Below are positions 1 through 64,000 of a stretch of 64,000 nt of DNA, in pieces. The position numbers and the translations under genes are program-made. Source of the stretch: Phormidium tanganyikae FI6-MK23 (GTDB taxonomy: Bacteria; Cyanobacteriota; Cyanobacteriia; Leptolyngbyales; Leptolyngbyaceae); the NCBI GenBank assembly GCA_019359175.1, contig JAHHHU010000004.1:124001-188000 (forward strand), read 5' to 3'. A model generated the notes under the pieces. The model had not been told where the DNA came from. It was given only the letters and a program-made list of their open reading frames with translations, and searched no databases. Each line of letters begins with the position of its first letter. Position 1 is the stretch's first letter.

Positions 1-696
1 CTGACTTTTATTGCACCGAGTCGATGGCTTGCAGATTTAACCAAACAGCGATTTCAGGAGCGCTTTCCAATCTACTACATTCCAAATGGCATTGATCTAG
101 AAACCTATCAGCCGATCGAGATGGCAAAGTGTCGCGATCGACTCAACATCCCGCAGCACAAAAAAGTTTTGCTGTTTGTGTCCCACGATCTACAAGAGCG
201 ACGCAAGGGAGGAGACTTGTTCTTAGCTGCATTAGAACGATTACCTGCCTCACTCAAAGCAGAGATTGTGATGCTGACGCTTGGAGAAGGTGATCCGACG
301 CTAGCTGAGAAAGTGGGCGTTCAGGCGGTCAATCTAGGTTATGTGCGGGATGATGATTTAAAGGCGATCGCATATTCTGCCGCTGATTTATTTGTGTTTC
401 CAACCCGCGCAGACAATCTACCGCTGGTGTTACAAGAAAGCATGGCTTGTGGAACACCGATGGTTTCTTGTGATGTGGGTGGTGTGTCTGATTTGGTTCG
501 TCCGGATGTCACAGGGTATCTTGCGAAAGCAGAAGATGTAGATGATCTGAGCAATGGCATTAAGACATTGCTTGAGCATAAAGAACAGCTTCAGAAAATG
601 CGAGAAAACTGTCGAACGATCGCAGTCCTAGAATATTCGATCGCTCTCCAAGCAAAACGATACCTCGAACTCTATCAGCAAGTCTTACAGCCTTAA
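1..696 (+). CDS. Glycosyltransferase family 4 (5' truncated by window edge)
   Basis: C-terminal part of a GT-B fold glycosyltransferase that would transfer a sugar from a nucleotide donor to the growing exopolysaccharide repeat unit on the cytoplasmic side of the membrane. The reading frame is open from base 1, and the motif PNGIDLETYQP near the left edge is the usual linker between the two Rossmann domains. The donor-binding region shows the family's E-x7-E-like pattern (LQESMACGTPMVSCDVGG). The ATG at 121 is internal to the domain and is not the true start. It is followed after 6 bases by an acetyltransferase gene on the same strand. Donor and acceptor cannot be told from sequence. Confidence 0.85.
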   Translation: MTFIAPSRWLADLTKQRFQERFPIYYIPNGIDLETYQPIEMAKCRDRLNIPQHKKVLLFVSHDLQERRKGGDLFLAALERLPASLKAEIVMLTLGEGDPTLAEKVGVQAVNLGYVRDDDLKAIAYSAADLFVFPTRADNLPLVLQESMACGTPMVSCDVGGVSDLVRPDVTGYLAKAEDVDDLSNGIKTLLEHKEQLQKMRENCRTIAVLEYSIALQAKRYLELYQQVLQP

Positions 697-702
697 TGTT
701 TT

Positions 703-1284
703 ATGAGCGATAGCATTCCCGTTAGACCGTTCTCAACCTTTTCCTTACCGTCGAAACGATATCTCTATGATTCACTCAAATTTAGTGTATTACAGTGGAT
801 CGGAAAGATTCCTTTGCAACTGTTGAGACACTTTTTGTACACCAAGCTGTATCACTTAACGATCGGTGAAGGCACGGTGATTTACAACAGTTGTCATCTG
901 CGCGCACCGGAGAAAACGACGATCGGCGATCATACCAGCATCGGGGATCAGTGTGTTTTAGATGGGCGGGGCGGATTGACGATCGGGAATTCTGTCAATT
1001 TATCGACAGCGGCTTGGATTTGGACGGCGCAGCATGATCTCAACGATTCAGGGTTTGCGGGAGTGTCGGCTCCGGTGACCATTGAAGATTATGCTTGGAT
1101 TAGCTCACGCGCCACGATTTTACCAGGTGTGACGATCGGGCGAGGTGCAGTCGTGGCAGCAGGCGCAGTCGTCACAAAATCGGTTGCACCTTATGAAATC
1201 GTCGGCGGTGTACCTGCGAAAAAGATCGGAGAGCGTAGTCAAAATCTCGATTACAAGCTCACATCCTGTATTGCATTCTGGTAA
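703..1284 (+). CDS. Left-handed beta-helix (hexapeptide) O-acetyltransferase, WcaF/LbH type
   Basis: 193-residue acyltransferase predicted to put acetyl groups on exopolysaccharide sugars with acetyl-CoA as donor. The middle and C-terminal parts show hexapeptide repeats (TIGEGT, TIGDHT, SIGDQC, TIGNSV, ILPGVTIGRGAVVAAGAVVTKSV) and end in VGGVPAKKIG, the usual end of this family. The WTAQHDLN stretch matches the catalytic-histidine loop of WcaF-like enzymes. The roughly 45-residue N-terminus precedes the helix. It lies between a GT4 gene and a WcbI-like gene in the same operon, which suggests capsule or EPS decoration. The acceptor sugar is unknown. Confidence 0.85.
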   Translation: MSDSIPVRPFSTFSLPSKRYLYDSLKFSVLQWIGKIPLQLLRHFLYTKLYHLTIGEGTVIYNSCHLRAPEKTTIGDHTSIGDQCVLDGRGGLTIGNSVNLSTAAWIWTAQHDLNDSGFAGVSAPVTIEDYAWISSRATILPGVTIGRGAVVAAGAVVTKSVAPYEIVGGVPAKKIGERSQNLDYKLTSCIAFW

Positions 1285-1291
1285 GGTCTGG

Positions 1292-2245
1292 ATGAAGCAT
1301 TCTAGAAAAAAGTGCGTGGTCTTCGCAAACTGCCAAGCGGATCTGATCAAAACCTGTTTACAGCTATCAAAAGAATTTGTTGAGCAGTATGAAATGGTTG
1401 AGGTTCCGCTGAATTTTCAAGCGATCGCTCAAAATTTTGTGTTCTCGGATGAACTCTTAAGGGATATCGATCTGTTTATTTATCAACCTTTGAAGGATCA
1501 GCATGGTTCCCTCAGCACTAATTCGCTGTTACCAAGACTGCACGATCGCTGCGTTCAGATTGGCTTTCCTTATCTCTATTTCAAAGGTTACTATCCGCAA
1601 ACGGTGGATAATCCATTAGCGAAACCGAGCGCGCAGTATCCGTATGGTCGATTTCCTTATGGTGATCGCTTTATCATCGAGTGGGTCGAAGCTGGAAAGT
1701 CGTATCAGCAGATCGTTGACCAACTGAGCCAAACTGATTTCTATGAGAAAGACTTTCTGCTGAATCAAGTGGAACAAAGCTTAAAAGAGTTAGCAAAGCG
1801 TGAAAGCTCGATCGAAATAAAAATCTCAGCGTTTATTCGACAGAACTATCAGCAAAGGCTTTTATTTGATACGCTCAATCATCCCACGAGCATCATTGGC
1901 ATCGAAGTAACGAATCAGATTCTTCAGATTCTAAACTTGCCGCTCTTACCTCAGTCGATTTGCGATCGTTATCATAGTAAAACAGCACCACTTCTCAATA
2001 CTTGGCTGCGAGGAATCAATCGAGTAAGGCGGCAGATCAAGTTAAAGCCATTCACAAACTTTTATCCAAAGTTCTCGGCTCAAGATCAAGTTCCAATCTA
2101 TCCCAGTGTTGCCGCGCACTTGAACTTATCTTTTATCACAGAACGCAGTACTTACAAAATTAATGGATGTCGCAAGAAAGTTACTTTTCAGGAATATATT
2201 GCTGCTTACTTAACTCAGTATGAGAGCTTGTCCGTCAACCTATGA
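1292..2245 (+). CDS. WcbI-family polysaccharide biosynthesis protein
   Basis: 317-residue protein whose N-terminus (CVVFANCQADLIKTCL) matches the GNCQ-type opening of the WcbI family, named after a Burkholderia capsule gene and thought to modify capsular sugars. The frame is open upstream to 1145, but a start there would overlap the acetyltransferase by 140 bases. The ATG at 1292 leaves a 7-base gap and begins just before the conserved motif, so I chose it. The C-terminal half (about residues 150-317) is less recognisable, with basic and aromatic stretches and no obvious membrane span. The stop overlaps the next GT2 start by four bases (ATGA). Confidence 0.65.
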   Translation: MKHSRKKCVVFANCQADLIKTCLQLSKEFVEQYEMVEVPLNFQAIAQNFVFSDELLRDIDLFIYQPLKDQHGSLSTNSLLPRLHDRCVQIGFPYLYFKGYYPQTVDNPLAKPSAQYPYGRFPYGDRFIIEWVEAGKSYQQIVDQLSQTDFYEKDFLLNQVEQSLKELAKRESSIEIKISAFIRQNYQQRLLFDTLNHPTSIIGIEVTNQILQILNLPLLPQSICDRYHSKTAPLLNTWLRGINRVRRQIKLKPFTNFYPKFSAQDQVPIYPSVAAHLNLSFITERSTYKINGCRKKVTFQEYIAAYLTQYESLSVNL

Positions 2246-3063
2246 TTACCATCATTACTCCGGTTTACAACGGCGAACTGTACATCGAAGCGTGTTTGAG
2301 ATCGGTGATTCAGCAAAATTGTTTAGAAGTTGAGCATTTGATCATTGATGGAGGATCGAGCGATCTCACGATCGAGCTTGTGAAACGCTATGCCGAAAAC
2401 TATCCGCACATTAGATCGGTATCTGAAAAAGATCAGGGTCAATCCGATGCGATGAACAAGGGCATTCGACTCGCAAAAGGCGAGATTATTGGATTTCTCA
2501 ACGTCGATGATTACTATGAACCGAATGTACTCAATCAAGCGATCGATATCTTCAAAACCTTGCCCGTTCCAAGCTTTGTCGTTGGAAACTGTAATGTTTG
2601 GGACGATCACGGCAACCTGAAGAAGTACAATCGTCCCAGAAATTTGAGTTTTACCGACCTGTTACTTGGCGCGAATATCAATCCGCATCCGGTGAATCCT
2701 TCCGCCTATTTTTATCATGCCTGCCTGCACGACACGATCGGCGATTACAAAGTCGATGAACATTTCGCCTTAGATGTAGATTTCATTCTCAGAGCCGTTC
2801 AAGTAGCGACGGTGAAACACATCGATCGCACTTGGGGAAACTATCGCGAAATCGCAGGCACAAAAACCGTAACCGATTGGCAAACGGGACAAGGAGCCGC
2901 ACGATCGGCAGCCTTACTCAAACGTTACCGCGATCAGCTTCCTTTCTTTACTCGTACCCAAAACGCCGTGCTGTACAGCGTTCTCAACACAGGTTACAAC
3001 TCCACACAGTTAATTAAACGCGGAGTCGGCAAGATTGCTCGATCGCTTTCACCCCAGTCTTAG
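2242..3063 (+). CDS. Glycosyltransferase family 2
   Basis: 273-residue GT-A fold glycosyltransferase. The N-terminus ITIITPVYNGELYIEACL is the GT2 nucleotide-binding start, IDGGSSDLT follows, and NVDDYY around residues 91-96 is the DxD-type metal and nucleotide-sugar site. It has no membrane segments, so it is a cytosolic transferase acting on a lipid-linked intermediate. The ATG overlaps the WcbI stop by four bases, suggesting translational coupling. The downstream GT4 gene starts only 4 bases after the stop. Sugar specificity is unknown. A related WcaA-like GT2 occurs again at 14593. Confidence 0.88.
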   Translation: MITIITPVYNGELYIEACLRSVIQQNCLEVEHLIIDGGSSDLTIELVKRYAENYPHIRSVSEKDQGQSDAMNKGIRLAKGEIIGFLNVDDYYEPNVLNQAIDIFKTLPVPSFVVGNCNVWDDHGNLKKYNRPRNLSFTDLLLGANINPHPVNPSAYFYHACLHDTIGDYKVDEHFALDVDFILRAVQVATVKHIDRTWGNYREIAGTKTVTDWQTGQGAARSAALLKRYRDQLPFFTRTQNAVLYSVLNTGYNSTQLIKRGVGKIARSLSPQS

Positions 3064-3067
3064 CGTT

Positions 3068-4201
3068 ATGAAAGTCGGATATCTACACATCGGGGAGCCA
3101 GAACACGGAATCGCGCGCTATGGGCGATATTTAGCCACTGAAGCAAAGTCCCGTTCTGAGTTGAGCGTGATCGAGGCGGAAGTGGTTTTAACCGGAGAGA
3201 AAACCGTCGATCGACAAAATTTGCTGACCGCTGCCGCAACTCTTTCACAAGCAGACCTGATTCATTTTCAGCACAATTCACATATCTGGGGAGGAAAACA
3301 GCAGCTTCAAAATCTCAAAACGTTTCTCAATGCCTGTACCTCACCCAAAATTGCAACCCTACACGATCTGTTTTATCCACCGCATAGCTCACTGATGCTT
3401 CAGCAAATCGTACAAGGAAAAAGATCCGTTGCAGAACTTCCGACTTGGCTCAAAACGATCGCGCGCGAACAGCTATCACCGAACTTTCGGGCACTGCGGC
3501 AAATTCTCGATCGAACTCCCTTTATTTTTGTCTGTACCGAAGAAGAATCAAAGCGGTTAGATCAATATACTGTCCCCAACCGAATCAAAACGATTCCTCA
3601 TTTTGTCGAATCTCGCACCCTCAGCATCACGCCAGAAGCAGCCCGCCAGCGGTTGAACTTAAATGAAAAAATCGTGATTACGCTTCTAGGATTTATCTAT
3701 CGCGGTAAAGGGCATGACTTGCTGGTGAAAGCTTTGGCGAAACTGCCCTCGAACTATGAAGTAGTATTTGCGGGAGGACTCGGACACAAAGAGTTTTTAC
3801 ACAACGTTATCAATCTGGCAAAAACGCTTGGAGTCGTCGATCGAGTCCGAGTCACAGGCTATCTTTCTGAAGCGGATCAAGAACTGTATCTCGCTGCAAC
3901 TCATCTTGCCGTGTGTCCCTTTGAGAAAACATCGGCATCCGGTTCTCTTTGTACCTGGATTTCAGCCAATAAACCGATTCTCGCGTTTGATCTCCCTCAA
4001 ATCGCTGAATACAACCGATTGCAGCCCGATGCCATTTCAACGTTTTCGCCTTACACACCAGAAACATTGGCAGAAGCAATTCAACAAACCCTGTCGCAAC
4101 CTCAAGACAACCACGCGATCGTCCAACTGCATCGCCAACTGGAAATGCCCGTTGTGTTCGATCGACATCTGGATCATTACACCACTCTGCTAGAGCAGTA
4201 A
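3068..4201 (+). CDS. Glycosyltransferase family 4
   Basis: 377-residue GT-B glycosyltransferase. MKVGYLHIGEPEHGIARYGRYLA is a typical GT4 opening with a glycine-rich acceptor loop. The second domain starts near ITLLGFIYRGKGHDLLVKAL, and VCPFEKTSASGSLCTWISANKPILAFD is the donor-binding segment. The frame is open to 3035, but the ATG at 3068 gives the canonical N-terminus and avoids overlap with the GT2 gene. It sits in the plus-strand EPS operon between a GT2 gene and the broken FkbM gene. Donor and acceptor are unknown. Confidence 0.85.
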   Translation: MKVGYLHIGEPEHGIARYGRYLATEAKSRSELSVIEAEVVLTGEKTVDRQNLLTAAATLSQADLIHFQHNSHIWGGKQQLQNLKTFLNACTSPKIATLHDLFYPPHSSLMLQQIVQGKRSVAELPTWLKTIAREQLSPNFRALRQILDRTPFIFVCTEEESKRLDQYTVPNRIKTIPHFVESRTLSITPEAARQRLNLNEKIVITLLGFIYRGKGHDLLVKALAKLPSNYEVVFAGGLGHKEFLHNVINLAKTLGVVDRVRVTGYLSEADQELYLAATHLAVCPFEKTSASGSLCTWISANKPILAFDLPQIAEYNRLQPDAISTFSPYTPETLAEAIQQTLSQPQDNHAIVQLHRQLEMPVVFDRHLDHYTTLLEQ

Positions 4202-4206
4202 TTTCT

Positions 4207-4974
4207 ATGCAAAAAACACCGCTCCTCGTCAAACTCAAACAAGCTGGAAAAGCGCTGACGACTCGGCTCGGTTATGACATTCAGCGCCGAAATTCTTTGC
4301 TTCGTCCCGCAGGCGATATGCAGTTTATGTTAGACAGTCTGAAACAGCGAGGTTTTAACCCGGATTGGGTGTTAGATGTTGGAGCAAACAAAGCGGAATG
4401 GAGTCGAACCGCAAAATCCATCTTTCCGACGGCTCACTGCTTTTTGATCGAACCTCAGATTGAAATGCAGCCTGCTTTGGAAAAGTTTTGTCGTGACTTT
4501 CCAAGAAGTGAATGGTTATTGGCGGGAGCGGGAGCCGAATCTGGAGAACTGACGCTGACGATTTGGGACGATCTCGCAGGGTCTTCATTTTTGCCTTCGA
4601 TGCAGTCTGATTCTCCATCAAACAATCGAAGAACCGTGGAAATTGTGACGATCGATTAATTAATCAACGACCAAAAACTACCGCTGCCTCAGTTAGCAAA
4701 GCTCGACATTCAAGGCTTTGAACTAGAAGCACTCAAAGGAGCAACCCAGCTCCTCGGTCAAGTTGAAGTGTTTATCCTCGAAGTTTTTTTGTTTCCGTTT
4801 CTGCCCGGACAGCCAATTTTCGATCAAGTCATCAGCTTTATGCGCGATCGCGGTTATGTCGTTTACGATTTTCCCGGATTTTCTCGTCGTCCCTTGGATG
4901 GAGCGTTAGGACAATGTGATATCTGCTTTGTGAAAGAAAACAGCTTTCTCAGAACAAGCACAAGCTGGAACTAA
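4207..4974 (+). pseudogene. FkbM-family methyltransferase interrupted by an in-frame TAA
   Basis: FkbM enzymes methylate hydroxyl groups of sugars or polyketides using S-adenosylmethionine. The first 150 codons carry the SAM-binding motif (WVLDVGANKAEW) and the acidic end of strand 2 (FLIEPQ). At 4657-4659 a TAA interrupts the frame, where the family has the VTIDSLI motif. The same frame then continues without a gap through KLDIQGFELEALKGA (the second conserved FkbM motif) to a normal stop at 4974, 255 sense codons in total. One change, TCA to TAA, explains the break. It could be a real nonsense mutation or a sequencing error. The truncated product lacks half the fold and is probably inactive. 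Confidence 0.85.
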
Positions 4975-4983
4975 CGGTAATTG

Positions 4984-6069
4984 ATGAGCATTCTACTTGA
5001 TTCTTTTTTTGAACCCAAAGCAGCAGGGCATGGCGGAAATCGTCGCAGTGCCCAGATCCTCGAACTAATCGATCGCGCAAATCTTACAGTCACAAAGTTC
5101 GATCGTCAACTGCTCAGCAACGCTCGCGATCGCTATCTTGCTGGAATCAAATCGCTGTTAAATCCAAAAAACCTCAACTTTGTACTGAGGCATCAGATTC
5201 ACGTCCAGCCTTCGTTTAAGAACATTGCATTCTGCGGATTTCAGCGGCAATTGTACGATCGAGTTCTGACCGAGCATTCAGGAACGAAACTGCTGCTTTG
5301 GGAAGCTACAAAAAATTATGTTGCACCTTACCTTGCCAAAGATAAAGGCTTTCAGGTGATTGCAATGCCGCATAATTTAGAGTCGTTTGTGTCTGATCAA
5401 ACTGCATTTCATGAGTCACTTTCAACCGAGATTCAAGCACTTGCAAAAGCGGATTGTGTTTTCTGTATTGCCCGCGAAGAAGAATGGCTCCTGCGGCTAC
5501 ATGGCGTGAATGCTCATTACTTGCCCTATTATCCACCGCAGGCGATCGAACAACACCTAAGCAAAATTCGCAGCGATCGCAGGCCTAGCGCTCGGTATTT
5601 GATTCTCGGAAGTGCCAGCAATCCACCGACGCGGCAAGGCATGATCGAGCAGATTCAGTGGCTCAAACACATTCGTCAGCATTTCAGCTTCGAGGTGGAT
5701 ATTGTGGGCTATGGCACTGAAGCACTCCAAGAATACTGTGACGAAACCTTTGTGTTGCATGGTGCAATCGACGAGGAGCGGCTGACTGCAATTCTGATTC
5801 AAGCCAAAGCTGCACTCATTCATCAAACCGCAAGCTCAGGCGCATTAACGCGAATTCCAGAACTTTTAATCGCAGGAATTCCAGTGATTGCGAATGGAAA
5901 TGCTTGCCGAAGCGCTTTTGATTATGCTGGCGTTTATTGTTATGACGATTTATTTGAACTACTCGATCGCTTAAATCAACCGCTAGAAACTCCTGCTCCC
6001 GTGGCACGCCCGATCGCGGCAGAGAAACGCTTGATCGATGCTTTATTTGCTCTTAGTCAACCCGTCTAA
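4984..6069 (+). CDS. Glycosyltransferase (GT-B fold, group 1-like)
   Basis: 361-residue protein with the two-domain outline of group 1 glycosyltransferases. The N-terminus has an acceptor-type loop (PKAAGHGGNRRSAQIL). The C-terminal domain starts near YLILGSASNPPTRQGM and contains HGAIDEERLTAILIQAKAALIHQTASSG, then PELLIAGIPVIAN, the usual donor-binding helix. An upstream in-frame TTG at 4981 is possible, but the ATG at 4984 is preferred. The stop overlaps the next ATG by one base (TAATG), so translation is probably coupled. The family match is more distant than for the other transferases here. Confidence 0.7.
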   Translation: MSILLDSFFEPKAAGHGGNRRSAQILELIDRANLTVTKFDRQLLSNARDRYLAGIKSLLNPKNLNFVLRHQIHVQPSFKNIAFCGFQRQLYDRVLTEHSGTKLLLWEATKNYVAPYLAKDKGFQVIAMPHNLESFVSDQTAFHESLSTEIQALAKADCVFCIAREEEWLLRLHGVNAHYLPYYPPQAIEQHLSKIRSDRRPSARYLILGSASNPPTRQGMIEQIQWLKHIRQHFSFEVDIVGYGTEALQEYCDETFVLHGAIDEERLTAILIQAKAALIHQTASSGALTRIPELLIAGIPVIANGNACRSAFDYAGVYCYDDLFELLDRLNQPLETPAPVARPIAAEKRLIDALFALSQPV

Positions 6070-7283
6070 TGCCTCAACTCTCAAAACCTAACCACGTGAT
6101 GCTGTTTGATCTCATCAGTGGTGGGCATCACGGAACCTATTTGCAATACTTGGTACAGGCTTGGTTAAAACAACCGTTTTCGACCGAGTTAACCTTAGTC
6201 GTTGCGCCCAAGTTTCTAGAAGTTCATCACACCGTTGTTGCACTTACACAGAATCATCCTCGAATCAATCTTCAGTCGATTACCGCCTTAGAAGCAGCAC
6301 AATGCGAACAAACCGCTGGGATCAAACGGAGTTTTTTAGAATGGCGATTGCTTTGCCAGTATGCGGAAGAGATTCAAGCGACCCAAGCGCTATTGATGTA
6401 TTTCGATTCTTTTCAGATGGCGATCGCGTTCGGTCAACCCGCTCCCTGTCCTGTTTCTGGAATCTACTTTCGACCGACCTTCCACTACACGCAGTTTCGC
6501 CATTATCACCCGACGATTAAAGATCGCATTCGGCAGATCAGACAGAAACTTCTACTTGCCCTCGTTCTAAGGCGCGCTCAGTTCGATCGGCTATTCTGTC
6601 TTGATCCGTATGTGGTCGATCAAATCCAATTGCTTCAACCAACCGCGAAAATTCAGCACTTACCCGATCCGATCGAGCCGCAAACTACCGATTCGATTGA
6701 AATTACTACCCTACGCAAACAGCTAGGAATTTCTGAGTCTCGTAAAATTCTTCTGCTGTTTGGATTTCTCGATCAGCGCAAAGGAATCTATCAAATCCTC
6801 AGAGCGATCAAGCAACTTGATCCGGATATTGCTCGATCGCTCTGTTTATTATTAGTTGGGCAGGTTGATCCGAAAGAGCAAACATCCTTAATGACTACCA
6901 TTCAAACGATCGAGAAACAAACTCCCGTCCAAATTGTTTTACAAGACCAGTTTGTAAAGGAAACCTTTCCTTATTTTCAGCTTGCTGACATTGTTCTTGC
7001 ACCGTATCAGCGCCATGTGGGAATGAGCGGAATCTTACTGCAAGCTGCTGCTGTCAACAAACCGATTCTCTCCTCGAACTATGGATTGATGGGAGAACTG
7101 GTTGAACGGTATCAATTAGGCGAAGCGATCGACTCAGAAGATCCAAGCGAGATCGCGGTTGCTTTAGAGCGAATGTGGCTCGATCCCACTCATCACTATG
7201 ATGCGATGAAAGCCAAAGCCTTCGTGAATCAAAACCTCGCGGCTCACTTTGTCAACACGATCATGGATCACTTCACTCTATGA
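6069..7283 (+). CDS. Glycosyltransferase family 4
   Basis: 404-residue GT-B glycosyltransferase. The N-terminus HVMLFDLISGGHHGTYLQYL gives the glycine-histidine acceptor loop. LLLFGFLDQRKGIYQILRAI starts the second domain, and VLAPYQRHVGMSGILLQAAAVNKPIL is the donor-binding region. It begins one base inside the previous stop and its own stop overlaps the next start (ATGA), so it is embedded in a tightly coupled run that ends in the Wzy-like gene. The substrate is unknown. Confidence 0.82.
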   Translation: MPQLSKPNHVMLFDLISGGHHGTYLQYLVQAWLKQPFSTELTLVVAPKFLEVHHTVVALTQNHPRINLQSITALEAAQCEQTAGIKRSFLEWRLLCQYAEEIQATQALLMYFDSFQMAIAFGQPAPCPVSGIYFRPTFHYTQFRHYHPTIKDRIRQIRQKLLLALVLRRAQFDRLFCLDPYVVDQIQLLQPTAKIQHLPDPIEPQTTDSIEITTLRKQLGISESRKILLLFGFLDQRKGIYQILRAIKQLDPDIARSLCLLLVGQVDPKEQTSLMTTIQTIEKQTPVQIVLQDQFVKETFPYFQLADIVLAPYQRHVGMSGILLQAAAVNKPILSSNYGLMGELVERYQLGEAIDSEDPSEIAVALERMWLDPTHHYDAMKAKAFVNQNLAAHFVNTIMDHFTL

Positions 7284-8572
7284 ATAGACTTGTACTATCC
7301 GCCTTCTTTTTCTCGCTTTATTTACAAGGATTGTCTGCCTACTTTTATCTCACAGGTGCATTGCACATCCGCAGCAGCATCTTGACCGGAGTGTTTCAAA
7401 TCGGCTCATTGCTGATCTTCGTCGGATTGTCGATCGGCATTCGAGAGTCCAGCCGAAAACTAAAGCACGTTCAACTGCTTGATCTGCTTCTGCTTGCATT
7501 CTCGATCGCGGCTATCTTAGACATGACCGTGACTCATCTGGCTTATCAACTCCCAGACAACATTCTTATTTATTTCATTACTTATACGTTCTCCATGCTG
7601 GTGGCGCGCTGTCTGACGCTGCAACAGCTTAAAATCGTTTTTCAGATTAGCGCAGTGCTGGCAACGATAACCGCCATCCTTCTTTACGCAGACTTTTTAC
7701 GTGGAACCGCGATCGCGGTGAACAATGATTCTCGTTTAGCCGTGGGGAATTCAGGCAACCCGATCGAAGCTGGAAACGTCGGAGCTTATGCGGCATTGAT
7801 GTGTTTGTTTATGAGTCTTAGAGCAAAAGAGCTTGTCTCAAAACTAGCATTACTGGCGTTGATGCTTCCGGGAGGAGCAGTGGCAACATTATCAGGAACC
7901 CGGAGCGCGGTATTGTCGATCGCGATTGGCGGCATGTTTGTTGTCGGTACAACGCTGTTTCTTCAGCTTAAAGGCATTGGTTCTCGTCTCAGACAGTTCT
8001 CAGTGTCTACCTTTCTGTACTATTTATTGGTGCTGCTATTACTAATCACGGCTCCAATGCTGTCGTCTCCATCCTCCGCACATTCCACGAAAGGATTCTC
8101 GATCGATCGGGCGCTTTCACGCGTCGAGAATATTCCGCTGTTGAGCAATCAAGGTCCAGATGCCTCAGTCGCCAAGCGTTACGAACTGTATGAGAATACA
8201 ACTAAAGCGATTAGCAAAAATCCACTTTGGGGGGGTCGGATTTACTCGGTCGGTTTTGCACATAATGCTTTTCTTCAGATTGCCGCAGAGTTCGGCATCT
8301 TTGGCATCGTGACGTTTGTGTTGCCGACATTCTGGGTGATTTGGCGCTATCTGCAAATTCTTTGGATCGGCTTACAGGAGCGATCGACTTACTTCAATAG
8401 CGATCAATGGCTTGTGACTGTCTTCGTGGGACTGTTAATCATTCAGGCTTTGTTTCAGCTTCTAGTCCACGCTGATCCGTATCGCAGTTATTTTCCACCC
8501 TGTGTGATCGGAATTGCGATCGCATTTTCCCGCCTGGGGCTTGATAAAAAGCAACCCGCAAAGTTCCCTTAA
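7280..8572 (+). CDS. O-antigen ligase / Wzy-like polysaccharide polymerase
   Basis: 430-residue polytopic membrane protein with about ten to twelve hydrophobic segments spread along its length. The O-antigen ligase/polymerase core is recognisable: GTRSAVLSIAIGG in the middle, then a large periplasmic loop (about residues 255-330) followed by HNAFLQIAAEFGIFGIV, the WaaL/Wzy signature. In this cluster it is the best candidate for the polymerase that joins lipid-linked repeat units on the periplasmic face. The start overlaps the upstream GT4 stop by four bases. A ligase role cannot be excluded from sequence. Confidence 0.8.
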   Translation: MNRLVLSAFFFSLYLQGLSAYFYLTGALHIRSSILTGVFQIGSLLIFVGLSIGIRESSRKLKHVQLLDLLLLAFSIAAILDMTVTHLAYQLPDNILIYFITYTFSMLVARCLTLQQLKIVFQISAVLATITAILLYADFLRGTAIAVNNDSRLAVGNSGNPIEAGNVGAYAALMCLFMSLRAKELVSKLALLALMLPGGAVATLSGTRSAVLSIAIGGMFVVGTTLFLQLKGIGSRLRQFSVSTFLYYLLVLLLLITAPMLSSPSSAHSTKGFSIDRALSRVENIPLLSNQGPDASVAKRYELYENTTKAISKNPLWGGRIYSVGFAHNAFLQIAAEFGIFGIVTFVLPTFWVIWRYLQILWIGLQERSTYFNSDQWLVTVFVGLLIIQALFQLLVHADPYRSYFPPCVIGIAIAFSRLGLDKKQPAKFP

Positions 8573-8582
8573 TCGTCTGCTT

Positions 8583-9236
8583 ATGCTAATTAAATCTTCG
8601 CTCAAAAACATTGAACTCGTTGATCGCATTCAATTCTTGCAGGAATTGTGTCGCGGTCAGCGGGTTCTGCATTTAGGGGCAACTGATGCCCCGTTAACTC
8701 AAGCAGTCGTTGAAACCGGAACATTTCTACATCACCATCTAGAAGCAGTCGCGGATCACATCGTCGGCATTGATCTCGATGAATCTGCGATCGCTTGGTT
8801 GCGCCAAACTCAGAACGTGAATAACATTCAGCTTGGAGACATTGAAAAACTCTCAGACTATCCTTCAGCCGAGTTTGATGTGATTGTGGCTGGCGAAATC
8901 TTTGAGCATTTAAGTAGTCCTGGTTTAGCGCTGAACTGTCTGCGTCAGATTATGCGTCCTCAGTCTCAGCTTGTGATTAGTGTGCCGAATAGTTATTCGC
9001 TCAAAGGCTTTCTCAGAGCCGCTTCAGGGCACGAATTTATTCACCCGGATCACACGCTGCACCATTCACCGCACACGTTGAAAATTCTACTGTCGCGATA
9101 CGGCTTTGAAGTCAAACGCTACTTTAGCTACATCAACGGAGGCACAGGAGTATTTGCCTCGATCGCCAATCAGTATCTCCGATACAATCCTCAACTCGCA
9201 GAAGGAATTGGTGTTGTTTGTTCGCTGCCAGATTGA
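8583..9236 (+). CDS. Class I SAM-dependent methyltransferase
   Basis: 217-residue methyltransferase. RVLHLGATDAPLTQ is a variant of the glycine-rich SAM motif, IVGIDLDESAIAWL holds the acidic residue that binds the ribose, and FDVIVAGEIFEHLSSPG is motif II with the EHL signature of Methyltransf_11/23 proteins. The frame is open to 8514, but the ATG at 8583 lies just after the Wzy-like stop at 8572, so I use it. The context suggests O-methylation of an EPS sugar or an assembly intermediate. Confidence 0.82.
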   Translation: MLIKSSLKNIELVDRIQFLQELCRGQRVLHLGATDAPLTQAVVETGTFLHHHLEAVADHIVGIDLDESAIAWLRQTQNVNNIQLGDIEKLSDYPSAEFDVIVAGEIFEHLSSPGLALNCLRQIMRPQSQLVISVPNSYSLKGFLRAASGHEFIHPDHTLHHSPHTLKILLSRYGFEVKRYFSYINGGTGVFASIANQYLRYNPQLAEGIGVVCSLPD

Positions 9237-9240
9237 CGCT

Positions 9241-10389
9241 ATGAAAATCACAATTCTGACGACTGTTTCTACGCCTTACTTTGTCGGTCGGCTGACCAAA
9301 TTTTCGCAACTGTTTCCAACCGAATCACTCCACTCGATCGAGCTTGGTAGAACGTCTTCGGTCTATGCGTGGAAAGCAAATTACGACCCGGTTTCCTATC
9401 ATCGCTGGGTGCTAAGCGAAAAGACAGCAGAAACAGAAACGACGCTGAATTTGATCCGATCGCTTTTACAGGTGTTAAATCAGATTCGACCGGATGCAAT
9501 GGCAATCTCAGGCTATGCCCTTCCCGCGATGATTGCAGCCTTGTTCTGGTGCAGTTGGAACCGCATTCCAACCGTGATTTTTTCAGACTCTAAAGCCGAC
9601 GATCAGCCGCGATCGTGGTGGAAAGAACTCCCGAAACGATCGCTTTTAAGCAGATATCAAGCAGCATTGGTCGCTGGAAAACCGCATCGTCGCTATCTGA
9701 ACCAGCTTGGAATGCCAGAAGCGGCGATGTTTTCTGGATATGATGTGGTCGATAACGATTGCTTTTATCCCGATCGAATTAAAGCTTTGCCAAATCGGTT
9801 TCCACAACCTTTCTTTCTGTCGATCAATCGATTTGTAGCAAAAAAGAACTTAATCAATCTGCTGCTTGCCTATGCTATCTACCGAGATCAAGTTGGATCA
9901 TCGGCTTGGGATTTGGTACTGTGTGGCGATGGTGAATTGCGATCGCAGATCGAAGCGGAAATCGATCGACTAAAGTTATCTAATCAAGTTCATCTGACTG
10001 GATTTCTCGAACAGTCTGAGATTCTGCCGCTTTATGCTCACGCTAGCTGCTTTATTCATGCAAGCTTCCAAGAACAGTGGGGACTAGTGGTGAATGAAGC
10101 GATGGCAGCCGCTCTACCCGTGATTGTGTCCAAGCACTGTGGTTGTTTTGAGGATTTAGTCATCGAGGGCGTGAATGGATTTGGCTTTGAGCCGGGATCA
10201 GTTGATCAATTAGCAGCCCGCATGGTTCGGATTAGTGCGAATCCAGATGACGTTGCTGCGATGGGACAAGCTTCATTGCAGCAGATTCAGAAGTTCTCGA
10301 CCCGCCATTTTGCTCAAGGATTGTATGATGCAGTTCAGTATGCAGTGGTTCAATCTCAACGCGCTCAACCAAAACCCTTTAGTCTTTGA
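9241..10389 (+). CDS. Glycosyltransferase family 4
   Basis: 382-residue GT-B enzyme. The second domain contains FFLSINRFVAKKNLINLLLAY, LVLCGDGELRSQIEAEI and the classic donor-binding segment SFQEQWGLVVNEAMAAALPVIVSKHCG with the E-x7-E-like arrangement. The frame is open to 9106 inside the methyltransferase. The ATG at 9241 is four bases after that stop and gives a normal N-terminus (MKITILTTVSTPYF). It is probably cytosolic or membrane-associated and acts in repeat-unit assembly. Its stop overlaps a possible TTG start of the next gene. Confidence 0.85.
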   Translation: MKITILTTVSTPYFVGRLTKFSQLFPTESLHSIELGRTSSVYAWKANYDPVSYHRWVLSEKTAETETTLNLIRSLLQVLNQIRPDAMAISGYALPAMIAALFWCSWNRIPTVIFSDSKADDQPRSWWKELPKRSLLSRYQAALVAGKPHRRYLNQLGMPEAAMFSGYDVVDNDCFYPDRIKALPNRFPQPFFLSINRFVAKKNLINLLLAYAIYRDQVGSSAWDLVLCGDGELRSQIEAEIDRLKLSNQVHLTGFLEQSEILPLYAHASCFIHASFQEQWGLVVNEAMAAALPVIVSKHCGCFEDLVIEGVNGFGFEPGSVDQLAARMVRISANPDDVAAMGQASLQQIQKFSTRHFAQGLYDAVQYAVVQSQRAQPKPFSL

Positions 10390-10397
10390 GAAGTATT

Positions 10398-11648
10398 GTG
10401 AAAGTTTTAATCGTCGTTCCTGCGATCGCACCGCTTTATGGAGGAACATCCAAACTCGCGATCGAACTTGCTGAAGCGCTCGGTGAAAGCGGAGTTGAAG
10501 TGGATTTGATCACAACCGATGCGGACGGTAAGCATTCGCTAGATGTGCCGATCGAGAATTGGATTGATCAAGGCGCTTACCGAATTCGCTACTTTGCTCG
10601 ATCGATTCGCAACGAGTTTAAGCTGAGCTACTCTCTAACCCGTTGGCTCTGGCAGCATATTCAAGATTATGATGTGGTTCATTTAATTTCGTTGTTTACG
10701 TATCCGATCGCGATCGCTCATTGGCTTTGTCGGCTTCGAGGCATTCCTTATGTGATCAATCCACAAGGAATGTTAGAGCCTTGGGCAATGGAATATAAAG
10801 CCTGGAAAAAGCAGATTTACTACAATCTGATTGAAAAGCCAGCCTTGCAGCGCACCAGTACGATTCAGATGCTTTCTCAAGCAGAAGCGGACGGGATTCG
10901 ATCGCTGAATCTTCAAGCTCCAATCTTGATTTCACCGAATGGAATTGATCAGCGAGAGTTTGAGACTCCGATCGAGGCTGAAATCTTTTACCAACAGTTC
11001 GAGTCACTGCGCGGCAAAACACTAATTTTGTTTCTCGGTCGCGTTGATCCGAAAAAAGGACTTGATTTGTTAGCGCCTGCTTTTTCCCAGGTGCATCAAC
11101 AATTTCCGAACACTCATCTGGTGATTGCAGGACCAGACAACATTAATTTCCAGCCTACTGCTGAACACTACTTTGAACAATCAGGGTGTCGAGAAGCGGT
11201 AACATTTACAGGAATGCTAACTGGAGCATTAAAATATGCGGTGCTTTCTGCCAGTACGCTTTATGTTGCTCCTTCTTATTCCGAAGGCTTCAGTCTGTCT
11301 GTGCTAGAAGGCATGGCAGCGGGGCTTCCTTGCGTGATTACGACAGGGTGCAATTTTCCAGAAGCGGGTAATGCTCAAGCTGCGACGATCGTTGATCCTG
11401 ATGCGGATCAGATTGCTTGCGCCTTGATCACATTGTTGCTGAATCAAGACACAGCCCAGCAAATGGGCGATCGCGCCCGTCACTTAATCTTTGATCACTA
11501 TACCTGGGCTCAAATCGCGGCTCAATTGATCCAAACCTACTCAGGGATTTCCCATGTCACACCCTGTCTTCAGCGAACAGCCTCATGTTCAGACGCACGA
11601 GACCAAGATGCTCACGGAAATTACGCCTCTCATTCTCACCTACAATGA
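10398..11648 (+). CDS. Glycosyltransferase family 4
   Basis: 416-residue GT-B enzyme with PAIAPLYGGTSKLAIELAEAL as acceptor loop, ILFLGRVDPKKGLDLLAPAF opening the donor domain and APSYSEGFSLSVLEGMAAGLPCVIT as the donor-binding motif. I chose the GTG at 10398 because it gives the family-typical N-terminus MKVLIVVPAI. A TTG at 10386, overlapping the previous stop by four bases, would add four residues and is the alternative. The last 30 or so residues look unlike the family and run through the start region of the next gene, which overlaps by 41 or 95 bases depending on its start. Confidence 0.82.
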   Translation: MKVLIVVPAIAPLYGGTSKLAIELAEALGESGVEVDLITTDADGKHSLDVPIENWIDQGAYRIRYFARSIRNEFKLSYSLTRWLWQHIQDYDVVHLISLFTYPIAIAHWLCRLRGIPYVINPQGMLEPWAMEYKAWKKQIYYNLIEKPALQRTSTIQMLSQAEADGIRSLNLQAPILISPNGIDQREFETPIEAEIFYQQFESLRGKTLILFLGRVDPKKGLDLLAPAFSQVHQQFPNTHLVIAGPDNINFQPTAEHYFEQSGCREAVTFTGMLTGALKYAVLSASTLYVAPSYSEGFSLSVLEGMAAGLPCVITTGCNFPEAGNAQAATIVDPDADQIACALITLLLNQDTAQQMGDRARHLIFDHYTWAQIAAQLIQTYSGISHVTPCLQRTASCSDARDQDAHGNYASHSHLQ

Positions 11649-12378
11649 AGCGCCGAACATCGGTCGAGTCCTCGACCGATTGCGATGGGCGGCTCGTGTG
11701 GTGGTGATTGATAGCGGGAGTACGGATGATACATTAGCGATCGTCAAACAGTACCCGAATGTTGAAACAGTTCACCGCACTTTCGATACTCATGCTCAGC
11801 AATGGAACTATGGACTTGCCCAGGTCAAGACTGAATGGGTGCTGTCGATGGATGCAGACTACATCGTTTCCGATCAATTGCTCGATGAACTGAAAGCGAA
11901 GGATTTAACTGCTGACGGCTATTTTATTCCGTTTAAGTACTGTGTGTTCGGTCAACCGCTGCGAGGCACGATTTTACCACCAAGGCTTGCATTATTTCGC
12001 CGCGATCGCGCGACTTATATCAATGATGGTCACACTCAATTACTCACCATTCGCGGTAGAACCGAACTGATTGAATCTGCGTTTTATCACGACGATCGTA
12101 AACCGTTAAGTCGCTGGCTGTGGGCACAAGATCGCTATATGGTGTTAGAAGTGAAAAAGCTTCAGTCAACACCATCGCATGAATTGAGTTTGAGCGATCG
12201 GATTCGCAAAACGAAGATTCTCGCACCTCCAATTATTTTGATTTACTGTTTATTTTTGAAAGGCGGAATTTTAGACGGTTGGGCGGGTTGGTATTATGCG
12301 TTTCAAAGAGTTTTAGCAGAAGTTTTGTTATCGATTCATTTGATTCAAGCGGACAGCGCGATTACAAAACGAAGATAA
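11608..12378 (+). CDS. Glycosyltransferase family 2 (KdtX/WaaE-like)
   Basis: 256-residue GT-A glycosyltransferase. ITPLILTYNEAPNIGRVL is the GT2 opening of the family that includes WaaE/KdtX, VVIDSGSTDDTLAIV follows, and WVLSMDADYIVSD carries the DxD metal site. The C-terminal part has a hydrophobic stretch (LAPPIILIYCLFLKGG), which may anchor it to the membrane. The ATG at 11608 is preferred. An ATG at 11554 (MSHPVFSEQ) would add 18 residues with no family match and a longer overlap with the previous gene. It closes the first block of glycosyltransferase genes. Confidence 0.8.
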   Translation: MLTEITPLILTYNEAPNIGRVLDRLRWAARVVVIDSGSTDDTLAIVKQYPNVETVHRTFDTHAQQWNYGLAQVKTEWVLSMDADYIVSDQLLDELKAKDLTADGYFIPFKYCVFGQPLRGTILPPRLALFRRDRATYINDGHTQLLTIRGRTELIESAFYHDDRKPLSRWLWAQDRYMVLEVKKLQSTPSHELSLSDRIRKTKILAPPIILIYCLFLKGGILDGWAGWYYAFQRVLAEVLLSIHLIQADSAITKRR

Positions 12379-12426
12379 CGCAGTAGAGTAGGGAAGATTG
12401 ATTGTATCTACCATTCCACTGCTCTT

Positions 12427-13008
12427 GTGCTGAAACAACCTACCCTTGCAGGCTTCACCCTGATCGCATTTATTTTGGGATTAGGGTACATCCCGGCTCG
12501 AATTGCAATCGCCAAACAACAAGCGCATCGTCCAGAACTGATCCTCGTTCTCGGCGGCAGTCCAGCGCGCGAACGGCTTGCTGCACAGTTGGCTTCCACT
12601 GATCCGAGTCTGAAAATCTGGGTGTCGTCTGGCACTTCCGAAGCCGCTTCGGAATTTGCGGCGGCGCGGATTCCTGCCTCGCGCGTTTACTTAGATCACC
12701 GCGCCACCGATACCGTCACGAACTTTACCACGGTTGTCAAAGACCTCAAACGCAAACACATTGATCATGTTTATCTCGTAACTTCAGCGTATCATCTGCC
12801 GCGCGCGCAGGTGATTGCGACGATCGTATTTGGCTCCCAAGGGATTGCCGTCACACCCGTCACGATCGCAGATGAGCAGCGGATCGAGTCGCGCTGGCGA
12901 ATTGTGCGAGACGGACTACGATCGCTGATATGGCTTTCGACTGGACGCACCGGAGCAAGTTTACGTGGTCAATTCCAGCACAGTCACTTTAAGTGGCAAG
13001 ACTTTTAG
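12427..13008 (+). CDS. YdcF/ElyC-family (DUF218) envelope protein
   Basis: 193-residue protein starting at GTG. Residues 5-25 form one hydrophobic N-terminal segment (anchor or signal). After that comes the DUF218 core: LILVLGGSPARERLAAQL, VYLDHRATDTVTNFTTVV and VYLVTSAYHLPRAQVI. YdcF, SanA and ElyC proteins of this fold affect envelope integrity and, in E. coli, lipid-carrier-dependent polymer synthesis; their chemistry is not settled. Its position in an EPS cluster fits an envelope role. No strong ribosome site precedes the GTG, so the exact start is uncertain. Confidence 0.75.
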   Translation: MLKQPTLAGFTLIAFILGLGYIPARIAIAKQQAHRPELILVLGGSPARERLAAQLASTDPSLKIWVSSGTSEAASEFAAARIPASRVYLDHRATDTVTNFTTVVKDLKRKHIDHVYLVTSAYHLPRAQVIATIVFGSQGIAVTPVTIADEQRIESRWRIVRDGLRSLIWLSTGRTGASLRGQFQHSHFKWQDF

Positions 13009-13051
13009 CAGAGCTTCCCGATCCGATCAGTGCGGCTAGAAGAAAGGAGCA

Positions 13052-13075
13052 GTGAAGTTAGTTTTGTAACTTCAC
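13052..13075. repeat. Perfect 9-bp inverted repeat
   Basis: GTGAAGTTA and TAACTTCAC are separated by a 6-base loop, in the gap between the YdcF-like gene and the Tat-exported protein. There is no run of T on either side, so it is not an obvious intrinsic terminator. It could be an operator or an mRNA hairpin upstream of the gene at 13134. Confidence 0.6.
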
Positions 13076-13133
13076 GTAAGACCGTGTTCGAGCAAGATTT
13101 GCGTTCAACTGCTCTCTAGCCCCTGATTTGCTT

Positions 13134-13976
13134 ATGCGCATTAACCGACGTAATTTTTTTCTGTTGGCATTGGGTGGAAGTGCCTTTGCGCTTCCAGCAG
13201 CGATTCCTCAAGCGAACCGTCGCTCCAACACCCCGAAAGCCACGCCGAAAGCAAAATTTGAAATTTACGATGCGTTAGTTTACAAAAACAAACCCTCGTT
13301 AGATCTGCCGCTAATTGGAACTAATGGCGGTGAGTATTGGAAAGATTCACGACGGGAAACGCCAGATGAAGCGGCTTGTCGTGGATTTGCCCGGTATATC
13401 ATGCAGGGCACAAAGCGTATCGTGATCGATATCGAGCATTGGAATTACGACATTCGCAAAGCGCCCGAAGCAGAAGTAAAAGAAACCATGCGAAAAGTCA
13501 TCCAGATCGTGGACTGGATGAAAAATGAAACGCCTGCGATTACGATCGGGATGTATCCCTTTCCGCCGATCACGGATTATTGGACACCTGTGGCGAATCC
13601 GTTGGGCATCGGGGCATGGCAAAAAGCGAATGAGTTTCTGCGTCCGATCTCTGAGCGGGTCGATTTTATTGCGCCAGAAATTTACGCCTATTACGACGAT
13701 CGAGACGGTTGGCTGAAATTTGCGACTGCGAACTTAGCAGAATCGCTGAAATTTGGGAAGAAGGTAGTTCCGATCGTGTGGCCCCGCTACCACGTCAGCA
13801 ACGACAAATTGAAATATCAAATGCTACCCGGCGACTATTGGCAACTCCAGCTTAAAACGGTGCGAGAAAGCGGTGTTGATGGATTGATTTTATGGGACTG
13901 GGAACCGGACACCACTCTTGATCCTAGTTGGGACTGGTGGCAAGAAACCATCAAATTTGTCAAAGTCAACGCCTGA
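13134..13976 (+). CDS. Tat-exported TIM-barrel protein, hyaluronidase/glycoside-hydrolase-like
   Basis: 280-residue protein. The N-terminus MRINRRNFFLLALGG has a twin-arginine motif and a hydrophobic segment ending near AIPQA, so it is probably exported folded by the Tat pathway. The mature part looks like a TIM barrel: IVIDIEHWNYD, ITIGMYPFPPITDYW, VDFIAPEIYAYYDD, VPIVWPRYH and GLILWDWEPD. The acidic and aromatic strand ends (DIE, PEIY, WDWE) resemble GH56 hyaluronidase-like barrels, but the family is not certain. In an EPS cluster it could trim or degrade polymer in the periplasm. A TTG at 13128 is also in frame; ATG is preferred. Confidence 0.6.
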   Translation: MRINRRNFFLLALGGSAFALPAAIPQANRRSNTPKATPKAKFEIYDALVYKNKPSLDLPLIGTNGGEYWKDSRRETPDEAACRGFARYIMQGTKRIVIDIEHWNYDIRKAPEAEVKETMRKVIQIVDWMKNETPAITIGMYPFPPITDYWTPVANPLGIGAWQKANEFLRPISERVDFIAPEIYAYYDDRDGWLKFATANLAESLKFGKKVVPIVWPRYHVSNDKLKYQMLPGDYWQLQLKTVRESGVDGLILWDWEPDTTLDPSWDWWQETIKFVKVNA

Positions 13977-14011
13977 ATTTTGTTGCTCGTCCCTTCTAAT
14001 CTTGCACCGTT

Positions 14012-14596
14012 GTGAACATTGATCTTGAGCAATACACTACTGGAACCTATACTCCAGGCGCACCTGTTTGGAAACAGCTTCTCTGGTTCTTCCTCGGTGA
14101 TCCAATTGTCAGAAGCCGACTTCTCCCGATTTCAAGCCTCAAAGTGTGGGTACTCCGATCGTTTGGAGCCTCGATCGGGCAAGGAGTCCGAATTAAACCG
14201 GGAGTCCGGGTAAAATTCCCGTGGCGATTGACGATCGGGAATCACTGTTGGATTGGTGAAAATGCCTGGTTTGATAACCTTGCGCCGATTGTGCTTGGCG
14301 ATCATATCTGTGTGTCCCAATCGGTGTATTTCTGCACTGGAAATCATGATTGGACTGCGCCTTTATTTGATTTGCGGGTGGCTCCGATCGCGGTTGGATC
14401 AGGAAGTTGGTTAGCAGCGAGATCGACGATCGCGCCCGGTGTTGAAATCGGGGAAGGAGCGGTTTTGAGCTTAGGCAGTGTTGCCGTTCGATCGCTGTCT
14501 TCCTGGACAATCTACGCCGGAAATCCAGCCGTTGCGATCAAACCGCGCGTGATCAAAGACCAACGCTTTTCTTCTGCCGAACTACTAAACGCATGA
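14012..14596 (+). CDS. WcaF-family colanic-acid-type O-acetyltransferase
   Basis: 194-residue hexapeptide acetyltransferase starting at GTG. The N-terminal part (PVWKQLLWFFLGDPIVRS) and the core (GVRIKPGVRVKFPWRLTIGN, IGENAWFDNLAPIVLGDH, FCTGNHDW) closely match WcaF proteins, which acetylate capsule or colanic-acid sugars. The histidine in TGNHDW is the expected catalytic base. Imperfect hexapeptide turns continue through GVEIGEGAVLSLGSVAVRSL to the AGNPAVAIKPR tail. It overlaps the downstream GT2 by four bases (ATGA), a pairing also known from other polysaccharide clusters. Confidence 0.88.
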   Translation: MNIDLEQYTTGTYTPGAPVWKQLLWFFLGDPIVRSRLLPISSLKVWVLRSFGASIGQGVRIKPGVRVKFPWRLTIGNHCWIGENAWFDNLAPIVLGDHICVSQSVYFCTGNHDWTAPLFDLRVAPIAVGSGSWLAARSTIAPGVEIGEGAVLSLGSVAVRSLSSWTIYAGNPAVAIKPRVIKDQRFSSAELLNA

Positions 14597-15348
14597 AAGT
14601 CTCTATCATTACTGTTACTTACAATGCAGGCGCAACAATTCGAGACACGATCGAATCGGTTCTCGCCCAAGACTATCCCGACATCGAACACATCATCATT
14701 GATGCAGCATCAAAAGACAACACGGCTGAAATTGTTCGCTCGTATGACGATCGCATTGCTCAGTTTATTTCTGAACCCGATCGCGGAATGTATGACGGCA
14801 TGAACAAAGGAATCAAGCTAGCAACAGGCGATGTCGTTGCGATTCTAAATGCTGATGATTTCTATGTCGATTCGCGGGTAATTTCTACGATCGTGGATCA
14901 GTTTAAACAGCATCAAGTTGATTCTGTGTTCGGAGACTTAGTGTATGTCAAGCACGACAATCCAGAAAAAGTAGTGCGCTACTACAGTTCTGCAAGCTTT
15001 CATCCAGGTAAGTTCGCTTATGGCTGGATGCCTGCTCACCCGACTTTTGTCGTAAAACGATGGGCATTCGATCGCTACGGTTTTTTCAAAACGGACTATA
15101 AAATCGCGGCAGACTATGAACTGTTGATCCGCTTTTTAGCCATTCATCAGATGAGCTATCACTATATTCCTCAAGTTCTCGTCAAGATGCGGACTGGAGG
15201 AGCTAGCACTGCAAACTTATCGAGCAATTGGATTTTGAACCGTGAGATTGTTCGAGGATGCTTAGAAAATGGCATTCAAACCAACATGACTAAGGTTCTG
15301 TCTAAGTATTTTGTCAAAGTCTTTCAACTCGTTGCACGCCCCGCATGA
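14593..15348 (+). CDS. Glycosyltransferase family 2 (WcaA-like)
   Basis: 251-residue GT-A enzyme. VSIITVTYNAGATIRDTI is the GT2 opening, IIDAASKDNTAEIV follows, SEPDRGMYDGMNKGI is the conserved loop of the WcaA-type subgroup, and LNADDFYVD carries the DxD-type motif. No membrane span is seen, so it acts in the cytosol on lipid-linked sugars. The start overlaps the acetyltransferase and the stop overlaps the epimerase start (ATGA each), which makes a three-gene coupled unit. Confidence 0.88.
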   Translation: MKVSIITVTYNAGATIRDTIESVLAQDYPDIEHIIIDAASKDNTAEIVRSYDDRIAQFISEPDRGMYDGMNKGIKLATGDVVAILNADDFYVDSRVISTIVDQFKQHQVDSVFGDLVYVKHDNPEKVVRYYSSASFHPGKFAYGWMPAHPTFVVKRWAFDRYGFFKTDYKIAADYELLIRFLAIHQMSYHYIPQVLVKMRTGGASTANLSSNWILNREIVRGCLENGIQTNMTKVLSKYFVKVFQLVARPA

Positions 15349-16289
15349 ACTTTCTAATTACTGGTGCTACTGGCTTTGTTGGCTCAGTCCTCTGTCAGCT
15401 TCTAGAACATTCTGAACATACTGTCTATGGCGTGGTTCGCACTCCCGATGCAAAGCTACCTCTATCGGTTAAACCAATTCTCGTTTCGTCGATCGCAGAT
15501 CTCACCTATCACCCGATTCTGTCCCAAATCGATGTCGTGATTCATCTCGCCGCACGAGTTCATCAGATGAAAGATACTGCGACTGATCCGCTGAGTGAAT
15601 TTCGTGCAGTCAACACCGAAGCGACGAAAGATTTAGCGATCGCGGCTCGAACTGCGGGAGTAAAGCGTTTTGTCTATCTCAGTTCGATCAAAGTCAACGG
15701 AGATGGACAATCAGAACCTTATACCGAACTGAGTCAACCGCAACCGAATGATCCCTACGGCATCAGTAAATGGGAAGCGGAATGTGCGCTGAAAAACATT
15801 TCAGATGAAACAGGCTTAGAAATAGTGATTTTACGTCCGCCGCTGGTTTATGGGGCGGGAGTCCGAGCGAACTTTCTCAACTTGATGAAGCTTGTGCAGA
15901 AAGGAATTCCTCTACCGTTGGGCGCAGTCCAAAATCAGCGCAGTCTAGTCTATGTCGGAAATTTAGTTGATGCGATCGCAGCTTGTGCAATTCACCCGAA
16001 TGCCGCTGGACAAACTTTTCTCATCAGTGATGACACTGGTATTTCAACTTCTGAGCTTGTGCAGAACTTAGCGAAATCTATGCAAAAACCTGTCCGGTTA
16101 GTTGCGATTTCTCCCGTATTACTAACTATCCTCGCCCGGATCTTTGGTAAAACGGCGACCCTCGATCGATTATTTGGTTCACTGACGATCGAGAGTTCAA
16201 AAATTCGCCAAACACTCAATTGGCGACCCCCGTTTAGCCTTCAGCAAGGTCTGGATCACACTGCGAGATGGTTTCAAGAAACCCATTGA
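15345..16289 (+). CDS. NAD-dependent sugar epimerase/dehydratase (extended SDR)
   Basis: 314-residue extended short-chain dehydrogenase. MNFLITGATGFVGSVLC is the NAD-binding GxxGxxG site, VIHLAARVH the second conserved strand, SSIKVNG the catalytic serine region, and YGISKWEAE carries the catalytic Tyr-x3-Lys. It probably acts on a UDP-N-acetylhexosamine derivative. It lies just upstream of a WecA/WbpL-like phosphotransferase; such pairs (for example wbpV or wbpK with wbpL) make and load N-acetylated deoxy-sugars such as QuiNAc or FucNAc in O-antigen clusters. That sugar identity is inference. Confidence 0.85.
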   Translation: MNFLITGATGFVGSVLCQLLEHSEHTVYGVVRTPDAKLPLSVKPILVSSIADLTYHPILSQIDVVIHLAARVHQMKDTATDPLSEFRAVNTEATKDLAIAARTAGVKRFVYLSSIKVNGDGQSEPYTELSQPQPNDPYGISKWEAECALKNISDETGLEIVILRPPLVYGAGVRANFLNLMKLVQKGIPLPLGAVQNQRSLVYVGNLVDAIAACAIHPNAAGQTFLISDDTGISTSELVQNLAKSMQKPVRLVAISPVLLTILARIFGKTATLDRLFGSLTIESSKIRQTLNWRPPFSLQQGLDHTARWFQETH

Positions 16290-16358
16290 CTTGTTGAAGT
16301 AACAGTAAACGTTGGAGGTTGTGCCCCAAACGGCGAAAAGGTTTCGGTTTCTTCACCT

Positions 16359-17402
16359 ATGAATATATCCCTCAGTCTTTTACTGGCGAGTGGTTCTCTG
16401 AGTTTTCTGCTGGTTGCCTCAATCAAGCAGTACTTCAGTCGCTTTCTGTTGGACATTCCGAACGATCGGAGTTCCCACACTCAGCCTACTCCACGGGGTG
16501 GCGGTCTTGGATTTGTGATTGCATTTGCGCTAACGAGCGCCGCGATCGCACTGTTAGATTTGCAATCTGTCGGATCTCGTGATGTGCTTGCGATTTGGTC
16601 AGCATTAGTTCCATTGGTGATTGTCGGTATCTTTGACGATCGGGGCGATGTTCCTGCCCGGATTCGTTATCTCGTTCAACTCGGTGCAGCCGGACTTGCG
16701 ATCGTCTCGTTCGGCGCGTTTCCGCAACCTTGGCTGACTCAGTTTGGAACAGTCGGAATCGCGATTGCGATTGTTCTTACCATGATTGGGATGACTGCGC
16801 TGATCAACTTCTACAACTTCATGGATGGACTCGATGGCTTAGTCGCGGGTGTTTCTGTGGTGCAGTTGACGTATTTAGCGATCGAGTTTGATCAGCCGAT
16901 TCTCTTCCTATTAGTTGTAGCTCTGCTCGGATTTTTGTGGTGGAATTGGTCGCCTGCAAAAATCTTTATGGGCGATGTCGGTAGTACGGTGCTAGGAGCA
17001 ACCATTGCAATCGCGCTGTTGCATCAATCCGGTGATCCAGTTCAGGCTTGGTCGTCATTAGCAATTACGTTACCGCTGACCGCAGATGCGATCTACACGC
17101 TGATTCGCCGCTTAATCTACAAGGAGAACATCTTTAAGCCGCATCGGACGCACCTTTATCAACGACTTCAGCAATCTGGCTGGAACCATGCTCAAGTGGC
17201 AACCGCTTACATTCTCGTGACGATCGGGATTGCGCTGAATCTCCACTTTTTCCAAATCACGGGCGCGATCGTCAGCATTGTAGAAGTGATTTGTGCGATC
17301 GCACTGGGCGAACGTTACCTCAGCCATCAGCAGGGCGTGAAAATGCGGACGAAAATCTATTCTTCTGTCCGAAATTTGATCACGGGACTCCGAGCGGGCT
17401 AG
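16359..17402 (+). CDS. Undecaprenyl-phosphate sugar-1-phosphate transferase (WecA/WbpL-like)
   Basis: 347-residue polytopic membrane enzyme of the MraY/WecA superfamily. It loads the first sugar-1-phosphate from a UDP-sugar onto undecaprenyl phosphate and so starts the EPS repeat unit. Signature motifs: PNDRSSHTQPTPRGGGLGFV, LVPLVIVGIFDDRGDVPARIRYLVQ with the paired aspartates, NFYNFMDGLDGLVAG, and FMGDVGSTVLG. The HRTHLYQRLQQSG segment near residue 260 is the usual C-terminal HxxH-like loop. About ten membrane segments. The closest family resemblance is WbpL, which fits the epimerase upstream. It is the last gene of the cluster. Confidence 0.88.
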   Translation: MNISLSLLLASGSLSFLLVASIKQYFSRFLLDIPNDRSSHTQPTPRGGGLGFVIAFALTSAAIALLDLQSVGSRDVLAIWSALVPLVIVGIFDDRGDVPARIRYLVQLGAAGLAIVSFGAFPQPWLTQFGTVGIAIAIVLTMIGMTALINFYNFMDGLDGLVAGVSVVQLTYLAIEFDQPILFLLVVALLGFLWWNWSPAKIFMGDVGSTVLGATIAIALLHQSGDPVQAWSSLAITLPLTADAIYTLIRRLIYKENIFKPHRTHLYQRLQQSGWNHAQVATAYILVTIGIALNLHFFQITGAIVSIVEVICAIALGERYLSHQQGVKMRTKIYSSVRNLITGLRAG

Positions 17403-17704
17403 CGTTTCCGTATCCTACCGAACACGGAGAGACAAAAGCGTAAATTCAATCCAATCTCTCCGTATTCGCTCCGAATTACTCCAGCGAAAGTTTAATTTTC
17501 CACCCAATCATACTGAAATCGATCGTGTTCTTGTGTAAGATGTACTGTATCTAAAATGAGTTTCTCAAAAGAAATTTGATCGGCTCATTCCGGATCTCAG
17601 GGGTTGTGATCTACTAGGGCAATTGTGGCATTTCAGGCATCACGAAAGTCACATTTGCTAGACCGTGCAACTTATACCAGTGCAACTTCACCTTGGGGTA
17701 GTCG
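17403..17704. other. 302-base intergenic region with an inverted repeat
   Basis: Gap between the end of the EPS cluster and the response-regulator gene. It contains a 9-bp inverted repeat, ACGGAGAGA at 17424-17432 and TCTCTCCGT at 17455-17463, with a 22-base loop and no T-run. It may mark the end of the EPS transcript. The rest is AT-rich and holds no convincing gene. The promoter of the response regulator is presumably here, but I could not pick out a clear -35/-10 pair. Confidence 0.5.
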
Positions 17705-18406
17705 ATGAGCAGCGTTTTGGTAATCGAAGATGATCCAGATATCTTAGAAAATATTGAAGAAATTCTAGAGCTACAAAGTTACGAAACCCTAACGACTAGT
17801 AGCAGCCTTGCAGGATTGCAGCTAGCAAAAGAAGAGCTTCCAAGCTTAGTCATTTGCGATGTGGTCATGCCTGAACTTGATGGCTATGCGGTTTTGAGCG
17901 AACTGCGTCAACAAACTGAAACGGCAACGATTCCGTTTATTTTTCTGACTGGACGATCGGATCGTGCTGATATCCGAATGGGCATGGAATTAGGCGCAGA
18001 TGACTATCTCACAAAGCCTTTTACTCAGGAAGAACTGATCGGCGCAGTCCAAAGCTGCCTGAACAAATACGATCGCTTATCGCGCCAGTCCGAAGCCCAA
18101 GCCCAAGAGACACAGACGATCGAGAAACAACTGCAAACCAGTCAAGAACTGGCAGAGATGAGCAGCGTACTGTTGCAGCGATTGTCTCAGGGTTTGCGCC
18201 ATCCCGTCTCAAACATTACGATCGCGACTTATATGCTCAAGCAAAACTTGGCGGATAAGGACTCCGATCGATACATTGCAATCCTGGAAGAAGAATGCGC
18301 CCGCAGTACTTCACTACTCAATGAAGTCTCTAGTCTGCAAGAATACCTCAGTCCTTCTAAGATCAATGTGCTGCGAGGTAAGCTGAAAGTCCGAATTCCG
18401 CTCTAA
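17705..18406 (+). CDS. Response regulator with degenerate histidine-kinase dimerisation tail
   Basis: 233 residues. Residues 1-120 are a complete receiver domain: acidic pair IEDD (residues 8-10), phospho-acceptor Asp52 in CDVVMP, Thr82 in LTG and Lys104 in LTKPF. Residues 121-155 are a Q/E-rich coiled-coil linker. Residues 155-220 resemble a HisKA dimerisation helix pair, but the H-box reads SQGLRHPV, so Gln162 stands where the phospho-accepting His is expected, and no ATPase domain follows. It has no DNA-binding domain. It probably signals by protein contact. It is monocistronic or read with the next gene, 57 bases away. Partner kinase unknown. Confidence 0.85.
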   Translation: MSSVLVIEDDPDILENIEEILELQSYETLTTSSSLAGLQLAKEELPSLVICDVVMPELDGYAVLSELRQQTETATIPFIFLTGRSDRADIRMGMELGADDYLTKPFTQEELIGAVQSCLNKYDRLSRQSEAQAQETQTIEKQLQTSQELAEMSSVLLQRLSQGLRHPVSNITIATYMLKQNLADKDSDRYIAILEEECARSTSLLNEVSSLQEYLSPSKINVLRGKLKVRIPL

Positions 18407-18463
18407 GAAACCGCTCCAGTGAATCAAAGCGCTATGATCGGATTAGCGTTTTTGGAGTCAAAT

Positions 18464-19360
18464 ATGGCTCACTTATCTGATCGTCGCTCTCAAAACATTG
18501 AGGGTGATTTTTACGTCGATCGCTCTTGCATCGATTGTGATACTTGTCGGTGGATGACCCCGGAAGTTTTCACGCGCGAAGGCAGTCAATCGATCGTCTT
18601 TCATCAACCCGAAACCGAAACGGAACGCCTACGCGCGATGCAGGCTTTACTCGCGTGTCCAACGGCTTCGATCGGAACTGTCGAAAAACCCAAAGATATC
18701 AAACTTGCTCAAGAGAGCTTTCCGATTCTAGTTGCAGAAAATGTCTATCACTGCGGCTACCACGCTGAGAATTCTTATGGGGCTGCAAGCTATTTAATTC
18801 AGCGTCCCGAAGGCAATATCTTAGTAGACTCTCCGCGATTTTCGCCGCCATTGGTAAAACGGTTAGAAGCGATGGGTGGAATTCGTTATCTTTATCTCAC
18901 TCACCGCGATGATGTTGCCGATCATCAGAAGTTTCGAGATCATTTCGGATGCGATCGCATTTTGCATTCTGATGAAATCACCCGCAGCACTGAAAGCGTT
19001 GAAATTAAACTCACTGGAACCGAGCCGTTTCAACTCGATCCAGAATTGCTGATTATTCCCGTTCCCGGTCATACCAAAGGGCATACCGTTTTACTGTACA
19101 CGAACCGATTCTTATTTTCAGGCGATCATCTCGCGTGGTCAGCACGACAAAATCATTTAGTTGGATTTCGAGAAGCCTGCTGGTATTCTTGGGACGAATT
19201 AAAGCGATCGATGCAAAACCTCAGCTACTTCGATTTCGAGTGGGTTTTACCCGGACACGGACGACGCTATCACGCTGATCTTGAGACAATGCACCAAGCC
19301 ATGCAAAAATGCCTAAATTGGATGGGGCTAAATCAAGAGACAGGGGATTGGGATGATTGA
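18464..19360 (+). CDS. Ferredoxin-like domain fused to metallo-beta-lactamase fold
   Basis: 298 residues. The N-terminal domain has CIDCDTC plus a later LLACPTASIG, enough for one 4Fe-4S cluster of the ferredoxin type. The remaining 200 residues are an MBL fold: LTHRDDVADH in place of the classic THxHxDH, then PVPGHTKGH, LFSGDHL and LPGHGRRYH. The frame opens at GTG 18419, but the ATG at 18464 has GGAG seven bases upstream, so I chose it. The fusion is known from cyanobacteria and plants; substrate unknown, perhaps a redox-linked hydrolase or dioxygenase. The next gene overlaps by 8 bases. Confidence 0.82.
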   Translation: MAHLSDRRSQNIEGDFYVDRSCIDCDTCRWMTPEVFTREGSQSIVFHQPETETERLRAMQALLACPTASIGTVEKPKDIKLAQESFPILVAENVYHCGYHAENSYGAASYLIQRPEGNILVDSPRFSPPLVKRLEAMGGIRYLYLTHRDDVADHQKFRDHFGCDRILHSDEITRSTESVEIKLTGTEPFQLDPELLIIPVPGHTKGHTVLLYTNRFLFSGDHLAWSARQNHLVGFREACWYSWDELKRSMQNLSYFDFEWVLPGHGRRYHADLETMHQAMQKCLNWMGLNQETGDWDD

Positions 19361-19781
19361 GCAAAAACGAATTGACGAGATCATTCACATACTCAAACAA
19401 GATCTACCAACCTTGTTCGAGAAAGATATTACCTACAACATCTACAGTTCAGATATCTTCTTCAAAGATCCCGTCAATACGTTCAAGTGGAAGTTCAACT
19501 ATCGAATTATCTTCTGGACGTTGCGCTTTCACGGCAAACTGTTTTTCACCGAACTGTTTTTCGATCTGCATCAGGTTTATCCCAAAGATGAATCGACGGT
19601 TTTGGCAGATTGGACAGTACGCGGAACACTGAGAGTTCCTTGGAAAGCGCGACTATTGTTCGATGGCACTTCAACTTACAGCCTCAATTCTGAAGGATTG
19701 ATTAACAATCACATCGATACTTGGGATCGATCGCCTAAAGAAATTCTCAACCAGTTTTTCCAGAAAGGCGATCATTCTTAA
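19353..19781 (+). CDS. DUF2358 family protein
   Basis: 142-residue protein of the DUF2358 family, which occurs in cyanobacteria and plastids and has an NTF2-like predicted fold. Characteristic parts are the YNIYSSDIFFKDPVNTF segment near the N-terminus and the WTVRGTLRVPWKARLLFDGTS segment. Function unknown. It starts inside the end of the MBL gene, preceded by GGGGATTGGG, so the two are probably cotranslated. Its 3' end overlaps the convergent fibrillin gene by 35 bases. Confidence 0.8.
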   Translation: MIEQKRIDEIIHILKQDLPTLFEKDITYNIYSSDIFFKDPVNTFKWKFNYRIIFWTLRFHGKLFFTELFFDLHQVYPKDESTVLADWTVRGTLRVPWKARLLFDGTSTYSLNSEGLINNHIDTWDRSPKEILNQFFQKGDHS

Positions 19782-20367
19782 CCCAAAGTGCGAGTCCGCC
19801 GCCCCGACCCCGTGCGGCAACGAAGCGATCGCCAATCAGAAAGAAGGCGAAAAAGGGAAGTTTCGCGATCGAAGTTTCCGAAAACGCTCGTTCTTTCTCA
19901 GCTCCACCCCGAACCGGTTGCGAATAGAACGTTTTTTCACCCAAGCAAACCTGAAGCTGCGTAAAATCAAACGCCAGCAAATTTTTCTTTGTCTGATACC
20001 GAGCCGGCCCTGAGAATTTCAAAGTCAGCAGTCCAACTTGCGCCAAATTGCCAATCCTTTCAGATCCAGATTCATCGAGACTGAACGAGAGTTGAGCCTT
20101 CGCAATTTTGGGCACATAGTAGCCCTTTTTCAACTTGATGCCGCCTTGTCGAATTTTACGAGTTCCGGTGGCAAAACAAAGCCGCCACTCTCCTTCGAGT
20201 TGTGAAAACTGATAATCGATCGCGGTTTGCTTTGCCGATTTTTCCGCCTGCAAAAGCGCCTCTACGACTTGTTCTGCATCGGGTCGGCTGACCTCAGAAT
20301 TCTGAAATGCAAGTGCAGCCTGCTCTAGAACAGCGACGAAATCTGGCGAGATAGAAGTAGAAGTCAT
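19747..20367 (-). CDS. PAP/fibrillin-family lipid-associated protein
   Basis: 206-residue protein of the plastid lipid-associated (PAP_fibrillin) family. These are lipocalin-like proteins linked to thylakoid lipid bodies and photoprotection in plants and cyanobacteria. LEGEWRLCFATGTRKI is the family start, YQTKKNLLAFDFTQLQVCLG is a central strand, and FFAFFLIGDRFVAARGRGGGLALWVK is the C-terminal signature. No signal peptide is seen. Transcribed alone, convergent with the DUF2358 gene. Ligand unknown. Confidence 0.8.
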   Translation of the reverse strand: MTSTSISPDFVAVLEQAALAFQNSEVSRPDAEQVVEALLQAEKSAKQTAIDYQFSQLEGEWRLCFATGTRKIRQGGIKLKKGYYVPKIAKAQLSFSLDESGSERIGNLAQVGLLTLKFSGPARYQTKKNLLAFDFTQLQVCLGEKTFYSQPVRGGAEKERAFSETSIAKLPFFAFFLIGDRFVAARGRGGGLALWVKNDRLSGKTG

Positions 20368-20511
20368 AGGAATAAACGCGATCGAGCAATAGCAGGATTA
20401 TAGAAAATCTACGCCGCTTCCGAAATTTAAAGAATCAATTTTGCCCTATTTCAAAGTGGGCGAATTTGTAAAGAAATGCCAAAATGATTGGATAGGTTTT
20501 TGTGGAACCCA

Positions 20512-20835
20512 ATGGCATTTAATTCTGACAGTGCTAACTTCCTTCATACCGATGCGGAAGCCAATGAAGCCAACGCTTTGCTGCGTTATCTCCAGCATCA
20601 GCCGCCCGAAGTTTTAGAACGAGTGGCAAAATCGGTCAGTCCTCAAGTCAAACATATCGTTTCCCACAACGTTCAAGGTTTAGTGGGTGTCCTCCCAGGG
20701 GACGGCTTCAACGTCAAAATCACAACTGATCGAGAAAATCTCGCTGGACTGCTTGCTTCTGCGATGCTGACGGGCTATTTCCTGCGTCAGATGGAACAGC
20801 GGATGGAACTCGAAAACAATATTGGAGATCTTTAA
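20512..20835 (+). CDS. DUF760 family protein
   Basis: 107-residue protein of the DUF760 family, conserved in cyanobacteria and plastids. LLRYLQHQPPEVLERVAKSVSPQVKHIVSHN and TGYFLRQMEQRMELEN are the recognisable parts. The frame opens at TTG 20488, but the ATG at 20512 gives the usual N-terminus. Function is not established. No membrane segments. It lies convergent with the HtrA-like protease gene, with 24 bases between the stops. Confidence 0.8.
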   Translation: MAFNSDSANFLHTDAEANEANALLRYLQHQPPEVLERVAKSVSPQVKHIVSHNVQGLVGVLPGDGFNVKITTDRENLAGLLASAMLTGYFLRQMEQRMELENNIGDL

Positions 20836-20859
20836 GCGCATCAAGCGACGCGCCCAGGT

Positions 20860-22041
20860 TTATCCTTTCTTCGGAAATGCACCCGGACGAACCTGAACCG
20901 TCTGCGTGCCATTCCCCCGCTTCACCTCAATTTGAAGTGGCGTTCCAATCTGGCTACCTTCTACCTGTGATTGAACATCCGAAGCGGTCTGCACCGGATT
21001 ACCGTTAATTTTTTTGATAATGTCGCCGGGACGTAAGCCGCCTTGTGCTGCTGGAGAATTCTCTGCAATCCGCGCGACAAAGACTCCTTGATCGTCGGTG
21101 ATTTGCGCTTTTCCACCCGATTCTTTGTTCAGTTCTTCTCGAATCGCCGTAGTCAAATCGATCATCTGAATTCCCAGATATGGGTGATCGACATTGCCTT
21201 TGGTGAAAAGCTGTTCTGCAACTCGTTGAGCGGTCTCGATCGGGATCGCAAATCCCAATCCCTGAGCATCCGCCCGAATTGCCGTATTGATTCCAATCAC
21301 TTCGCCTCGATCGTTGAGCAAGGGCCCACCCGAATTCCCCGGATTAATCGCGGCATCGGTTTGAATAAAGCTTACCCGCTTATCAGAAACGCCAACCTGA
21401 CTACTCGATCGACCTGTGGCGCTAATGATCCCAGCCGTGACTGTGTTATTGAGTCCGAGCGGGTTGCCAATTGCGATCGCCCACTGCCCCGGAATCAAAC
21501 TGGTCGATTTTCCCAGCGTCACCGTTGGTAGCTGTCCCGCATCGATTTTCACCGCCGCCACATCGGTTACAGAATCGGTTCCAACGACTCGCCCTTCAAA
21601 TGTGCGCCCATCTTTCAGCGTCACCTCTACCGTATCGGTTCCTTCTACCACATGAGCATTGGTCAACAATCGACCATCCGAACTCAGCAGAAAGCCCGAT
21701 CCCGTCCCCCGTTCGACTCGATCTTCTGGAGCCGGAAGCTGATCGCCAAAGAACCGCTTAAACACGGGATTGCGAAACGCTTCGGGAACGTTACCCGATA
21801 CGCGCCGAGTCGCATTAATTCGCACGACCGCAGGGCCCGCTCGATCGACCGCCGAAGAAATAAAATTCTCGTTGTTTTTGGCATCCGGAGACACCGAAAC
21901 CGTACTTGGTGGAGCGAATTGCACCTGAAACGGTTGCCCCTGAACTCTATTGGCTAAATAATGATTGGCGACCAAGCCCGCCCCGCCCCCAACAGCTAAC
22001 AACGAAGCTCCGATCGCAACTTGTCTAAAGGAGAGAACCAT
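20860..22041 (-). CDS. HtrA/Deg-family serine protease (HhoA/HhoB/HtrA type)
   Basis: 393-residue periplasmic or lumenal protease for protein quality control. Residues 5-30 form a signal or anchor segment. The trypsin-like domain has the catalytic triad His130 (TNAHVV), Asp160 (TDVAAVKI) and Ser237 (GNSGGPLL), plus the GTGSGFLLS strand. One PDZ domain follows (about 285-385; PYLGIQ, SPAAQGGLRPGDIIKKINGNPV). Size and single PDZ match cyanobacterial HhoA, HhoB and HtrA; I cannot say which paralog. Just upstream, the 5' leader carries a 15-bp perfect tandem duplication (22052-22081). The gene diverges from psbQ. Confidence 0.92.
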   Translation of the reverse strand: MVLSFRQVAIGASLLAVGGGAGLVANHYLANRVQGQPFQVQFAPPSTVSVSPDAKNNENFISSAVDRAGPAVVRINATRRVSGNVPEAFRNPVFKRFFGDQLPAPEDRVERGTGSGFLLSSDGRLLTNAHVVEGTDTVEVTLKDGRTFEGRVVGTDSVTDVAAVKIDAGQLPTVTLGKSTSLIPGQWAIAIGNPLGLNNTVTAGIISATGRSSSQVGVSDKRVSFIQTDAAINPGNSGGPLLNDRGEVIGINTAIRADAQGLGFAIPIETAQRVAEQLFTKGNVDHPYLGIQMIDLTTAIREELNKESGGKAQITDDQGVFVARIAENSPAAQGGLRPGDIIKKINGNPVQTASDVQSQVEGSQIGTPLQIEVKRGNGTQTVQVRPGAFPKKG

Positions 22042-22051
22042 AAACCTAAAC

Positions 22052-22081
22052 GCAGAAAAAACAGCGGCAGAAAAAACAGCG
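22052..22081. repeat. 15-bp perfect tandem duplication
   Basis: GCAGAAAAAACAGCG occurs twice in direct succession (22052-22066 and 22067-22081), 11-40 bases upstream of the protease start codon on the minus strand. It falls in the presumed 5' leader or promoter and may alter translation spacing or arise from slippage. Confidence 0.9.
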
Positions 22082-22235
22082 GTAGTATTCAGTGTATCTT
22101 TGTCCTTTGAATCCGGTTGGTATTTCTAATCGTTAGACTCGAAGGGACTCGTTTTGGGATACACTTCTTTACACAGACTGCGTTAGATTCAAGGGTTTGA
22201 AGGCGCGGTGAACCAGTGATTTAGAAGATAGAGTT

Positions 22236-22679
22236 ATGGCAAAGTATCGGTCTATTTTGGCGCTAGTTTTTTGCACACTCATGGCGATCGTCATGGTGGG
22301 GTGTGGCGGCCCGGCAGCAGTGAAACCGACTTACACGCCGGATAAAGTTGCAGAGATTCAAGGATATGCAAAGGATTTGAGCGAGTTAAGCGATCGCTTA
22401 CCCGAATTGCAGGAGTTGATTCAGAAAGAAGATTTTATTTTCGCGCGCAATTTCATTCACGGACCGTTGGGTGAGATCCGCGTGAGAATGAGCCGGATTG
22501 CTAGCAGTTTGTTACCGAACGATCAAAAGCCTGCCCGTGATTTGGCAAAACAAATTGCGAACGATTTAGTTGAAATCGATCAAGCCTCGGCATCGAATAA
22601 CTATAAGGATGCGGTTCGCTACTATGGTGAAACGGTGAAAGATGTGGAAGCTTTCACAAAATTGATTCCACAGGGCTAA
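22236..22679 (+). CDS. psbQ: Photosystem II protein PsbQ (CyanoQ)
   Basis: 147-residue lipoprotein of the PSII lumenal side that stabilises the oxygen-evolving complex. The signal peptide ends in a lipobox with the lipidated Cys at residue 23 (AIVMVGCGG). The mature part is a four-helix-bundle sequence: AKDLSELSDRLPELQELI, FIFARNFIHGPLGEIRVRMSRIASSLLP, and a C-terminal helix ending in FTKLIPQG. Length and motifs match cyanobacterial PsbQ. It is followed by a hairpin (22686-22726) and by an unrelated flavoprotein gene. Confidence 0.92.
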   Translation: MAKYRSILALVFCTLMAIVMVGCGGPAAVKPTYTPDKVAEIQGYAKDLSELSDRLPELQELIQKEDFIFARNFIHGPLGEIRVRMSRIASSLLPNDQKPARDLAKQIANDLVEIDQASASNNYKDAVRYYGETVKDVEAFTKLIPQG

Positions 22680-22685
22680 AACAGG

Positions 22686-22726
22686 AGGGCGAAGGATGAA
22701 TGTTGAGAGTGTTTATTCTTCGCCCT
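22686..22726 (+). repeat. 9-bp inverted repeat between psbQ and flavoprotein gene
   Basis: AGGGCGAAG (22686-22694) and CTTCGCCCT (22718-22726) are perfectly complementary with a 23-base loop. The left arm includes part of the GGAGGG ribosome site and abuts the ATG of a mini-ORF; the right arm ends five bases before the downstream GTG. It may terminate psbQ transcription weakly, or gate translation of the next gene. Confidence 0.6.
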
Positions 22727-22734
22727 GCTTGTGA
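22696..22734 (+). CDS. 12-codon leader ORF coupled to the flavoprotein gene
   Basis: ATG at 22696 follows GGAGG (22684-22688) by seven bases, a strong ribosome site. It encodes MNVESVYSSPCL and stops at TGA 22732-22734, overlapping the GTG start of the next gene by the tetranucleotide GTGA. The downstream GTG itself has no ribosome site, so translation may depend on ribosomes ending here. The peptide may have no function of its own. This is inference from layout only. Confidence 0.45.
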   Translation: MNVESVYSSPCL

Positions 22735-23810
22735 GAATTACGATCGTGGGTTGCGGCGTGGTTGGAGCAACGATTGCTTACGAACTCAGCAAAGTTCCAG
22801 ATTTAGAAATTACGGTTGTTGATGCTCAACCGACTCCAGTTCAAGCCGATTTGCAGGAATGTCCAACCGCTACAGGGGCAGCACTCGGCGTTCTGATGGG
22901 TGCGATTAGCAAAAAAGAAAAGGGTCGCAATTTGAGAATGCGGCTGTTTGGGATTCAGTATTACAACGATGTGGTTCCAGAATTGGAAGCGTTGACGGGG
23001 CGATCGATTCCCTTCAACCGTGAAGGCATTTTGATGCTGCAATTTTCTGATGATTTAGAGGTTTGGAAGCGCTTGATTGAAGTGCGGCGCAAACAGGATC
23101 TAACGCTGGAAATTTGGGATCAAGATCGACTGCAATCGGAATTTCCATTTCTCGATCGAGCCACTGCCGCGATTTATTCACCGTGCGATCGACAAATCAA
23201 TCCAGTCGCTCTCACCCAAGCCCTAATCGAAGGTGCAAAGCTACGAGGTGTAAATTTCCAATTTGGAACCAAAGTACTTGGAAGGCAAGGAAATCAACTT
23301 CAGACCTCTCAAGGCATTCTCGAATCTGATTATCTGGTGATTTCTGCGGGAGTGGGAACGAGTGGGATTGAAACGTCGATCAATATTCGCCCCGTTCTCG
23401 GTCAAGCAATTCAGGTGCGATTGGCGAAACCGTTAGGAGATCGACCTTTCCCTGTAATTACAGGCGACGATGTGCATTTGGTTTCAATTGGGAATTCCGA
23501 GTATTGGATCGGTGCAACGGTTGAGTTTCCGACCGAAGCAGGGGAAGTGTTGCCGCCTGATCGAGCGATGTTTGATCAGGTGATGCGACAAGCGATCGAG
23601 TTTTGCCCCAGTCTCAAAGATGCGGAACCGATTCGCACTTGGTTTGGCTTGCGTCCCCGTCCGCAGGGTCGTCCAGCTCCAATTATCGAAGAACTTGAGC
23701 CAAATGTTTTACTCGCAACCGGACATTACCGAAACGGCGTTTTATTAGCACCAGCGACCGCAGCGCACGTTCGCGCAAAAATTCTTCAAATTGACTTGGC
23801 AGAACTGTAG
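22731..23810 (+). CDS. FAD-dependent oxidoreductase (DAO / glycine-oxidase-like)
   Basis: 359-residue flavoprotein of the D-amino-acid-oxidase fold. ITIVGCGVVGATIAYELS is the FAD-binding GxGxxG, followed by the acidic VVDAQ strand end. The substrate domain has DRQINPVALTQALIEGA, and GLRPRPQGRPAPIIEELEPNVLLATGHYRNGVLLAPATA is the C-terminal FAD site typical of ThiO/DadA-like enzymes. Likely an amine or amino-acid oxidase in the cytosol; substrate unknown. The start is GTG, overlapped by a 12-codon leader ORF. No thiamine genes are nearby to support ThiO. Confidence 0.82.
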   Translation: MRITIVGCGVVGATIAYELSKVPDLEITVVDAQPTPVQADLQECPTATGAALGVLMGAISKKEKGRNLRMRLFGIQYYNDVVPELEALTGRSIPFNREGILMLQFSDDLEVWKRLIEVRRKQDLTLEIWDQDRLQSEFPFLDRATAAIYSPCDRQINPVALTQALIEGAKLRGVNFQFGTKVLGRQGNQLQTSQGILESDYLVISAGVGTSGIETSINIRPVLGQAIQVRLAKPLGDRPFPVITGDDVHLVSIGNSEYWIGATVEFPTEAGEVLPPDRAMFDQVMRQAIEFCPSLKDAEPIRTWFGLRPRPQGRPAPIIEELEPNVLLATGHYRNGVLLAPATAAHVRAKILQIDLAEL

Positions 23811-23868
23811 CGTTATTTACGGCATTACTTGTGCTTTGATAGAACAATAATGAACCGCAGCAGTACTT

Positions 23869-24474
23869 ATGACGATTCAATCTGCGCTAGCAATCGCGCT
23901 TTGCTCCACCCCAGCTTTTCTAAGTTTGGCGATGATTGCGCGAGCAGACGATCCAGACTTAATCGTATCGGCACCGACTCAAGCTCCTTACACGATTAGT
24001 GGATTAACTGCCGCCGATCTGCGATCCAAAATGAATCAGTTAGGTCCCTTCAGCGCTAAAGAAAATCGTCGCTTTGATGCCAAGACGGTTTCTACGCCCT
24101 TTGCGAATTTTACATCTGCGGGGAAGAAGGGCAAAAGCTGTCGAATTAAATCAGTCAAAGTCACCGTTACAATGCAATTTATCCTACCCCAATGGACTCC
24201 TCCTGCGGGCGTTGATTCAGCTCTGGTTGCCAAGTGGAATGCTTATCTAGCAAAGGTACAGATTCATGAAAAGGGTCATCAGCAGTTAAGCATTGATGCA
24301 GGCAAAGATTTGTTAGCGAAACTTAAAGCTTTACCGGAGGCGACTTCTTGCCCAGCGTTGTTAAAGTCAGCTCAGACGGTACAGCAGCAAGCTCAGGCAG
24401 CATTAGATGCGAGCCACGAAAAATACGACACGGGTACCCAGCATGGCGAAACTCAGGGCGCAAAGTTTCCTTAG
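23869..24474 (+). CDS. DUF922 secreted putative Zn-protease
   Basis: 201-residue protein with an N-terminal signal peptide (residues 1-26, ending near ARADD). The DUF922 core contains the strand SCRIKSVKVTVTMQFILPQW and then QIHEKGHQQL, an HExxH-type zinc site (HEKGH) near residue 137. DUF922 proteins are predicted extracellular or periplasmic metallo-peptidases. A Q/A-rich helix (LKSAQTVQQQAQAALDA) closes the protein. It converges with the next gene, with one base between the stops. Substrate unknown. Confidence 0.78.
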   Translation: MTIQSALAIALCSTPAFLSLAMIARADDPDLIVSAPTQAPYTISGLTAADLRSKMNQLGPFSAKENRRFDAKTVSTPFANFTSAGKKGKSCRIKSVKVTVTMQFILPQWTPPAGVDSALVAKWNAYLAKVQIHEKGHQQLSIDAGKDLLAKLKALPEATSCPALLKSAQTVQQQAQAALDASHEKYDTGTQHGETQGAKFP

Positions 24475-24475
24475 T

Positions 24476-25720
24476 TCAAGATTGAGGTAGACCCTGCGGC
24501 GGGGATTGCGGACCTGTGTAGCCTTCACCCTTCAGTTCTAAAGTGCCAGACCCACTCTCGTCTTCATCCTCGTCTGGATTAGATTTAGGCGATTGAGGCG
24601 ACATCGAAAGCGGCTGAATTCCTGCATCTTGAGGGTCGGCAACGAGGTTTGTAAGCTTGACCGGAATAGGAGCATTGGCAAGTAGAGTGCTGTCCAGTCC
24701 TTGAGCTGAGGCAAGTTGAAGCGGGGAGATTGCGCTGATCTCATTCACGACGCGCACTTGCAGTTCACCCGGTGTGCTGTAATCGCCTTGAGTAATCATC
24801 CGGGCATAAACGCGATCGCTGACTCGGCTCCAAGGGGTTTCACTGACTGTTGCACGGGCATCGTGGGTCACAAGCGCGCGAGACAAGGACTGATAATCAT
24901 TGCCATAGCGCAACAACGTCTCACGAGTTTGTTTGAGCATGACCACCGCTTTGCCCACCTCGCCTAAGCGGTTAAGACTAGCATCGATTGAGGATAAACC
25001 TGGAACCGTGCTGGAAAGATTGCTCCAAGTCGTCTCAATTTGTTCTAAAAAGCTACGGCTCAAGCGCGATTTAAAGTCTGGCAACACTCGATCGATGATT
25101 GCTCGAAGTTCCGGAGTCAGTTCCTCGTATTTCATGCCTGCTTGTAAATTCCATGACAGAACTTGCAGTTGGGAATGAGGCAGATCTAACCCAACGGTGC
25201 GTGAGTTTAGGGCAACGATTACATCTGCCAGCTTACCCTGCAAAGGAGCGAGCAAATATCGGTGTCCTGAAGGACTAGAAGCTGCATATTTCATGCAAAA
25301 TACATTGACCGGAATCGCATAATCGCCTGGAACTAGCAGAACCGTACCGTCGCGACTGGTACGAATTTGCTGCCTAATCAGATTGAGATCCCCGCTGGCA
25401 CGAAAGGTTCCGCCCGGAGGGGTTGTAACGGTGGGAAAAATGGCTTGGGCACTGGAGGTAATCGGCGCTTCCGTTTGCAGTGTGTGCCCTAATGCCTGTG
25501 TGATTTGGTTTACGATCGTGCCCTTTAACACATCGTTCACCGAGGGAATTTTTGGAAGGCCAATGCTGGGAAGAGGAAAGCTAAATTGCGCTAGTTTTAC
25601 TGGAAGGGCAGATGCGGGTTGAACCGGGATCGAGGCATCTGCCCTGAAGCAGTTCGATAAAACGAAGCCACCGCTTAAGAGTGCCACCCAAAGGCGGGTT
25701 GAACGTATGTTTAGACGCAT
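24476..25720 (-). CDS. Secreted cyanobacterial protein of unknown function
   Basis: 414 residues, not recognised. Residues 1-30 look like a signal peptide (LWVALLSGGFVLSNC then FRADA); the Cys might be lipidated. Then come a Pro-rich stretch (LPSIGLPKIPSVNDVL), a beta-like region with TVLLVPGDYAIPVNVFCMKYAASSPSGHRYLLAPL near residues 125-160, a helical region (about 195-285), and a disordered acidic tail (PDEDEDESGSGT) ending in PQSPPQGLPQS. The overall form suggests an exported structural or binding protein. It is alone on the minus strand, between the DUF922 gene and hemC. Confidence 0.7.
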   Translation of the reverse strand: MRLNIRSTRLWVALLSGGFVLSNCFRADASIPVQPASALPVKLAQFSFPLPSIGLPKIPSVNDVLKGTIVNQITQALGHTLQTEAPITSSAQAIFPTVTTPPGGTFRASGDLNLIRQQIRTSRDGTVLLVPGDYAIPVNVFCMKYAASSPSGHRYLLAPLQGKLADVIVALNSRTVGLDLPHSQLQVLSWNLQAGMKYEELTPELRAIIDRVLPDFKSRLSRSFLEQIETTWSNLSSTVPGLSSIDASLNRLGEVGKAVVMLKQTRETLLRYGNDYQSLSRALVTHDARATVSETPWSRVSDRVYARMITQGDYSTPGELQVRVVNEISAISPLQLASAQGLDSTLLANAPIPVKLTNLVADPQDAGIQPLSMSPQSPKSNPDEDEDESGSGTLELKGEGYTGPQSPPQGLPQS

Positions 25721-26007
25721 GGGTTGACCTCAATCATAAGCAGTGCAATACCAGCATAGTCAAAGCGATTACTTTTTCAACATCACTACCTTCTTGTTCA
25801 GGCTAGACACTTACAGCACAGATCAGATTCAAAGGCTGTTCTGGAGTTTCAGAAGTCGTTTTACGGATTGCCATATCATTCTTTTCGTAGATGTTTTATC
25901 TTAATCATCTGTAACGCATTCAGCCGCATGAATGCGCAAATCGGGCTGCACACTACGGTAAGGTGAAGAAAGTCATTTGATAAGCACGTTTCAACTTCTC
26001 GTTTATT

Positions 26008-26976
26008 ATGTCTTCAACTGTTTCTAGCCCAACCCGTACCATCAAGATCGCTTCCCGCAAGAGCCAACTCGCATTAGTGCAGACCTATTGGGTGCAAGAG
26101 CAGTTACAAAAGGCTTTTCCCGATCGCACTTTTGAAGTCCACACGATGAATACTCAAGGCGACAAAATCCTTGATGTTGCCTTAGCAAAAATTGGTGATA
26201 AAGGACTATTCACGAAGGAACTCGAAGATGGAATGCTCAACGGCGACACCGATTTTGCAGTGCATTCTCTCAAAGATTTACCGACTCGACTCCCTGAAGG
26301 TTTAATGCTCGGCTGTGTGACAGAGCGCGAAGATCCCGCAGATGCCTTGGTCGTGCATGAAAAGCACAAAGATAAAGACCTCGCTTCATTGCCAGAAGGT
26401 TCGATCATCGGAACATCGTCGCTGCGTCGGTTGGCTCAGTTGCGTCATCACTATCCGCATCTCAGCTTCAAAGATGTGCGGGGTAATGTGATCACGCGCT
26501 TGGCGAAATTGGATTCGGGCGAATATGATGCGCTAATTTTGGCGGCTGCCGGATTGAATCGATTGGAATTAAGCGATCGTATTCATCTCCTGATTCCGCC
26601 CGAAATTTCTCTTCATGCCGTGGGACAAGGTGCGCTTGGAATCGAATGCCGCGAAGGAGATACCGAAATTCTCGACATTCTCAAAGTGCTGCAACATCAG
26701 CCGACCGCTAACCGCTGTTATGCAGAACGGGCATTTTTGCGAGAATTAGAAGGCGGTTGCCAAGTGCCCATCGGCGTGAACACCACGATCGAAGGTGATA
26801 CTTTGACGCTGACTGGAATTGTCGCAAGTTTAGACGGTCAGAGGCTTGTGAAAGATAGCGTTTCGGGACTTGCAACCGATGCCGAGAAACTTGGAACCGA
26901 ACTTGCACATCGAGCGAAAGAACAAGGCGCGCAAGAAATTCTCAACGAGATTTTCGCCACGATTAATCGCAGCTAA
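26008..26976 (+). CDS. hemC: Hydroxymethylbilane synthase (porphobilinogen deaminase)
   Basis: 322 residues, normal length. It joins four porphobilinogen molecules into hydroxymethylbilane for haem and chlorophyll synthesis in the cytosol. [20 protein letters not shown] and [26 protein letters not shown] are domain 1 signatures, [11 protein letters not shown] follows, [13 protein letters not shown] holds the Cys that carries the dipyrromethane cofactor, and [14 protein letters not shown] includes the Arg-rich substrate site. About 290 bases separate it from the divergent upstream gene; no clear operon partner. Confidence 0.95.
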
Positions 26977-27045
26977 ACGATCGCGCTCGTAAAGTTCGAT
27001 AATAGGAAACGCACTATAGGCGAACCGCTATCCGGAGAACACATC

Positions 27046-27792
27046 ATGGCGCAAACGATCGCGCAATCCCCTCTAGACATTCCAAGTTTAGATGCGGAAC
27101 TCTCAACCCAAAGCCCGCAGAAAATCTTGGCGCGGGCATTAGATCAATTTGACAACATTGCGATCTCGTTCAGTGGCGCGGAAGATGTCGTGCTGATTGA
27201 CATGGCGCACCGTCTAAACAAAAAGGTTCAGGTGTTTAGCCTCGATACGGGGCGGCTTCACGCAGAAACTTACCAGTTTATTGAGCAAGTCAGAAAGCAC
27301 TACGGAATTACGATCGACATTCTTTGCCCCGACACCGAAAAAGTTCAGAAACTCGTCAGCGAGAAAGGACTGTTCAGCTTCTACGAAGACGGACACAATG
27401 AATGCTGCGGAATTCGCAAAGTTGAACCGCTGCGCCGCAAGCTCGGAACGCTGGATGCTTGGATCACGGGGCAACGCAAGGATCAAAACCCTTCCACTCG
27501 TGCAACGGTTCCAGTTGTTCAAGTTGATACCGCATTCTCATCAGACGATCGCGAACTCATCAAGTTCAATCCATTGGCGAACTGGTCTTCTGCGGATGTG
27601 TGGCTGTACATTCGAGGCTTTGAAGTGCCTTACAATCCGCTGCACGAAAAAGGCTTTGTCAGCATCGGCTGTGAACCTTGTACCAGAGCCGTTCTGCCAA
27701 ATCAGCACGAGCGAGAAGGACGCTGGTGGTGGGAAGATGCAACGAAAAAAGAGTGTGGACTACACGCGATTAATCCGAGTAAATCAGCTTAA
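27046..27792 (+). CDS. cysH: Phosphoadenylyl/adenylyl-sulfate reductase with 4Fe-4S motif
   Basis: 248 residues. It reduces activated sulfate to sulfite using thioredoxin. [15 protein letters not shown] is the PP-loop, and KKECGLH near the C-terminus holds the catalytic Cys237. Cys120-Cys121 (ECCGIRK) and Cys209/Cys212 (GCEPC) form the paired Cys pattern that binds 4Fe-4S in APS reductases; classic enterobacterial PAPS reductases lack it. So the substrate may be APS rather than PAPS. Upstream GGAGAA gives a good ribosome site. Its 3' end overlaps the convergent Uma2 pseudogene by nine bases. Confidence 0.9.
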
Positions 27793-28445
27793 GCGGTTTC
27801 TAAATTCCTGATGTTCTGGACTGCTCAATCCGATTTGTAAGTTTGCTAAGACGGCTGCGATATCGCCTTGCTGAAGTGAGGCGATCGCAAGCCATAGTCC
27901 CGGAAAAACTCGACTTTTGATCACACCGTCTTCTGGTTCTAACTCTACATACTCGCTGTCTTGTAGTTGAAACCAGCGAATCTGATTTTCGTAAATTTGC
28001 CAAACCAAATATTCTTTCACGCCATTTCGACGATAAGCATTTAATTTGGCATTGAGATCGACCGATGCGCTACTCGCTGCAACTTCGACCACGAGTTCCG
28101 GCGCACCTTTGATGTAGTCATCCTCGGTGATTCGAGATCGCCCCCTGCTTCTGGTTCAATCCGCAGTAAAGCATCTGGCTGTGGTTCGTTATCAAGATCT
28201 AGGCGAACAGCAGCATTATCTTCAATGTCAACCCCTGGAGTCGCAGCAACATAAGTTGTGAGCCAACCGATGATAAAAGCGTGGGGTCTGCCATGTTGTT
28301 TTGCTCGGACGGGGGATGCCACGTATACGACTCCTTCAATTAATTCGGCTTTGAGATGGGGTGCTTGAGCATAACGGCGCTCGAACTCGGTGCGGGAAAG
28401 ACGATCGCCGCTTTCTAAACGAGGAGTAAAAACTTGGCTAACCAT
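27784..28445 (-). pseudogene. Uma2/DUF820-family nuclease-like gene, frameshifted
   Basis: Uma2 proteins have a restriction-endonuclease-like fold and are hugely expanded in cyanobacteria; function unclear. The N-terminal part (28445 to about 28145) carries LSRTEFERRY, KAELIEGVVYVASPV and QPDALLRIEPEAGG. The C-terminal part, in another frame, continues with VVEVAASSASVDLNAKLNAYRRNGVKEYLVWQ, the conserved E-x-S/A core. Adding one G to the five-G run (C-run on the plus strand, 28141-28145) restores a single frame through RSRITEDDYIKGAPELVVEV. So either a one-base deletion broke the gene or the base is missing from the sequence. Confidence 0.85.
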
Positions 28446-28529
28446 AGTACGACCTCAGCATTTCTCTAATTTTGACATATCGGAAAATCGCCATGCCATC
28501 GGCACACGTTAACGTGACCGCAAAATCGG

Positions 28530-28535
28530 TATGAT
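28530..28535 (+). promoter_or_regulatory. Candidate -10 box of glgA
   Basis: TATGAT, five of six matches to TATAAT, 47 bases before the chosen glgA start. A GTTAAC or TTAACG stretch lies at roughly the -35 position. It overlaps the alternative glgA start at 28531, which argues against that start. Weak evidence without transcript data. Confidence 0.3.
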
Positions 28536-28581
28536 GACAGTGCGAAACCAGAAAAGCGCAAAACCAGAGAGGGAAAGCCAA

Positions 28582-30000
28582 ATGCGGATTTTGTTTGTGG
28601 CGGCGGAAGCAGCACCGATCGCGAAAGTGGGAGGCATGGGAGATGTCGTTGGCGCATTGCCCAAAGTGCTGAAAGCGATGGGGCATGATGTCCGGATTTT
28701 TCTGCCGTATTTTGGCTTTCTCAATGACAAGATTAAGGTTCCGGCTGAACCAGTTTGGCAAGGCGACGCGATGTTTAATGCCTTCTCGGTGTATGAGACG
28801 GTGCTGCCGGGAACTGATGTGCCGCTTTATTTGATGGGTCATCCGGTGTTTGATCCGCGTCGAATTTATGGCGGAGAAGATGAGGATTGGCGGTTTACTT
28901 TTTTTGCAAATGGCGCGGCTGAGTTTGCCTGGAACTATTGGAAGCCGCAGATTATGCACTGTCATGATTGGCATACGGGAATGATTCCGGTGTGGATGCA
29001 CCAAGATCCCGATATTGCGACGATTTTTACGATTCACAATTTGGCGTATCAAGGTCCTTGGCGCTGGAAATTGGAGCAGATGACGTGGTGCCCTTGGTAT
29101 ATGCAGGGTCATAACACGATGGCGGCGGCAGTTCAGTATGCGAATTGGGTGACGACGGTTTCGCCCACGTATGCGGAGCAGATTCAGACCCCAACGTATG
29201 GGGAAACGCTCGAAGGATTGCTGTCGTTTATTAGTGGGCGCGTCTCTGGAATTGTGAACGGGATTGATACGGAAGCTTATGATCCAGAAGTGGATAAAGC
29301 TCTGACGAAACCTTTTACGGCTGAAACGATCGACGATCGCATCGCCAATAAAATCGCGCTCCAAGAAGAAGTCGGACTCGAAGTGAATTCCAAAGCGTTC
29401 TTAATTGGAATGGTTTCGCGCTTGGTTGAGCAGAAAGGATTGGATTTGGTGATTCAGATTCTCGATCGCTATCTCGCGTACACGGATTCTCAGTTTGTCT
29501 TGTTGGGAACAGGCGATCGTTACTACGAAACCCAGATGTGGCAGCTATCCTCGCGCTATCCCGGTCGAATGTCGGTGTATTTGCTCTACAACGATGCTTT
29601 GGCACGTCGCATCTATGCGGGATCGGATGGGTTCTTGATGCCGTCTCGATTTGAGCCTTGTGGCATTAGTCAAATGTTGGCGATGCGGTATGGATGTGTG
29701 CCGATCGTGCGGCGAACGGGCGGATTAGTCGATACAGTTTCGCACAATGATCCAGACAATCATGCGGGAACGGGATATTGTTTCGATCGCTATGAGCCGT
29801 TAGATCTCTTTACCTCGATGGTGCGAGCGAATGAAGCCTATCGATTTAAAGGATTGTGGAAAGAACTTCAGCAGCGGGGAATGGAGCAGAACTTTAGCTG
29901 GAAAAACTCAGCCGTTGAATACGATCAATTGTACAAACGGGTGATGGGGCTACCAGAAGAAGAGGAAAGCGCGATCGTAAAAGAATTAGTGCAAGGCTAA
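28582..30000 (+). CDS. glgA: Glycogen synthase (ADP-glucose)
   Basis: 472-residue GT5 enzyme that extends alpha-1,4-glucan chains from ADP-glucose in the cytosol. The N-terminus [22 protein letters not shown] contains the KxGG donor motif. [14 protein letters not shown] and TIHNLAYQG are typical of domain 1, and [50 protein letters not shown] of domain 2. The frame opens at ATG 28531, but the ATG at 28582 gives the family N-terminus, follows a GAGAGGG stretch and leaves room for a promoter. It is followed by an acyltransferase gene 99 bases on. Confidence 0.94.
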
Positions 30001-30099
30001 GAATTGCGGCTTACGATTGGATGTTCTAGCCTCAGGGAAGATCTGTTGCGATCGCGATCTGCGGTATTCCAATTAAGTAACCTGGCTCACATTGCGCTT

Positions 30100-31062
30100 A
30101 TGCCTTTCCAGTTTTCCTGGTTTGATTGGTTCTGTTTTTGGTATCCGCCTGGATGGTTGATTCTGTTTAATCGCCATTGGCAACATTATCATGTTGATCC
30201 GGATGGCTGGAACTGGCTGGAATATGCGCTGTTCTTGATTCCTGGGGGCTTTTATTTGGCGTTGCTGATTCGGTGGATTCGCTTGGGATTTCGATCGCCT
30301 AAATCTGAATCCACCGAACCTGATCCGGCTTATCAGAAAGCCTTTCGAGAAGAGATCTTATTGCCGATCGTCACTCGCTATTTTCGGGCTGAGTTGCATC
30401 AGATTGAGAACTTGCCAAAACATCCACCCACGATCGTCACGCTCAATCATGCCGGAATGTGTTTTCCCTGGGATTTCGTCTGTTTAGGGGTGCTGCTCGG
30501 TCAGAAAACTGGATGGTTTGTGCAACCCGTAGCGCATCCGATCTTTTTTGATCATCCTTGGCTGGTGTGGTGGTTGCCGCGTGGATGGGCACGGGTATTG
30601 GGCGGAGTGCGGGCAGAACGCGAGAGTTTTGAATCCGCGATAGCGCAAGAAACAGTTTTGCTGTATGCTCCCGAAAGTTGGAGAGGTTTAGCAAAAGGCT
30701 GGAAACGCCGCTATCAGCTAGAAACGTTTGATCCGAGTTTTATGCGGTTGAGTGTGAAATATCAAGTGCCGATCGCGCCTACTGTTTGCATTGGAAATGA
30801 ATTTCTGCATCCGTGGACAGTGAATTCTAAACGGTTGGCGCGATGGTTGAAAATGCCATTGTTGCCAGTGTCTCCTTTACTGTTGTTATTTGTATTGTTT
30901 CCATCGTTGGGCGTATGGGCAATGAGAACGCGATTGAAGTATTATTTTCAACCGCTACAGTTACCACCAAAAGAGAAGCTCACTCGATCGCAGCTTTACG
31001 ATCGAGCCGAAAATTTGCGATCGCAGTTACAACAAGAAATTAACGACAAGCTAATCCGGTAA
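30100..31062 (+). CDS. PlsC-like acyltransferase (1-acyl-glycerol-3-phosphate type)
   Basis: 320-residue membrane-associated acyltransferase. The first 75 residues are rich in Trp and hydrophobic residues (FDWFCFWYPPGWLILF and ALFLIPGGFYLALLIRW, one or two membrane segments). The acyltransferase core has VTLNHAGMCFPWDFV (His and Asp of an expanded HX4D-like motif), VLGGVRAERESFESA and LLYAPESWRGLAKGW, in the place of the PEGTR box. The substrate may be a lysophospholipid or another acyl acceptor. The ATG at 30100 is chosen over TTG 30004, which adds residues with no match. It overlaps the convergent gene by 23 bases. Confidence 0.72.
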   Translation: MPFQFSWFDWFCFWYPPGWLILFNRHWQHYHVDPDGWNWLEYALFLIPGGFYLALLIRWIRLGFRSPKSESTEPDPAYQKAFREEILLPIVTRYFRAELHQIENLPKHPPTIVTLNHAGMCFPWDFVCLGVLLGQKTGWFVQPVAHPIFFDHPWLVWWLPRGWARVLGGVRAERESFESAIAQETVLLYAPESWRGLAKGWKRRYQLETFDPSFMRLSVKYQVPIAPTVCIGNEFLHPWTVNSKRLARWLKMPLLPVSPLLLLFVLFPSLGVWAMRTRLKYYFQPLQLPPKEKLTRSQLYDRAENLRSQLQQEINDKLIR

Positions 31063-31450
31063 ACGGATCAACCGGAATCGGAGATGAGATCGGGCTACCA
31101 TAAATCACGCTGCCACAGTAAGAACTTCTGTTGTAGCCTGGATTCACAATCACAGTTCTTGGAACGACAATCACCGTCGGATTGCGAAACCCTGGGGAAT
31201 AAACTCTAGGAGAATATACATTCGGATACACGCGTCTGTAGGGATCGTAGAAGCTTCTGCGAGGAACCACCCGATTGCGATAGGGGCGATAGTTGCCGCC
31301 GTAAGGAGTTCCGATCGAGAAACCAAACGAAGGTGATCCGATCGACACGCCGAATCCAGACGATCGAATCCGATGATAGCCAGCGTGGGCGGGTAACATT
31401 GGCGCAAGTACGATCGCACTCGCAACCAGACAAGAAATAAATTTAAACAT
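31040..31450 (-). CDS. Small secreted Tyr/Arg/Pro/Ser-rich protein
   Basis: 136 residues, function unknown. Residues 1-23 are a clear signal peptide (FISCLVASAIVLAPMLPAHA). The mature protein is low in complexity, with GVSIGSPSFGFSIGTPYGG and repeated YRR/YSP/RVVPRRS patterns, pI probably high. Two Cys residues near the end (SSYCGS, GLACR) may form a disulfide. GGGGATGTC just upstream of the ATG supports the start at 31450; the frame is open to 31558 without a better start. Similar secreted proteins are common next to unrelated genes in cyanobacteria. Confidence 0.65.
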   Translation of the reverse strand: MFKFISCLVASAIVLAPMLPAHAGYHRIRSSGFGVSIGSPSFGFSIGTPYGGNYRPYRNRVVPRRSFYDPYRRVYPNVYSPRVYSPGFRNPTVIVVPRTVIVNPGYNRSSYCGSVIYGSPISSPIPVDPFTGLACR

Positions 31451-31497
31451 GACATCCCCAAAGTAAAACGAAAAGTTGCCTTGAGTAGATGCACCAT

Positions 31498-32724
31498 TTA
31501 GACGCTTAGTTTTGACGGATGAGCGATCGCATTTCCCGCAATCCAACCCGTCGTCCAAGCGCTCTGAAAATTGAAACCGCCTGTGATACCATCAATATCT
31601 AATATTTCACCCGCAAAATAAAGACCTGGACAACAACGGCTTTCCATTGTTTTGAAATTGATCTCTTTGAGGTTCACGCCGCCACAAGTGACAAATTCTT
31701 CTTTAAATGCACCTTTGCCAGAAATTTGATAACTGCCTTGGGTGAGTTCTTGAATTAACTGATTCAAAGTTTTGTTGGATAGTTCTGCCCATCTGCGATC
31801 GTGATCAATGCCCACTGTTTCAGTCAACCGTTCCCACAATCGACGCGGCAACATTACCGGGCAATTTGCGGAAACCGTTTTCTGTGGAATCTGATTTCTC
31901 ACAGCAGTTAGTTCTTGGCGCAATTGTTCTGTGTTCTGTTTTGGCAACCAATTGATTGTGAGTTGTGCTTGGTAGCGATGATCGTGGAGTTCTCTCGCTG
32001 CCCATGCGGAAAGCTTCAGAACCGCAGGCGCACTTAAGCCCCAATGTGTGATTAACAATGCTCCGGTTTGTTCAAATTTCGCTTCCCCGACTTGTAATTT
32101 GAGGCGAACGGGATCAACGGAAACGCCAGCGAGATCGGTTAAGCGATCGTCCTTCACATTAAAGGTAAACAGCGACGGAACCGGATTGATGATTGAATGC
32201 CCCAATGATTTCGCAAATTGATATCCTTGCGGACTGCTTCCGGTCGCGATGAGAACTTGATCAGCGGTGAGAACTTGACCGGAACGAAGCTCGATCGAGA
32301 ATTCTTCGCCCGATTTTGTTACCGATTTCACCGGAGCTTGCGTGTAGATTTTTACCCCTAAATCGGCTGCTTGATTGAATAAACAATCTGCGATCGTGCG
32401 TGAATCATCGGTAATCGGAAAAATCCGCCCATCGGATTCTGTTTTGAGTTTGACATCTCGATCTGTAAACCATTCGATCGTATGTTTCGCTTGAAACTGA
32501 GAAAATGCCCCTCGCAAGGCTTTTCCTCCTCTCGGATAGTTCTGCACTAATAACGACGGCTCAAAACACGCATGAGTCACATTACAGCGACCGCCGCCCG
32601 AAACTAAGACTTTCGCCAAACATTGCCGACCTGCTTCGAGCAACGTGACTTCGGCTCCCGATCGCGCCGCACAAATCGCTCCAAAAAATCCCGCCGCGCC
32701 ACCACCGATTACAACTAACTTCAC
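31498..32724 (-). CDS. BaiN/HI0933-family NAD(P)/FAD-dependent oxidoreductase
   Basis: 408 residues of the HI0933 flavoprotein family. VVIGGGAAGFFGAICAA is the FAD site, AKVLVSGGGRCNVTHA is the family signature, VLIATGSSPQGYQFAKSLGHSIINPVPSLFTF follows, and GVNLKEINFKTMESRCCPGLYFAGEILDIDGITGGFNFQ is the C-terminal hallmark. The enzyme activity of most members is unknown; a few act as reductases. I use the GTG at 32724. A TTG at 32736 is four codons further upstream. It is 47 bases upstream of the small secreted protein gene on the same strand. Confidence 0.88.
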   Translation of the reverse strand: MKLVVIGGGAAGFFGAICAARSGAEVTLLEAGRQCLAKVLVSGGGRCNVTHACFEPSLLVQNYPRGGKALRGAFSQFQAKHTIEWFTDRDVKLKTESDGRIFPITDDSRTIADCLFNQAADLGVKIYTQAPVKSVTKSGEEFSIELRSGQVLTADQVLIATGSSPQGYQFAKSLGHSIINPVPSLFTFNVKDDRLTDLAGVSVDPVRLKLQVGEAKFEQTGALLITHWGLSAPAVLKLSAWAARELHDHRYQAQLTINWLPKQNTEQLRQELTAVRNQIPQKTVSANCPVMLPRRLWERLTETVGIDHDRRWAELSNKTLNQLIQELTQGSYQISGKGAFKEEFVTCGGVNLKEINFKTMESRCCPGLYFAGEILDIDGITGGFNFQSAWTTGWIAGNAIAHPSKLSV

Positions 32725-32830
32725 CGCTCTACCCAAATTAGAATCTTGATCTTAGGCGATTCGATCCAGAGACAGATCTCAGAATCGCATCCTCAAAGAT
32801 TAAGATTTTAGAAGTCTTCAATTAAACGCT

Positions 32831-33301
32831 ATGCAATCTCATCGGGAAAGTACGATCGCACGATTACGATCTCTGACGCATCTCCTCGACAATGCCTTTC
32901 CGATTCCAGGCACAAAATACCGAATTGGAATCGATCCAATCATCGGATTATTACCGGGTGGCGGAGATGTCGCGATGTCGTTTGTCTCGTCGTACATTTT
33001 GGTCGAAGCAGCGCGATTGGGTCTACCGCGCCCAGCCTTGCTGCGAATGTTGTGGAATTTGATTCTCGATGCGCTGCTTGGAATCATTCCGATGGCTGGC
33101 GATTTTGTGGATTTGGCGTGGAAGGCAAACAGTAAAAATCTGGCACTGATCGAAGCGCACTTAGCCAAACCCGGACAACAGACAAAAGCGGATTATCTTT
33201 TTGTAGCATTGCTGATTTTGGTCTTTCTAACGGTGGTGATTGCGATCGGAGCATTAACAGTATTTTTGATTGGTGCGATTTGGAATGCGATCGCGGCATA
33301 A
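32831..33301 (+). CDS. DUF4112 small membrane protein
   Basis: 156 residues of the DUF4112 family. FPIPGTKYRIGIDPIIGLLPGGGDVAMSFVSSYI and NLILDALLGIIPMAGDFVDLAWKANSKNLALIEAHL are the family's two conserved blocks. Two or three membrane segments, including a C-terminal one (ALLILVFLTVVIAIGALTVFLIG). Function unknown. It is transcribed in the same direction as the next gene with a 46-base gap, and diverges from the BaiN-like gene. Confidence 0.85.
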   Translation: MQSHRESTIARLRSLTHLLDNAFPIPGTKYRIGIDPIIGLLPGGGDVAMSFVSSYILVEAARLGLPRPALLRMLWNLILDALLGIIPMAGDFVDLAWKANSKNLALIEAHLAKPGQQTKADYLFVALLILVFLTVVIAIGALTVFLIGAIWNAIAA

Positions 33302-33347
33302 CGCAGCAAAGATGCAATAATGATGCGGCTGTTTTTCTCTTCTCCTA

Positions 33348-34406
33348 ATGACGCGCTCGAAGACCCTTCTCACTCCCGAAGCATTAGAACCCACCGAATT
33401 CAATTTTGATCTTCCCGATCCAAACGACGATCTCATCAAGGAGCTTGAATTTCAGCAGCAAATCGAGCAAGCGTGGCAAGTATGCGATCGCTTTGATCTT
33501 CAAACTGATATTTGGCGTGGACGAATTCTCAGAGCGGTGCGAGATCGGGAGAAACAGCGAGCAGAAGGACGCGGAACAGGATTTCTGAATTGGTTAAAAG
33601 ATCGCGAAATCAGCAAAACACAAGCCTATAAATTAATCGAATTAGCAAACAGTGCAGACACACTTTTAGCAGGCGGACATATTGAACCCGAAGACGTGAA
33701 TCGGTTTAGCAAACAGGCATTTGTCGAAACGGCTCAGTCGGAACCGGAAGTTCAGCAGCTTGTAGGCGATGCAGCGAAACGAGGCGATCGTATTACTCGT
33801 CGAGAAGTGCGGCAATTGTCCGACGATTGGACAGCGATGAGTTCGGATCTGCTCCCCGAAGAACTCCGGGAAAAAGTCGTTGATCAAACGATTCCGACTC
33901 GTTTTGTTGCACCGTTGGTCAGACATTTACAAAAACTACCCGAATCGCATCAATCTTCGATTCGACAAGCGATCGCAGACCATCCTGATCTCGATACCTT
34001 AAAGCAAGCAACCGGAGAAGCACGATCGCTTTCTCGATATCTCGAAGCGGCTCCCCAAGTTCAAGCGCTGAATGATGAATCGATCGACATTGAAAACGCA
34101 CTGGATGAAGCAATGCGATTAGGCTGTCTCAATTCTGCGGCTGAGTTGGTGAATCAAGCGGCACAGTTAGAACACGCGATCGCCAAACTTTACCTAACTT
34201 GGAAACGGGTCAATTCTCTATCTGACAAGCTTTACGAAGAGACGGGCGCGAGTACACCGAATCTACGATCGATGCTGAAATCGCTCGAACGGTTGTCGAG
34301 TAACTCGATCGAATTTTACTTTGGCGATCCGAGAGGCGACAATTTCTCGCACACGATTCGCCTGAAACTCGAAGACGATCAAGTTTCAAACTTAGAAGAA
34401 CAATGA
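33348..34406 (+). CDS. Conserved cyanobacterial protein, possible DNA-binding HTH
   Basis: 352 residues. I do not recognise the family. It has no signal or membrane segment. Residues 60-105 (LRAVRDREKQRAEGRGTGF then LNWLKDREISKTQAYKLIELANSA) read like a helix-turn-helix with a recognition-like helix ISKTQAYKLIELA, as seen in ParB/KorB-like or DUF3102-like proteins. Residues 145-160 (AKRGDRITRREVRQL) could be a second HTH. The C-terminal third is helical and rich in Leu and Ala. It may bind DNA, but this is a guess from pattern. Confidence 0.6.
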   Translation: MTRSKTLLTPEALEPTEFNFDLPDPNDDLIKELEFQQQIEQAWQVCDRFDLQTDIWRGRILRAVRDREKQRAEGRGTGFLNWLKDREISKTQAYKLIELANSADTLLAGGHIEPEDVNRFSKQAFVETAQSEPEVQQLVGDAAKRGDRITRREVRQLSDDWTAMSSDLLPEELREKVVDQTIPTRFVAPLVRHLQKLPESHQSSIRQAIADHPDLDTLKQATGEARSLSRYLEAAPQVQALNDESIDIENALDEAMRLGCLNSAAELVNQAAQLEHAIAKLYLTWKRVNSLSDKLYEETGASTPNLRSMLKSLERLSSNSIEFYFGDPRGDNFSHTIRLKLEDDQVSNLEEQ

Positions 34407-34408
34407 CT

Positions 34409-36460
34409 TTAAGGGCTTAATCCCCATTGGCTCAAGAGAAAAGCGTACTCAAAGGCAATTTCTTTCAATCGCTCGTATCGTCCTGATGCGCCACCATGTC
34501 CCGCCCCAAGGTTTGTTTTCAGCAGCAAAACCTGCGAATCGGTTTTGAGCGATCGAAGTTTTGCCGTCCATTTTGCTGGCTCCCAATAAGCCACGCGCGG
34601 ATCATTTAGTCCGGCTGTGATCAACAATGCAGGATAGTTCTTCGCAGCAACATTATCGTAGGGCGAATACGCTTTCATGTAGTCGTAAAATGCTTTGTCG
34701 TTCGGGTTGCCCCATTCCTCCCATTCAGTCGCTGAAAGGGGCAGTGAAGTATCTAAAATCGTCGTCACCACATCCACAAATGGAACTTGTGCGATCGCTG
34801 CTTTGAACAATTCCGGTCGCTGATTGATCACAGCCCCAACTAGCAAACCGCCCGCACTACCACCAGAGATTGCTAACTGTTCAGGAGATGTCCAGCGTTC
34901 TGCAATAAGCGTTTCTGCACAAGCAATAAAATCGCTGAATGTATTTTGTTTATTCAGGAATTTTCCATCTTCGTACCACTTGCGTCCAAGTTCTGACCCG
35001 CCGCGAATATGAGCGATCGCAAGAACTACACCGCGATCGAGCAGAGCTAATCGAGTCGCTGAAAATGAATCTGGATAGCTAAATCCGTAAGAGCCGTATC
35101 CCGTTAATAACAGTGGATTTTGACCTGTGCGCTCAACTCCGACTTTGTAAACGAGCGATAACGGAACGGCGCTTCCATCTGGAGCAGTCGCTTGAATACG
35201 ATCGCTTTGGTACTGTGTTCGATCGTAGCCACCTAAAACTGGGGTTTGTTTTTTCAACTCTCGAACTTGCGTATCTAAGTCGTAGTCAAAAATCGAACCT
35301 GGAGTGACTAGCGAGGTGTAGCCAAACCGCAGCGTATGAGTATTAAATTCTGGATTTGCTGATTCTGATACTTCGTAAGTCGGTTCTGGAAACGCGATCG
35401 TATGTTCTTCGTGAGTTGAGAGCTTGCGGACTCGAATATTGGGCAATCCAGCTTCGCGATCGTAAATCACCAAATGGTCGACAAACGCACTCACACCCAT
35501 CAGAAACACATCTTCACGATGCTCGATCACGGTTTCCCAATTCTCGACGCTAGGCTTTGTTACAGGCGCTTTCATCAGTTTGAAGTTGAGCGCTGCTTCG
35601 TTGGTGACAATGTAAAAAGAATCGGTGTGGTGTTCGACTTCGTATTCGATTCCCGTTGTTCGGGGTCGAATCGGGCGAAACTCACCCGTCGGATTGTTCG
35701 CGTCTAAGTAATGCACCTCAGACGTAATTTTGCTACCCAAGCCCAACAGCAAATAAGCCTCACTGCGAGTCTTGTCGATTCCTAGAAAAAAAGCATCATC
35801 CGCTTCGTGAAACACGAGTTGATCCGTGTCGATCGCTTGTCCCAATTGATGCCGAAACAGCTTGTAAGGTCGATGTGCTTCGTCTACCTGCGTGTAAAAA
35901 ACGGTTTTGTTATCATTGCCCCAAGCAAACGAAACATAGGTATCTGGAATACGTTCGTCGTAAAGTTGACCCGTGGATAAATCGAGAAAAAACAGAGTGT
36001 AGCGTTCTGCTCCGGTGGTATCGGTCGCATACGCCAATAATTGATGATTTGGACTAACATCAAATACCCCTAAGCTGAAATATTCGTGTCCTTCAGCAAG
36101 CTGATTTTGATCGAGTAAGATTTCTTCAGGCGCTTCTAAGGAACCCTGTTTACGACAGTGAATCGGGTACGCTTTTCCAGCTTCGGTGCGAGTGTAGTAA
36201 TAGTACTCACCGTAGCGATAAGGAACCGATAAATCATCTTCTTGAATGCGGGATAACATTTCCTCGTACAGCGTTGCTTGCAGTGATTCTGTCGTCTGCA
36301 TTACTGCATTTGTATAAGCGTTTTCGGCTTCGAGGTATGCCATGACTTCGGGATTTTCTCGATCGCGTAACCAAAAGTAATCATCTGGGCGTTTATCGCC
36401 GTGGAGTTCGTGAACGTAAGGATGTTTTGGAGCGATCGGGGTGGATTTTGAATCAGACAT
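34409..36460 (-). CDS. ptrB: Oligopeptidase B (S9A prolyl-oligopeptidase family)
   Basis: 683-residue serine peptidase that cleaves short peptides after basic residues in the cytosol. The N-terminal beta-propeller starts with PYVHELHGDKRPDDYFWLRDRENPEV. The hydrolase domain has ISGGSAGGLLVGAV with the nucleophile near residue 532, TAGLNDPRVAYWEP with the aspartate, and GAGHGGASGRYERL with the histidine. Length matches the family. It converges with the 33348 gene, two bases between the stops, and diverges from the nuclease-like gene downstream. Confidence 0.92.
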   Translation of the reverse strand: MSDSKSTPIAPKHPYVHELHGDKRPDDYFWLRDRENPEVMAYLEAENAYTNAVMQTTESLQATLYEEMLSRIQEDDLSVPYRYGEYYYYTRTEAGKAYPIHCRKQGSLEAPEEILLDQNQLAEGHEYFSLGVFDVSPNHQLLAYATDTTGAERYTLFFLDLSTGQLYDERIPDTYVSFAWGNDNKTVFYTQVDEAHRPYKLFRHQLGQAIDTDQLVFHEADDAFFLGIDKTRSEAYLLLGLGSKITSEVHYLDANNPTGEFRPIRPRTTGIEYEVEHHTDSFYIVTNEAALNFKLMKAPVTKPSVENWETVIEHREDVFLMGVSAFVDHLVIYDREAGLPNIRVRKLSTHEEHTIAFPEPTYEVSESANPEFNTHTLRFGYTSLVTPGSIFDYDLDTQVRELKKQTPVLGGYDRTQYQSDRIQATAPDGSAVPLSLVYKVGVERTGQNPLLLTGYGSYGFSYPDSFSATRLALLDRGVVLAIAHIRGGSELGRKWYEDGKFLNKQNTFSDFIACAETLIAERWTSPEQLAISGGSAGGLLVGAVINQRPELFKAAIAQVPFVDVVTTILDTSLPLSATEWEEWGNPNDKAFYDYMKAYSPYDNVAAKNYPALLITAGLNDPRVAYWEPAKWTAKLRSLKTDSQVLLLKTNLGAGHGGASGRYERLKEIAFEYAFLLSQWGLSP

Positions 36461-36595
36461 AGGAATAAATTTAACCTGGCATGAAACCCATGCCTCAGGT
36501 TAGCGAATTCCGCCATCTCTTGAAATGATCCAATCGTCCAATCTCTGCAAAACAACTTAAGATAGGTTTGCAAACGGTTGCATCTGGGATCAAAC

Positions 36596-37450
36596 ATGAC
36601 CAAGTTGGAGTCTGAAACTGGCGATACAGTCAGCGTTCTATTGAGAAATCTGCTGCCGCCTTATCGCTTTGTCCGCACCGATGAAACCGTCATTCATCAC
36701 CATCATGTTGAAACTGCACCGCTGAATGAAAAAGCGATTCGGGTGCTGAATTGGAACATTGCGAAGAACAACGACGCTAGCTCCGCTACACGGGTACGTG
36801 CTCGCGCTTGGCAAACTGATTTTGATTGGATTCTCGATCGCTATTCTCCAGATTTAATCTTTCTCCAAGAGTTTAGTTTGTGCGCTCGATCGAAGAACTT
36901 CAAACTCGCAGAACTAAACTGGAGTTTCGCGCCGAATTTCATTGATAAATATCACAACATCTACGCAGGCGTTTTAACCGCATCACACGCGGCTAGTTCA
37001 AATCACAGAGCCGTGATCACTGAGCATCTTGAGCCAGTCTCAAATACGCCGAAAGTTTCTTTAGTTACCGAGCATCCGTTTGCACAAGGAACTTTACTGA
37101 CGATCAATTCGCACTTGATTAATTTCGTGGATTTAGTCAAGTTCAAAGCACAACTGCATGAATTGGAAAACGCGATCGCACAGCATACTGGGGCAATTAT
37201 CTTTTCGGGAGATTTCAATACTTGGAATCGATCTCGGTGGCAGATGCTTGATAAGATGACGCGCAGGCTCGGTTTAATGCGGGCAGAGTTTTCAGAAACA
37301 GATGCTCAAAACATCAAGCGATTTTTGATGTCTCCACCGCTCGATCATATTTTCTATCGTGGATTGCGACAAAATCATGTTCAAGCGCGTGTTCTCGATC
37401 ATATTCAGTCGTCTGATCATAAACCAATGCTAGTTGAGTTTCATCTTTGA
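36596..37450 (+). CDS. Endonuclease/exonuclease/phosphatase-fold protein
   Basis: 284 residues of the EEP superfamily, metal-dependent phosphodiesterases that act on nucleic acids or phosphoinositide-like lipids. Motifs: RVLNWNIAKNND, PDLIFLQEFSLC with the catalytic Glu, IFSGDFNTWN with Asp and Asn, and SSDHKPMLVEF with the C-terminal Asp-His. ATG 36596 is preferred over TTG 36578. The next gene, a cardiolipin synthase, starts 11 bases after the stop, so the pair is likely an operon; many EEP/cardiolipin-synthase neighbours suggest a membrane-lipid role, which is inference. Confidence 0.85.
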   Translation: MTKLESETGDTVSVLLRNLLPPYRFVRTDETVIHHHHVETAPLNEKAIRVLNWNIAKNNDASSATRVRARAWQTDFDWILDRYSPDLIFLQEFSLCARSKNFKLAELNWSFAPNFIDKYHNIYAGVLTASHAASSNHRAVITEHLEPVSNTPKVSLVTEHPFAQGTLLTINSHLINFVDLVKFKAQLHELENAIAQHTGAIIFSGDFNTWNRSRWQMLDKMTRRLGLMRAEFSETDAQNIKRFLMSPPLDHIFYRGLRQNHVQARVLDHIQSSDHKPMLVEFHL

Positions 37451-37461
37451 GTTAGACTATC

Positions 37462-38901
37462 ATGGATGTCGGTGGTTCTGTCCGTATCTTTAGCATTGCC
37501 GCAGTTGTTGTTCATATTTTAGGTGTAGTGAATGCGGCTCATGCCGTGATGAATGTACGATCGTCACGCGGCGCGGTTGCTTGGAGCATTTCACTATTAA
37601 CGTTTCCTTGGTTGGCGATTCCGTTGTATTGGGTGTTGGGACGCAACCGATTTTATGGATATGCTGAAACGCTTCACGCGGCTTATGTTGAACACAACAC
37701 GCTTGCTCAACAGGTTTATCAAGAAGCTTTAGAATACAAAACTGAATTACCAAAGGAATTTGCTTCACTCCAACAGTTAGCAAATTCGTTAACGACAATT
37801 CCATTCACAACGGGAAACTATTTTGAACTGCTGATAGACGGAAAAGAAACGTTTAAGGCAATGCTATCGGCAATTCAAACAGCAGCAGATTATATTCTAC
37901 TTCAGACTTATACGTTAGATGATGATGAGATTGGAAATGAATTCTGCAAAGCGCTGATTCAGAAAGCGAAAGAGGGTGTTCGAGTTCATTTACTTTATGA
38001 CGGAATTGGGACGCGGGGACTCGCTCGATCGTATTTGCGATCGCTGCGTCAAGCAGGCGTGAAAGTCAAAACCTTCAAAAGCACTAAAGGACGAGGAAAT
38101 CGCTGGCAAATTAACTTTCGCAACCACCGCAAAATTCTAATTGTCGATGGTGCGATCGGCTTTGTCGGTGGATTGAATATTGCAGATGAATATCTCGGCT
38201 ACAGACCGCCCCTGAGTCCGTGGCGAGATACGCATTTAAGAGTACAAGGAACCGCTGTCAAATCCTTACAGGGCAGCTTTTTAGGTGACTGGTTTTGGGC
38301 AACGCGAAAACTTCCCCAAGTGCAATGGAACATCGATCCGAAACCAGGGTTTGATCAAACGGCGCTAGTGTTTCCGACGGGGCCTGCGGATCATGTCCCG
38401 GCTTGTAGCTTGTTCTTTGTGAATGCAATTAATCAAGCAAAACATCGGCTTTGGATTGCGAGTCCGTATTTAGTGCCCGATGACTCGATCGCGACTGCCT
38501 TAAAACTTGCAGCAATTCGAGGTGTAGACGTGCGGATTTTGCTCCCGAATCGCCCGGATCACTTCATGGTGTATTTCTGCGCGTTTTCGTATTATAACGA
38601 GATGCAAACCGCAGGCGTGAAAATCTATCGCTATCAGCCCGGATTTATGCACCAGAAAGTGATTTTGATCGATGATGCGATCGCAGGAGTTGGAACAGTC
38701 AATTTAGACAATCGATCGCTGCATCTGAACTTTGAAGTCATGGTGTTTGTGCTGCACGATGCTTTTGTGCGATCGGTTGAGAAGATGCTGCAAGACGATT
38801 TAGAGCTTTGTCACTTGGTTGAATCAGGTGATTATCAAAAGCGATCGTTTGGGTTTCGACTCGTCGCCCGAATTACGCGATTATTTGCCCCGATTTTGTG
38901 A
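37462..38901 (+). CDS. cls: Cardiolipin synthase (phospholipase D superfamily)
   Basis: 479-residue membrane protein. Two N-terminal hydrophobic segments (residues 8-30 and 40-60; SLLTFPWLAIPLYWVLG) and two HxK(x)4D motifs: NHRKILIVDGAIGFVGGLN and HQKVILIDDAIAGVGTVNLDNRS. The two PLD domains together would condense phosphatidylglycerol into cardiolipin, although a few cyanobacterial homologs may have other acceptors. Length matches bacterial Cls. It follows the EEP gene and precedes a U32 peptidase gene by 36 bases. Confidence 0.88.
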   Translation: MDVGGSVRIFSIAAVVVHILGVVNAAHAVMNVRSSRGAVAWSISLLTFPWLAIPLYWVLGRNRFYGYAETLHAAYVEHNTLAQQVYQEALEYKTELPKEFASLQQLANSLTTIPFTTGNYFELLIDGKETFKAMLSAIQTAADYILLQTYTLDDDEIGNEFCKALIQKAKEGVRVHLLYDGIGTRGLARSYLRSLRQAGVKVKTFKSTKGRGNRWQINFRNHRKILIVDGAIGFVGGLNIADEYLGYRPPLSPWRDTHLRVQGTAVKSLQGSFLGDWFWATRKLPQVQWNIDPKPGFDQTALVFPTGPADHVPACSLFFVNAINQAKHRLWIASPYLVPDDSIATALKLAAIRGVDVRILLPNRPDHFMVYFCAFSYYNEMQTAGVKIYRYQPGFMHQKVILIDDAIAGVGTVNLDNRSLHLNFEVMVFVLHDAFVRSVEKMLQDDLELCHLVESGDYQKRSFGFRLVARITRLFAPIL

Positions 38902-38937
38902 GCAACCTGCTACGATCGCATCCTGCACTCTTGCTAG

Positions 38938-41373
38938 ATGTCTGCTATGAAAACTCCGGAACTGCTTGCCCCTGCGGGAAACTGGGACTGCGCCAAAGCT
39001 GCGATCGAGAACGGCGCAGATGCCATTTACTTTGGGTTAGATCGGTTTAATGCACGAATGCGAGCAGAGAATTTTACAGAATCAGATCTGCCAGAGTTAA
39101 TGGAATTTTTACACTGGCGCGGCGTGAAAGGTTATGTCACGTTGAATACGTTGATCTTTCAGAATGAATTAGCAGAAGTAGAGCAATATTTACGATCAAT
39201 TATCGCTTCAGGTGTCGATGCGGTGATTGTTCAAGATATCGGAATCTGTCGATTGATTCGGCATTTATCGCCAGATTTTCCGATTCATGGTTCGACTCAG
39301 ATGACAGTGACAAGTGCAGCAGGCGTTGAGTTTGCGAAGTCTTTGGGCTGTCAATTAGTTGTGTTGGCGCGTGAATGTTCGGTTAAAGAGATTAACAAGA
39401 TTCAAAGTCAGTTAAACGAGAATAATGTAACTTTGCCGCTAGAAGTGTTTGTGCATGGTGCATTGTGTGTGGCGTATTCGGGGCAGTGTTTGACGAGTGA
39501 GGCGTTGGGTGGTCGATCTGCAAATCGAGGAGAATGCGCCCAAGCTTGTCGAATGCCGTATGAGTTGATTTCGGATGGAGAGACGGTAAATTTAGGCGAT
39601 CGACGTTATTTGCTCAGTCCACAAGATTTATCAGGCTTGGATGTCTTGCCGGAATTAGTCCGATCAGGTGTGACTTGTCTCAAAATCGAAGGACGGTTAA
39701 AAGCTCCCGAATACGTTGCAAATGTCACGAGAGTTTATCGGAATGCACTCGATCGAGCAATCACGGATGTGAATGCTGAACGCTACAACTTAGAAATGGC
39801 ATTCTCACGCGGATTACATACCGGATGGTTTGAGGGAATTAACAATCAAGAATTAGTTCATGCGCGATTTGGTAAGAAGCGCGGCGTTTATTTGGGTGAA
39901 GTGCTTGATATTCGTCGGGAGCAAATCACGATCGATATAAAAGCCCCTGTAAAACCTGGTGATGGCATTGTCTTTGATGCAGGACATCCAGAAGCAAAAG
40001 AAGAAGGCGGACGGATTTACGCAGTCGATCGACAAAATGGTAAAACAATTCTGACCTTCGGACGCGATCAGTTGAATTTACGCCGCATCAGTATCGGTGA
40101 TTTGATTTGGAAAACGAGCGATCCAGATCTCGATCGACAAATTCGCCAAACTTACGTAGGCGATCAACCGAGATTCCAGCGCTCGATCGATATTGAAATT
40201 CATGGCGAAATTGGAGAGAAATTGATCGCGATCGCAAGAGATCCAATCGGTCACATTACTCGCGTTGAATCTGAAATGCCACTCGTCGAAGCACACTCAA
40301 AGCCTTTAACGACAGAGCGATTAGAAGAACAATTCGGACGACTTGGAAATACACCATTCAAGCTCGAAAAATTAGAGAATCATTTGATCGATGCCGCAAT
40401 GATTCCGGTGAGTGAATTGAATCGGATGCGGCGGGAAATTGTCGATCGATTGGAAAATCTCCGAATGCAGCCGAAACAATGGCAAATGAATGAAACGCGA
40501 TCGCTAACAGATTTATTACCGCAAACAACACCACAAGTTCAAACACCAGAATTAACAATTCTCGTTCGCAATCTCAAACAATTAGAAACCGTATTGAAAT
40601 CGGGAATTCAAACGATTTACTGTGAATTTGAAGATCCTCGCGCTTATCGTCAAGCGGTGGAATTAACGCGGCAATCTTCAGATGCAGAGATTTGGGTTGC
40701 GCCACCCAGAATTACAAAACCTGGTGAACAATGGATTTTAGACCAGGTTCGCAAATCAAACGCAGATGGCTATTTGATCCGAAACTATGATCATTTGAAG
40801 TACTTTGAACGCGACCGCAAAATCGGAGATTTCTCGCTCAATGTCGCAAACGCCATCACCGCAGACTATTTCAAACAATTCGGTTTAGAACGTCTCACCG
40901 CTTCGTATGATCTCAACGTCGAACAACTAACGCATTTAATTAAAAATTGCCCCTCAGACTGGTTTGAAATCACCATTCACCAACACATTCCAATGTTTCA
41001 CATGGAGCATTGTGTATTCTGTGCTTTTCTCTCTGATGGAACAGACTTCACCAACTGCGGACGACCTTGCGATCAACATGAAGTGAAACTGCGCGATCGC
41101 ACCGGAATCGAACACATTTTACACGCCGATGCAGGCTGTCGAAACACCGTATTCAATGGAACTGCACAAACCGGAGCAGAATTTCTTCATCACTTATTAC
41201 AATGCGGCGCACAACGCTTTCGGATCGAATTCTTAAATGAATCGAGCAGCCAAATCTCTCAAACGATCGATCGATATCATCAACTTCTAAAGGGAGAAAT
41301 CACAGGCGCACAACTCTGGCGCGATTTGAAGCTCCAAAATCAGCTTGGAGTTACACGCGGAACAATGAGCTAA
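38938..41373 (+). CDS. U32-family peptidase / RNA-hydroxylation-type protein with DUF3656
   Basis: 811 residues. The N-terminal 320 residues are a U32 domain: PELLAPAGNWDCAKAAIENGADAIYFGL, FVHGALCVAYSGQC, ANRGECAQACRMPYEL, and EGRLKAPEYVANVTRVYR. A DUF3656-like middle section and a second, more divergent TIM-barrel-like segment follow, with Cys motifs MEHCVFCAFLSDG, NCGRPCDQH and DAGCRNTVFN that may hold a cluster or metal. Members such as RlhA and TrhP act in RNA hydroxylation rather than peptide cleavage. ATGs at 38938 and 38947 are both possible. The function here cannot be assigned between these. Confidence 0.85.
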   Translation: MSAMKTPELLAPAGNWDCAKAAIENGADAIYFGLDRFNARMRAENFTESDLPELMEFLHWRGVKGYVTLNTLIFQNELAEVEQYLRSIIASGVDAVIVQDIGICRLIRHLSPDFPIHGSTQMTVTSAAGVEFAKSLGCQLVVLARECSVKEINKIQSQLNENNVTLPLEVFVHGALCVAYSGQCLTSEALGGRSANRGECAQACRMPYELISDGETVNLGDRRYLLSPQDLSGLDVLPELVRSGVTCLKIEGRLKAPEYVANVTRVYRNALDRAITDVNAERYNLEMAFSRGLHTGWFEGINNQELVHARFGKKRGVYLGEVLDIRREQITIDIKAPVKPGDGIVFDAGHPEAKEEGGRIYAVDRQNGKTILTFGRDQLNLRRISIGDLIWKTSDPDLDRQIRQTYVGDQPRFQRSIDIEIHGEIGEKLIAIARDPIGHITRVESEMPLVEAHSKPLTTERLEEQFGRLGNTPFKLEKLENHLIDAAMIPVSELNRMRREIVDRLENLRMQPKQWQMNETRSLTDLLPQTTPQVQTPELTILVRNLKQLETVLKSGIQTIYCEFEDPRAYRQAVELTRQSSDAEIWVAPPRITKPGEQWILDQVRKSNADGYLIRNYDHLKYFERDRKIGDFSLNVANAITADYFKQFGLERLTASYDLNVEQLTHLIKNCPSDWFEITIHQHIPMFHMEHCVFCAFLSDGTDFTNCGRPCDQHEVKLRDRTGIEHILHADAGCRNTVFNGTAQTGAEFLHHLLQCGAQRFRIEFLNESSSQISQTIDRYHQLLKGEITGAQLWRDLKLQNQLGVTRGTMS

Positions 41374-41421
41374 CGAATTTTTGATCACGACAAGCTGATT
41401 TGCTCGATCGTGGCTCCGGAG

Positions 41422-42123
41422 TCACCTCGTCATCGCTGAAACAAACGATCGAAAAAATCGCTGATGTGCGGGATCTTGCATCGAGAGTTCTGGATGCCAC
41501 TGAAGCGCGATCGCCCAAGGATGATGCAAATGTTCGATCGCTTCGATCACGCCATCGCTCGATCGGGCTGCAAGCTGCCAATCTGAGCTAAATTCTGCGA
41601 CCGCTTGATGATGCCAAGACACGATATTTAAGCGAGACTCTCCGAGCAATTGAAACAGTCGGCTCTCCGGCAAAATCTCAACGTCATGCGGAATCGGGCG
41701 AAGAGGATTATCTAATCGATGATTAATCTGATCCCCATAGATATCAGGGACGTGCTGAATTAAAGTTCCGCCTGATGCGATCGCTAAAACCTGCATTCCT
41801 CGACAGATTCCCAGCACTGGGATTTTTCTGACCAACGCTAATTTTGCTAACGTCATCTCGAACGTATCTCGATCGTCATCAATGCCATAAATCGTCGGAT
41901 GAGCTTCCCCGTTGTAGTGAATCGGATCAATATCACCACCACCAGATAAAATCAATCCATCCAGCACACTCAGCAGTGATTCGGGATCAGTCTGCGTCGG
42001 AGGAAGCAAAATCGGATTTCCACCAACCGATTGAACCGCATCCACGTAGGTTCCGGGCAGGACGACTTCACCAGCGGCGTTGCGACTGTGGCTAGTAATT
42101 CCAATAATGGGCACGCGCGTCAT
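41422..42123 (-). CDS. Class I glutamine-amidotransferase-like hydrolase (peptidase C26, PuuD-like)
   Basis: 233 residues. Nucleophile Cys107 in VLGICRGMQVLA, and the catalytic His-x-Glu pair in ALQWHPEL near the C-terminus. LILSGGGDIDP is the oxyanion-hole loop. These match gamma-glutamyl-gamma-aminobutyrate hydrolases, which cut gamma-glutamyl amides in the cytosol. A role in polyamine breakdown is known for PuuD, but no other polyamine gene is nearby. It is the last gene of a minus-strand run with the two permeases and the GntR gene; the 78-base gap leaves cotranscription open. Confidence 0.85.
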   Translation of the reverse strand: MTRVPIIGITSHSRNAAGEVVLPGTYVDAVQSVGGNPILLPPTQTDPESLLSVLDGLILSGGGDIDPIHYNGEAHPTIYGIDDDRDTFEMTLAKLALVRKIPVLGICRGMQVLAIASGGTLIQHVPDIYGDQINHRLDNPLRPIPHDVEILPESRLFQLLGESRLNIVSWHHQAVAEFSSDWQLAARSSDGVIEAIEHLHHPWAIALQWHPELSMQDPAHQRFFRSFVSAMTR

Positions 42124-42201
42124 GAGCTAAGGTTGCAAAAAAATGATTGCACTAGCTTAACGAGATTTGAGCAACTCGATCGAGTACATTCGCTACTTTT
42201 C

Positions 42202-42984
42202 CTAACTCGAAGCGCTGGTGTAGAACCGGAGCGCAAATCGCCAGAAAAAGCGCGAGACAAATAAAAGCACGATCGCTAAAAATCCCGCTCCGATTATCCA
42301 ACCGATTTCCGTTCGTCCCAACATCGCTTCGGCTGGAATTGTGGTGAGAAAGGCAACTGGAACAATGAACGTGAAAAAGAATTGATATGCGATCGGATAA
42401 GCTGCCATCGGATATCGTCCTGCTTCGATCAACCCGCGCAATACTTCCGTCACGTTATAGATTTTGACAAACCAAATGCTCGTTGCACCTAACATGAACC
42501 ACAAGCTATATAAAATCGCCAATCCGAAAATCAATGGGATCAAACTGATTAGATAAGCATTGGGATGAATGCCAAGTTTACCGCCTGCATAGAAAATGAC
42601 GATCGTACCAAAGATAATATCTGGCAGTCCCCAAGGTGAGATGGTATGTCCTGAAAGCCAGAATTGAGAGCTAATCGGTTTGAGCAAGACAAAATCGAGC
42701 GTTCCTTCTTGCACATGGCGGACAATTCGATTCAAATTCGGCGCGAGAAACGTACTAGAAAAGCCTTCTAGTAACGTGAAAATTCCAACCACGATCAAAG
42801 CTTCTTCCCATTGCCACCCCGCAAACGTATAGCCTGTTTGATAAAACAAAAACAACCCGAACAAACTCCCGACTAAACCGCCAAGACTTGTAAAGGCGGC
42901 AATCACGAAGTTAATTCGATACTCTAATTCAGCCGCGATCGCAGTTCTCCAAAACAACTGCAAAACCTGAAAATACCGTTTCAT
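42202..42984 (-). CDS. ABC-2-type permease subunit (DUF990-like)
   Basis: 260-residue integral membrane protein with six predicted hydrophobic segments (residues 20-45, 50-75, 105-130, 150-175, 185-205, 220-250). It resembles permeases of ABC-2 exporters such as the DUF990 group. The frame is open to 43059, but the ATG at 42984 gives MKRYFQVLQLFWRTAIAAELEYRIN, the usual start, and overlaps the previous stop by four bases. It would pair with the upstream permease to make a heterodimer. No ATPase gene is adjacent. Confidence 0.8.
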   Translation of the reverse strand: MKRYFQVLQLFWRTAIAAELEYRINFVIAAFTSLGGLVGSLFGLFLFYQTGYTFAGWQWEEALIVVGIFTLLEGFSSTFLAPNLNRIVRHVQEGTLDFVLLKPISSQFWLSGHTISPWGLPDIIFGTIVIFYAGGKLGIHPNAYLISLIPLIFGLAILYSLWFMLGATSIWFVKIYNVTEVLRGLIEAGRYPMAAYPIAYQFFFTFIVPVAFLTTIPAEAMLGRTEIGWIIGAGFLAIVLLFVSRFFWRFALRFYTSASS

Positions 42985-43799
42985 GCGCCCATTCCTGAGT
43001 ATTGTTTCAATCCTTGCCGCCACAGCCAGCGATTTAGCACAAAAAATCCTGCACTCCATCCGATCATGACTAAAAATCCTTGCACCAAGTTCGTCGGCAA
43101 TCCCACGAGAATGCTAGCGGGAAAATTAACCAAATACGGGAACGGTGTAAATAATGCGATCGTTCTCACAGCAGGCGGAAACACTTCCAACGGCGCGATC
43201 ACGCCAGAAAGAAAGAGATAAAACAGAAACCAAAATTCTTGCAGCGAACTTGCTCGCTCTGTCCAAAATGCTAATAACGCTAATGTGTATTGAATCAGGA
43301 AGTTTAACGTAAACGCTAATACGATCGACAATACAAATAAAATCACTGCTCCAAAACTTGGAACCCAGACCGCAGATGGATACAGAAAGAAAAATAAAAC
43401 GATCAGCAAAATCGCAAACGGAATACGGGCGAATCGTTCAGATACGTGAGAAAAAACATGATGCCAAGCCGGATCGATCGGCTGCAACAACCGTAAAGAT
43501 AACTTTCCTTCAACAACTTCGCGTTCAAATTCCCAAATCACCCAAACCACCGTTAACTGTCGCACCAGGAAAACAGCTAAAAAGTACCGCGCGAAATCAG
43601 TTGGAGTCAATCCGAAATTACTTTGCTGTGCCGCCTGTATCCACACGCCCATCAAAATAATCGGCAACGACCCCGAAAGTACCCACAGAATCAGTTCTGC
43701 TCGATATTCCACCATGTAGGCGTAATACACCAGCAGCAGAGTCTTAATCACCCGAAAAAGTCGCTTCATGCTGTTTTTAGTTTCTCGACTGACATTCAT
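42981..43799 (-). CDS. ABC-2-type permease subunit
   Basis: 272-residue membrane protein with about six hydrophobic segments, among them LILWVLSGSLPIILMGVW, FAILLIVLFFFLY and LFYLFLSGVIAPLEVFPP (a feature of ABC-2 permeases). An internal ATG at 43769 (MKRLFRVIKTLL) could be the true start and would drop ten residues. It is translationally coupled to the next permease and lies 16 bases downstream of the GntR regulator gene. Substrate unknown; similar pairs export lipids or polysaccharides. Confidence 0.82.
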   Translation of the reverse strand: MNVSRETKNSMKRLFRVIKTLLLVYYAYMVEYRAELILWVLSGSLPIILMGVWIQAAQQSNFGLTPTDFARYFLAVFLVRQLTVVWVIWEFEREVVEGKLSLRLLQPIDPAWHHVFSHVSERFARIPFAILLIVLFFFLYPSAVWVPSFGAVILFVLSIVLAFTLNFLIQYTLALLAFWTERASSLQEFWFLFYLFLSGVIAPLEVFPPAVRTIALFTPFPYLVNFPASILVGLPTNLVQGFLVMIGWSAGFFVLNRWLWRQGLKQYSGMGA

Positions 43800-43815
43800 G
43801 CTAGTCGGAAATGTT

Positions 43816-44544
43816 CTATGTTTCCTGTCTCAATCGTTCGATCTCTCGAATCACACGATCGCGGCTTGCCGATAAATGAGAAACGATCGTATCAACCGCT
43901 TGCTTTGAATCTCGTTGTGCGATCGCACTATAAATCTCTCGATGTTCCCGCCGAATCTCCAACGCTTGTGGATTGCGCTGCAAGGTCTGAATCCGCAACA
44001 GTGCCATCTGATCAAACACTTGATCAAGCAGCGAAGTCAGCCACAAATTTCCAGAACTGCGGGCGATCGAGCGATGAAACTGATAATCCAAACTCAGCAA
44101 GTGAGCATTTGTGGATTGCGATCTCTCGGTCTGTTCTGCGGCGATCACTAATTCTTGTAGCGCTGCAATTTCGGCATTGGTCGCATTTTCGCAAGCTCCG
44201 ACTACAGAGAGTTGCTCTAACGCAATTCGACAAGTGTAAAGCTGAACGGCATCCTGCATCGATAGGGTGGCGACTCTGAGCGTTCCAGCAATATCGATCG
44301 TGATTAAATTCTCTTGCTGAAGCTGGCGGATAGCTTCTCGAATCGGGGTGCGGCTCACTTGTAGCTGCTTTGCAAGCTGCGTTTCGACTAATCGCGTTCC
44401 CGCTGTGATTTCGCCCGATAAAATCGCCGATCGCAATGCTTGATAAGCTTGCACTTGTAAAGATTGCCGACGCGCGAGAGGAGCCATCCGCTCTGATGAG
44501 TCGGACAACTGAGATCGATCTAGCTGTTCGTTGCCTGAATACAA
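43816..44544 (-). CDS. GntR-family transcription regulator (FadR/FCD subfamily)
   Basis: 242 residues. The N-terminal winged helix has RSAILSGEITAGTRLVETQLAKQLQVSRTPIREAIRQLQQENLI, the GntR signature. The FCD ligand domain follows, with the metal-site pattern LDYQFHRSIARSSGN and REHREIYSAIAQRDSKQAVDTIVSHL (Asp/His residues). It binds DNA as a dimer and responds to a small carboxylate, often. It is the first gene of a minus-strand run with two permease genes, 16 bases away, so it may control them. Confidence 0.9.
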   Translation of the reverse strand: MYSGNEQLDRSQLSDSSERMAPLARRQSLQVQAYQALRSAILSGEITAGTRLVETQLAKQLQVSRTPIREAIRQLQQENLITIDIAGTLRVATLSMQDAVQLYTCRIALEQLSVVGACENATNAEIAALQELVIAAEQTERSQSTNAHLLSLDYQFHRSIARSSGNLWLTSLLDQVFDQMALLRIQTLQRNPQALEIRREHREIYSAIAQRDSKQAVDTIVSHLSASRDRVIREIERLRQET

Positions 44545-44660
44545 GCTGCCTTTCCCTTGACTCGACTGAACTACTTTACTCTAAACCTATCCTATTAAAG
44601 ATGTACTTTCTACAAATTCATCCTGCTTTTGCGTATACAGAATACGAAGCGTCTACAGTT

Positions 44661-45602
44661 CTAAAGCTTGTTATAAGTCTTCAACAAATAATTGGGCTGA
44701 CGACTTGTAATCACATAGCCAACGTAGATTAGTAACGATGAGAGAATGACGATCGGAAGTGAAAACAACAGAAAATAAGCATGACGAAAATCTCGATCGA
44801 CCATTTTAGAAATGCGATCGATAAAAATGCCAAACTTACCTTTTTTGCCAGTCATTGTAGGTTCTGCATTCGTTGAAGTTGGAATCAATTTCTTCTGCCA
44901 ATAATAGTCATGCCCAATCAACAAAAATCGCCAAAAGAAATGTGATAAACCATTCGGCGGTGCGTGAAGGGCGCGGGCTTTCGGTTGCTGCCAAATGATC
45001 GTTCCTGACTGAATTAACTCGTGAGCATGAATCGCACAATTACCTCGGTAAAGGGGTAAGTCGATCGGAATCGGATAAGCGAGTAAGAACGATCGACGAA
45101 ATGCCACGTTATTCAAGAAATAATGTTTTCCTGGCGTTAATCCACTGCGTCCAGAATACTGTGGAAAAATATAGCCCAATGCCATCGCAGTCCCATAAAA
45201 TCCAACGCCGTTTGTCGTTGTTTCACCTGCAACGACTTGAATCTCTTCGGAGTACGTAAAAGGAGCTAATATCTTTCTCAACCATCCCGATTCGTACAGA
45301 CAATCCGAATCGTAATAAACAACAATTTCGCCTGTTGCCAACTTCGCACCGAGCATTTTCGACTCGTAATATCCCGTACCCAGTGGAGCCGAACACACCT
45401 TAACCCAAGGATATTGCTCTGTTAATCTCATCAACAAGTCCGCAGGAATATCACCGCTCTCGATCAGCAGCACTTCCCGCGCCTTGATCGGAGACGGATC
45501 TTGATTTGCCAAACTAGCAAGCGATCGCACTAAACCCTGTAAATCGGCAGTCGCCAGATTCTCAGTTTCCAGCACGATCGAAAAATCAAATTCTGCGGAC
45601 AT
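44661..45602 (-). CDS. Glycosyltransferase family 2 with C-terminal membrane segment
   Basis: 313 residues. The N-terminus SIVLETENLATADLQGLV is a GT2 variant, VLLIESGDIPADLL follows, VVYYDSDCLYESGWL carries the DxD motif, and NNVAFRRSFLL is a typical GT2 acceptor motif. The C-terminal segment FLLFSLPIVILSSLLIYVGYVI spans the membrane once, close to the end. So it is probably anchored and makes a cell-surface glycan or glycolipid. It is isolated from the main EPS cluster and diverges from rnhA. Confidence 0.8.
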   Translation of the reverse strand: MSAEFDFSIVLETENLATADLQGLVRSLASLANQDPSPIKAREVLLIESGDIPADLLMRLTEQYPWVKVCSAPLGTGYYESKMLGAKLATGEIVVYYDSDCLYESGWLRKILAPFTYSEEIQVVAGETTTNGVGFYGTAMALGYIFPQYSGRSGLTPGKHYFLNNVAFRRSFLLAYPIPIDLPLYRGNCAIHAHELIQSGTIIWQQPKARALHAPPNGLSHFFWRFLLIGHDYYWQKKLIPTSTNAEPTMTGKKGKFGIFIDRISKMVDRDFRHAYFLLFSLPIVILSSLLIYVGYVITSRQPNYLLKTYNKL

Positions 45603-45659
45603 AAGCTTTTCTTTTATTCATCGCCAATACGGTAGTCTAGATCAGCTTTAAAATTGACT

Positions 45660-46457
45660 ATGACTTCTCGCACGATTCAAAAAATCTACACGGATGGCGC
45701 TTGTTCGGGCAATCCAGGCGCAGGCGGTTGGGGCACAGTCATCTACTACAACGATGGCACAGTTCAGGAACTTGGCGGCTATGCTCCAGATACCACCAAC
45801 AATCGAATGGAAATGCAAGCCGCGATCTCAGCACTCGACTTTTTCAGAACTTCAGGAGAGTCGAACGTTGTTGCTCTCTACACTGATAGCGAATATGTAA
45901 AAAACGGCATCACCAAATGGCTACCAGGATGGAAAAAAAAGGGGTGGAAAACCTCTACCGGAAAACCTGTTTTGAATCAGGATCTTTGGGAACAACTGGA
46001 TCAACTCGATTCGCCTAAAGTGGAATGGCGATATGTGCGGGGACATTCGGGCGATCCAGGCAACGAGCGCTGTGATGTGATTGCTCGATCGTTCTCTCTC
46101 GGCAAACAGCCCAAACTCAAATCGCCTGATAGCTCTCCCGCGCCGTCTCAGTCCCCTGATGCCCCCATCGTAGAAGCTCCTATGACTGATACTTCACAGC
46201 CGATTGATCTCTCAGAAAGTCTGCCGCGCGAAGTTCGAGTCGAACAGCTTCGCAACTTGGTTGATACGCTGCACATGGCAGATGAAATTGCGAGTAAAGG
46301 CTATCTGATTAGTAGTTCTGAGCTTGCCGACTTAATGGATATCAATGCCAACGCGGTCACCAGTCGCGGGGATCATTGGGTATGGCGCAATTGGGTCGTG
46401 TCGCGGGTGCGGCGAGAAGGCAATCAGATTTTGTGGCAATTGGAACGAGTAGATTAA
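45660..46457 (+). CDS. rnhA: Ribonuclease HI with C-terminal winged-helix-like extension
   Basis: 265 residues. Residues 7-150 are RNase HI, which cuts RNA in RNA-DNA hybrids: IYTDGACSGNPGAGGWG (Asp12), TTNNRMEMQAAISAL (Glu51), ALYTDSEYVKNGI and VRGHSGDPGNERCDVIARS (last Asp). A Pro/Ser-rich linker (SPDSSPAPSQSPDAP) follows. Residues 185-265 form an extra domain (RVEQLRNLVDTL, SELADLMDINANAVTSRG) that looks like a winged helix and is not in E. coli RNase HI. It may bind nucleic acid. TTG 45654 is also in frame; ATG preferred. Confidence 0.9.
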   Translation: MTSRTIQKIYTDGACSGNPGAGGWGTVIYYNDGTVQELGGYAPDTTNNRMEMQAAISALDFFRTSGESNVVALYTDSEYVKNGITKWLPGWKKKGWKTSTGKPVLNQDLWEQLDQLDSPKVEWRYVRGHSGDPGNERCDVIARSFSLGKQPKLKSPDSSPAPSQSPDAPIVEAPMTDTSQPIDLSESLPREVRVEQLRNLVDTLHMADEIASKGYLISSSELADLMDINANAVTSRGDHWVWRNWVVSRVRREGNQILWQLERVD

Positions 46458-46469
46458 ACGTTAGTCTCC

Positions 46470-46601
46470 TCAACTTAGGGGCAGCATTACCTTGACATCA
46501 AGAACAGTGCCATCGATCGCTAAAATTCCTATAAACCGCGTGCGTTGTTGAAACACGGATTCTAGTAAACGAGTGAGATCGAATGTCTCTTCGGAGTGCA
46601 T
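46470..46601 (-). pseudogene. PAS-like gene fragment (43 codons)
   Basis: An open frame from ATG 46601 to TGA encodes FDLTRLLESVFQQRTRFIGI and then LAIDGTVLDVK, which resembles the first strands of a PAS domain (helix, then I-G-x-L-x-x-D-G-x-x-L-x). It stops right after, so no domain could fold. No ribosome site is seen. It is probably a stub of a lost PAS sensor. Chance similarity cannot be excluded. Confidence 0.3.
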
Positions 46602-46694
46602 AACCAAAAATTGAAAAAGGCGCTCGTTTATTTTAGCTAGCAGTGGGGTGAGGAGATTGTTGTTTCTCTGTCACAATTTTGATTTAGAGCAGGC

Positions 46695-46700
46695 TATAAT
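46695..46700 (+). promoter_or_regulatory. Perfect -10 box upstream of oxidoreductase gene
   Basis: TATAAT lies 14 bases before the ATG at 46715. Transcription would start around 46707, giving a leader of only about eight bases, so the mRNA may be nearly leaderless. No good -35 element is seen at the matching distance, so this is a weak call. Confidence 0.35.
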
Positions 46701-46714
46701 CCTGATTTTTCCTT

Positions 46715-47863
46715 ATGCAAACTTACGACTGGATCGTCATCGGTGCAGGCATCACGGGCGCATCTCTCAGCTACGAACTTACGCAACAAGGCTTCTCTGT
46801 CCTCCTGCTCGACTCTGATTCTCATCCCCCTTCTGCGACCCGTTTTAGCTACGGCGGCATCGCTTACTGGTCAGGCACAACCGACCTCACTCGCCAACTC
46901 TGCGCGGAAAGCAAAGCGATTCACCAATCCCTCTCGGCTGAACTCGATGCCGATACTGAATTTCGCGAAATTGACTTACTCTTAACGATCGCTGCCGAAT
47001 CCAATCCCGAAACGCTCACCGCAGCCTACGCTCACTTCGCCACCCCGCCCCAATTTCTCACTGTCGAAGCTGCTCGCGACCTCGAACCCTTGCTTGATCG
47101 AAACGGTATCGCTGGCGCATTAACGGTCAAACACGGACACATTGACGCTGAGAAAACGGCTCGATCGTACATTGGCGCAATGCAGCGATCGAGCGGAACC
47201 TACAAAATTGCAGCGGTAACAAATTTGATCAAAGGCGGAGTCAGCACCACAGAAGGCAAATTCTTCGGGAAAAATATCGTAGTCGCGGCTGGGGCACTGA
47301 CGCGGCAATTTTTGAAAGCAGCGGGAATTGCGATCGCTCAATATTTCACTCAGGCTGAGATTATCGAAATCCCAGTCAGCGATGTACAGCTAAGGACGCT
47401 AGTGATGCCCGCTGAAGCTGAACGATTCCAACTCGAAGTGAGGGCAAGCCGCACTGATGCCATTTGGGATCAACCGGGACAAGAACCCGCACCCCCGATT
47501 CTCGATGCGGGAGCCGTTCAGTTTCGCGACGGGAGGATTATCGTTGGGCAAGTGAGCCGCGTTTTGACTGATCCAAATGCAGCGATCGATGCTGCTCAAA
47601 GCGAAGCAGAGTTACGAAAAAAGATCAGTCGCGTTTTACCGAAAGTTGGAGAATTAGCGGGCACTTGGCAGCATTGTTTGGTGGCATTTAGCGGCGATCG
47701 CTTACCGCTCGTGGGCAAAATTCCCGGTCACGATGCGCTTCATGTTTTCTCAGGCTTCGGAAATCCACTTGCGCTTGTGCCTGCTTTGGCGCGTCGTTTT
47801 GCTATTCAAGCCAAGGGAAAACCCGATTTATTGCTGCAACAGGTTTCACTCGATCGATTCTAG
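46715..47863 (+). CDS. FAD-dependent oxidoreductase (DAO family)
   Basis: 382 residues. YDWIVIGAGITGASLSYELTQQG is the FAD-binding site and LLLDSDS holds the acidic ribose-binding residue. The middle part has HGHIDAEKTARSYIGAM, with the pattern seen where substrate enters. GDRLPLVGKIPGHDALHVFSGFGNPLALVPALARRFA is the C-terminal FAD segment. Likely oxidises an amino or imino acid in the cytosol; substrate unknown. A perfect TATAAT lies 14 bases upstream. It stands alone between degenerate genes. Confidence 0.85.
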   Translation: MQTYDWIVIGAGITGASLSYELTQQGFSVLLLDSDSHPPSATRFSYGGIAYWSGTTDLTRQLCAESKAIHQSLSAELDADTEFREIDLLLTIAAESNPETLTAAYAHFATPPQFLTVEAARDLEPLLDRNGIAGALTVKHGHIDAEKTARSYIGAMQRSSGTYKIAAVTNLIKGGVSTTEGKFFGKNIVVAAGALTRQFLKAAGIAIAQYFTQAEIIEIPVSDVQLRTLVMPAEAERFQLEVRASRTDAIWDQPGQEPAPPILDAGAVQFRDGRIIVGQVSRVLTDPNAAIDAAQSEAELRKKISRVLPKVGELAGTWQHCLVAFSGDRLPLVGKIPGHDALHVFSGFGNPLALVPALARRFAIQAKGKPDLLLQQVSLDRF

Positions 47864-47873
47864 TCGTCCCCGT

Positions 47874-48109
47874 CTAAAACCCTCTGTCACTCTCACAATC
47901 AAACACAACAACAAATTCTCGGTTAGGCATCATTTGACGCAGTACTCGCAAATGCCCATCGGCATCAGTGCGAGTGCGAAATCGTCAACAATGGTGCGCT
48001 GCTTATTTGGGAGGAGACAGACGATCAACCAATTTGTTAAATAGCGATCGCGGTACGATCGCACACGATTCTCAGACGCAGAATCATCAAACTCAGCGTT
48101 GTATGGCAT
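47874..48109 (-). pseudogene. Frameshifted small conserved cyanobacterial protein
   Basis: From ATG 48109 the frame reads MPYNAEFDDSASENRVRSYR, then DRYLTNWLIVCLLPNKQRTIVDDF, and runs into noncoding. Near 47979-47988 the sense moves to another frame: RTRTDADGHLRVLRQMMPN then REFVVVFDCESDRGF and stop. One missing base near GACGATTTCGC restores a 78-residue protein. The joined sequence looks like a small cyanobacterial protein type with a D-A-D-G-H-L-R helix and FVVVFD ending; I know no function for it. Recalled from general familiarity, not searched. Either decay or a missed base. Confidence 0.55.
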
Positions 48110-48275
48110 GATTTATTTACCTCATTTGGGGTGACGCGATCGTGATCTCTTGGCAGGGTTGACGATCGCGCGACAACTTTCAATTCACTTAAATAGCTTG
48201 TCAGGCTACGAGTGATGATTCAAGGTTCAACCCAAAGAAAGTTTGGAAACCTTCATTTTTGAGCAGTGTGAATTC

Positions 48276-48497
48276 GTGGGAAAAATTCGTTGGCGCTTAC
48301 GAGTGGTCATGGCAGACCGAAAAATGACCAATAAAGCACTGGCTCAGATCATGAACATGAATCCGGTTAGCATCTCGAAATTAAAGAATGCAGATGATAT
48401 GCCTGCGATCGGCGGCGAAACGCTTGCAAAACTCTGTGATGCGCTGAATTGCACCCCTGCGGATCTGATTCAATATGTGCCAGATGTTGAGGAGTAA
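48276..48497 (+). CDS. Small XRE-family HTH regulator
   Basis: 73-residue DNA-binding protein of the Cro/XRE-like HTH_26 type: VGKIRWRLRVVMADRKMTN, KALAQIMNMNPVSISKLKNA (helix-turn-helix), and ETLAKLCDALNCTPADLIQYVP. The frame opens at TTG 48243, but the GTG at 48276 gives the family-typical start. These proteins occur alone or with toxin-like genes. Here it stands next to a broken toxin-antitoxin-like pair on the other strand. DNA target unknown. Confidence 0.78.
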   Translation: MGKIRWRLRVVMADRKMTNKALAQIMNMNPVSISKLKNADDMPAIGGETLAKLCDALNCTPADLIQYVPDVEE

Positions 48498-48529
48498 TTT
48501 ATTGCGATCGAGTTTTCTGAAATTTCACT

Positions 48530-48829
48530 TCAATCTATTAGTCCTTCTTGCTGAAGAACGATCTCGTAGTCTTCACGGCTCAGAGGGCAATCAATTCAAT
48601 TCAAAAAGTCCGATTTTTTGAGGCGACACTGCTTCGCCATTTGAGAAAAGATATTATCTGGAATCTCTTTCATCTTCTTGCTATGGCTCGTTTTTGTGAT
48701 AACCGTTGTTATCTCACCATTCAATGTGACGTATGAAAAGTAGTGATGATCCCTTTCATCTAACTCAAATCCTTTCTTCCTGAGTGCGGCTTCTACTTTT
48801 GCTTTCGGTTTCGGTATTTCAACGTAACT
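48530..48829 (-). pseudogene. Degenerate HicA-like toxin gene, lost start and in-frame stop
   Basis: Downstream of the gene at 48830-49138, in the same frame, the sequence reads PKPKAKVEAALRKKGFELD, then HHYFSYVTLNGEITTVITKT, SKKMKEIPDNIFSQMAKQ and CRLKKSDFLN. A TGA at 48596-48598 interrupts, then IDCPLSREDYEIVLQQEGLID and stop. ATA at 48815-48817 sits where ATG would be expected. The core (beta strands then helix with S-K-K-x-I-x-x-x-x-x-x-Q-M-A-K-Q) resembles HicA/YcfA-like mRNA interferases. Two defects make it a probable pseudogene. Family assignment is by pattern and is uncertain. Confidence 0.5.
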
Positions 48830-49138
48830 CTAGACTTCTTCTAACTGCGTTGCTAACAATTCGCGCAGCTTTAGAGCATCTTTTGTAAATTTTGCTCCGC
48901 TAGATTTAACATACTTATTCCACATAAACAAGATTTGCTCATTAATTTCCTGAAATAACTCATCTTTGGTATGAGCGAATACGAATAAATTAATTGCTGA
49001 GTCTTCAGCAATCATTAACTCATGCATTTCTTCGTCATATTTTACTGGAATAACAAGCGGGTTTCTAAATCGAAGCCTCTGATTTTTCCACTCGACTTCT
49101 TTGATCTCGATCGTTGTCTCAAGCTCAGGTTTCATCAT
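48830..49138 (-). CDS. Small conserved protein, possible antitoxin-like partner
   Basis: 102 residues. Reads IEIKEVEWKNQRLRFRNPLV, then IPVKYDEEMHELMIAEDSAI, NLFVFAHTKDELFQEINEQ and a final helical stretch to LLATQLEEV. The pattern (short beta strands, acidic patch, C-terminal helix) recalls small cyanobacterial proteins encoded just before HicA-like genes. It is intact, while its downstream partner is not. The frame is open to 49219; ATG at 49138 is the first of two adjacent Mets, and an ATG at 49174 is also possible. Function unknown. Confidence 0.55.
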   Translation of the reverse strand: MMKPELETTIEIKEVEWKNQRLRFRNPLVIPVKYDEEMHELMIAEDSAINLFVFAHTKDELFQEINEQILFMWNKYVKSSGAKFTKDALKLRELLATQLEEV

Positions 49139-49180
49139 ATTAAAAAGCACTACCTTATTCGCTATTCCAATCATATTCGA

Positions 49181-49215
49181 TAAAAAACCGGAAGACCTTT
49201 GGAGCCTCCCGGTTT
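49181..49215 (-). terminator. Intrinsic terminator of petH
   Basis: On the minus strand, AAACCGGGAG pairs with CTTCCGGTTT (one G-U pair), followed by a run of six T (49182-49187 on the plus strand is A-rich). It lies 21 bases after the petH stop. Confidence 0.8.
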
Positions 49216-49235
49216 GCAAGTTTATGAGCTAGATC

Positions 49236-51003
<1,768 letters not shown>

Positions 51004-52014
51004 ATGACCAGTAAGCCAGACCGCGTGGTTCTGATTGGCGTTGCCGGAGACTCCGGGTGCGGTAAGTCCACGTTTCTGCGCCGAATCACAGATCTGTTCG
51101 GGGAAGATTTCGTCACTGTAATCTGCCTGGATGATTACCACAGTCTGGATCGGAAACAACGCAAAGAAACGGGCATCACCGCACTCAATCCGAAGGCAAA
51201 CAATTTTGATCTGATGGCTGAACAGATCAAAGCGTTAAAGAGCGGTGAAACGATCGATAAGCCGATTTACAACCACGAAACGGGCATGATCGATCCTCCG
51301 GAGAAGATCGAGCCAAATCACATCGTGGTGATCGAAGGCTTACATCCGCTCTATGACCAGCGCGTCCGCGATTTGATCGATTTCAGCGTCTATCTCGACA
51401 TCAGCGATGAAGTCAAAATCGCCTGGAAGATTCAGCGCGACATGGCAGAACGCGGTCACAGTTATGAAGATGTATTGGCACAAATCAATTCGCGCAAACC
51501 TGACTTTGATGCGTACATCGATCCGCAAAAAGAATTCGCGGATGTGGTGATTCAAGTTTTGCCGACGCAGTTGATCAAAGAAGACAAAGAACGGAAGGTT
51601 CTGCGCGTTCAAATGATTCAGCGCGATGGCATCGACGGCTATGATCCGGTTTACTTGTTTGACGAAGGTTCTACGATCGATTGGACTCCTTGCGGTCGGA
51701 AGCTCACCTGTTCGTATCCCGGCATCAGAATGCACTACGGGCCTGATGTGTACTACAAACACGGCGTTTCGGTTCTCGAAGTGGATGGTCAATTCGATAA
51801 GCTCGAAGAAGTGATCTACATTGAGCAGCATTTGAGCAAAACCTCAGCGAAATACAACGGTGAAGCGACCGAGTTGTTGCTGCAACACCGTGAGTATCCA
51901 GGTTCTAACAATGGAACAGGCTTGTTCCAAGTGCTGACCGGATTGAAAATGCGTGCGACTTACGAGCGCTTGACGAACAAGGCTGGAGCGGCAAAGATCC
52001 CTGCAAAGGTCTAG
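51004..52014 (+). CDS. prk: Phosphoribulokinase
   Basis: 336-residue Calvin-cycle enzyme that makes ribulose-1,5-bisphosphate from ribulose-5-phosphate and ATP. GVAGDSGCGKST is the P-loop (residues 12-23). Cys19 and Cys41 (VICLDDYHSLD) form the regulatory thiol pair. A second pair is near residues 230-237 (CGRKLTC), which matters for CP12/GAPDH binding in related enzymes. HGVSVLEVDGQFD is a conserved later segment. GAGGAACC before the ATG is a good ribosome site. It is followed by an intrinsic terminator. Confidence 0.96.
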   Translation: MTSKPDRVVLIGVAGDSGCGKSTFLRRITDLFGEDFVTVICLDDYHSLDRKQRKETGITALNPKANNFDLMAEQIKALKSGETIDKPIYNHETGMIDPPEKIEPNHIVVIEGLHPLYDQRVRDLIDFSVYLDISDEVKIAWKIQRDMAERGHSYEDVLAQINSRKPDFDAYIDPQKEFADVVIQVLPTQLIKEDKERKVLRVQMIQRDGIDGYDPVYLFDEGSTIDWTPCGRKLTCSYPGIRMHYGPDVYYKHGVSVLEVDGQFDKLEEVIYIEQHLSKTSAKYNGEATELLLQHREYPGSNNGTGLFQVLTGLKMRATYERLTNKAGAAKIPAKV

Positions 52015-52036
52015 AGGCGTTTTGAAATGATTTTGA

Positions 52037-52062
52037 GGGGGTGCAAGTTGCGCCCCTTTTTT
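52037..52062 (+). terminator. Intrinsic terminator of prk
   Basis: GGGGTGC and GCGCCCC pair (with one G-U) around the loop AAGTT, and six T follow. It begins 22 bases after the prk stop. Confidence 0.85.
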
Positions 52063-52129
52063 GTGAAAAAATTAGGGGTAATCTCTTTTCTAAGTTGTGG
52101 CTGAAAGACCTTGAGTTTGCTGAAAAGCA

Positions 52130-52339
52130 ATGTCTTCAATTTTTATAAAAGCGATTCCACTTCTCATCGGGCTTTTAGTGACGACGGCTTGCCAAAATTC
52201 GTCTGGTGTAAGCCAATCCTCCGCCGCGATCGTTTCCACTTCATCGGTTCAAGCGGCTCCAGAGACTCAATCGAATCCGTCGATCGCAGTCGTTCCGAAA
52301 GGTGATTTATCGATTGATCTGGAAAAAGAATGGATTTGA
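52130..52339 (+). CDS. Small putative lipoprotein
   Basis: 69 residues, not recognised. Residues 1-21 are hydrophobic (SIFIKAIPLLIGLLVTTAC), ending in a near-lipobox TTAC with Cys21. The rest is Ser/Ala/Val-rich and low in complexity (SSGVSQSSAAIVSTSSVQAA) and ends in GDLSIDLEKEWI. No close ribosome site, so expression is uncertain. It lies 68 bases after the prk terminator and may have its own promoter. Confidence 0.5.
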   Translation: MSSIFIKAIPLLIGLLVTTACQNSSGVSQSSAAIVSTSSVQAAPETQSNPSIAVVPKGDLSIDLEKEWI

Positions 52340-52500
52340 GCGATCGCGCTAATAAATTGTGATTTACTAATCATTCCGATAAGTTCTGCTTCAGAATCTG
52401 ATGCAATCTGAGGTAGCGCTTTAATTTATAATGATTGCTTAAGAATCAGATATTTATCATCGAACACAGCGCCCTGCGTGAATTCTTCCAGTAGTTGGCG
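52330..52500 (-). pseudogene. CBS-domain-like remnant
   Basis: Reading minus from 52500: VFDDKYLILKQSL, then TAA (52427-52429), then IKALPQIASDSEAELIGMIS and KSQFISAIA. The second part resembles the end of a CBS domain (L-P-x-x-D-x-x-x-x-L-I-G-M-I-S-K-S-x-x). No start codon is seen. It overlaps the end of the small lipoprotein gene on the other strand. Probably the trace of a lost gene, or chance similarity. Confidence 0.25.
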
Positions 52501-52537
52501 AACTGTAAATCTGTAAATCATTGAGGTGATCGCGACG

Positions 52538-53209
52538 ATGGCAACCAGCCGTGGAAATCAAACCAATCGCAGGGTAAACAATCGACGCACCGCAGCGAAA
52601 GTGACAGGAACCCCTGAGAGTTCGGCTCCAACGGCTGAAACTTCACCGATCGCAGATGCTCCTAACCCAAAAGCCAGCGAATCGATCGCAAACGAACAGG
52701 TTAACCCCCCGATTTCGGAGCCTGCTCCGGAAACTGATCCCCAAACCCCATTCACAGAACTAACCCCAAAGGAATCTCCTATGAGTAAGTCAGACGTAAT
52801 CGACGCAACGGCAACGCCCGCAGAAGGAAAAGGAAGCGCGCTTGAGATTCTTAGCCTTCCCAGTCTCTCGGCTGGAAATCGCCCCGTGATGTCGGATGAT
52901 TTTGAAGTGGCAGGCACGATTCAGGCAGCGGGAATTCGCCCGATCGAAGCGAGTCATCTTGCAGTGTACGGCACGATCTTAAACGGTCGTCCGATTATGT
53001 CGAGCAGTTTGAGAGTTGCTGAAATGCTTCCGGGCAATCGTCCGATCTTCTACAGTGATTTTCACTCAGTAGAAGGTTCAGAAACCTTGGGGCGACCCGT
53101 AATGGTAAGTGACCCAGGATTGCTATCCGCTGACAGGCACATGGGAGACCGTCCAGTGTTTTCTAATGATCTTGATGACTCCACCGCGCTGATGGGTTTT
53201 ATCGATTAA
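52538..53209 (+). CDS. RPV/RPI-repeat protein of unknown function
   Basis: 223 residues. The first 25 residues are basic (MATSRGNQTNRRVNNRRTAA). Residues 26-80 are rich in Pro, Thr, Ser and Glu and likely disordered. The C-terminal half holds about six copies of a 17-22-residue unit with consensus [G/N]xRP[V/I]xxSD/Sxx: NRPVMSDDF, IRPIEASHL, GRPIMSSSL, NRPIFYSDF, GRPVMVSDP, DRPVFSNDL. It ends in ALMGFID. No signal or membrane segment. I recall similar repeats in other cyanobacterial proteins but know no function. GAGGTG lies about nine bases before the chosen ATG; GTG 52526 is an alternative. Confidence 0.75.
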   Translation: MATSRGNQTNRRVNNRRTAAKVTGTPESSAPTAETSPIADAPNPKASESIANEQVNPPISEPAPETDPQTPFTELTPKESPMSKSDVIDATATPAEGKGSALEILSLPSLSAGNRPVMSDDFEVAGTIQAAGIRPIEASHLAVYGTILNGRPIMSSSLRVAEMLPGNRPIFYSDFHSVEGSETLGRPVMVSDPGLLSADRHMGDRPVFSNDLDDSTALMGFID

Positions 53210-53233
53210 GCATTCAATCGAATCTGAGTCTAC

Positions 53234-53263
53234 GGGTGCTTCTGAAAGGGAGTACCCATTTTT
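53234..53263 (+). terminator. Intrinsic terminator after RPV-repeat gene
   Basis: GGGTGCT pairs with AGTACCC (one G-U pair) around a ten-base loop, followed by ATTTTTA. It begins 25 bases after the stop at 53209. Confidence 0.65.
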
Positions 53264-53328
53264 ATCGGTATCTCACGCAGAGAACCGTTTATCATGGCTT
53301 AATGTCCCCAAACTATTAAAAACTTCCC

Positions 53329-56300
53329 ATGACTGCCACTCTTCCGACTCAATACGACGCTGCAACCACTGAAGCGAAATGGCAAAAGTTTTGGGAGGAG
53401 AATCAGGTCTTTAAAGCTGATCCGAGTCAACCGGGTGAGCCGTATTGTGTAGTGATTCCGCCGCCGAATGTGACGGGTAGCTTGCACATGGGTCATGCGT
53501 TTGAGAGTTCGCTGATCGATGTGTTGATTCGGTATCAGCGGATGTTGGGTAAAAATACGCTGTGGTTGCCGGGAACGGATCACGCCAGTATTGCAGTTCA
53601 GACGATTCTGGAGCGGCAACTGAAAGCGGAAGGGAAAACCCGTGATGACTTGGGACGGGAACAGTTTTTAGAACGCGCTTGGAAATGGAAGGCGGAATCG
53701 GGCGGTACGATCGTCAATCAACTTCGACGGTTAGGTGTGTCGGTGGATTGGTCGCGCGAACGGTTCACGATGGACGAAGGGCTTTCAACTGCGGTGTTGG
53801 ATGCGTTTGTCAAACTGCACGATGAAGGGCTAATTTATCGCGGTAATTATTTGGTCAACTGGTGTCCGGCAAGTCAATCGGCAGTGTCGGACCTCGAAGT
53901 TGAAAACAAAGAAGTTGACGGGAATTTGTGGCATTTCCGCTATCCGATCATGGGTCAGGATGGCTTTGTTGAAGTGGCGACCACGCGACCGGAAACGATG
54001 TTGGGCGATACTGCGGTGGCGGTGAATCCGAATGACGATCGCTATAAGGATCTCATCGGCAAAACCTTAATGTTGCCGCTCGTCTATCGCGAAATTCCCA
54101 TCATTGCAGATGATCACGTTGATCCGAGTTTTGGAACGGGTTGCGTGAAAGTAACTCCTGCTCACGATCTGAACGATTTTGAGATGGGTCAGCGTCATAA
54201 GTTGCCGTCGATCAATGTGATGAACAAAGACGGCACGATGAACGAGAACGCTGGAGAATTCCAGGGACAAGATCGCTTCGTCGCGCGGAAAAACGTGGTG
54301 AAGAAGTTGGAAGAAGAAGGCTGTCTCGTGAAGATTGAGCCTTACAAACATACGGTTCCGTATAGCGATCGCGGAAAAGTCCCGATCGAACCGCTGCTCT
54401 CGACTCAATGGTTTGTCAAAATTAAGCCGCTCTCTGATTTCGCTCTGGCATCCTTAGATGATCAAGATTCTCCGCATTTTGTCCCGGAACGCTGGACGAA
54501 AGTTTATCGCGATTGGTTAGTCAGCCTAAAGGATTGGTGTATTTCGCGCCAGTTGTGGTGGGGGCATCAGATTCCAGCTTGGTATGCGATCAGTGAAACG
54601 AACGGTGAAATTACCGATTACACGCCATTTATCGTGGCGCGATCACAAGAAGAAGCGAAACAAAAAGCGATCGAGCAATTTGGCGAAAATGTTCAAATCG
54701 AGCAAGATCCTGATGTTCTCGATACTTGGTTCTCTTCCGGCTTGTGGCCCTTTTCAACGTTGGGCTGGTCGGATACTGAAGCCGAAGATTTCAAACGCTA
54801 CTATCCCACTGCAACCTTAGTGACAGGATTCGACATCATCTTTTTCTGGGTTGCCCGAATGACGATGATGGCGGGACACTTCACCAAACAAATGCCGTTC
54901 AAAGATGTCTACATCCACGGACTGGTGCGGGATGAGAACAATAAGAAGATGTCGAAATCGGCAAATAACGGCATCAACCCGCTGATTTTGATTGATAAAT
55001 ATGGAACGGATGCGCTGAGATACACCTTGATTCGGGAAGTCACAGGCGCGGGTCAGGATATTCGGATCGCCTACGATCGCAAAACCGACGAATCCGAAAC
55101 CGTTGAAACCTCGCGCAATTTCACCAACAAACTGTGGAATGCGTCGCGCTTTGTGATGCTGAATTTGGGCGAGAAGACCCCTGCTCAGTTGGGTGCGCCT
55201 GAGAATTTGGAATTAAGCGATCGCTGGATTCTCTCTCGATTCAATCAAACCACGCGCCAAGTCCGCGACTACATCGATAACTATGGATTCGGTGAAGCCG
55301 CAAAAAGCCTCTACGAATTCATTTGGGGCGATTTCTGCGATCAATATATTGAGCTAGTCAAATCCCGACTTCAAGACGAAAACTCTCCAACCCGTCTCGC
55401 AGCGCAGCAAACCCTCGCTCATGTGCTGGAAGGAACGCTTAAACTCTTGCATCCTCTCATGCCACACATCACCGAGGAAATTTGGCATACTCTGACGCAA
55501 ACTCCCGAAACGGCTCACAATGCTCTAGCACTTCAGCGCTACCCCGAACCCGATACGGCGCTAATCGATCCAACTTTGGAGCAGCAATTTGATCTCATCA
55601 TCAACTCGATCCGCACCATTCGGAACCTAAGAGCGAGTGCCGAAATCAAACCGGGTGCAAGAATCATGGTCGCACTTCAAACCGAAGACGAGCAGGAAAA
55701 GCAAACATTGCTGACAGGACAGTCCTATATTAAGGACTTGGCAAGAGTTGAAACGCTCACGATCGCTGGAAAAAATGATGTTCCCGCGCTGAAATCATCG
55801 ATCGATTCGGATCAACCGATTTTAGCGATCGCGCTCGACACCGCTGGAACCTACATCACCAAACATCAAAAGATCCTTCTTTCCCTTCTGCTAATTGGCT
55901 CGATTCTTTTTGCCCTCAAACTTGCCGCTTCGACCCTGACCGCCGTTCACGAAATCCCACTCCTCGCAACGCTCCTAGAAATCGTGGGCATCAGCTATAC
56001 GATTTGGTTTACAAAAGAGCGCCTCTGGGAGACAAGCGATCGACAAACTTTCTTCAAGCAGGTAAACCAATTCAAAACCGAAGTGATTGGAGAATCGAAA
56101 CCCCCTGCTCCATCTGCGCCCCCTGAACCCGTAGACGATGCTCAAACGATCGTTGGTGTCACCGGAACCGTGAAAATTTCGATTCCTCTTGCCGGACTGA
56201 TCGACCTCGAAGCGCTCAAAGCCAAGAACGAAAGGGACTTGAAAAAACTAGAGGCAGAAATTCAAGCGCTCGGCGGTCGGTTGAGTAATCCGAAATTTGT

Positions 56301-56400
56301 CGATAAAGCGCCGCCTGAGGTGGTGCAATCGACTCGTGAGGCACTTGCCGAAGCAGAAAAACAGGCAGAAATTCTGAAATCGAAGCTCGATCGCCTATAA
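53329..56400 (+). CDS. valS: Valyl-tRNA synthetase with CAAD membrane domain
   Basis: 1023 residues; E. coli ValRS has 951. It charges tRNA-Val in the cytosol or at membranes. The HIGH box is HMGH (residues 53-56), KMSKS lies near residues 540-544, [17 protein letters not shown] is the catalytic-domain motif, and the anticodon domain runs to about residue 780. A CAAD domain is inserted at about residues 840-925, between anticodon domain and C-terminal coiled coil (about 955-1023). It has two membrane helices, [19 protein letters not shown] and [19 protein letters not shown], then [21 protein letters not shown] anchors synthetases to thylakoid membranes in some cyanobacteria. Confidence 0.95.
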
Positions 56401-56426
56401 GTTTACGAATTCTTAACTTTACTATC

Positions 56427-56456
56427 AGAGATGCTTGATTTTGGCATCTCTTTTTT
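56427..56456 (+). terminator. Intrinsic terminator of valS
   Basis: AGAGATGC pairs perfectly with GCATCTCT around a nine-base loop, and six or more T follow. It begins 27 bases after the valS stop. Confidence 0.88.
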
Positions 56457-56485
56457 GTGATTCTGTGAGGCAGGCGCATCGAATA

Positions 56486-56513
56486 TTCCGATAGAAAACG
56501 AAGAGGCTATACT
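56486..56513 (+). promoter_or_regulatory. Candidate promoter before structured leader
   Basis: TATACT (56508-56513) matches the -10 box in five of six bases; TTCCGA (56486-56491) is a weak -35 element with 16 bases between. Transcription from about 56520 would give a leader of roughly 207 bases for the gene at 56727. Confidence 0.4.
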
Positions 56514-56519
56514 GTCTTG

Positions 56520-56726
56520 TTAGGTACGTACAATGAGCGCAACCGGGTAATAACCCACGCGGTTCCAAGGCTGTACTCATTAGGTCAGTGCATCTACGAG
56601 CGATAGAACAGGGATACAACGTAGGATGTTGTCAAACCTTTAGGCAGCATCCTCGATCGCACACCAAATTATCTTGTAAATGCCCCTGAGCATCGTTCCA
56701 ACCGAGACGACATCGAGAGAAAATTA
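56520..56726 (+). other. Structured 5' leader or small RNA region
   Basis: No convincing gene lies in this gap of about 326 bases after valS. From 56520 on I see nested complementary arms: AATGAG (56532-56537) with CTCATT (56576-56581), enclosing AACCG (56541-56545) with CGGTT (56560-56564). Further on, GGATGTTG (56624-56631) pairs with CAGCATCC (56645-56652), while ACAAC (56616-56620) can instead pair with GTTGT (56628-56632), so the two hairpins exclude each other. That layout suits a regulatory leader. No known riboswitch class is recognised. Confidence 0.35.
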
Positions 56727-57185
56727 ATGCTGCACTTGGCGCAAGTTCAAAAAAAAGGCTATCTAGGCAAGGCAGGATTGCGCTTACTGGCTGCTCAAAA
56801 GTCAGACCACGTTTGGACAAAACTTCCTGAAGAAGAGACGGTACTTTCCGCTGAAGCCAATACTTACAGCGATGGATTGCTCGTGCTGGTCGAAATCTCC
56901 AACAGCAATCAAATTTTGGATATTCGGGAAGCAAAAGACTGGGTGCTGGAGTTGGTACAGCGCTATCTGACTTACGGGATCACGCCGAGCTTTTTGCAGC
57001 AAGAAACTGAGCGCGCAGAACAATGGCGGCAATCGCTAACGCTCGAAAGTCAGGAACTTGCACGACAGAAGATCGAGCTTGAGGCACGCCGCGAACAAAT
57101 CCAAGAACTTGAAGAAGAACTCAAAAGTGAGAAAAAACAGCTAGAAATGCTGATATCACAAGTGCGATCTCAAAACCAAGGTTAA
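56727..57185 (+). CDS. Conserved protein with C-terminal coiled coil
   Basis: 152 residues, function unknown. Residues 1-75 form a folded part (LAQVQKKGYLGKAGLRLLA, LVLVEISNSNQILDIREAKDWVLELVQRYL). Residues 95-150 are a long charged coiled coil (ARQKIELEARREQIQELEEELKSEKKQLEMLI). No signal or membrane segment. Similar proteins occur widely in cyanobacteria without a known role. It has a long structured leader and its 3' end overlaps the convergent Wzy-like gene by four bases. Confidence 0.75.
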   Translation: MLHLAQVQKKGYLGKAGLRLLAAQKSDHVWTKLPEEETVLSAEANTYSDGLLVLVEISNSNQILDIREAKDWVLELVQRYLTYGITPSFLQQETERAEQWRQSLTLESQELARQKIELEARREQIQELEEELKSEKKQLEMLISQVRSQNQG

Positions 57186-58429
57186 TTTGCGTCGTGCGTT
57201 TTCCAGATCCCCGCAAGCAGCACCCAACCCATCAAATTAATTCGCGCATCGAACAGCGTCACATCCAGCAAGCTAAATAGCGCACAGGCAAAAAACGCGA
57301 TCGAAAAAGTGAAGTAGATTCGCTGATCTTCTTGCCGCAATTTGCGCCAACCGAGAACCCCTTGCGCCAAAATCCAACCCACTAACCCAAATAAACCCAG
57401 CGCTACAGGCAATCCCGACTCAGCCGACAGCATGAAAAATAAGTTATGCGGATGTCCGAGCCAAAGCTGCATCTGTTCGGTATAAAGTTTCGAGAAGCTG
57501 CGTAATCCCCAACCTGTGAGCGGTCGCTGTTCGGTCATTGACCAGGCAAATTTCCACTGAGTCGATCGAAACTGATTCACAGGTCGATCGCTGTACATTT
57601 GATCATTCAATCGCGCCCAAAAAAATCTTGGTACGATCGCTCTTAACGGCGATGAGATCGGTTCTGGTGCAAACGCCGCTCCCAACATTAAACCTGTAAT
57701 CACTCCCACGCCAGCAACGATCGCTTTCCACCCCTGATACAGCGCAAACGCCAAACACGCCAGAACCGCGATCGCCCAAACATTTCGAGAATTGGTGAGA
57801 ATCAGCGCGATCGCGTTCAGAAAAAAGACGATTCCTAGAATTGGCTTACGTTCATCGAGCCACAAGCCCACATTGAGAACGAACACGATCACGTAATAAT
57901 TCGCCAACACATTCGCGTAAGTGAACACCGATGACATTCGCCCAAGTGGTTCGCCACCAGGTGCGATCGTCCATTCGATCAACCCCCAAAGCAACGAAGG
58001 CGATCCCCCAACCCTGAAAAACAACTGAACAAATCCAATCAGCGTAACCGGGATCGAAGTCAGTACCCAAATCCACGCGATTCGGGTCAGTTGCTTTGGA
58101 GATTGAATTAGTTCGCTAAGGGCAGCAAATACAACAAAGAATGGCAGAAAGTTGAATAAACCGAGAAAGGCATTTTGGCGATCGACGGCAAAACAAGCTG
58201 CTCCGATCATCGTCAAACCCAGCACCGCAAAGCCTCGATTTACGGGTTCACGAATCAACTGCGAAAACCGTTGTCGCCAAACGCCCAACGCTGCGACCAA
58301 TATCGGAGTGCATCCCAGAAACGCGCTAAATGGCAGCAAACACAAACCAATCTGCACCAGAAACCAGTGCCGTTGTAGAGACGGATCAGGATGAGACTGG
58401 AGGCGCAGCGTTTTCAATTCCGACCTCAA
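57182..58429 (-). CDS. O-antigen ligase / polymerase-family membrane protein
   Basis: 415 residues with about ten hydrophobic segments. The Wzy_C-type periplasmic loop and following motif are visible: RPLTGWGLRSFSKLY and LGHPHNLFFMLSAESGLPVALGLFGLVG. It would join sugar chains to a lipid or to another chain on the periplasmic side. The start is TTG at 58429, directly after the upstream stop (TAA-TTG), or a TTG four codons on; no ATG is better. It is cotranscribed with the YaaW-like gene. A second such gene, besides 7280, outside the EPS cluster. Confidence 0.8.
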   Translation of the reverse strand: MRSELKTLRLQSHPDPSLQRHWFLVQIGLCLLPFSAFLGCTPILVAALGVWRQRFSQLIREPVNRGFAVLGLTMIGAACFAVDRQNAFLGLFNFLPFFVVFAALSELIQSPKQLTRIAWIWVLTSIPVTLIGFVQLFFRVGGSPSLLWGLIEWTIAPGGEPLGRMSSVFTYANVLANYYVIVFVLNVGLWLDERKPILGIVFFLNAIALILTNSRNVWAIAVLACLAFALYQGWKAIVAGVGVITGLMLGAAFAPEPISSPLRAIVPRFFWARLNDQMYSDRPVNQFRSTQWKFAWSMTEQRPLTGWGLRSFSKLYTEQMQLWLGHPHNLFFMLSAESGLPVALGLFGLVGWILAQGVLGWRKLRQEDQRIYFTFSIAFFACALFSLLDVTLFDARINLMGWVLLAGIWKTHDAN

Positions 58430-59308
58430 TTAGACAGGTTCAAAACAATCCGATCGCGTTAGCCGAATCTGCGCCAATGCGAAAATCGTCGGGATCACGC
58501 GCCCATAATTTGTCGCGATCGCTCTCCACCCCAAATCCGCTAAAAACCAAGCCCACAGCGCCGATCCCATAAATGCAAACGCTGCACGAGTCGCCCCATA
58601 CCGCGCTGTCGCGACCGTCATTCCCCGTTTTGCAAGCTGTATCGAGACTTGGGTTTGAATCTGTCCGGCGGCTGCAATACTGCCTTGTGCGATCGCTTGC
58701 TGTGCCACTTGATAACGGGCAAAATGTAGCGCAAAATGCCGCGCAATGTGTTCAAGCAAAAGAGGCTGCATCACCGTATTAACCGCCAATGCGCTACCGC
58801 CTTTCACCACTAGCGACATTGGGTTTTTCTGCAAGGACAGCGGTAACTCTTCAGCAAAACTGGTCTCTAAAAGGGAATTTTTCACCCGTCGCGTTAGAGC
58901 GGTTTGCTCAGATGCGGGAAGTTGCTTCCAAGCACGATTTAATAGACTAAGAAAGATTTCGGCTTCTAGGTCTGTGGTAGACATTCCCCCTGCATAGGGC
59001 AATTTCATATATCGACACACTTGGATCAGCACTTGGCGATAAGTGACTTGTTCTGTCTTGCGGCGTAGTACTGTAATTCCATCTGCGGCTAAAAAGCGAA
59101 ATCGATCATCGATCGCATCAAGCCAGTCTTCTCGGTCTTGGCTTTGCAAATCAATTGGATCAGGAGCGTTGACATAATCCAGCGGATTGAACTTCGGACG
59201 AAATAAAATATCAGTGAGTTCGCGCAGTTCGTCATCCGTCGCTAATTCCAAAGCGGCTCTAAACTCATCCACTGGTGGTCTTCCTCCCGATGCAGCGTCA
59301 AGTTTCAT
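58430..59308 (-). CDS. YaaW-like (UPF0174) family protein
   Basis: 292 residues. ALELATDDELRELTDILFRPKFNPLDYV at the N-terminus and LEAEIFLSLLNRAWKQLPASEQ in the middle match cyanobacterial members of the YaaW/UPF0174 group. The C-terminal part has a helical, Ala-rich stretch (QQAIAQGSIAAAGQIQ) and a hydrophobic segment (AAFAFMGSALWAWFLADL). Function unknown. The ATG at 59308 is chosen; upstream residues to 59329 (MPSCLCR) have no match. The next gene starts directly after its stop, so the two are probably one operon. It diverges from the flavoprotein gene by 55 bases. Confidence 0.72.
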   Translation of the reverse strand: MKLDAASGGRPPVDEFRAALELATDDELRELTDILFRPKFNPLDYVNAPDPIDLQSQDREDWLDAIDDRFRFLAADGITVLRRKTEQVTYRQVLIQVCRYMKLPYAGGMSTTDLEAEIFLSLLNRAWKQLPASEQTALTRRVKNSLLETSFAEELPLSLQKNPMSLVVKGGSALAVNTVMQPLLLEHIARHFALHFARYQVAQQAIAQGSIAAAGQIQTQVSIQLAKRGMTVATARYGATRAAFAFMGSALWAWFLADLGWRAIATNYGRVIPTIFALAQIRLTRSDCFEPV

Positions 59309-59363
59309 TCTACATAAGCAAGACGGCACATCGAATAATACTGTTTCACGATTCTTTAAGGTT

Positions 59364-60437
59364 ATGCTCGATTCCCAGTTTGATATCGCGATCGTGGGTG
59401 CAGGAATGGCAGGTTTGTCTTGTGCTCAGTCTCTTCAGCAAGCAGGCTACAAAGTCGTAGTCATCGATAAATCACGCGGGTTAGGCGGTCGAATGGCAAC
59501 ACGCCGCCTACAAAGAACTCACGCGGATCATGGAGTTTGTTATCTCAAACCAAAATCCCCCCAGTTTCAGGAATTGCTCAATCAGCTTGTCGATCGCAAA
59601 GTGATCCGAGTTTGGACAGACACCATTCACAAACTCGATGAACAGGGGAAGGTTCAGTCTCCTCAACGTCAAGCGCCTTGTTACGCTGCGACAAATGGCA
59701 TTACCGCGATCGCAAAATTTCTCTCGATCGGGCTAACGCTACGACTCAATCATCGAGTGGAGCGGATTGAAGCGCGGGACGGTTGGCAATTGCACTGTGA
59801 AGCGGGCGAAGTGATTTCGGCAAACGCGATCGTGATTGCGATTCCGGCTCCTCAAGCAGCGATCGTCTGTGAATCAATTGACCAAGATTTTGTCGAGCAA
59901 CTAAAGGCAATTGAATATTCGCCTTGTATTAGTGCGATCGCGGTTTATCCAATCGAGCGACAAGCGGAAGTTGAGAAATTGGGTTGGAAAGCGATCATTT
60001 GTCCTTCTGATCCCGATTTGGGCTGGATTGGGATCGATAGCACGAAGCAATTGAATCCGGTGCAACCTGCGATCGTGATCCAAAGCAATGCCCATTTTGC
60101 AACTCAATATCTGGATGATCCTGACCTTCAGCAAGTCGGAGAACGGCTCTTGCACCGAGCAGCGGAGTTGACAGAGCAATGGTTTACAAGCGCTGAAGTT
60201 CTGCAAGTTCAGCGCTGGCGCTATGCCTTTCCGACCAATCCAATTTCAGATAAGTATCTTGCAGCGAATACAGTTCATCCTTTGGTCTGTACGGGCGATT
60301 GGTGTGGGGGAAATCGGGTTGAGAGTGCATTTCAGGCTGGACTTGAAGCGGCTAAATATTTGAATCAGCGGTTAAGCGAACGCGAAGCGCGGTGCAAGCA
60401 TCGAATCTTACCCGATCAGTTTTGGGTGCAGATTTAA
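59364..60437 (+). CDS. Renalase-like NAD(P)/FAD-dependent oxidoreductase
   Basis: 357 residues. FDIAIVGAGMAGLSCAQSLQQAGYKVVVIDKSRGLGGRMATRR is the FAD site with the GG-R-M-A-T-R-R signature of the renalase/amine-oxidase-like family. HADHGVCYLKPKSPQF follows, and the C-terminal FAD segment is LVCTGDWCGGNRVESAFQAGLEAA. Renalase oxidises off-isomers of NAD(P)H; other members act on carotenoid-like substrates. Here the substrate is unknown. The frame is open to 59187 in the overlapping minus-strand gene, so the ATG at 59364 is the likely start. Confidence 0.85.
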   Translation: MLDSQFDIAIVGAGMAGLSCAQSLQQAGYKVVVIDKSRGLGGRMATRRLQRTHADHGVCYLKPKSPQFQELLNQLVDRKVIRVWTDTIHKLDEQGKVQSPQRQAPCYAATNGITAIAKFLSIGLTLRLNHRVERIEARDGWQLHCEAGEVISANAIVIAIPAPQAAIVCESIDQDFVEQLKAIEYSPCISAIAVYPIERQAEVEKLGWKAIICPSDPDLGWIGIDSTKQLNPVQPAIVIQSNAHFATQYLDDPDLQQVGERLLHRAAELTEQWFTSAEVLQVQRWRYAFPTNPISDKYLAANTVHPLVCTGDWCGGNRVESAFQAGLEAAKYLNQRLSEREARCKHRILPDQFWVQI

Positions 60438-60473
60438 TAGACTAAAATCAGAAGCAACATTCCAGGTGGATTC

Positions 60474-61175
60474 ATGACGGCATCGCTCATTCAAAGCCCC
60501 GATCGTGTTCTTCTTAGAGAGATTAGCTGGCAGACTTATCAATCCTTACTGCGAGACTTTGAGCGACAGCCAGCAATGCGTCTCACTTATGATCATGGTT
60601 TATTAGAAATCCGAATGCCTTCCGATCCGCACGAGACTTACAAGAAACTTCTAGGGCGCTTGGTCGAAGCACTCACCGAAGAATTAGGTCTGTAAATTCG
60701 GAGTTTGGGATCTCGAACCTGCGATCGTGAGGATTTAGCACGAGGTCTTGAACCCGATCAGTGCTAGTACATTCAGAATGAAGCAGCAGTTTGGAATAAG
60801 GAAAAAATTGATTTGAGCCAAGATCCGCCGCCAGATCTCGCGATCGAAATTGACATCACAAGCAGTTCAATTAATCGATTAAAGCTTTATGCGGCTCTGG
60901 GTGTTCCTGAAGTCTGGCGTTATGATGGGCAAACGCTTCTGATGTATCGCTTGGAAAATAAAGACTACTTGGTTTGCGATCGTAGTCTTGCATTCTTTCT
61001 ACTGACACCTGCTGATCTGGAAAGATTTTTAGACCTAAAGAAAACCACGAAAGAAAATGCTCTAGTTCAGCGCTTTCGAGAATGGGTCAGAGAACGATTG
61101 GCAGTGGAAGAGTATTTGTCTTCAAACAAAACTGCGATCGCAATAAATCACGATCGCAGTCCGTTAAATCCTTGA
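60474..61175 (+). pseudogene. Uma2/DUF820-family gene with two in-frame stops
   Basis: One frame runs from ATG 60474 to the stop at 61175 (233 codons) but contains TAA at 60693-60695 and TAG at 60768-60770. The N-terminal part has ISWQTYQSLLRDF and RLTYDHGLLEIRMPSDPHE, the conserved Uma2 start. After the stops, IDLSQDPPPDLAIEIDITSSS then INRLKLYAALGVPEVWRYDG is the conserved catalytic core. TAA sits where the family has E (EIRSLG), and TAG where it has Y. Both need single substitutions, so this looks like a decayed copy of the restriction-endonuclease-like fold family. Ribosomal readthrough of two different stops is unlikely. Confidence 0.88.
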
Positions 61176-61180
61176 GCAAT

Positions 61181-62026
61181 CTAATCGACAGGTAAAACCA
61201 TTCCTTCTCGCGCCAGTAAGCTATTCGGGAAGACCGATCGCACATCTGCTTCGATCGAATCGAGAAAATCATCATCGTGATTCGGATCGTGATGAAACAT
61301 CACTGCTTTTTTCACTTTCGCTGCATCCACGACCTTCAGCGCTTCTTGCCAAGTAGAATGACCCCAACCGATTTTCGGCGCTTTCTCGTCGTAGTATTCT
61401 TCGTCGGTGTAGCAGGCATCGTAAATCAAAACATCCGCATCGCGTGACAAATGCACCAAATCTTCGTCAATGCGATCGGGATAATGTTCGGTATCCGTCG
61501 CATACACTACCGTTTTTCCTTGATACGTGACACGATAGCCGATCGCAGAATTTGGGTGATTCAAAGGGCCAGTTTCAATCCGAATCCCATCAAATTCGAT
61601 CACATCGCCCACGACGATATCGGTAAATTTTAGATCCGATTTCATAATCTGCATCGGGACAGGAAAATTCGGATGGTGCATTTGGTCGCTGAGCCGCTGT
61701 TGCATTGATGCACCGTTAGGAGCGATCGCGCCGTAAATGTGAAAACAATTTCCTGGAACAAATGCAGGAATAAAGAAGGGAAAGCCTTGAATGTGATCCC
61801 AGTGCGAGTGGGAGAAAAACATATAGGCTTCGACGGGCATTTGCTTGAGCATCGACTTTCCGAGGACGCGCAACCCAGTCCCACCGTCAAAAATTAGGCG
61901 CTTTCCGCCTACGCGCATCTCAATACAGGACGTATTACCACCGTAGCGAACGGTGTCACTCCCCGGTACAGGAATGCTGCCTCGAACGCCCCAAAAGTGA
62001 ATGAAAAAATCGGAAGGCTGGGTCAT
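61181..62026 (-). CDS. Metallo-beta-lactamase-fold hydrolase (PhnP/RNase Z-like)
   Basis: 281 residues. FWGVRGSIPVPGSDTVRYGGNTSCIEM is the N-terminal signature of this group, which includes phosphodiesterases. FFSHSHWDHIQGFPFF is the HxHxDH metal site, ATDTEHYPDR holds the bridging Asp, and MFHHDPNHDDD contributes the last His. It is likely a cytosolic, two-metal phosphodiesterase; cyclic nucleotides or other phosphodiesters could be the substrate. Starts at ATG 62026 and stands alone. Confidence 0.85.
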   Translation of the reverse strand: MTQPSDFFIHFWGVRGSIPVPGSDTVRYGGNTSCIEMRVGGKRLIFDGGTGLRVLGKSMLKQMPVEAYMFFSHSHWDHIQGFPFFIPAFVPGNCFHIYGAIAPNGASMQQRLSDQMHHPNFPVPMQIMKSDLKFTDIVVGDVIEFDGIRIETGPLNHPNSAIGYRVTYQGKTVVYATDTEHYPDRIDEDLVHLSRDADVLIYDACYTDEEYYDEKAPKIGWGHSTWQEALKVVDAAKVKKAVMFHHDPNHDDDFLDSIEADVRSVFPNSLLAREGMVLPVD

Positions 62027-62225
62027 TGCTGGATCTAAGGTTGCTTCAAGCGCTTGTGAGCTAAACCCAACGAGAGCGAAATAATTCTGGCTCCAGAGTG
62101 CTTATTATCACAAGTAGTTTGCGGTGATACCGTGCCATAGGACGGTGGGAACGGTGTCCCTCTGTTTAGACTACCCATTCGGTTTTGAGCGATACCAAGC
62201 TGAACTGAATTATAGGCGCACGCAC

Positions 62226-62254
62226 AAAAAAAGGCTCAGGAATCTTCCTCAGCC
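62226..62254 (-). terminator. Intrinsic terminator of ppa
   Basis: On the minus strand GGCTGAGGAA and TTCCTGAGCC form a ten-pair stem with one mismatch and a two-base gap at the tip, followed by seven T. It begins 29 bases after the ppa stop. Confidence 0.8.
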
Positions 62255-62282
62255 GTTCAACTATCTGTAATTACACGCAATG

Positions 62283-62792
62283 CTAATTCGCAGCTTTAAT
62301 GCACTGCTCAACGAGGGGCAGAACTTTGTCGACATCTTGCCAGCCGAGAATTTCAGTCACTTTCTTCTCTAGATTTTTGTAGGTTCTAAAGAATTCTGCC
62401 ACTTCATCTAAGCGATGAGAAGCGATGTCATTAAGCGATTTGACATTGGCGTAACGGGGATCTTTGTCGGGGACGCAGAGGATTTTCTCATCACGATCGC
62501 CACCGTCGATCATTTCCAGCATTCCGATCGGGCGAGCGGCAATCACACAGCCGGGGAAAGTGGGCTGATCCATAATCACCATGCCATCAAGCGGATCGCC
62601 ATCGTCGGCAAGCGTGTTGGGGATAAAACCGTAGTCGAACGGGTACATCACCGAGGCGTAAAGAACGCGATCGAGCGCGAAGGCGTTCAGGTCTTTATCG
62701 AATTCGTATTTGTTCTTACTGCCTGCGGGAATTTCGATTAAGACGTTGATTAAGCCCGGTTTGGGTTGGGCGGGAATGCGAGATAAATCCAC
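62283..62792 (-). CDS. ppa: Inorganic pyrophosphatase (family I)
   Basis: 169-residue cytosolic enzyme that splits pyrophosphate and drives biosynthesis. [18 protein letters not shown] is the substrate-binding start, [26 protein letters not shown] carries the signature with the metal-binding aspartates, and [18 protein letters not shown] holds the later Asp and Lys. Length (about 170) matches bacterial family I. It is followed by a terminator and lies 54 bases downstream of the ilvA stop, so it may be read through from ilvA or from its own promoter. Confidence 0.95.
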
Positions 62793-62846
62793 AGCGGTTC
62801 TCCAAGCTAAACAATTTCACCATTCTGAATTGTAGGGGAGAGCGGT

Positions 62847-64000
62847 CTATGCCAAAAAGAGTTTGTAGGCAGGATTTTGATTTTCGTCCCAGTAGCGGTA
62901 GCCGATCGAGTCGAGAAAGGCTTGCCAGTCGTTCATTTCGTCGGGTGGAACTTGCACACCGAGGACGATTCGCCCGTAGTCGGCTCCGTGATTGCGGTAG
63001 TGAAATAAGCTGATATTCCAATCTGGGCGCATTGAGGTGAGAAATTTGATCAGCGCTCCCGGACGTTCGGGAAACTCAAAGCGATACAGGAGTTCGTGTT
63101 CGGCTAAAGGAGAACGTCCCCCAACCATGTGCCGCAGATGCAGTTTTGTCAGTTCGTCATCGGTGAGATCGATTGTTTTGAATCCATTTGCCTCGAAGGT
63201 CGTGACCATTTGTGCGGCATCCGATCGACCAGAAACTTGCATTCCAACAAAAATGTGAGCGATCGCTTCATCTGCAATTCTGTAGTTAAATTCGGTGATG
63301 TTTCGCCGCCCAAGAAGATCACAGAATTTCCGTAAGCTGCCGCGTTCTTCGGGAATCGTCACTGCAAAGATTGCTTCTCGACGTTCTCCGAGTTCTGCTC
63401 GTTCCGCAACGAATCTTAAGCGATCGAAGTTCATATTCGCCCCGCAAGCGATCCCGACTAAAGTTTGATCAACAATTTGTTCGCGTTCGACATAGGCTTT
63501 AATTGCTGCGATCGCCAATGCTCCAGCAGGTTCAAGAATCGATCGAGTATCTTCAAACACATCCTTAATTGCAGCGCAAATGTCATCGGTATCGACCAAA
63601 ATCATTTCGTCTACATACTGTTGGCAAAGCCGAAACGTCTCGACTCCGACTTCTCGCACCGCAACGCCATCCGCAAATAACCCAACATTCGGTAATTTGA
63701 TTCGATGTCCGGCTTTGAGCGATTGCGTCATCGCATCGGCATCGACTGGTTCAACCCCGATAATCTTTGTTTCTGGGCGCAATCGCTTGATGTAAGAAGC
63801 AATCCCGGAGATCAAACCTCCGCCCCCGATCGCAACAAATACCGCGTGAATTGGCTGTTGATATTGCCGCAAAATTTCCATCCCGATCGTGCCTTGTCCC
63901 GCAATCACATCCGGATCATCAAATGGGTGAACGAATGTTAGACCCTTTTCGGCTTCTAACTGTCGCGCATGAGCGTAAGCATCATCGTAGGTATCGCCAT
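62847..64000 (-). CDS. ilvA: Threonine ammonia-lyase, biosynthetic (5' part off window)
   Basis: PLP enzyme that turns threonine into 2-oxobutyrate, first step of isoleucine synthesis. The visible part is about 384 residues: FVAIGGGGLISGIASYIK is the PLP-phosphate-binding glycine loop, GVEPVDADAMTQSL follows, and LVGIACGANMNFDRLRFVAERAELGE closes the catalytic domain. Two ACT regulatory domains follow (about the last 160 residues; FAVTIPEERGSLRKFCDLL and YRFEFPERPGALIKFLTSM), which allow feedback by isoleucine. The frame is open to the right edge through FVHPFDDPDV, so the GTG at 63908 is internal. The catalytic Lys lies outside the window. Confidence 0.93.
   Translation of the reverse strand, partial: GDTYDDAYAHARQLEAEKGLTFVHPFDDPDVIAGQGTIGMEILRQYQQPIHAVFVAIGGGGLISGIASYIKRLRPETKIIGVEPVDADAMTQSLKAGHRIKLPNVGLFADGVAVREVGVETFRLCQQYVDEMILVDTDDICAAIKDVFEDTRSILEPAGALAIAAIKAYVEREQIVDQTLVGIACGANMNFDRLRFVAERAELGERREAIFAVTIPEERGSLRKFCDLLGRRNITEFNYRIADEAIAHIFVGMQVSGRSDAAQMVTTFEANGFKTIDLTDDELTKLHLRHMVGGRSPLAEHELLYRFEFPERPGALIKFLTSMRPDWNISLFHYRNHGADYGRIVLGVQVPPDEMNDWQAFLDSIGYRYWDENQNPAYKLFLA

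Follow-up and report, generated by a model that had tools for sequence, protein, structure and literature searches.

What is a protein for that carries a series of RP[VI] motifs behind a basic N-terminus? The question is raised by a gene in the window, by which we mean the whole 64,000-nucleotide stretch of Phormidium tanganyikae FI6-MK23 analysed here. The gene is a single open frame on the plus strand that runs from an ATG to its stop codon and encodes 223 amino acids (Table 1); an in-frame GTG at 52526 is a possible alternative start, but it overlaps the ribosome site. Downstream lies a terminator-like hairpin (fold z = -2.5), one having been found where 1.1 were expected by chance, a count that is not above chance. 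The first-pass annotation, made from the letters alone, had taken this gene to be real and separately expressed, and the open frame, the GAGG ribosome site and the hairpin, qualified as above, bear this out. The upstream leader is conserved across the six of eight genus members that were aligned, and a TATAAT common to all six is likely the -10 element, which would give a leader of about 100 nt; a consensus promoter scan did not report this site and returned promoter-like sites on the opposite strand only. Across 75 upstream sequences there was no clear enrichment of NtcA, HLR1, CRP, LexA, Fur or CcmR/NdhR motifs, and a single HLR1-like variant was found against 0.1 expected.

Table 1. Features of the RP-repeat gene and its product, in window coordinates.
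Feature	Coordinates	Strand	Basis
Candidate -10 element, TATAAT	52427..52432	+	same in 6/6 aligned genus members
Ribosome site GAGG, long form	52523..52526	+	duplex energy -6.9 kcal/mol
RP-repeat protein, long form, 223 aa	52538..53209	+	ORF and homologues
Basic N-terminal box, residues 1-22, MATSRGNQTNRRVNNRRTAAKV	52538..52603	+	residues 1-20 conserved in genus
Pro/Ser/Thr/Glu-rich linker, residues 23-80, fast evolving	52604..52777	+	pN 0.37-0.54
AAAGGAA, ribosome-site-like, inside the ORF	52768..52774	+	duplex energy -5.8 kcal/mol
Candidate short form (142 aa), start at ATG 52781	52781..53209	+	ribosome-site-like sequence precedes ATG
Unit 1, GNRPVMSDDFEVAGTIQAA	52874..52930	+	unit alignment
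Unit 2, GIRPIEASHLAVYGTIL	52931..52981	+	unit alignment
Unit 3, NGRPIMSSSLRVAEMLP	52982..53032	+	unit alignment
Unit 4, GNRPIFYSDFHSVEGSET	53033..53086	+	unit alignment
Unit 5, LGRPVMVSDPGLLSADRHM	53087..53143	+	unit alignment
Terminal unit, GDRPVFSNDLDDSTALMGFID	53144..53206	+	unit alignment and family alignments
C-terminal tail LMGFID; family consensus LMG[YF][LI]D-COOH	53189..53206	+	family alignments
Terminator-like hairpin, then T's	53234..53257	+	hairpin scan and fold test

The product was first described as about six RP[VI] repeats of 17-22 residues behind a basic N-terminus. There are exactly six, while none of 200,000 random rearrangements of these residues had more than four; the units follow the pattern GxRP[VI]xxSxLxV and start at residues 113, 132, 149, 166, 184 and 203, a regular series indeed, with a slightly tighter range of spacings (19, 17, 17, 18 and 19) than had been stated. 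The first 30 residues hold six K/R against one D/E, as expected, and the protein ends DDSTALMGFID at the stop codon. A consensus of 260 family units reads L-P-G-N-R-P-[IV]-x-A-S-x-L-x-[VI]-x-x-T, with a spacing of 19 in 183 of 261 cases and spacings of 17-20 coexisting, and the most constant part of the family is the C-terminus, GNRP[IV]ASNEIDDxxxLMG[YF][LI]D. Among 97 members, with some genes counted twice, a basic stretch of 20 residues with a net charge of at least +3 was present in 67 and not found in 30, and the repeat part was acidic in 90.

Purifying selection acts strongly on the repeats but leaves the linker ahead of them free to vary. In comparisons with seven congeners, dN/dS was 0.07-0.14 for the repeats (six of seven pairs, the remaining one being uncomputable through saturation) and 0.38-0.63 for the linker (five of seven, two being saturated), and pN was 0.04-0.22 over residues 1-20 versus 0.37-0.54 over residues 21-80. 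When the six window units were compared with those of seven chosen proteins, each with six units, the same-numbered unit was the best match in 38 of 42 comparisons; the units are therefore old and have kept their identities between species, which upholds the early view of them as selected rather than recently duplicated.

The first reading overlooked a putative second start inside the frame. A ribosome-site-like sequence precedes the ATG equivalent to 52781 in all eight genus members (-5.8 to -9.5 kcal/mol), while the ATGs within their repeat parts are all preceded by sites of -4.7 kcal/mol or weaker. An AGGA/GGAG-like stretch is also kept in distant relatives (L009, L010, L012, L014, L015, L017, L018 and L021), where the encoded residues differ, and in L020 the corresponding ATG is the first of the gene (-10.6); the internal sequence is weaker in L011 and L013, and L016 has no such ATG. 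Because the site occurs throughout the genus and the stretch persists in distant relatives, a short form is likely, and the genus would then make two isoforms, the short one lacking the basic N-terminal box.

To place the protein, we relied on profile and database searches. The window protein matched no Pfam family, and its best NCBIfam score, 9.9 bits, lay below the cut-off of 875; 17 diverse members gave nothing above the Pfam cut-offs, the nearest being MBG_3 (E 0.0016, one member) and SMP (E 0.079, one member), and MBG_3 in another family member scored 13 bits against a cut-off of 25. The PDB held no relative, and a match to DfoC (E 0.062) was taken as chance, as was one of the type-2 paralogue described below to PF09156 (E 0.0045, 16.8 bits against a cut-off of 25). 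PHROG matches were single and weak, a phage collection and viral contigs gave no relative, and a search of a literature library, in part by presumed locus tags, found no paper on the family. The homologues across cyanobacteria that the first-pass annotation anticipated are nevertheless abundant: 22 of 23 relatives in the same genus or family match the window protein (G010 does not), and in an even sampling of the class, a 17-row profile found matches (E 1e-3 or better) in 228 of 289 genomes, counting any form and type 2 included. In a draw from the phylum 99 of 292 match at E 1e-4, every one of them in the window's class. Among the 20 listed of the 61 non-matching class genomes, 13 belong to f2, which we take to be Cyanobiaceae, four to f16, presumably Gloeomargaritaceae, and three to f1/g4. 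Relatives thus occur in about four of five sampled class genomes, yet none of the libraries searched models the family. Named relatives account for 71 loci and include Picosynechococcus PCC 7117, Crocosphaera watsonii WH 8501, Leptothoe and Roseofilum; 44 of these loci were aligned with the window (alignment A3) and 36 entered a second alignment (A5), the protein sequences of L035, L048, L074, L080 and L087 being missing or partial in the family set. Several genomes named by handle below we assume to be known strains: G036 Gloeobacter violaceus, G051 BP-1, G052 S. elongatus PCC 6301, G055 G. lithophora, G094 JA-3-3Ab, and G492/G493 UCYN-A.

Some Leptolyngbya-like genomes carry a divergent type-2 form, with IDGNRPI units and the end [YF][IMV]D. 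Type 2 was also the form found on plasmids, in eight records that are all from Nostocales; the plasmid copies (L137-L144) are very regular and acidic, with IDGQRPI units and C-termini such as DYID or GYMD. Two loci labelled Gracilibacteria and Chloroflexaceae (L054 and L071) carry a cyanobacterial-type copy with neighbours as in cyanobacterial loci; since these neighbours belong to cyanobacterial clusters, the contigs are probably misbinned cyanobacterial DNA.

The tail, likewise overlooked at first, can be followed beyond the multi-unit proteins. Profile A7, built from the final 72 positions, matched all seven f16 genomes (E 6e-7 to 2e-5), while 16 f2 genomes gave two hits only (E 0.05-0.09). 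Six f16 genomes, G055 among them, encode a one-unit mini-protein, which in G055 ends VVMGRPVAPNQVDPPMGDLMGYLD; G089, also of f16, encodes two proteins, one with four RPV units and one with a single unit and the end MIGYLD. Such variation in unit number, down to one unit plus tail in six Gloeomargarita-like genomes, suggests that one unit with tail can be enough. Exceptions to the tail are L059, which ends LMTFL, G036, which ends LISFD, and G094, which has none; the G094 copy (L168, frame from 7935, 146 codons) has five units and ends GNRPIEASPLKVLR.

The same tail appears on another kind of protein in two Gloeomargarita-like genomes, a group that is sister to plastids. In G104, an 89-aa protein (profile A7, E 0.01) ending RRPVAPHPPADNDQLMGFLD overlaps the end of a ParA-type ATPase gene by 4 nt, and G055 has the orthologous pair with the same 4-nt overlap, the ATPases being 83% and the partners 44% identical; the G055 partner ends EDLMGYLD. 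The ATPase-partner pairs lie at L312 2736-3874 and L219 8244-9262. The G055 search covered 2.0 of 3.05 Mb, with no such pair in the first 1.2 Mb, and within the part searched the tail pattern was found only in this partner and in the mini-protein. Redundant loci totalling 3.8 Mb contain 45,724 ORFs of 40 or more codons. The ending [LMI][MLI]G[YFW][LIMV]D is present in 179 of them, and 178 of these have RP[IVT] in their last 60 residues by pattern count (the G104 partner included, in two loci), the sole one without an RP motif being the G055 partner. The ATPase matches Soj and other ParA chains at E 2e-46 to 1.5e-38 versus 3e-26 for the solved McdA. Its partner, without a Pfam match above cut-off or a PDB match, looks like a protein with a basic start and a ribbon-helix-helix-like middle; we know of no description of this pair. 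A common tail also offers a handle for a direct localisation test of the family.

The reading that we favour, while holding it somewhat short of probable, is that of a largely disordered, multivalent docking protein, an adaptor or linker, that serves photosynthetic, CO2-fixing life. Each unit would be a short linear motif that takes an extended form on a folded partner, several units would add avidity, and the terminal acidic-aromatic tail may be the essential docking peptide. The basic N-terminus of most members would add an electrostatic contact of its own, and initiation at the internal ATG would yield a form without it. Judging from the losses described next, the partner would belong to the CO2-fixing, photosynthetic life of beta-type cyanobacteria, and the tail on the ParA-system partner hints that it may dock proteins on positioned cargo. 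The scaffold or multi-site binding protein first suggested is kept as the best general description, with short docking motifs in place of a repeat fold. As a disordered scaffold the protein is ordinary; what is unusual is how common it is within a single photosynthetic class, with no paper on it in the literature searched, and its loss along with photosynthesis.

This loss, missed in the first reading, is seen in family f29, where 44 of 50 genomes match and G492, G493, G523, G522 (87% complete), G504 (85%) and G497 (78%) do not; G522 has no match, yet its RuBisCO is intact. In all six symbiont genomes that lack intact RuBisCO and a full-length PSII core gene, the RP-repeat gene is absent or decayed; in G493 a 347-codon frame matches only the first half of the PSII core model. 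G388 and G415 each retain a remnant with four in-frame stops in the profile match; the G415 copy was also counted at five stops, and rbcL of G415 is a fragment. In G477, of the same genus as these two and with rbcL in pieces, the frame is still open, but the Met of the old start, the Arg of two of four RP motifs and the tail are gone. Profile searches found no trace of the gene in G523, G492 and G493, the latter two of 1.4-1.5 Mb. The neighbouring uvrB is full length and free of stops beside the remnants in G388, G415 and G477, and in the related genomes G292 and G521 the RP-repeat gene is intact. By Table 1 of PMC5638926, G388 is the E. turgida spheroid body, G415 that of R. gibberula, and G292 is PCC 8801; genus label, size and broken rbcL suggest that G477 and G523 are likewise spheroid bodies. 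A further genome, G142, seemed at first to lack both RuBisCO and the gene, but was set aside: a 24,396-codon frame in it was read as a masked stretch, and its PSII genes are intact. The pattern across the six symbionts ties the gene to a life of photosynthesis or CO2 fixation, with general genome reduction as the caveat. If a link to CO2 fixation is true, the protein would be a seemingly unassayed part of the photosynthetic cell, present in laboratory strains (two copies in G052).

Genome reduction removes many genes, and uvrB is a single, thin control, which weakens the symbiont loss as evidence. The gene could instead serve free-living life generally, in stress, the nucleoid or the cell cycle, and its loss would then be ordinary reduction, a possibility that we regard as credible, if doubtful. 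It would fit the f2 genomes listed, which are photosynthetic yet without the gene, and the RHH-like middle of the tail-bearing ParA partner, which hints at DNA. It would also fit the gene counts of the two published symbionts, given in Table 1 of PMC5638926 as 1,671 and 1,720 versus 4,367 in PCC 8801. Against it stands the R. gibberula symbiont, in which the RP-repeat copy and rbcL are both broken while, according to the same source, nine of ten chlorophyll genes are without apparent damage. Wide retention across the other sampled families also speaks against so general a role.

The docking reading takes the units to act as motifs rather than as a fold. AlphaFold gave mean pLDDT values of 54.8 for the window protein (45 rows) and 51.0 for the very regular L047 (36 rows), both from shallow alignments, which limit this test; values were mostly 45-70 and reached the 80s only briefly, within a single short stretch, and the sole region of the window protein with a block mean above 70, in two consecutive blocks, is at about residues 151-170. 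The regular repeat fold on which the first-pass annotation had let its case depend was thus absent from both models. Unit spacing nonetheless has a solenoid-like side: the dominant spacing of 19 is accompanied by hydrophobic residues at +2, +4, +7, +9, +13 and +15 after the Arg (98, 73, 91, 95, 67 and 69%), and each 19-residue unit could be one rung of a small beta-solenoid or fibre with G-x-R-P at the turn, formed perhaps only in an oligomer. Known beta-solenoid repeat proteins share units of about 19 residues and alternating hydrophobics, but no confident fold is predicted here, the spacings are mixed, one to three units in some members are few for such a fold, and no PDB relative or Pfam repeat family above cut-off was found; we consider a solenoid unlikely. 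A short-linear-motif array appears likelier, since six f16 genomes keep one unit, the linker of L066 carries two additional free copies of PLPGNRPIASN, and no fold is predicted.

Among known adaptors, the docking protein that we favour most recalls McdB, the adaptor of the carboxysome-positioning ParA-type ATPase McdA (PMC11321042, PMC8262871). According to these papers, McdB is disordered, of low complexity, multivalent and missing from alpha-cyanobacteria, traits that the RP family appears to share. McdB is also often charged at its N-terminus, for which the RP family gives a mixed picture, 67 of 97 members having a basic patch; acidic and aromatic residues fall within its last five to ten positions, as in the RP consensus IDDxxxLMG[YF][LI]D. 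The same papers give R[VI]WPD as the end of alpha-McdB and Y/F in McdB-like proteins of other microcompartments. Where present, the basic N-terminus recalls the McdA-binding end of McdB. Unlike McdB, the RP family has Y/F-[LI]-D in its tail instead of the invariant Trp, and tandem RP units; none of the tails read ends in or near W. A Walker A scan of 214 loci of at least 3 kb (many overlapping, some with flanks of 1.5 kb) found no ParA adjoining RP-repeat genes: the one gene with a hit beside it was that of the tail-bearing G104 partner (L211, L219), the G055 pair having been found separately, and a hit about 4 kb away in L139 reads like NifH. As the defining Trp and the gene adjacency of McdB are both missing, the RP family is McdB-like in mode at most.

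RuBisCO linkers such as EPYC1, CsoS2 and the CcmM repeats offer a second likeness, in that motif arrays on one chain cross-link a folded partner, as the RP units may do; the RP family has no family or PDB match to any of these linkers. Nine f2 genomes with one RbcS-type hit each lack the RP-repeat gene, and the positives tested have CcmM-type repeats. RuBisCO with CcmM-type RbcS repeats also occurs where no copy was detected (G211, G230 and G238 of g4, G187, G296, which is 85% complete, and G400), which rules out a strict beta-carboxysome marker; G010 and G141 have the type-2 paralogue only. A carboxysome link is possible but unproven. In its most specific form, which we think distinctly improbable, the units and the LMG[YF]LD tail would be a new carboxysome- or RuBisCO-docking code of beta-cyanobacteria, namely a ParA-independent, multivalent, McdB-like adaptor in most sampled lineages, reduced to one unit in most Gloeomargarita-like genomes, where the same tail sits on a ParA partner, and made in long and short forms in the window's genus.

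Gene neighbours give less direction. Crude gene calling over four ORFs on either side of the gene at the 71 named loci turned up no neighbour that is conserved throughout, and only clade-specific ones recur: uvrB (13 hits), prk (9), petH (8) and rplU/rpmA (5), the names being read from sequence. G052 has copies of 199 and 103 aa, one of which lies about 7 kb from rbcLS; the second, 103-aa copy (L165 9885-10196) is followed without a gap by a gene for a membrane protein (10197-10862) that we take to be CCB-like, CCB standing for cytochrome b6f assembly. In two Leptolyngbya-like genomes the type-2 paralogue (L167 9339-9776, L170 8549-8977) is divergent from atpB-atpE-like genes. Together with genes reading as petH and prk near the window copy, these positions might speak for a part in assembling the thylakoid electron chain; such a role is very unlikely, because the neighbours vary between clades and the gene is present in Gloeobacter violaceus (G036), which has no thylakoids. 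To a multi-core precursor peptide, cut or modified, we give almost no credence despite the leader-like N-terminus and tandem units, because the most constant part is the C-terminal tail and not a cleavage site, and the lack of a conserved neighbour means that no conserved modifying enzyme stands beside the gene.

In the window itself, the RP-repeat gene lies between a short lipoprotein-like ORF and valS. The former, immediately upstream (52130-52339, plus strand), encodes 69 amino acids with the lipoprotein-like start LLIGLLVTTACQ; the latter (53329-56400, plus strand) has a membrane-segment-like insertion ahead of its C-terminal coiled coil, and this insertion presumably resembles the CAAD insertions of cyanobacterial tRNA synthetases.
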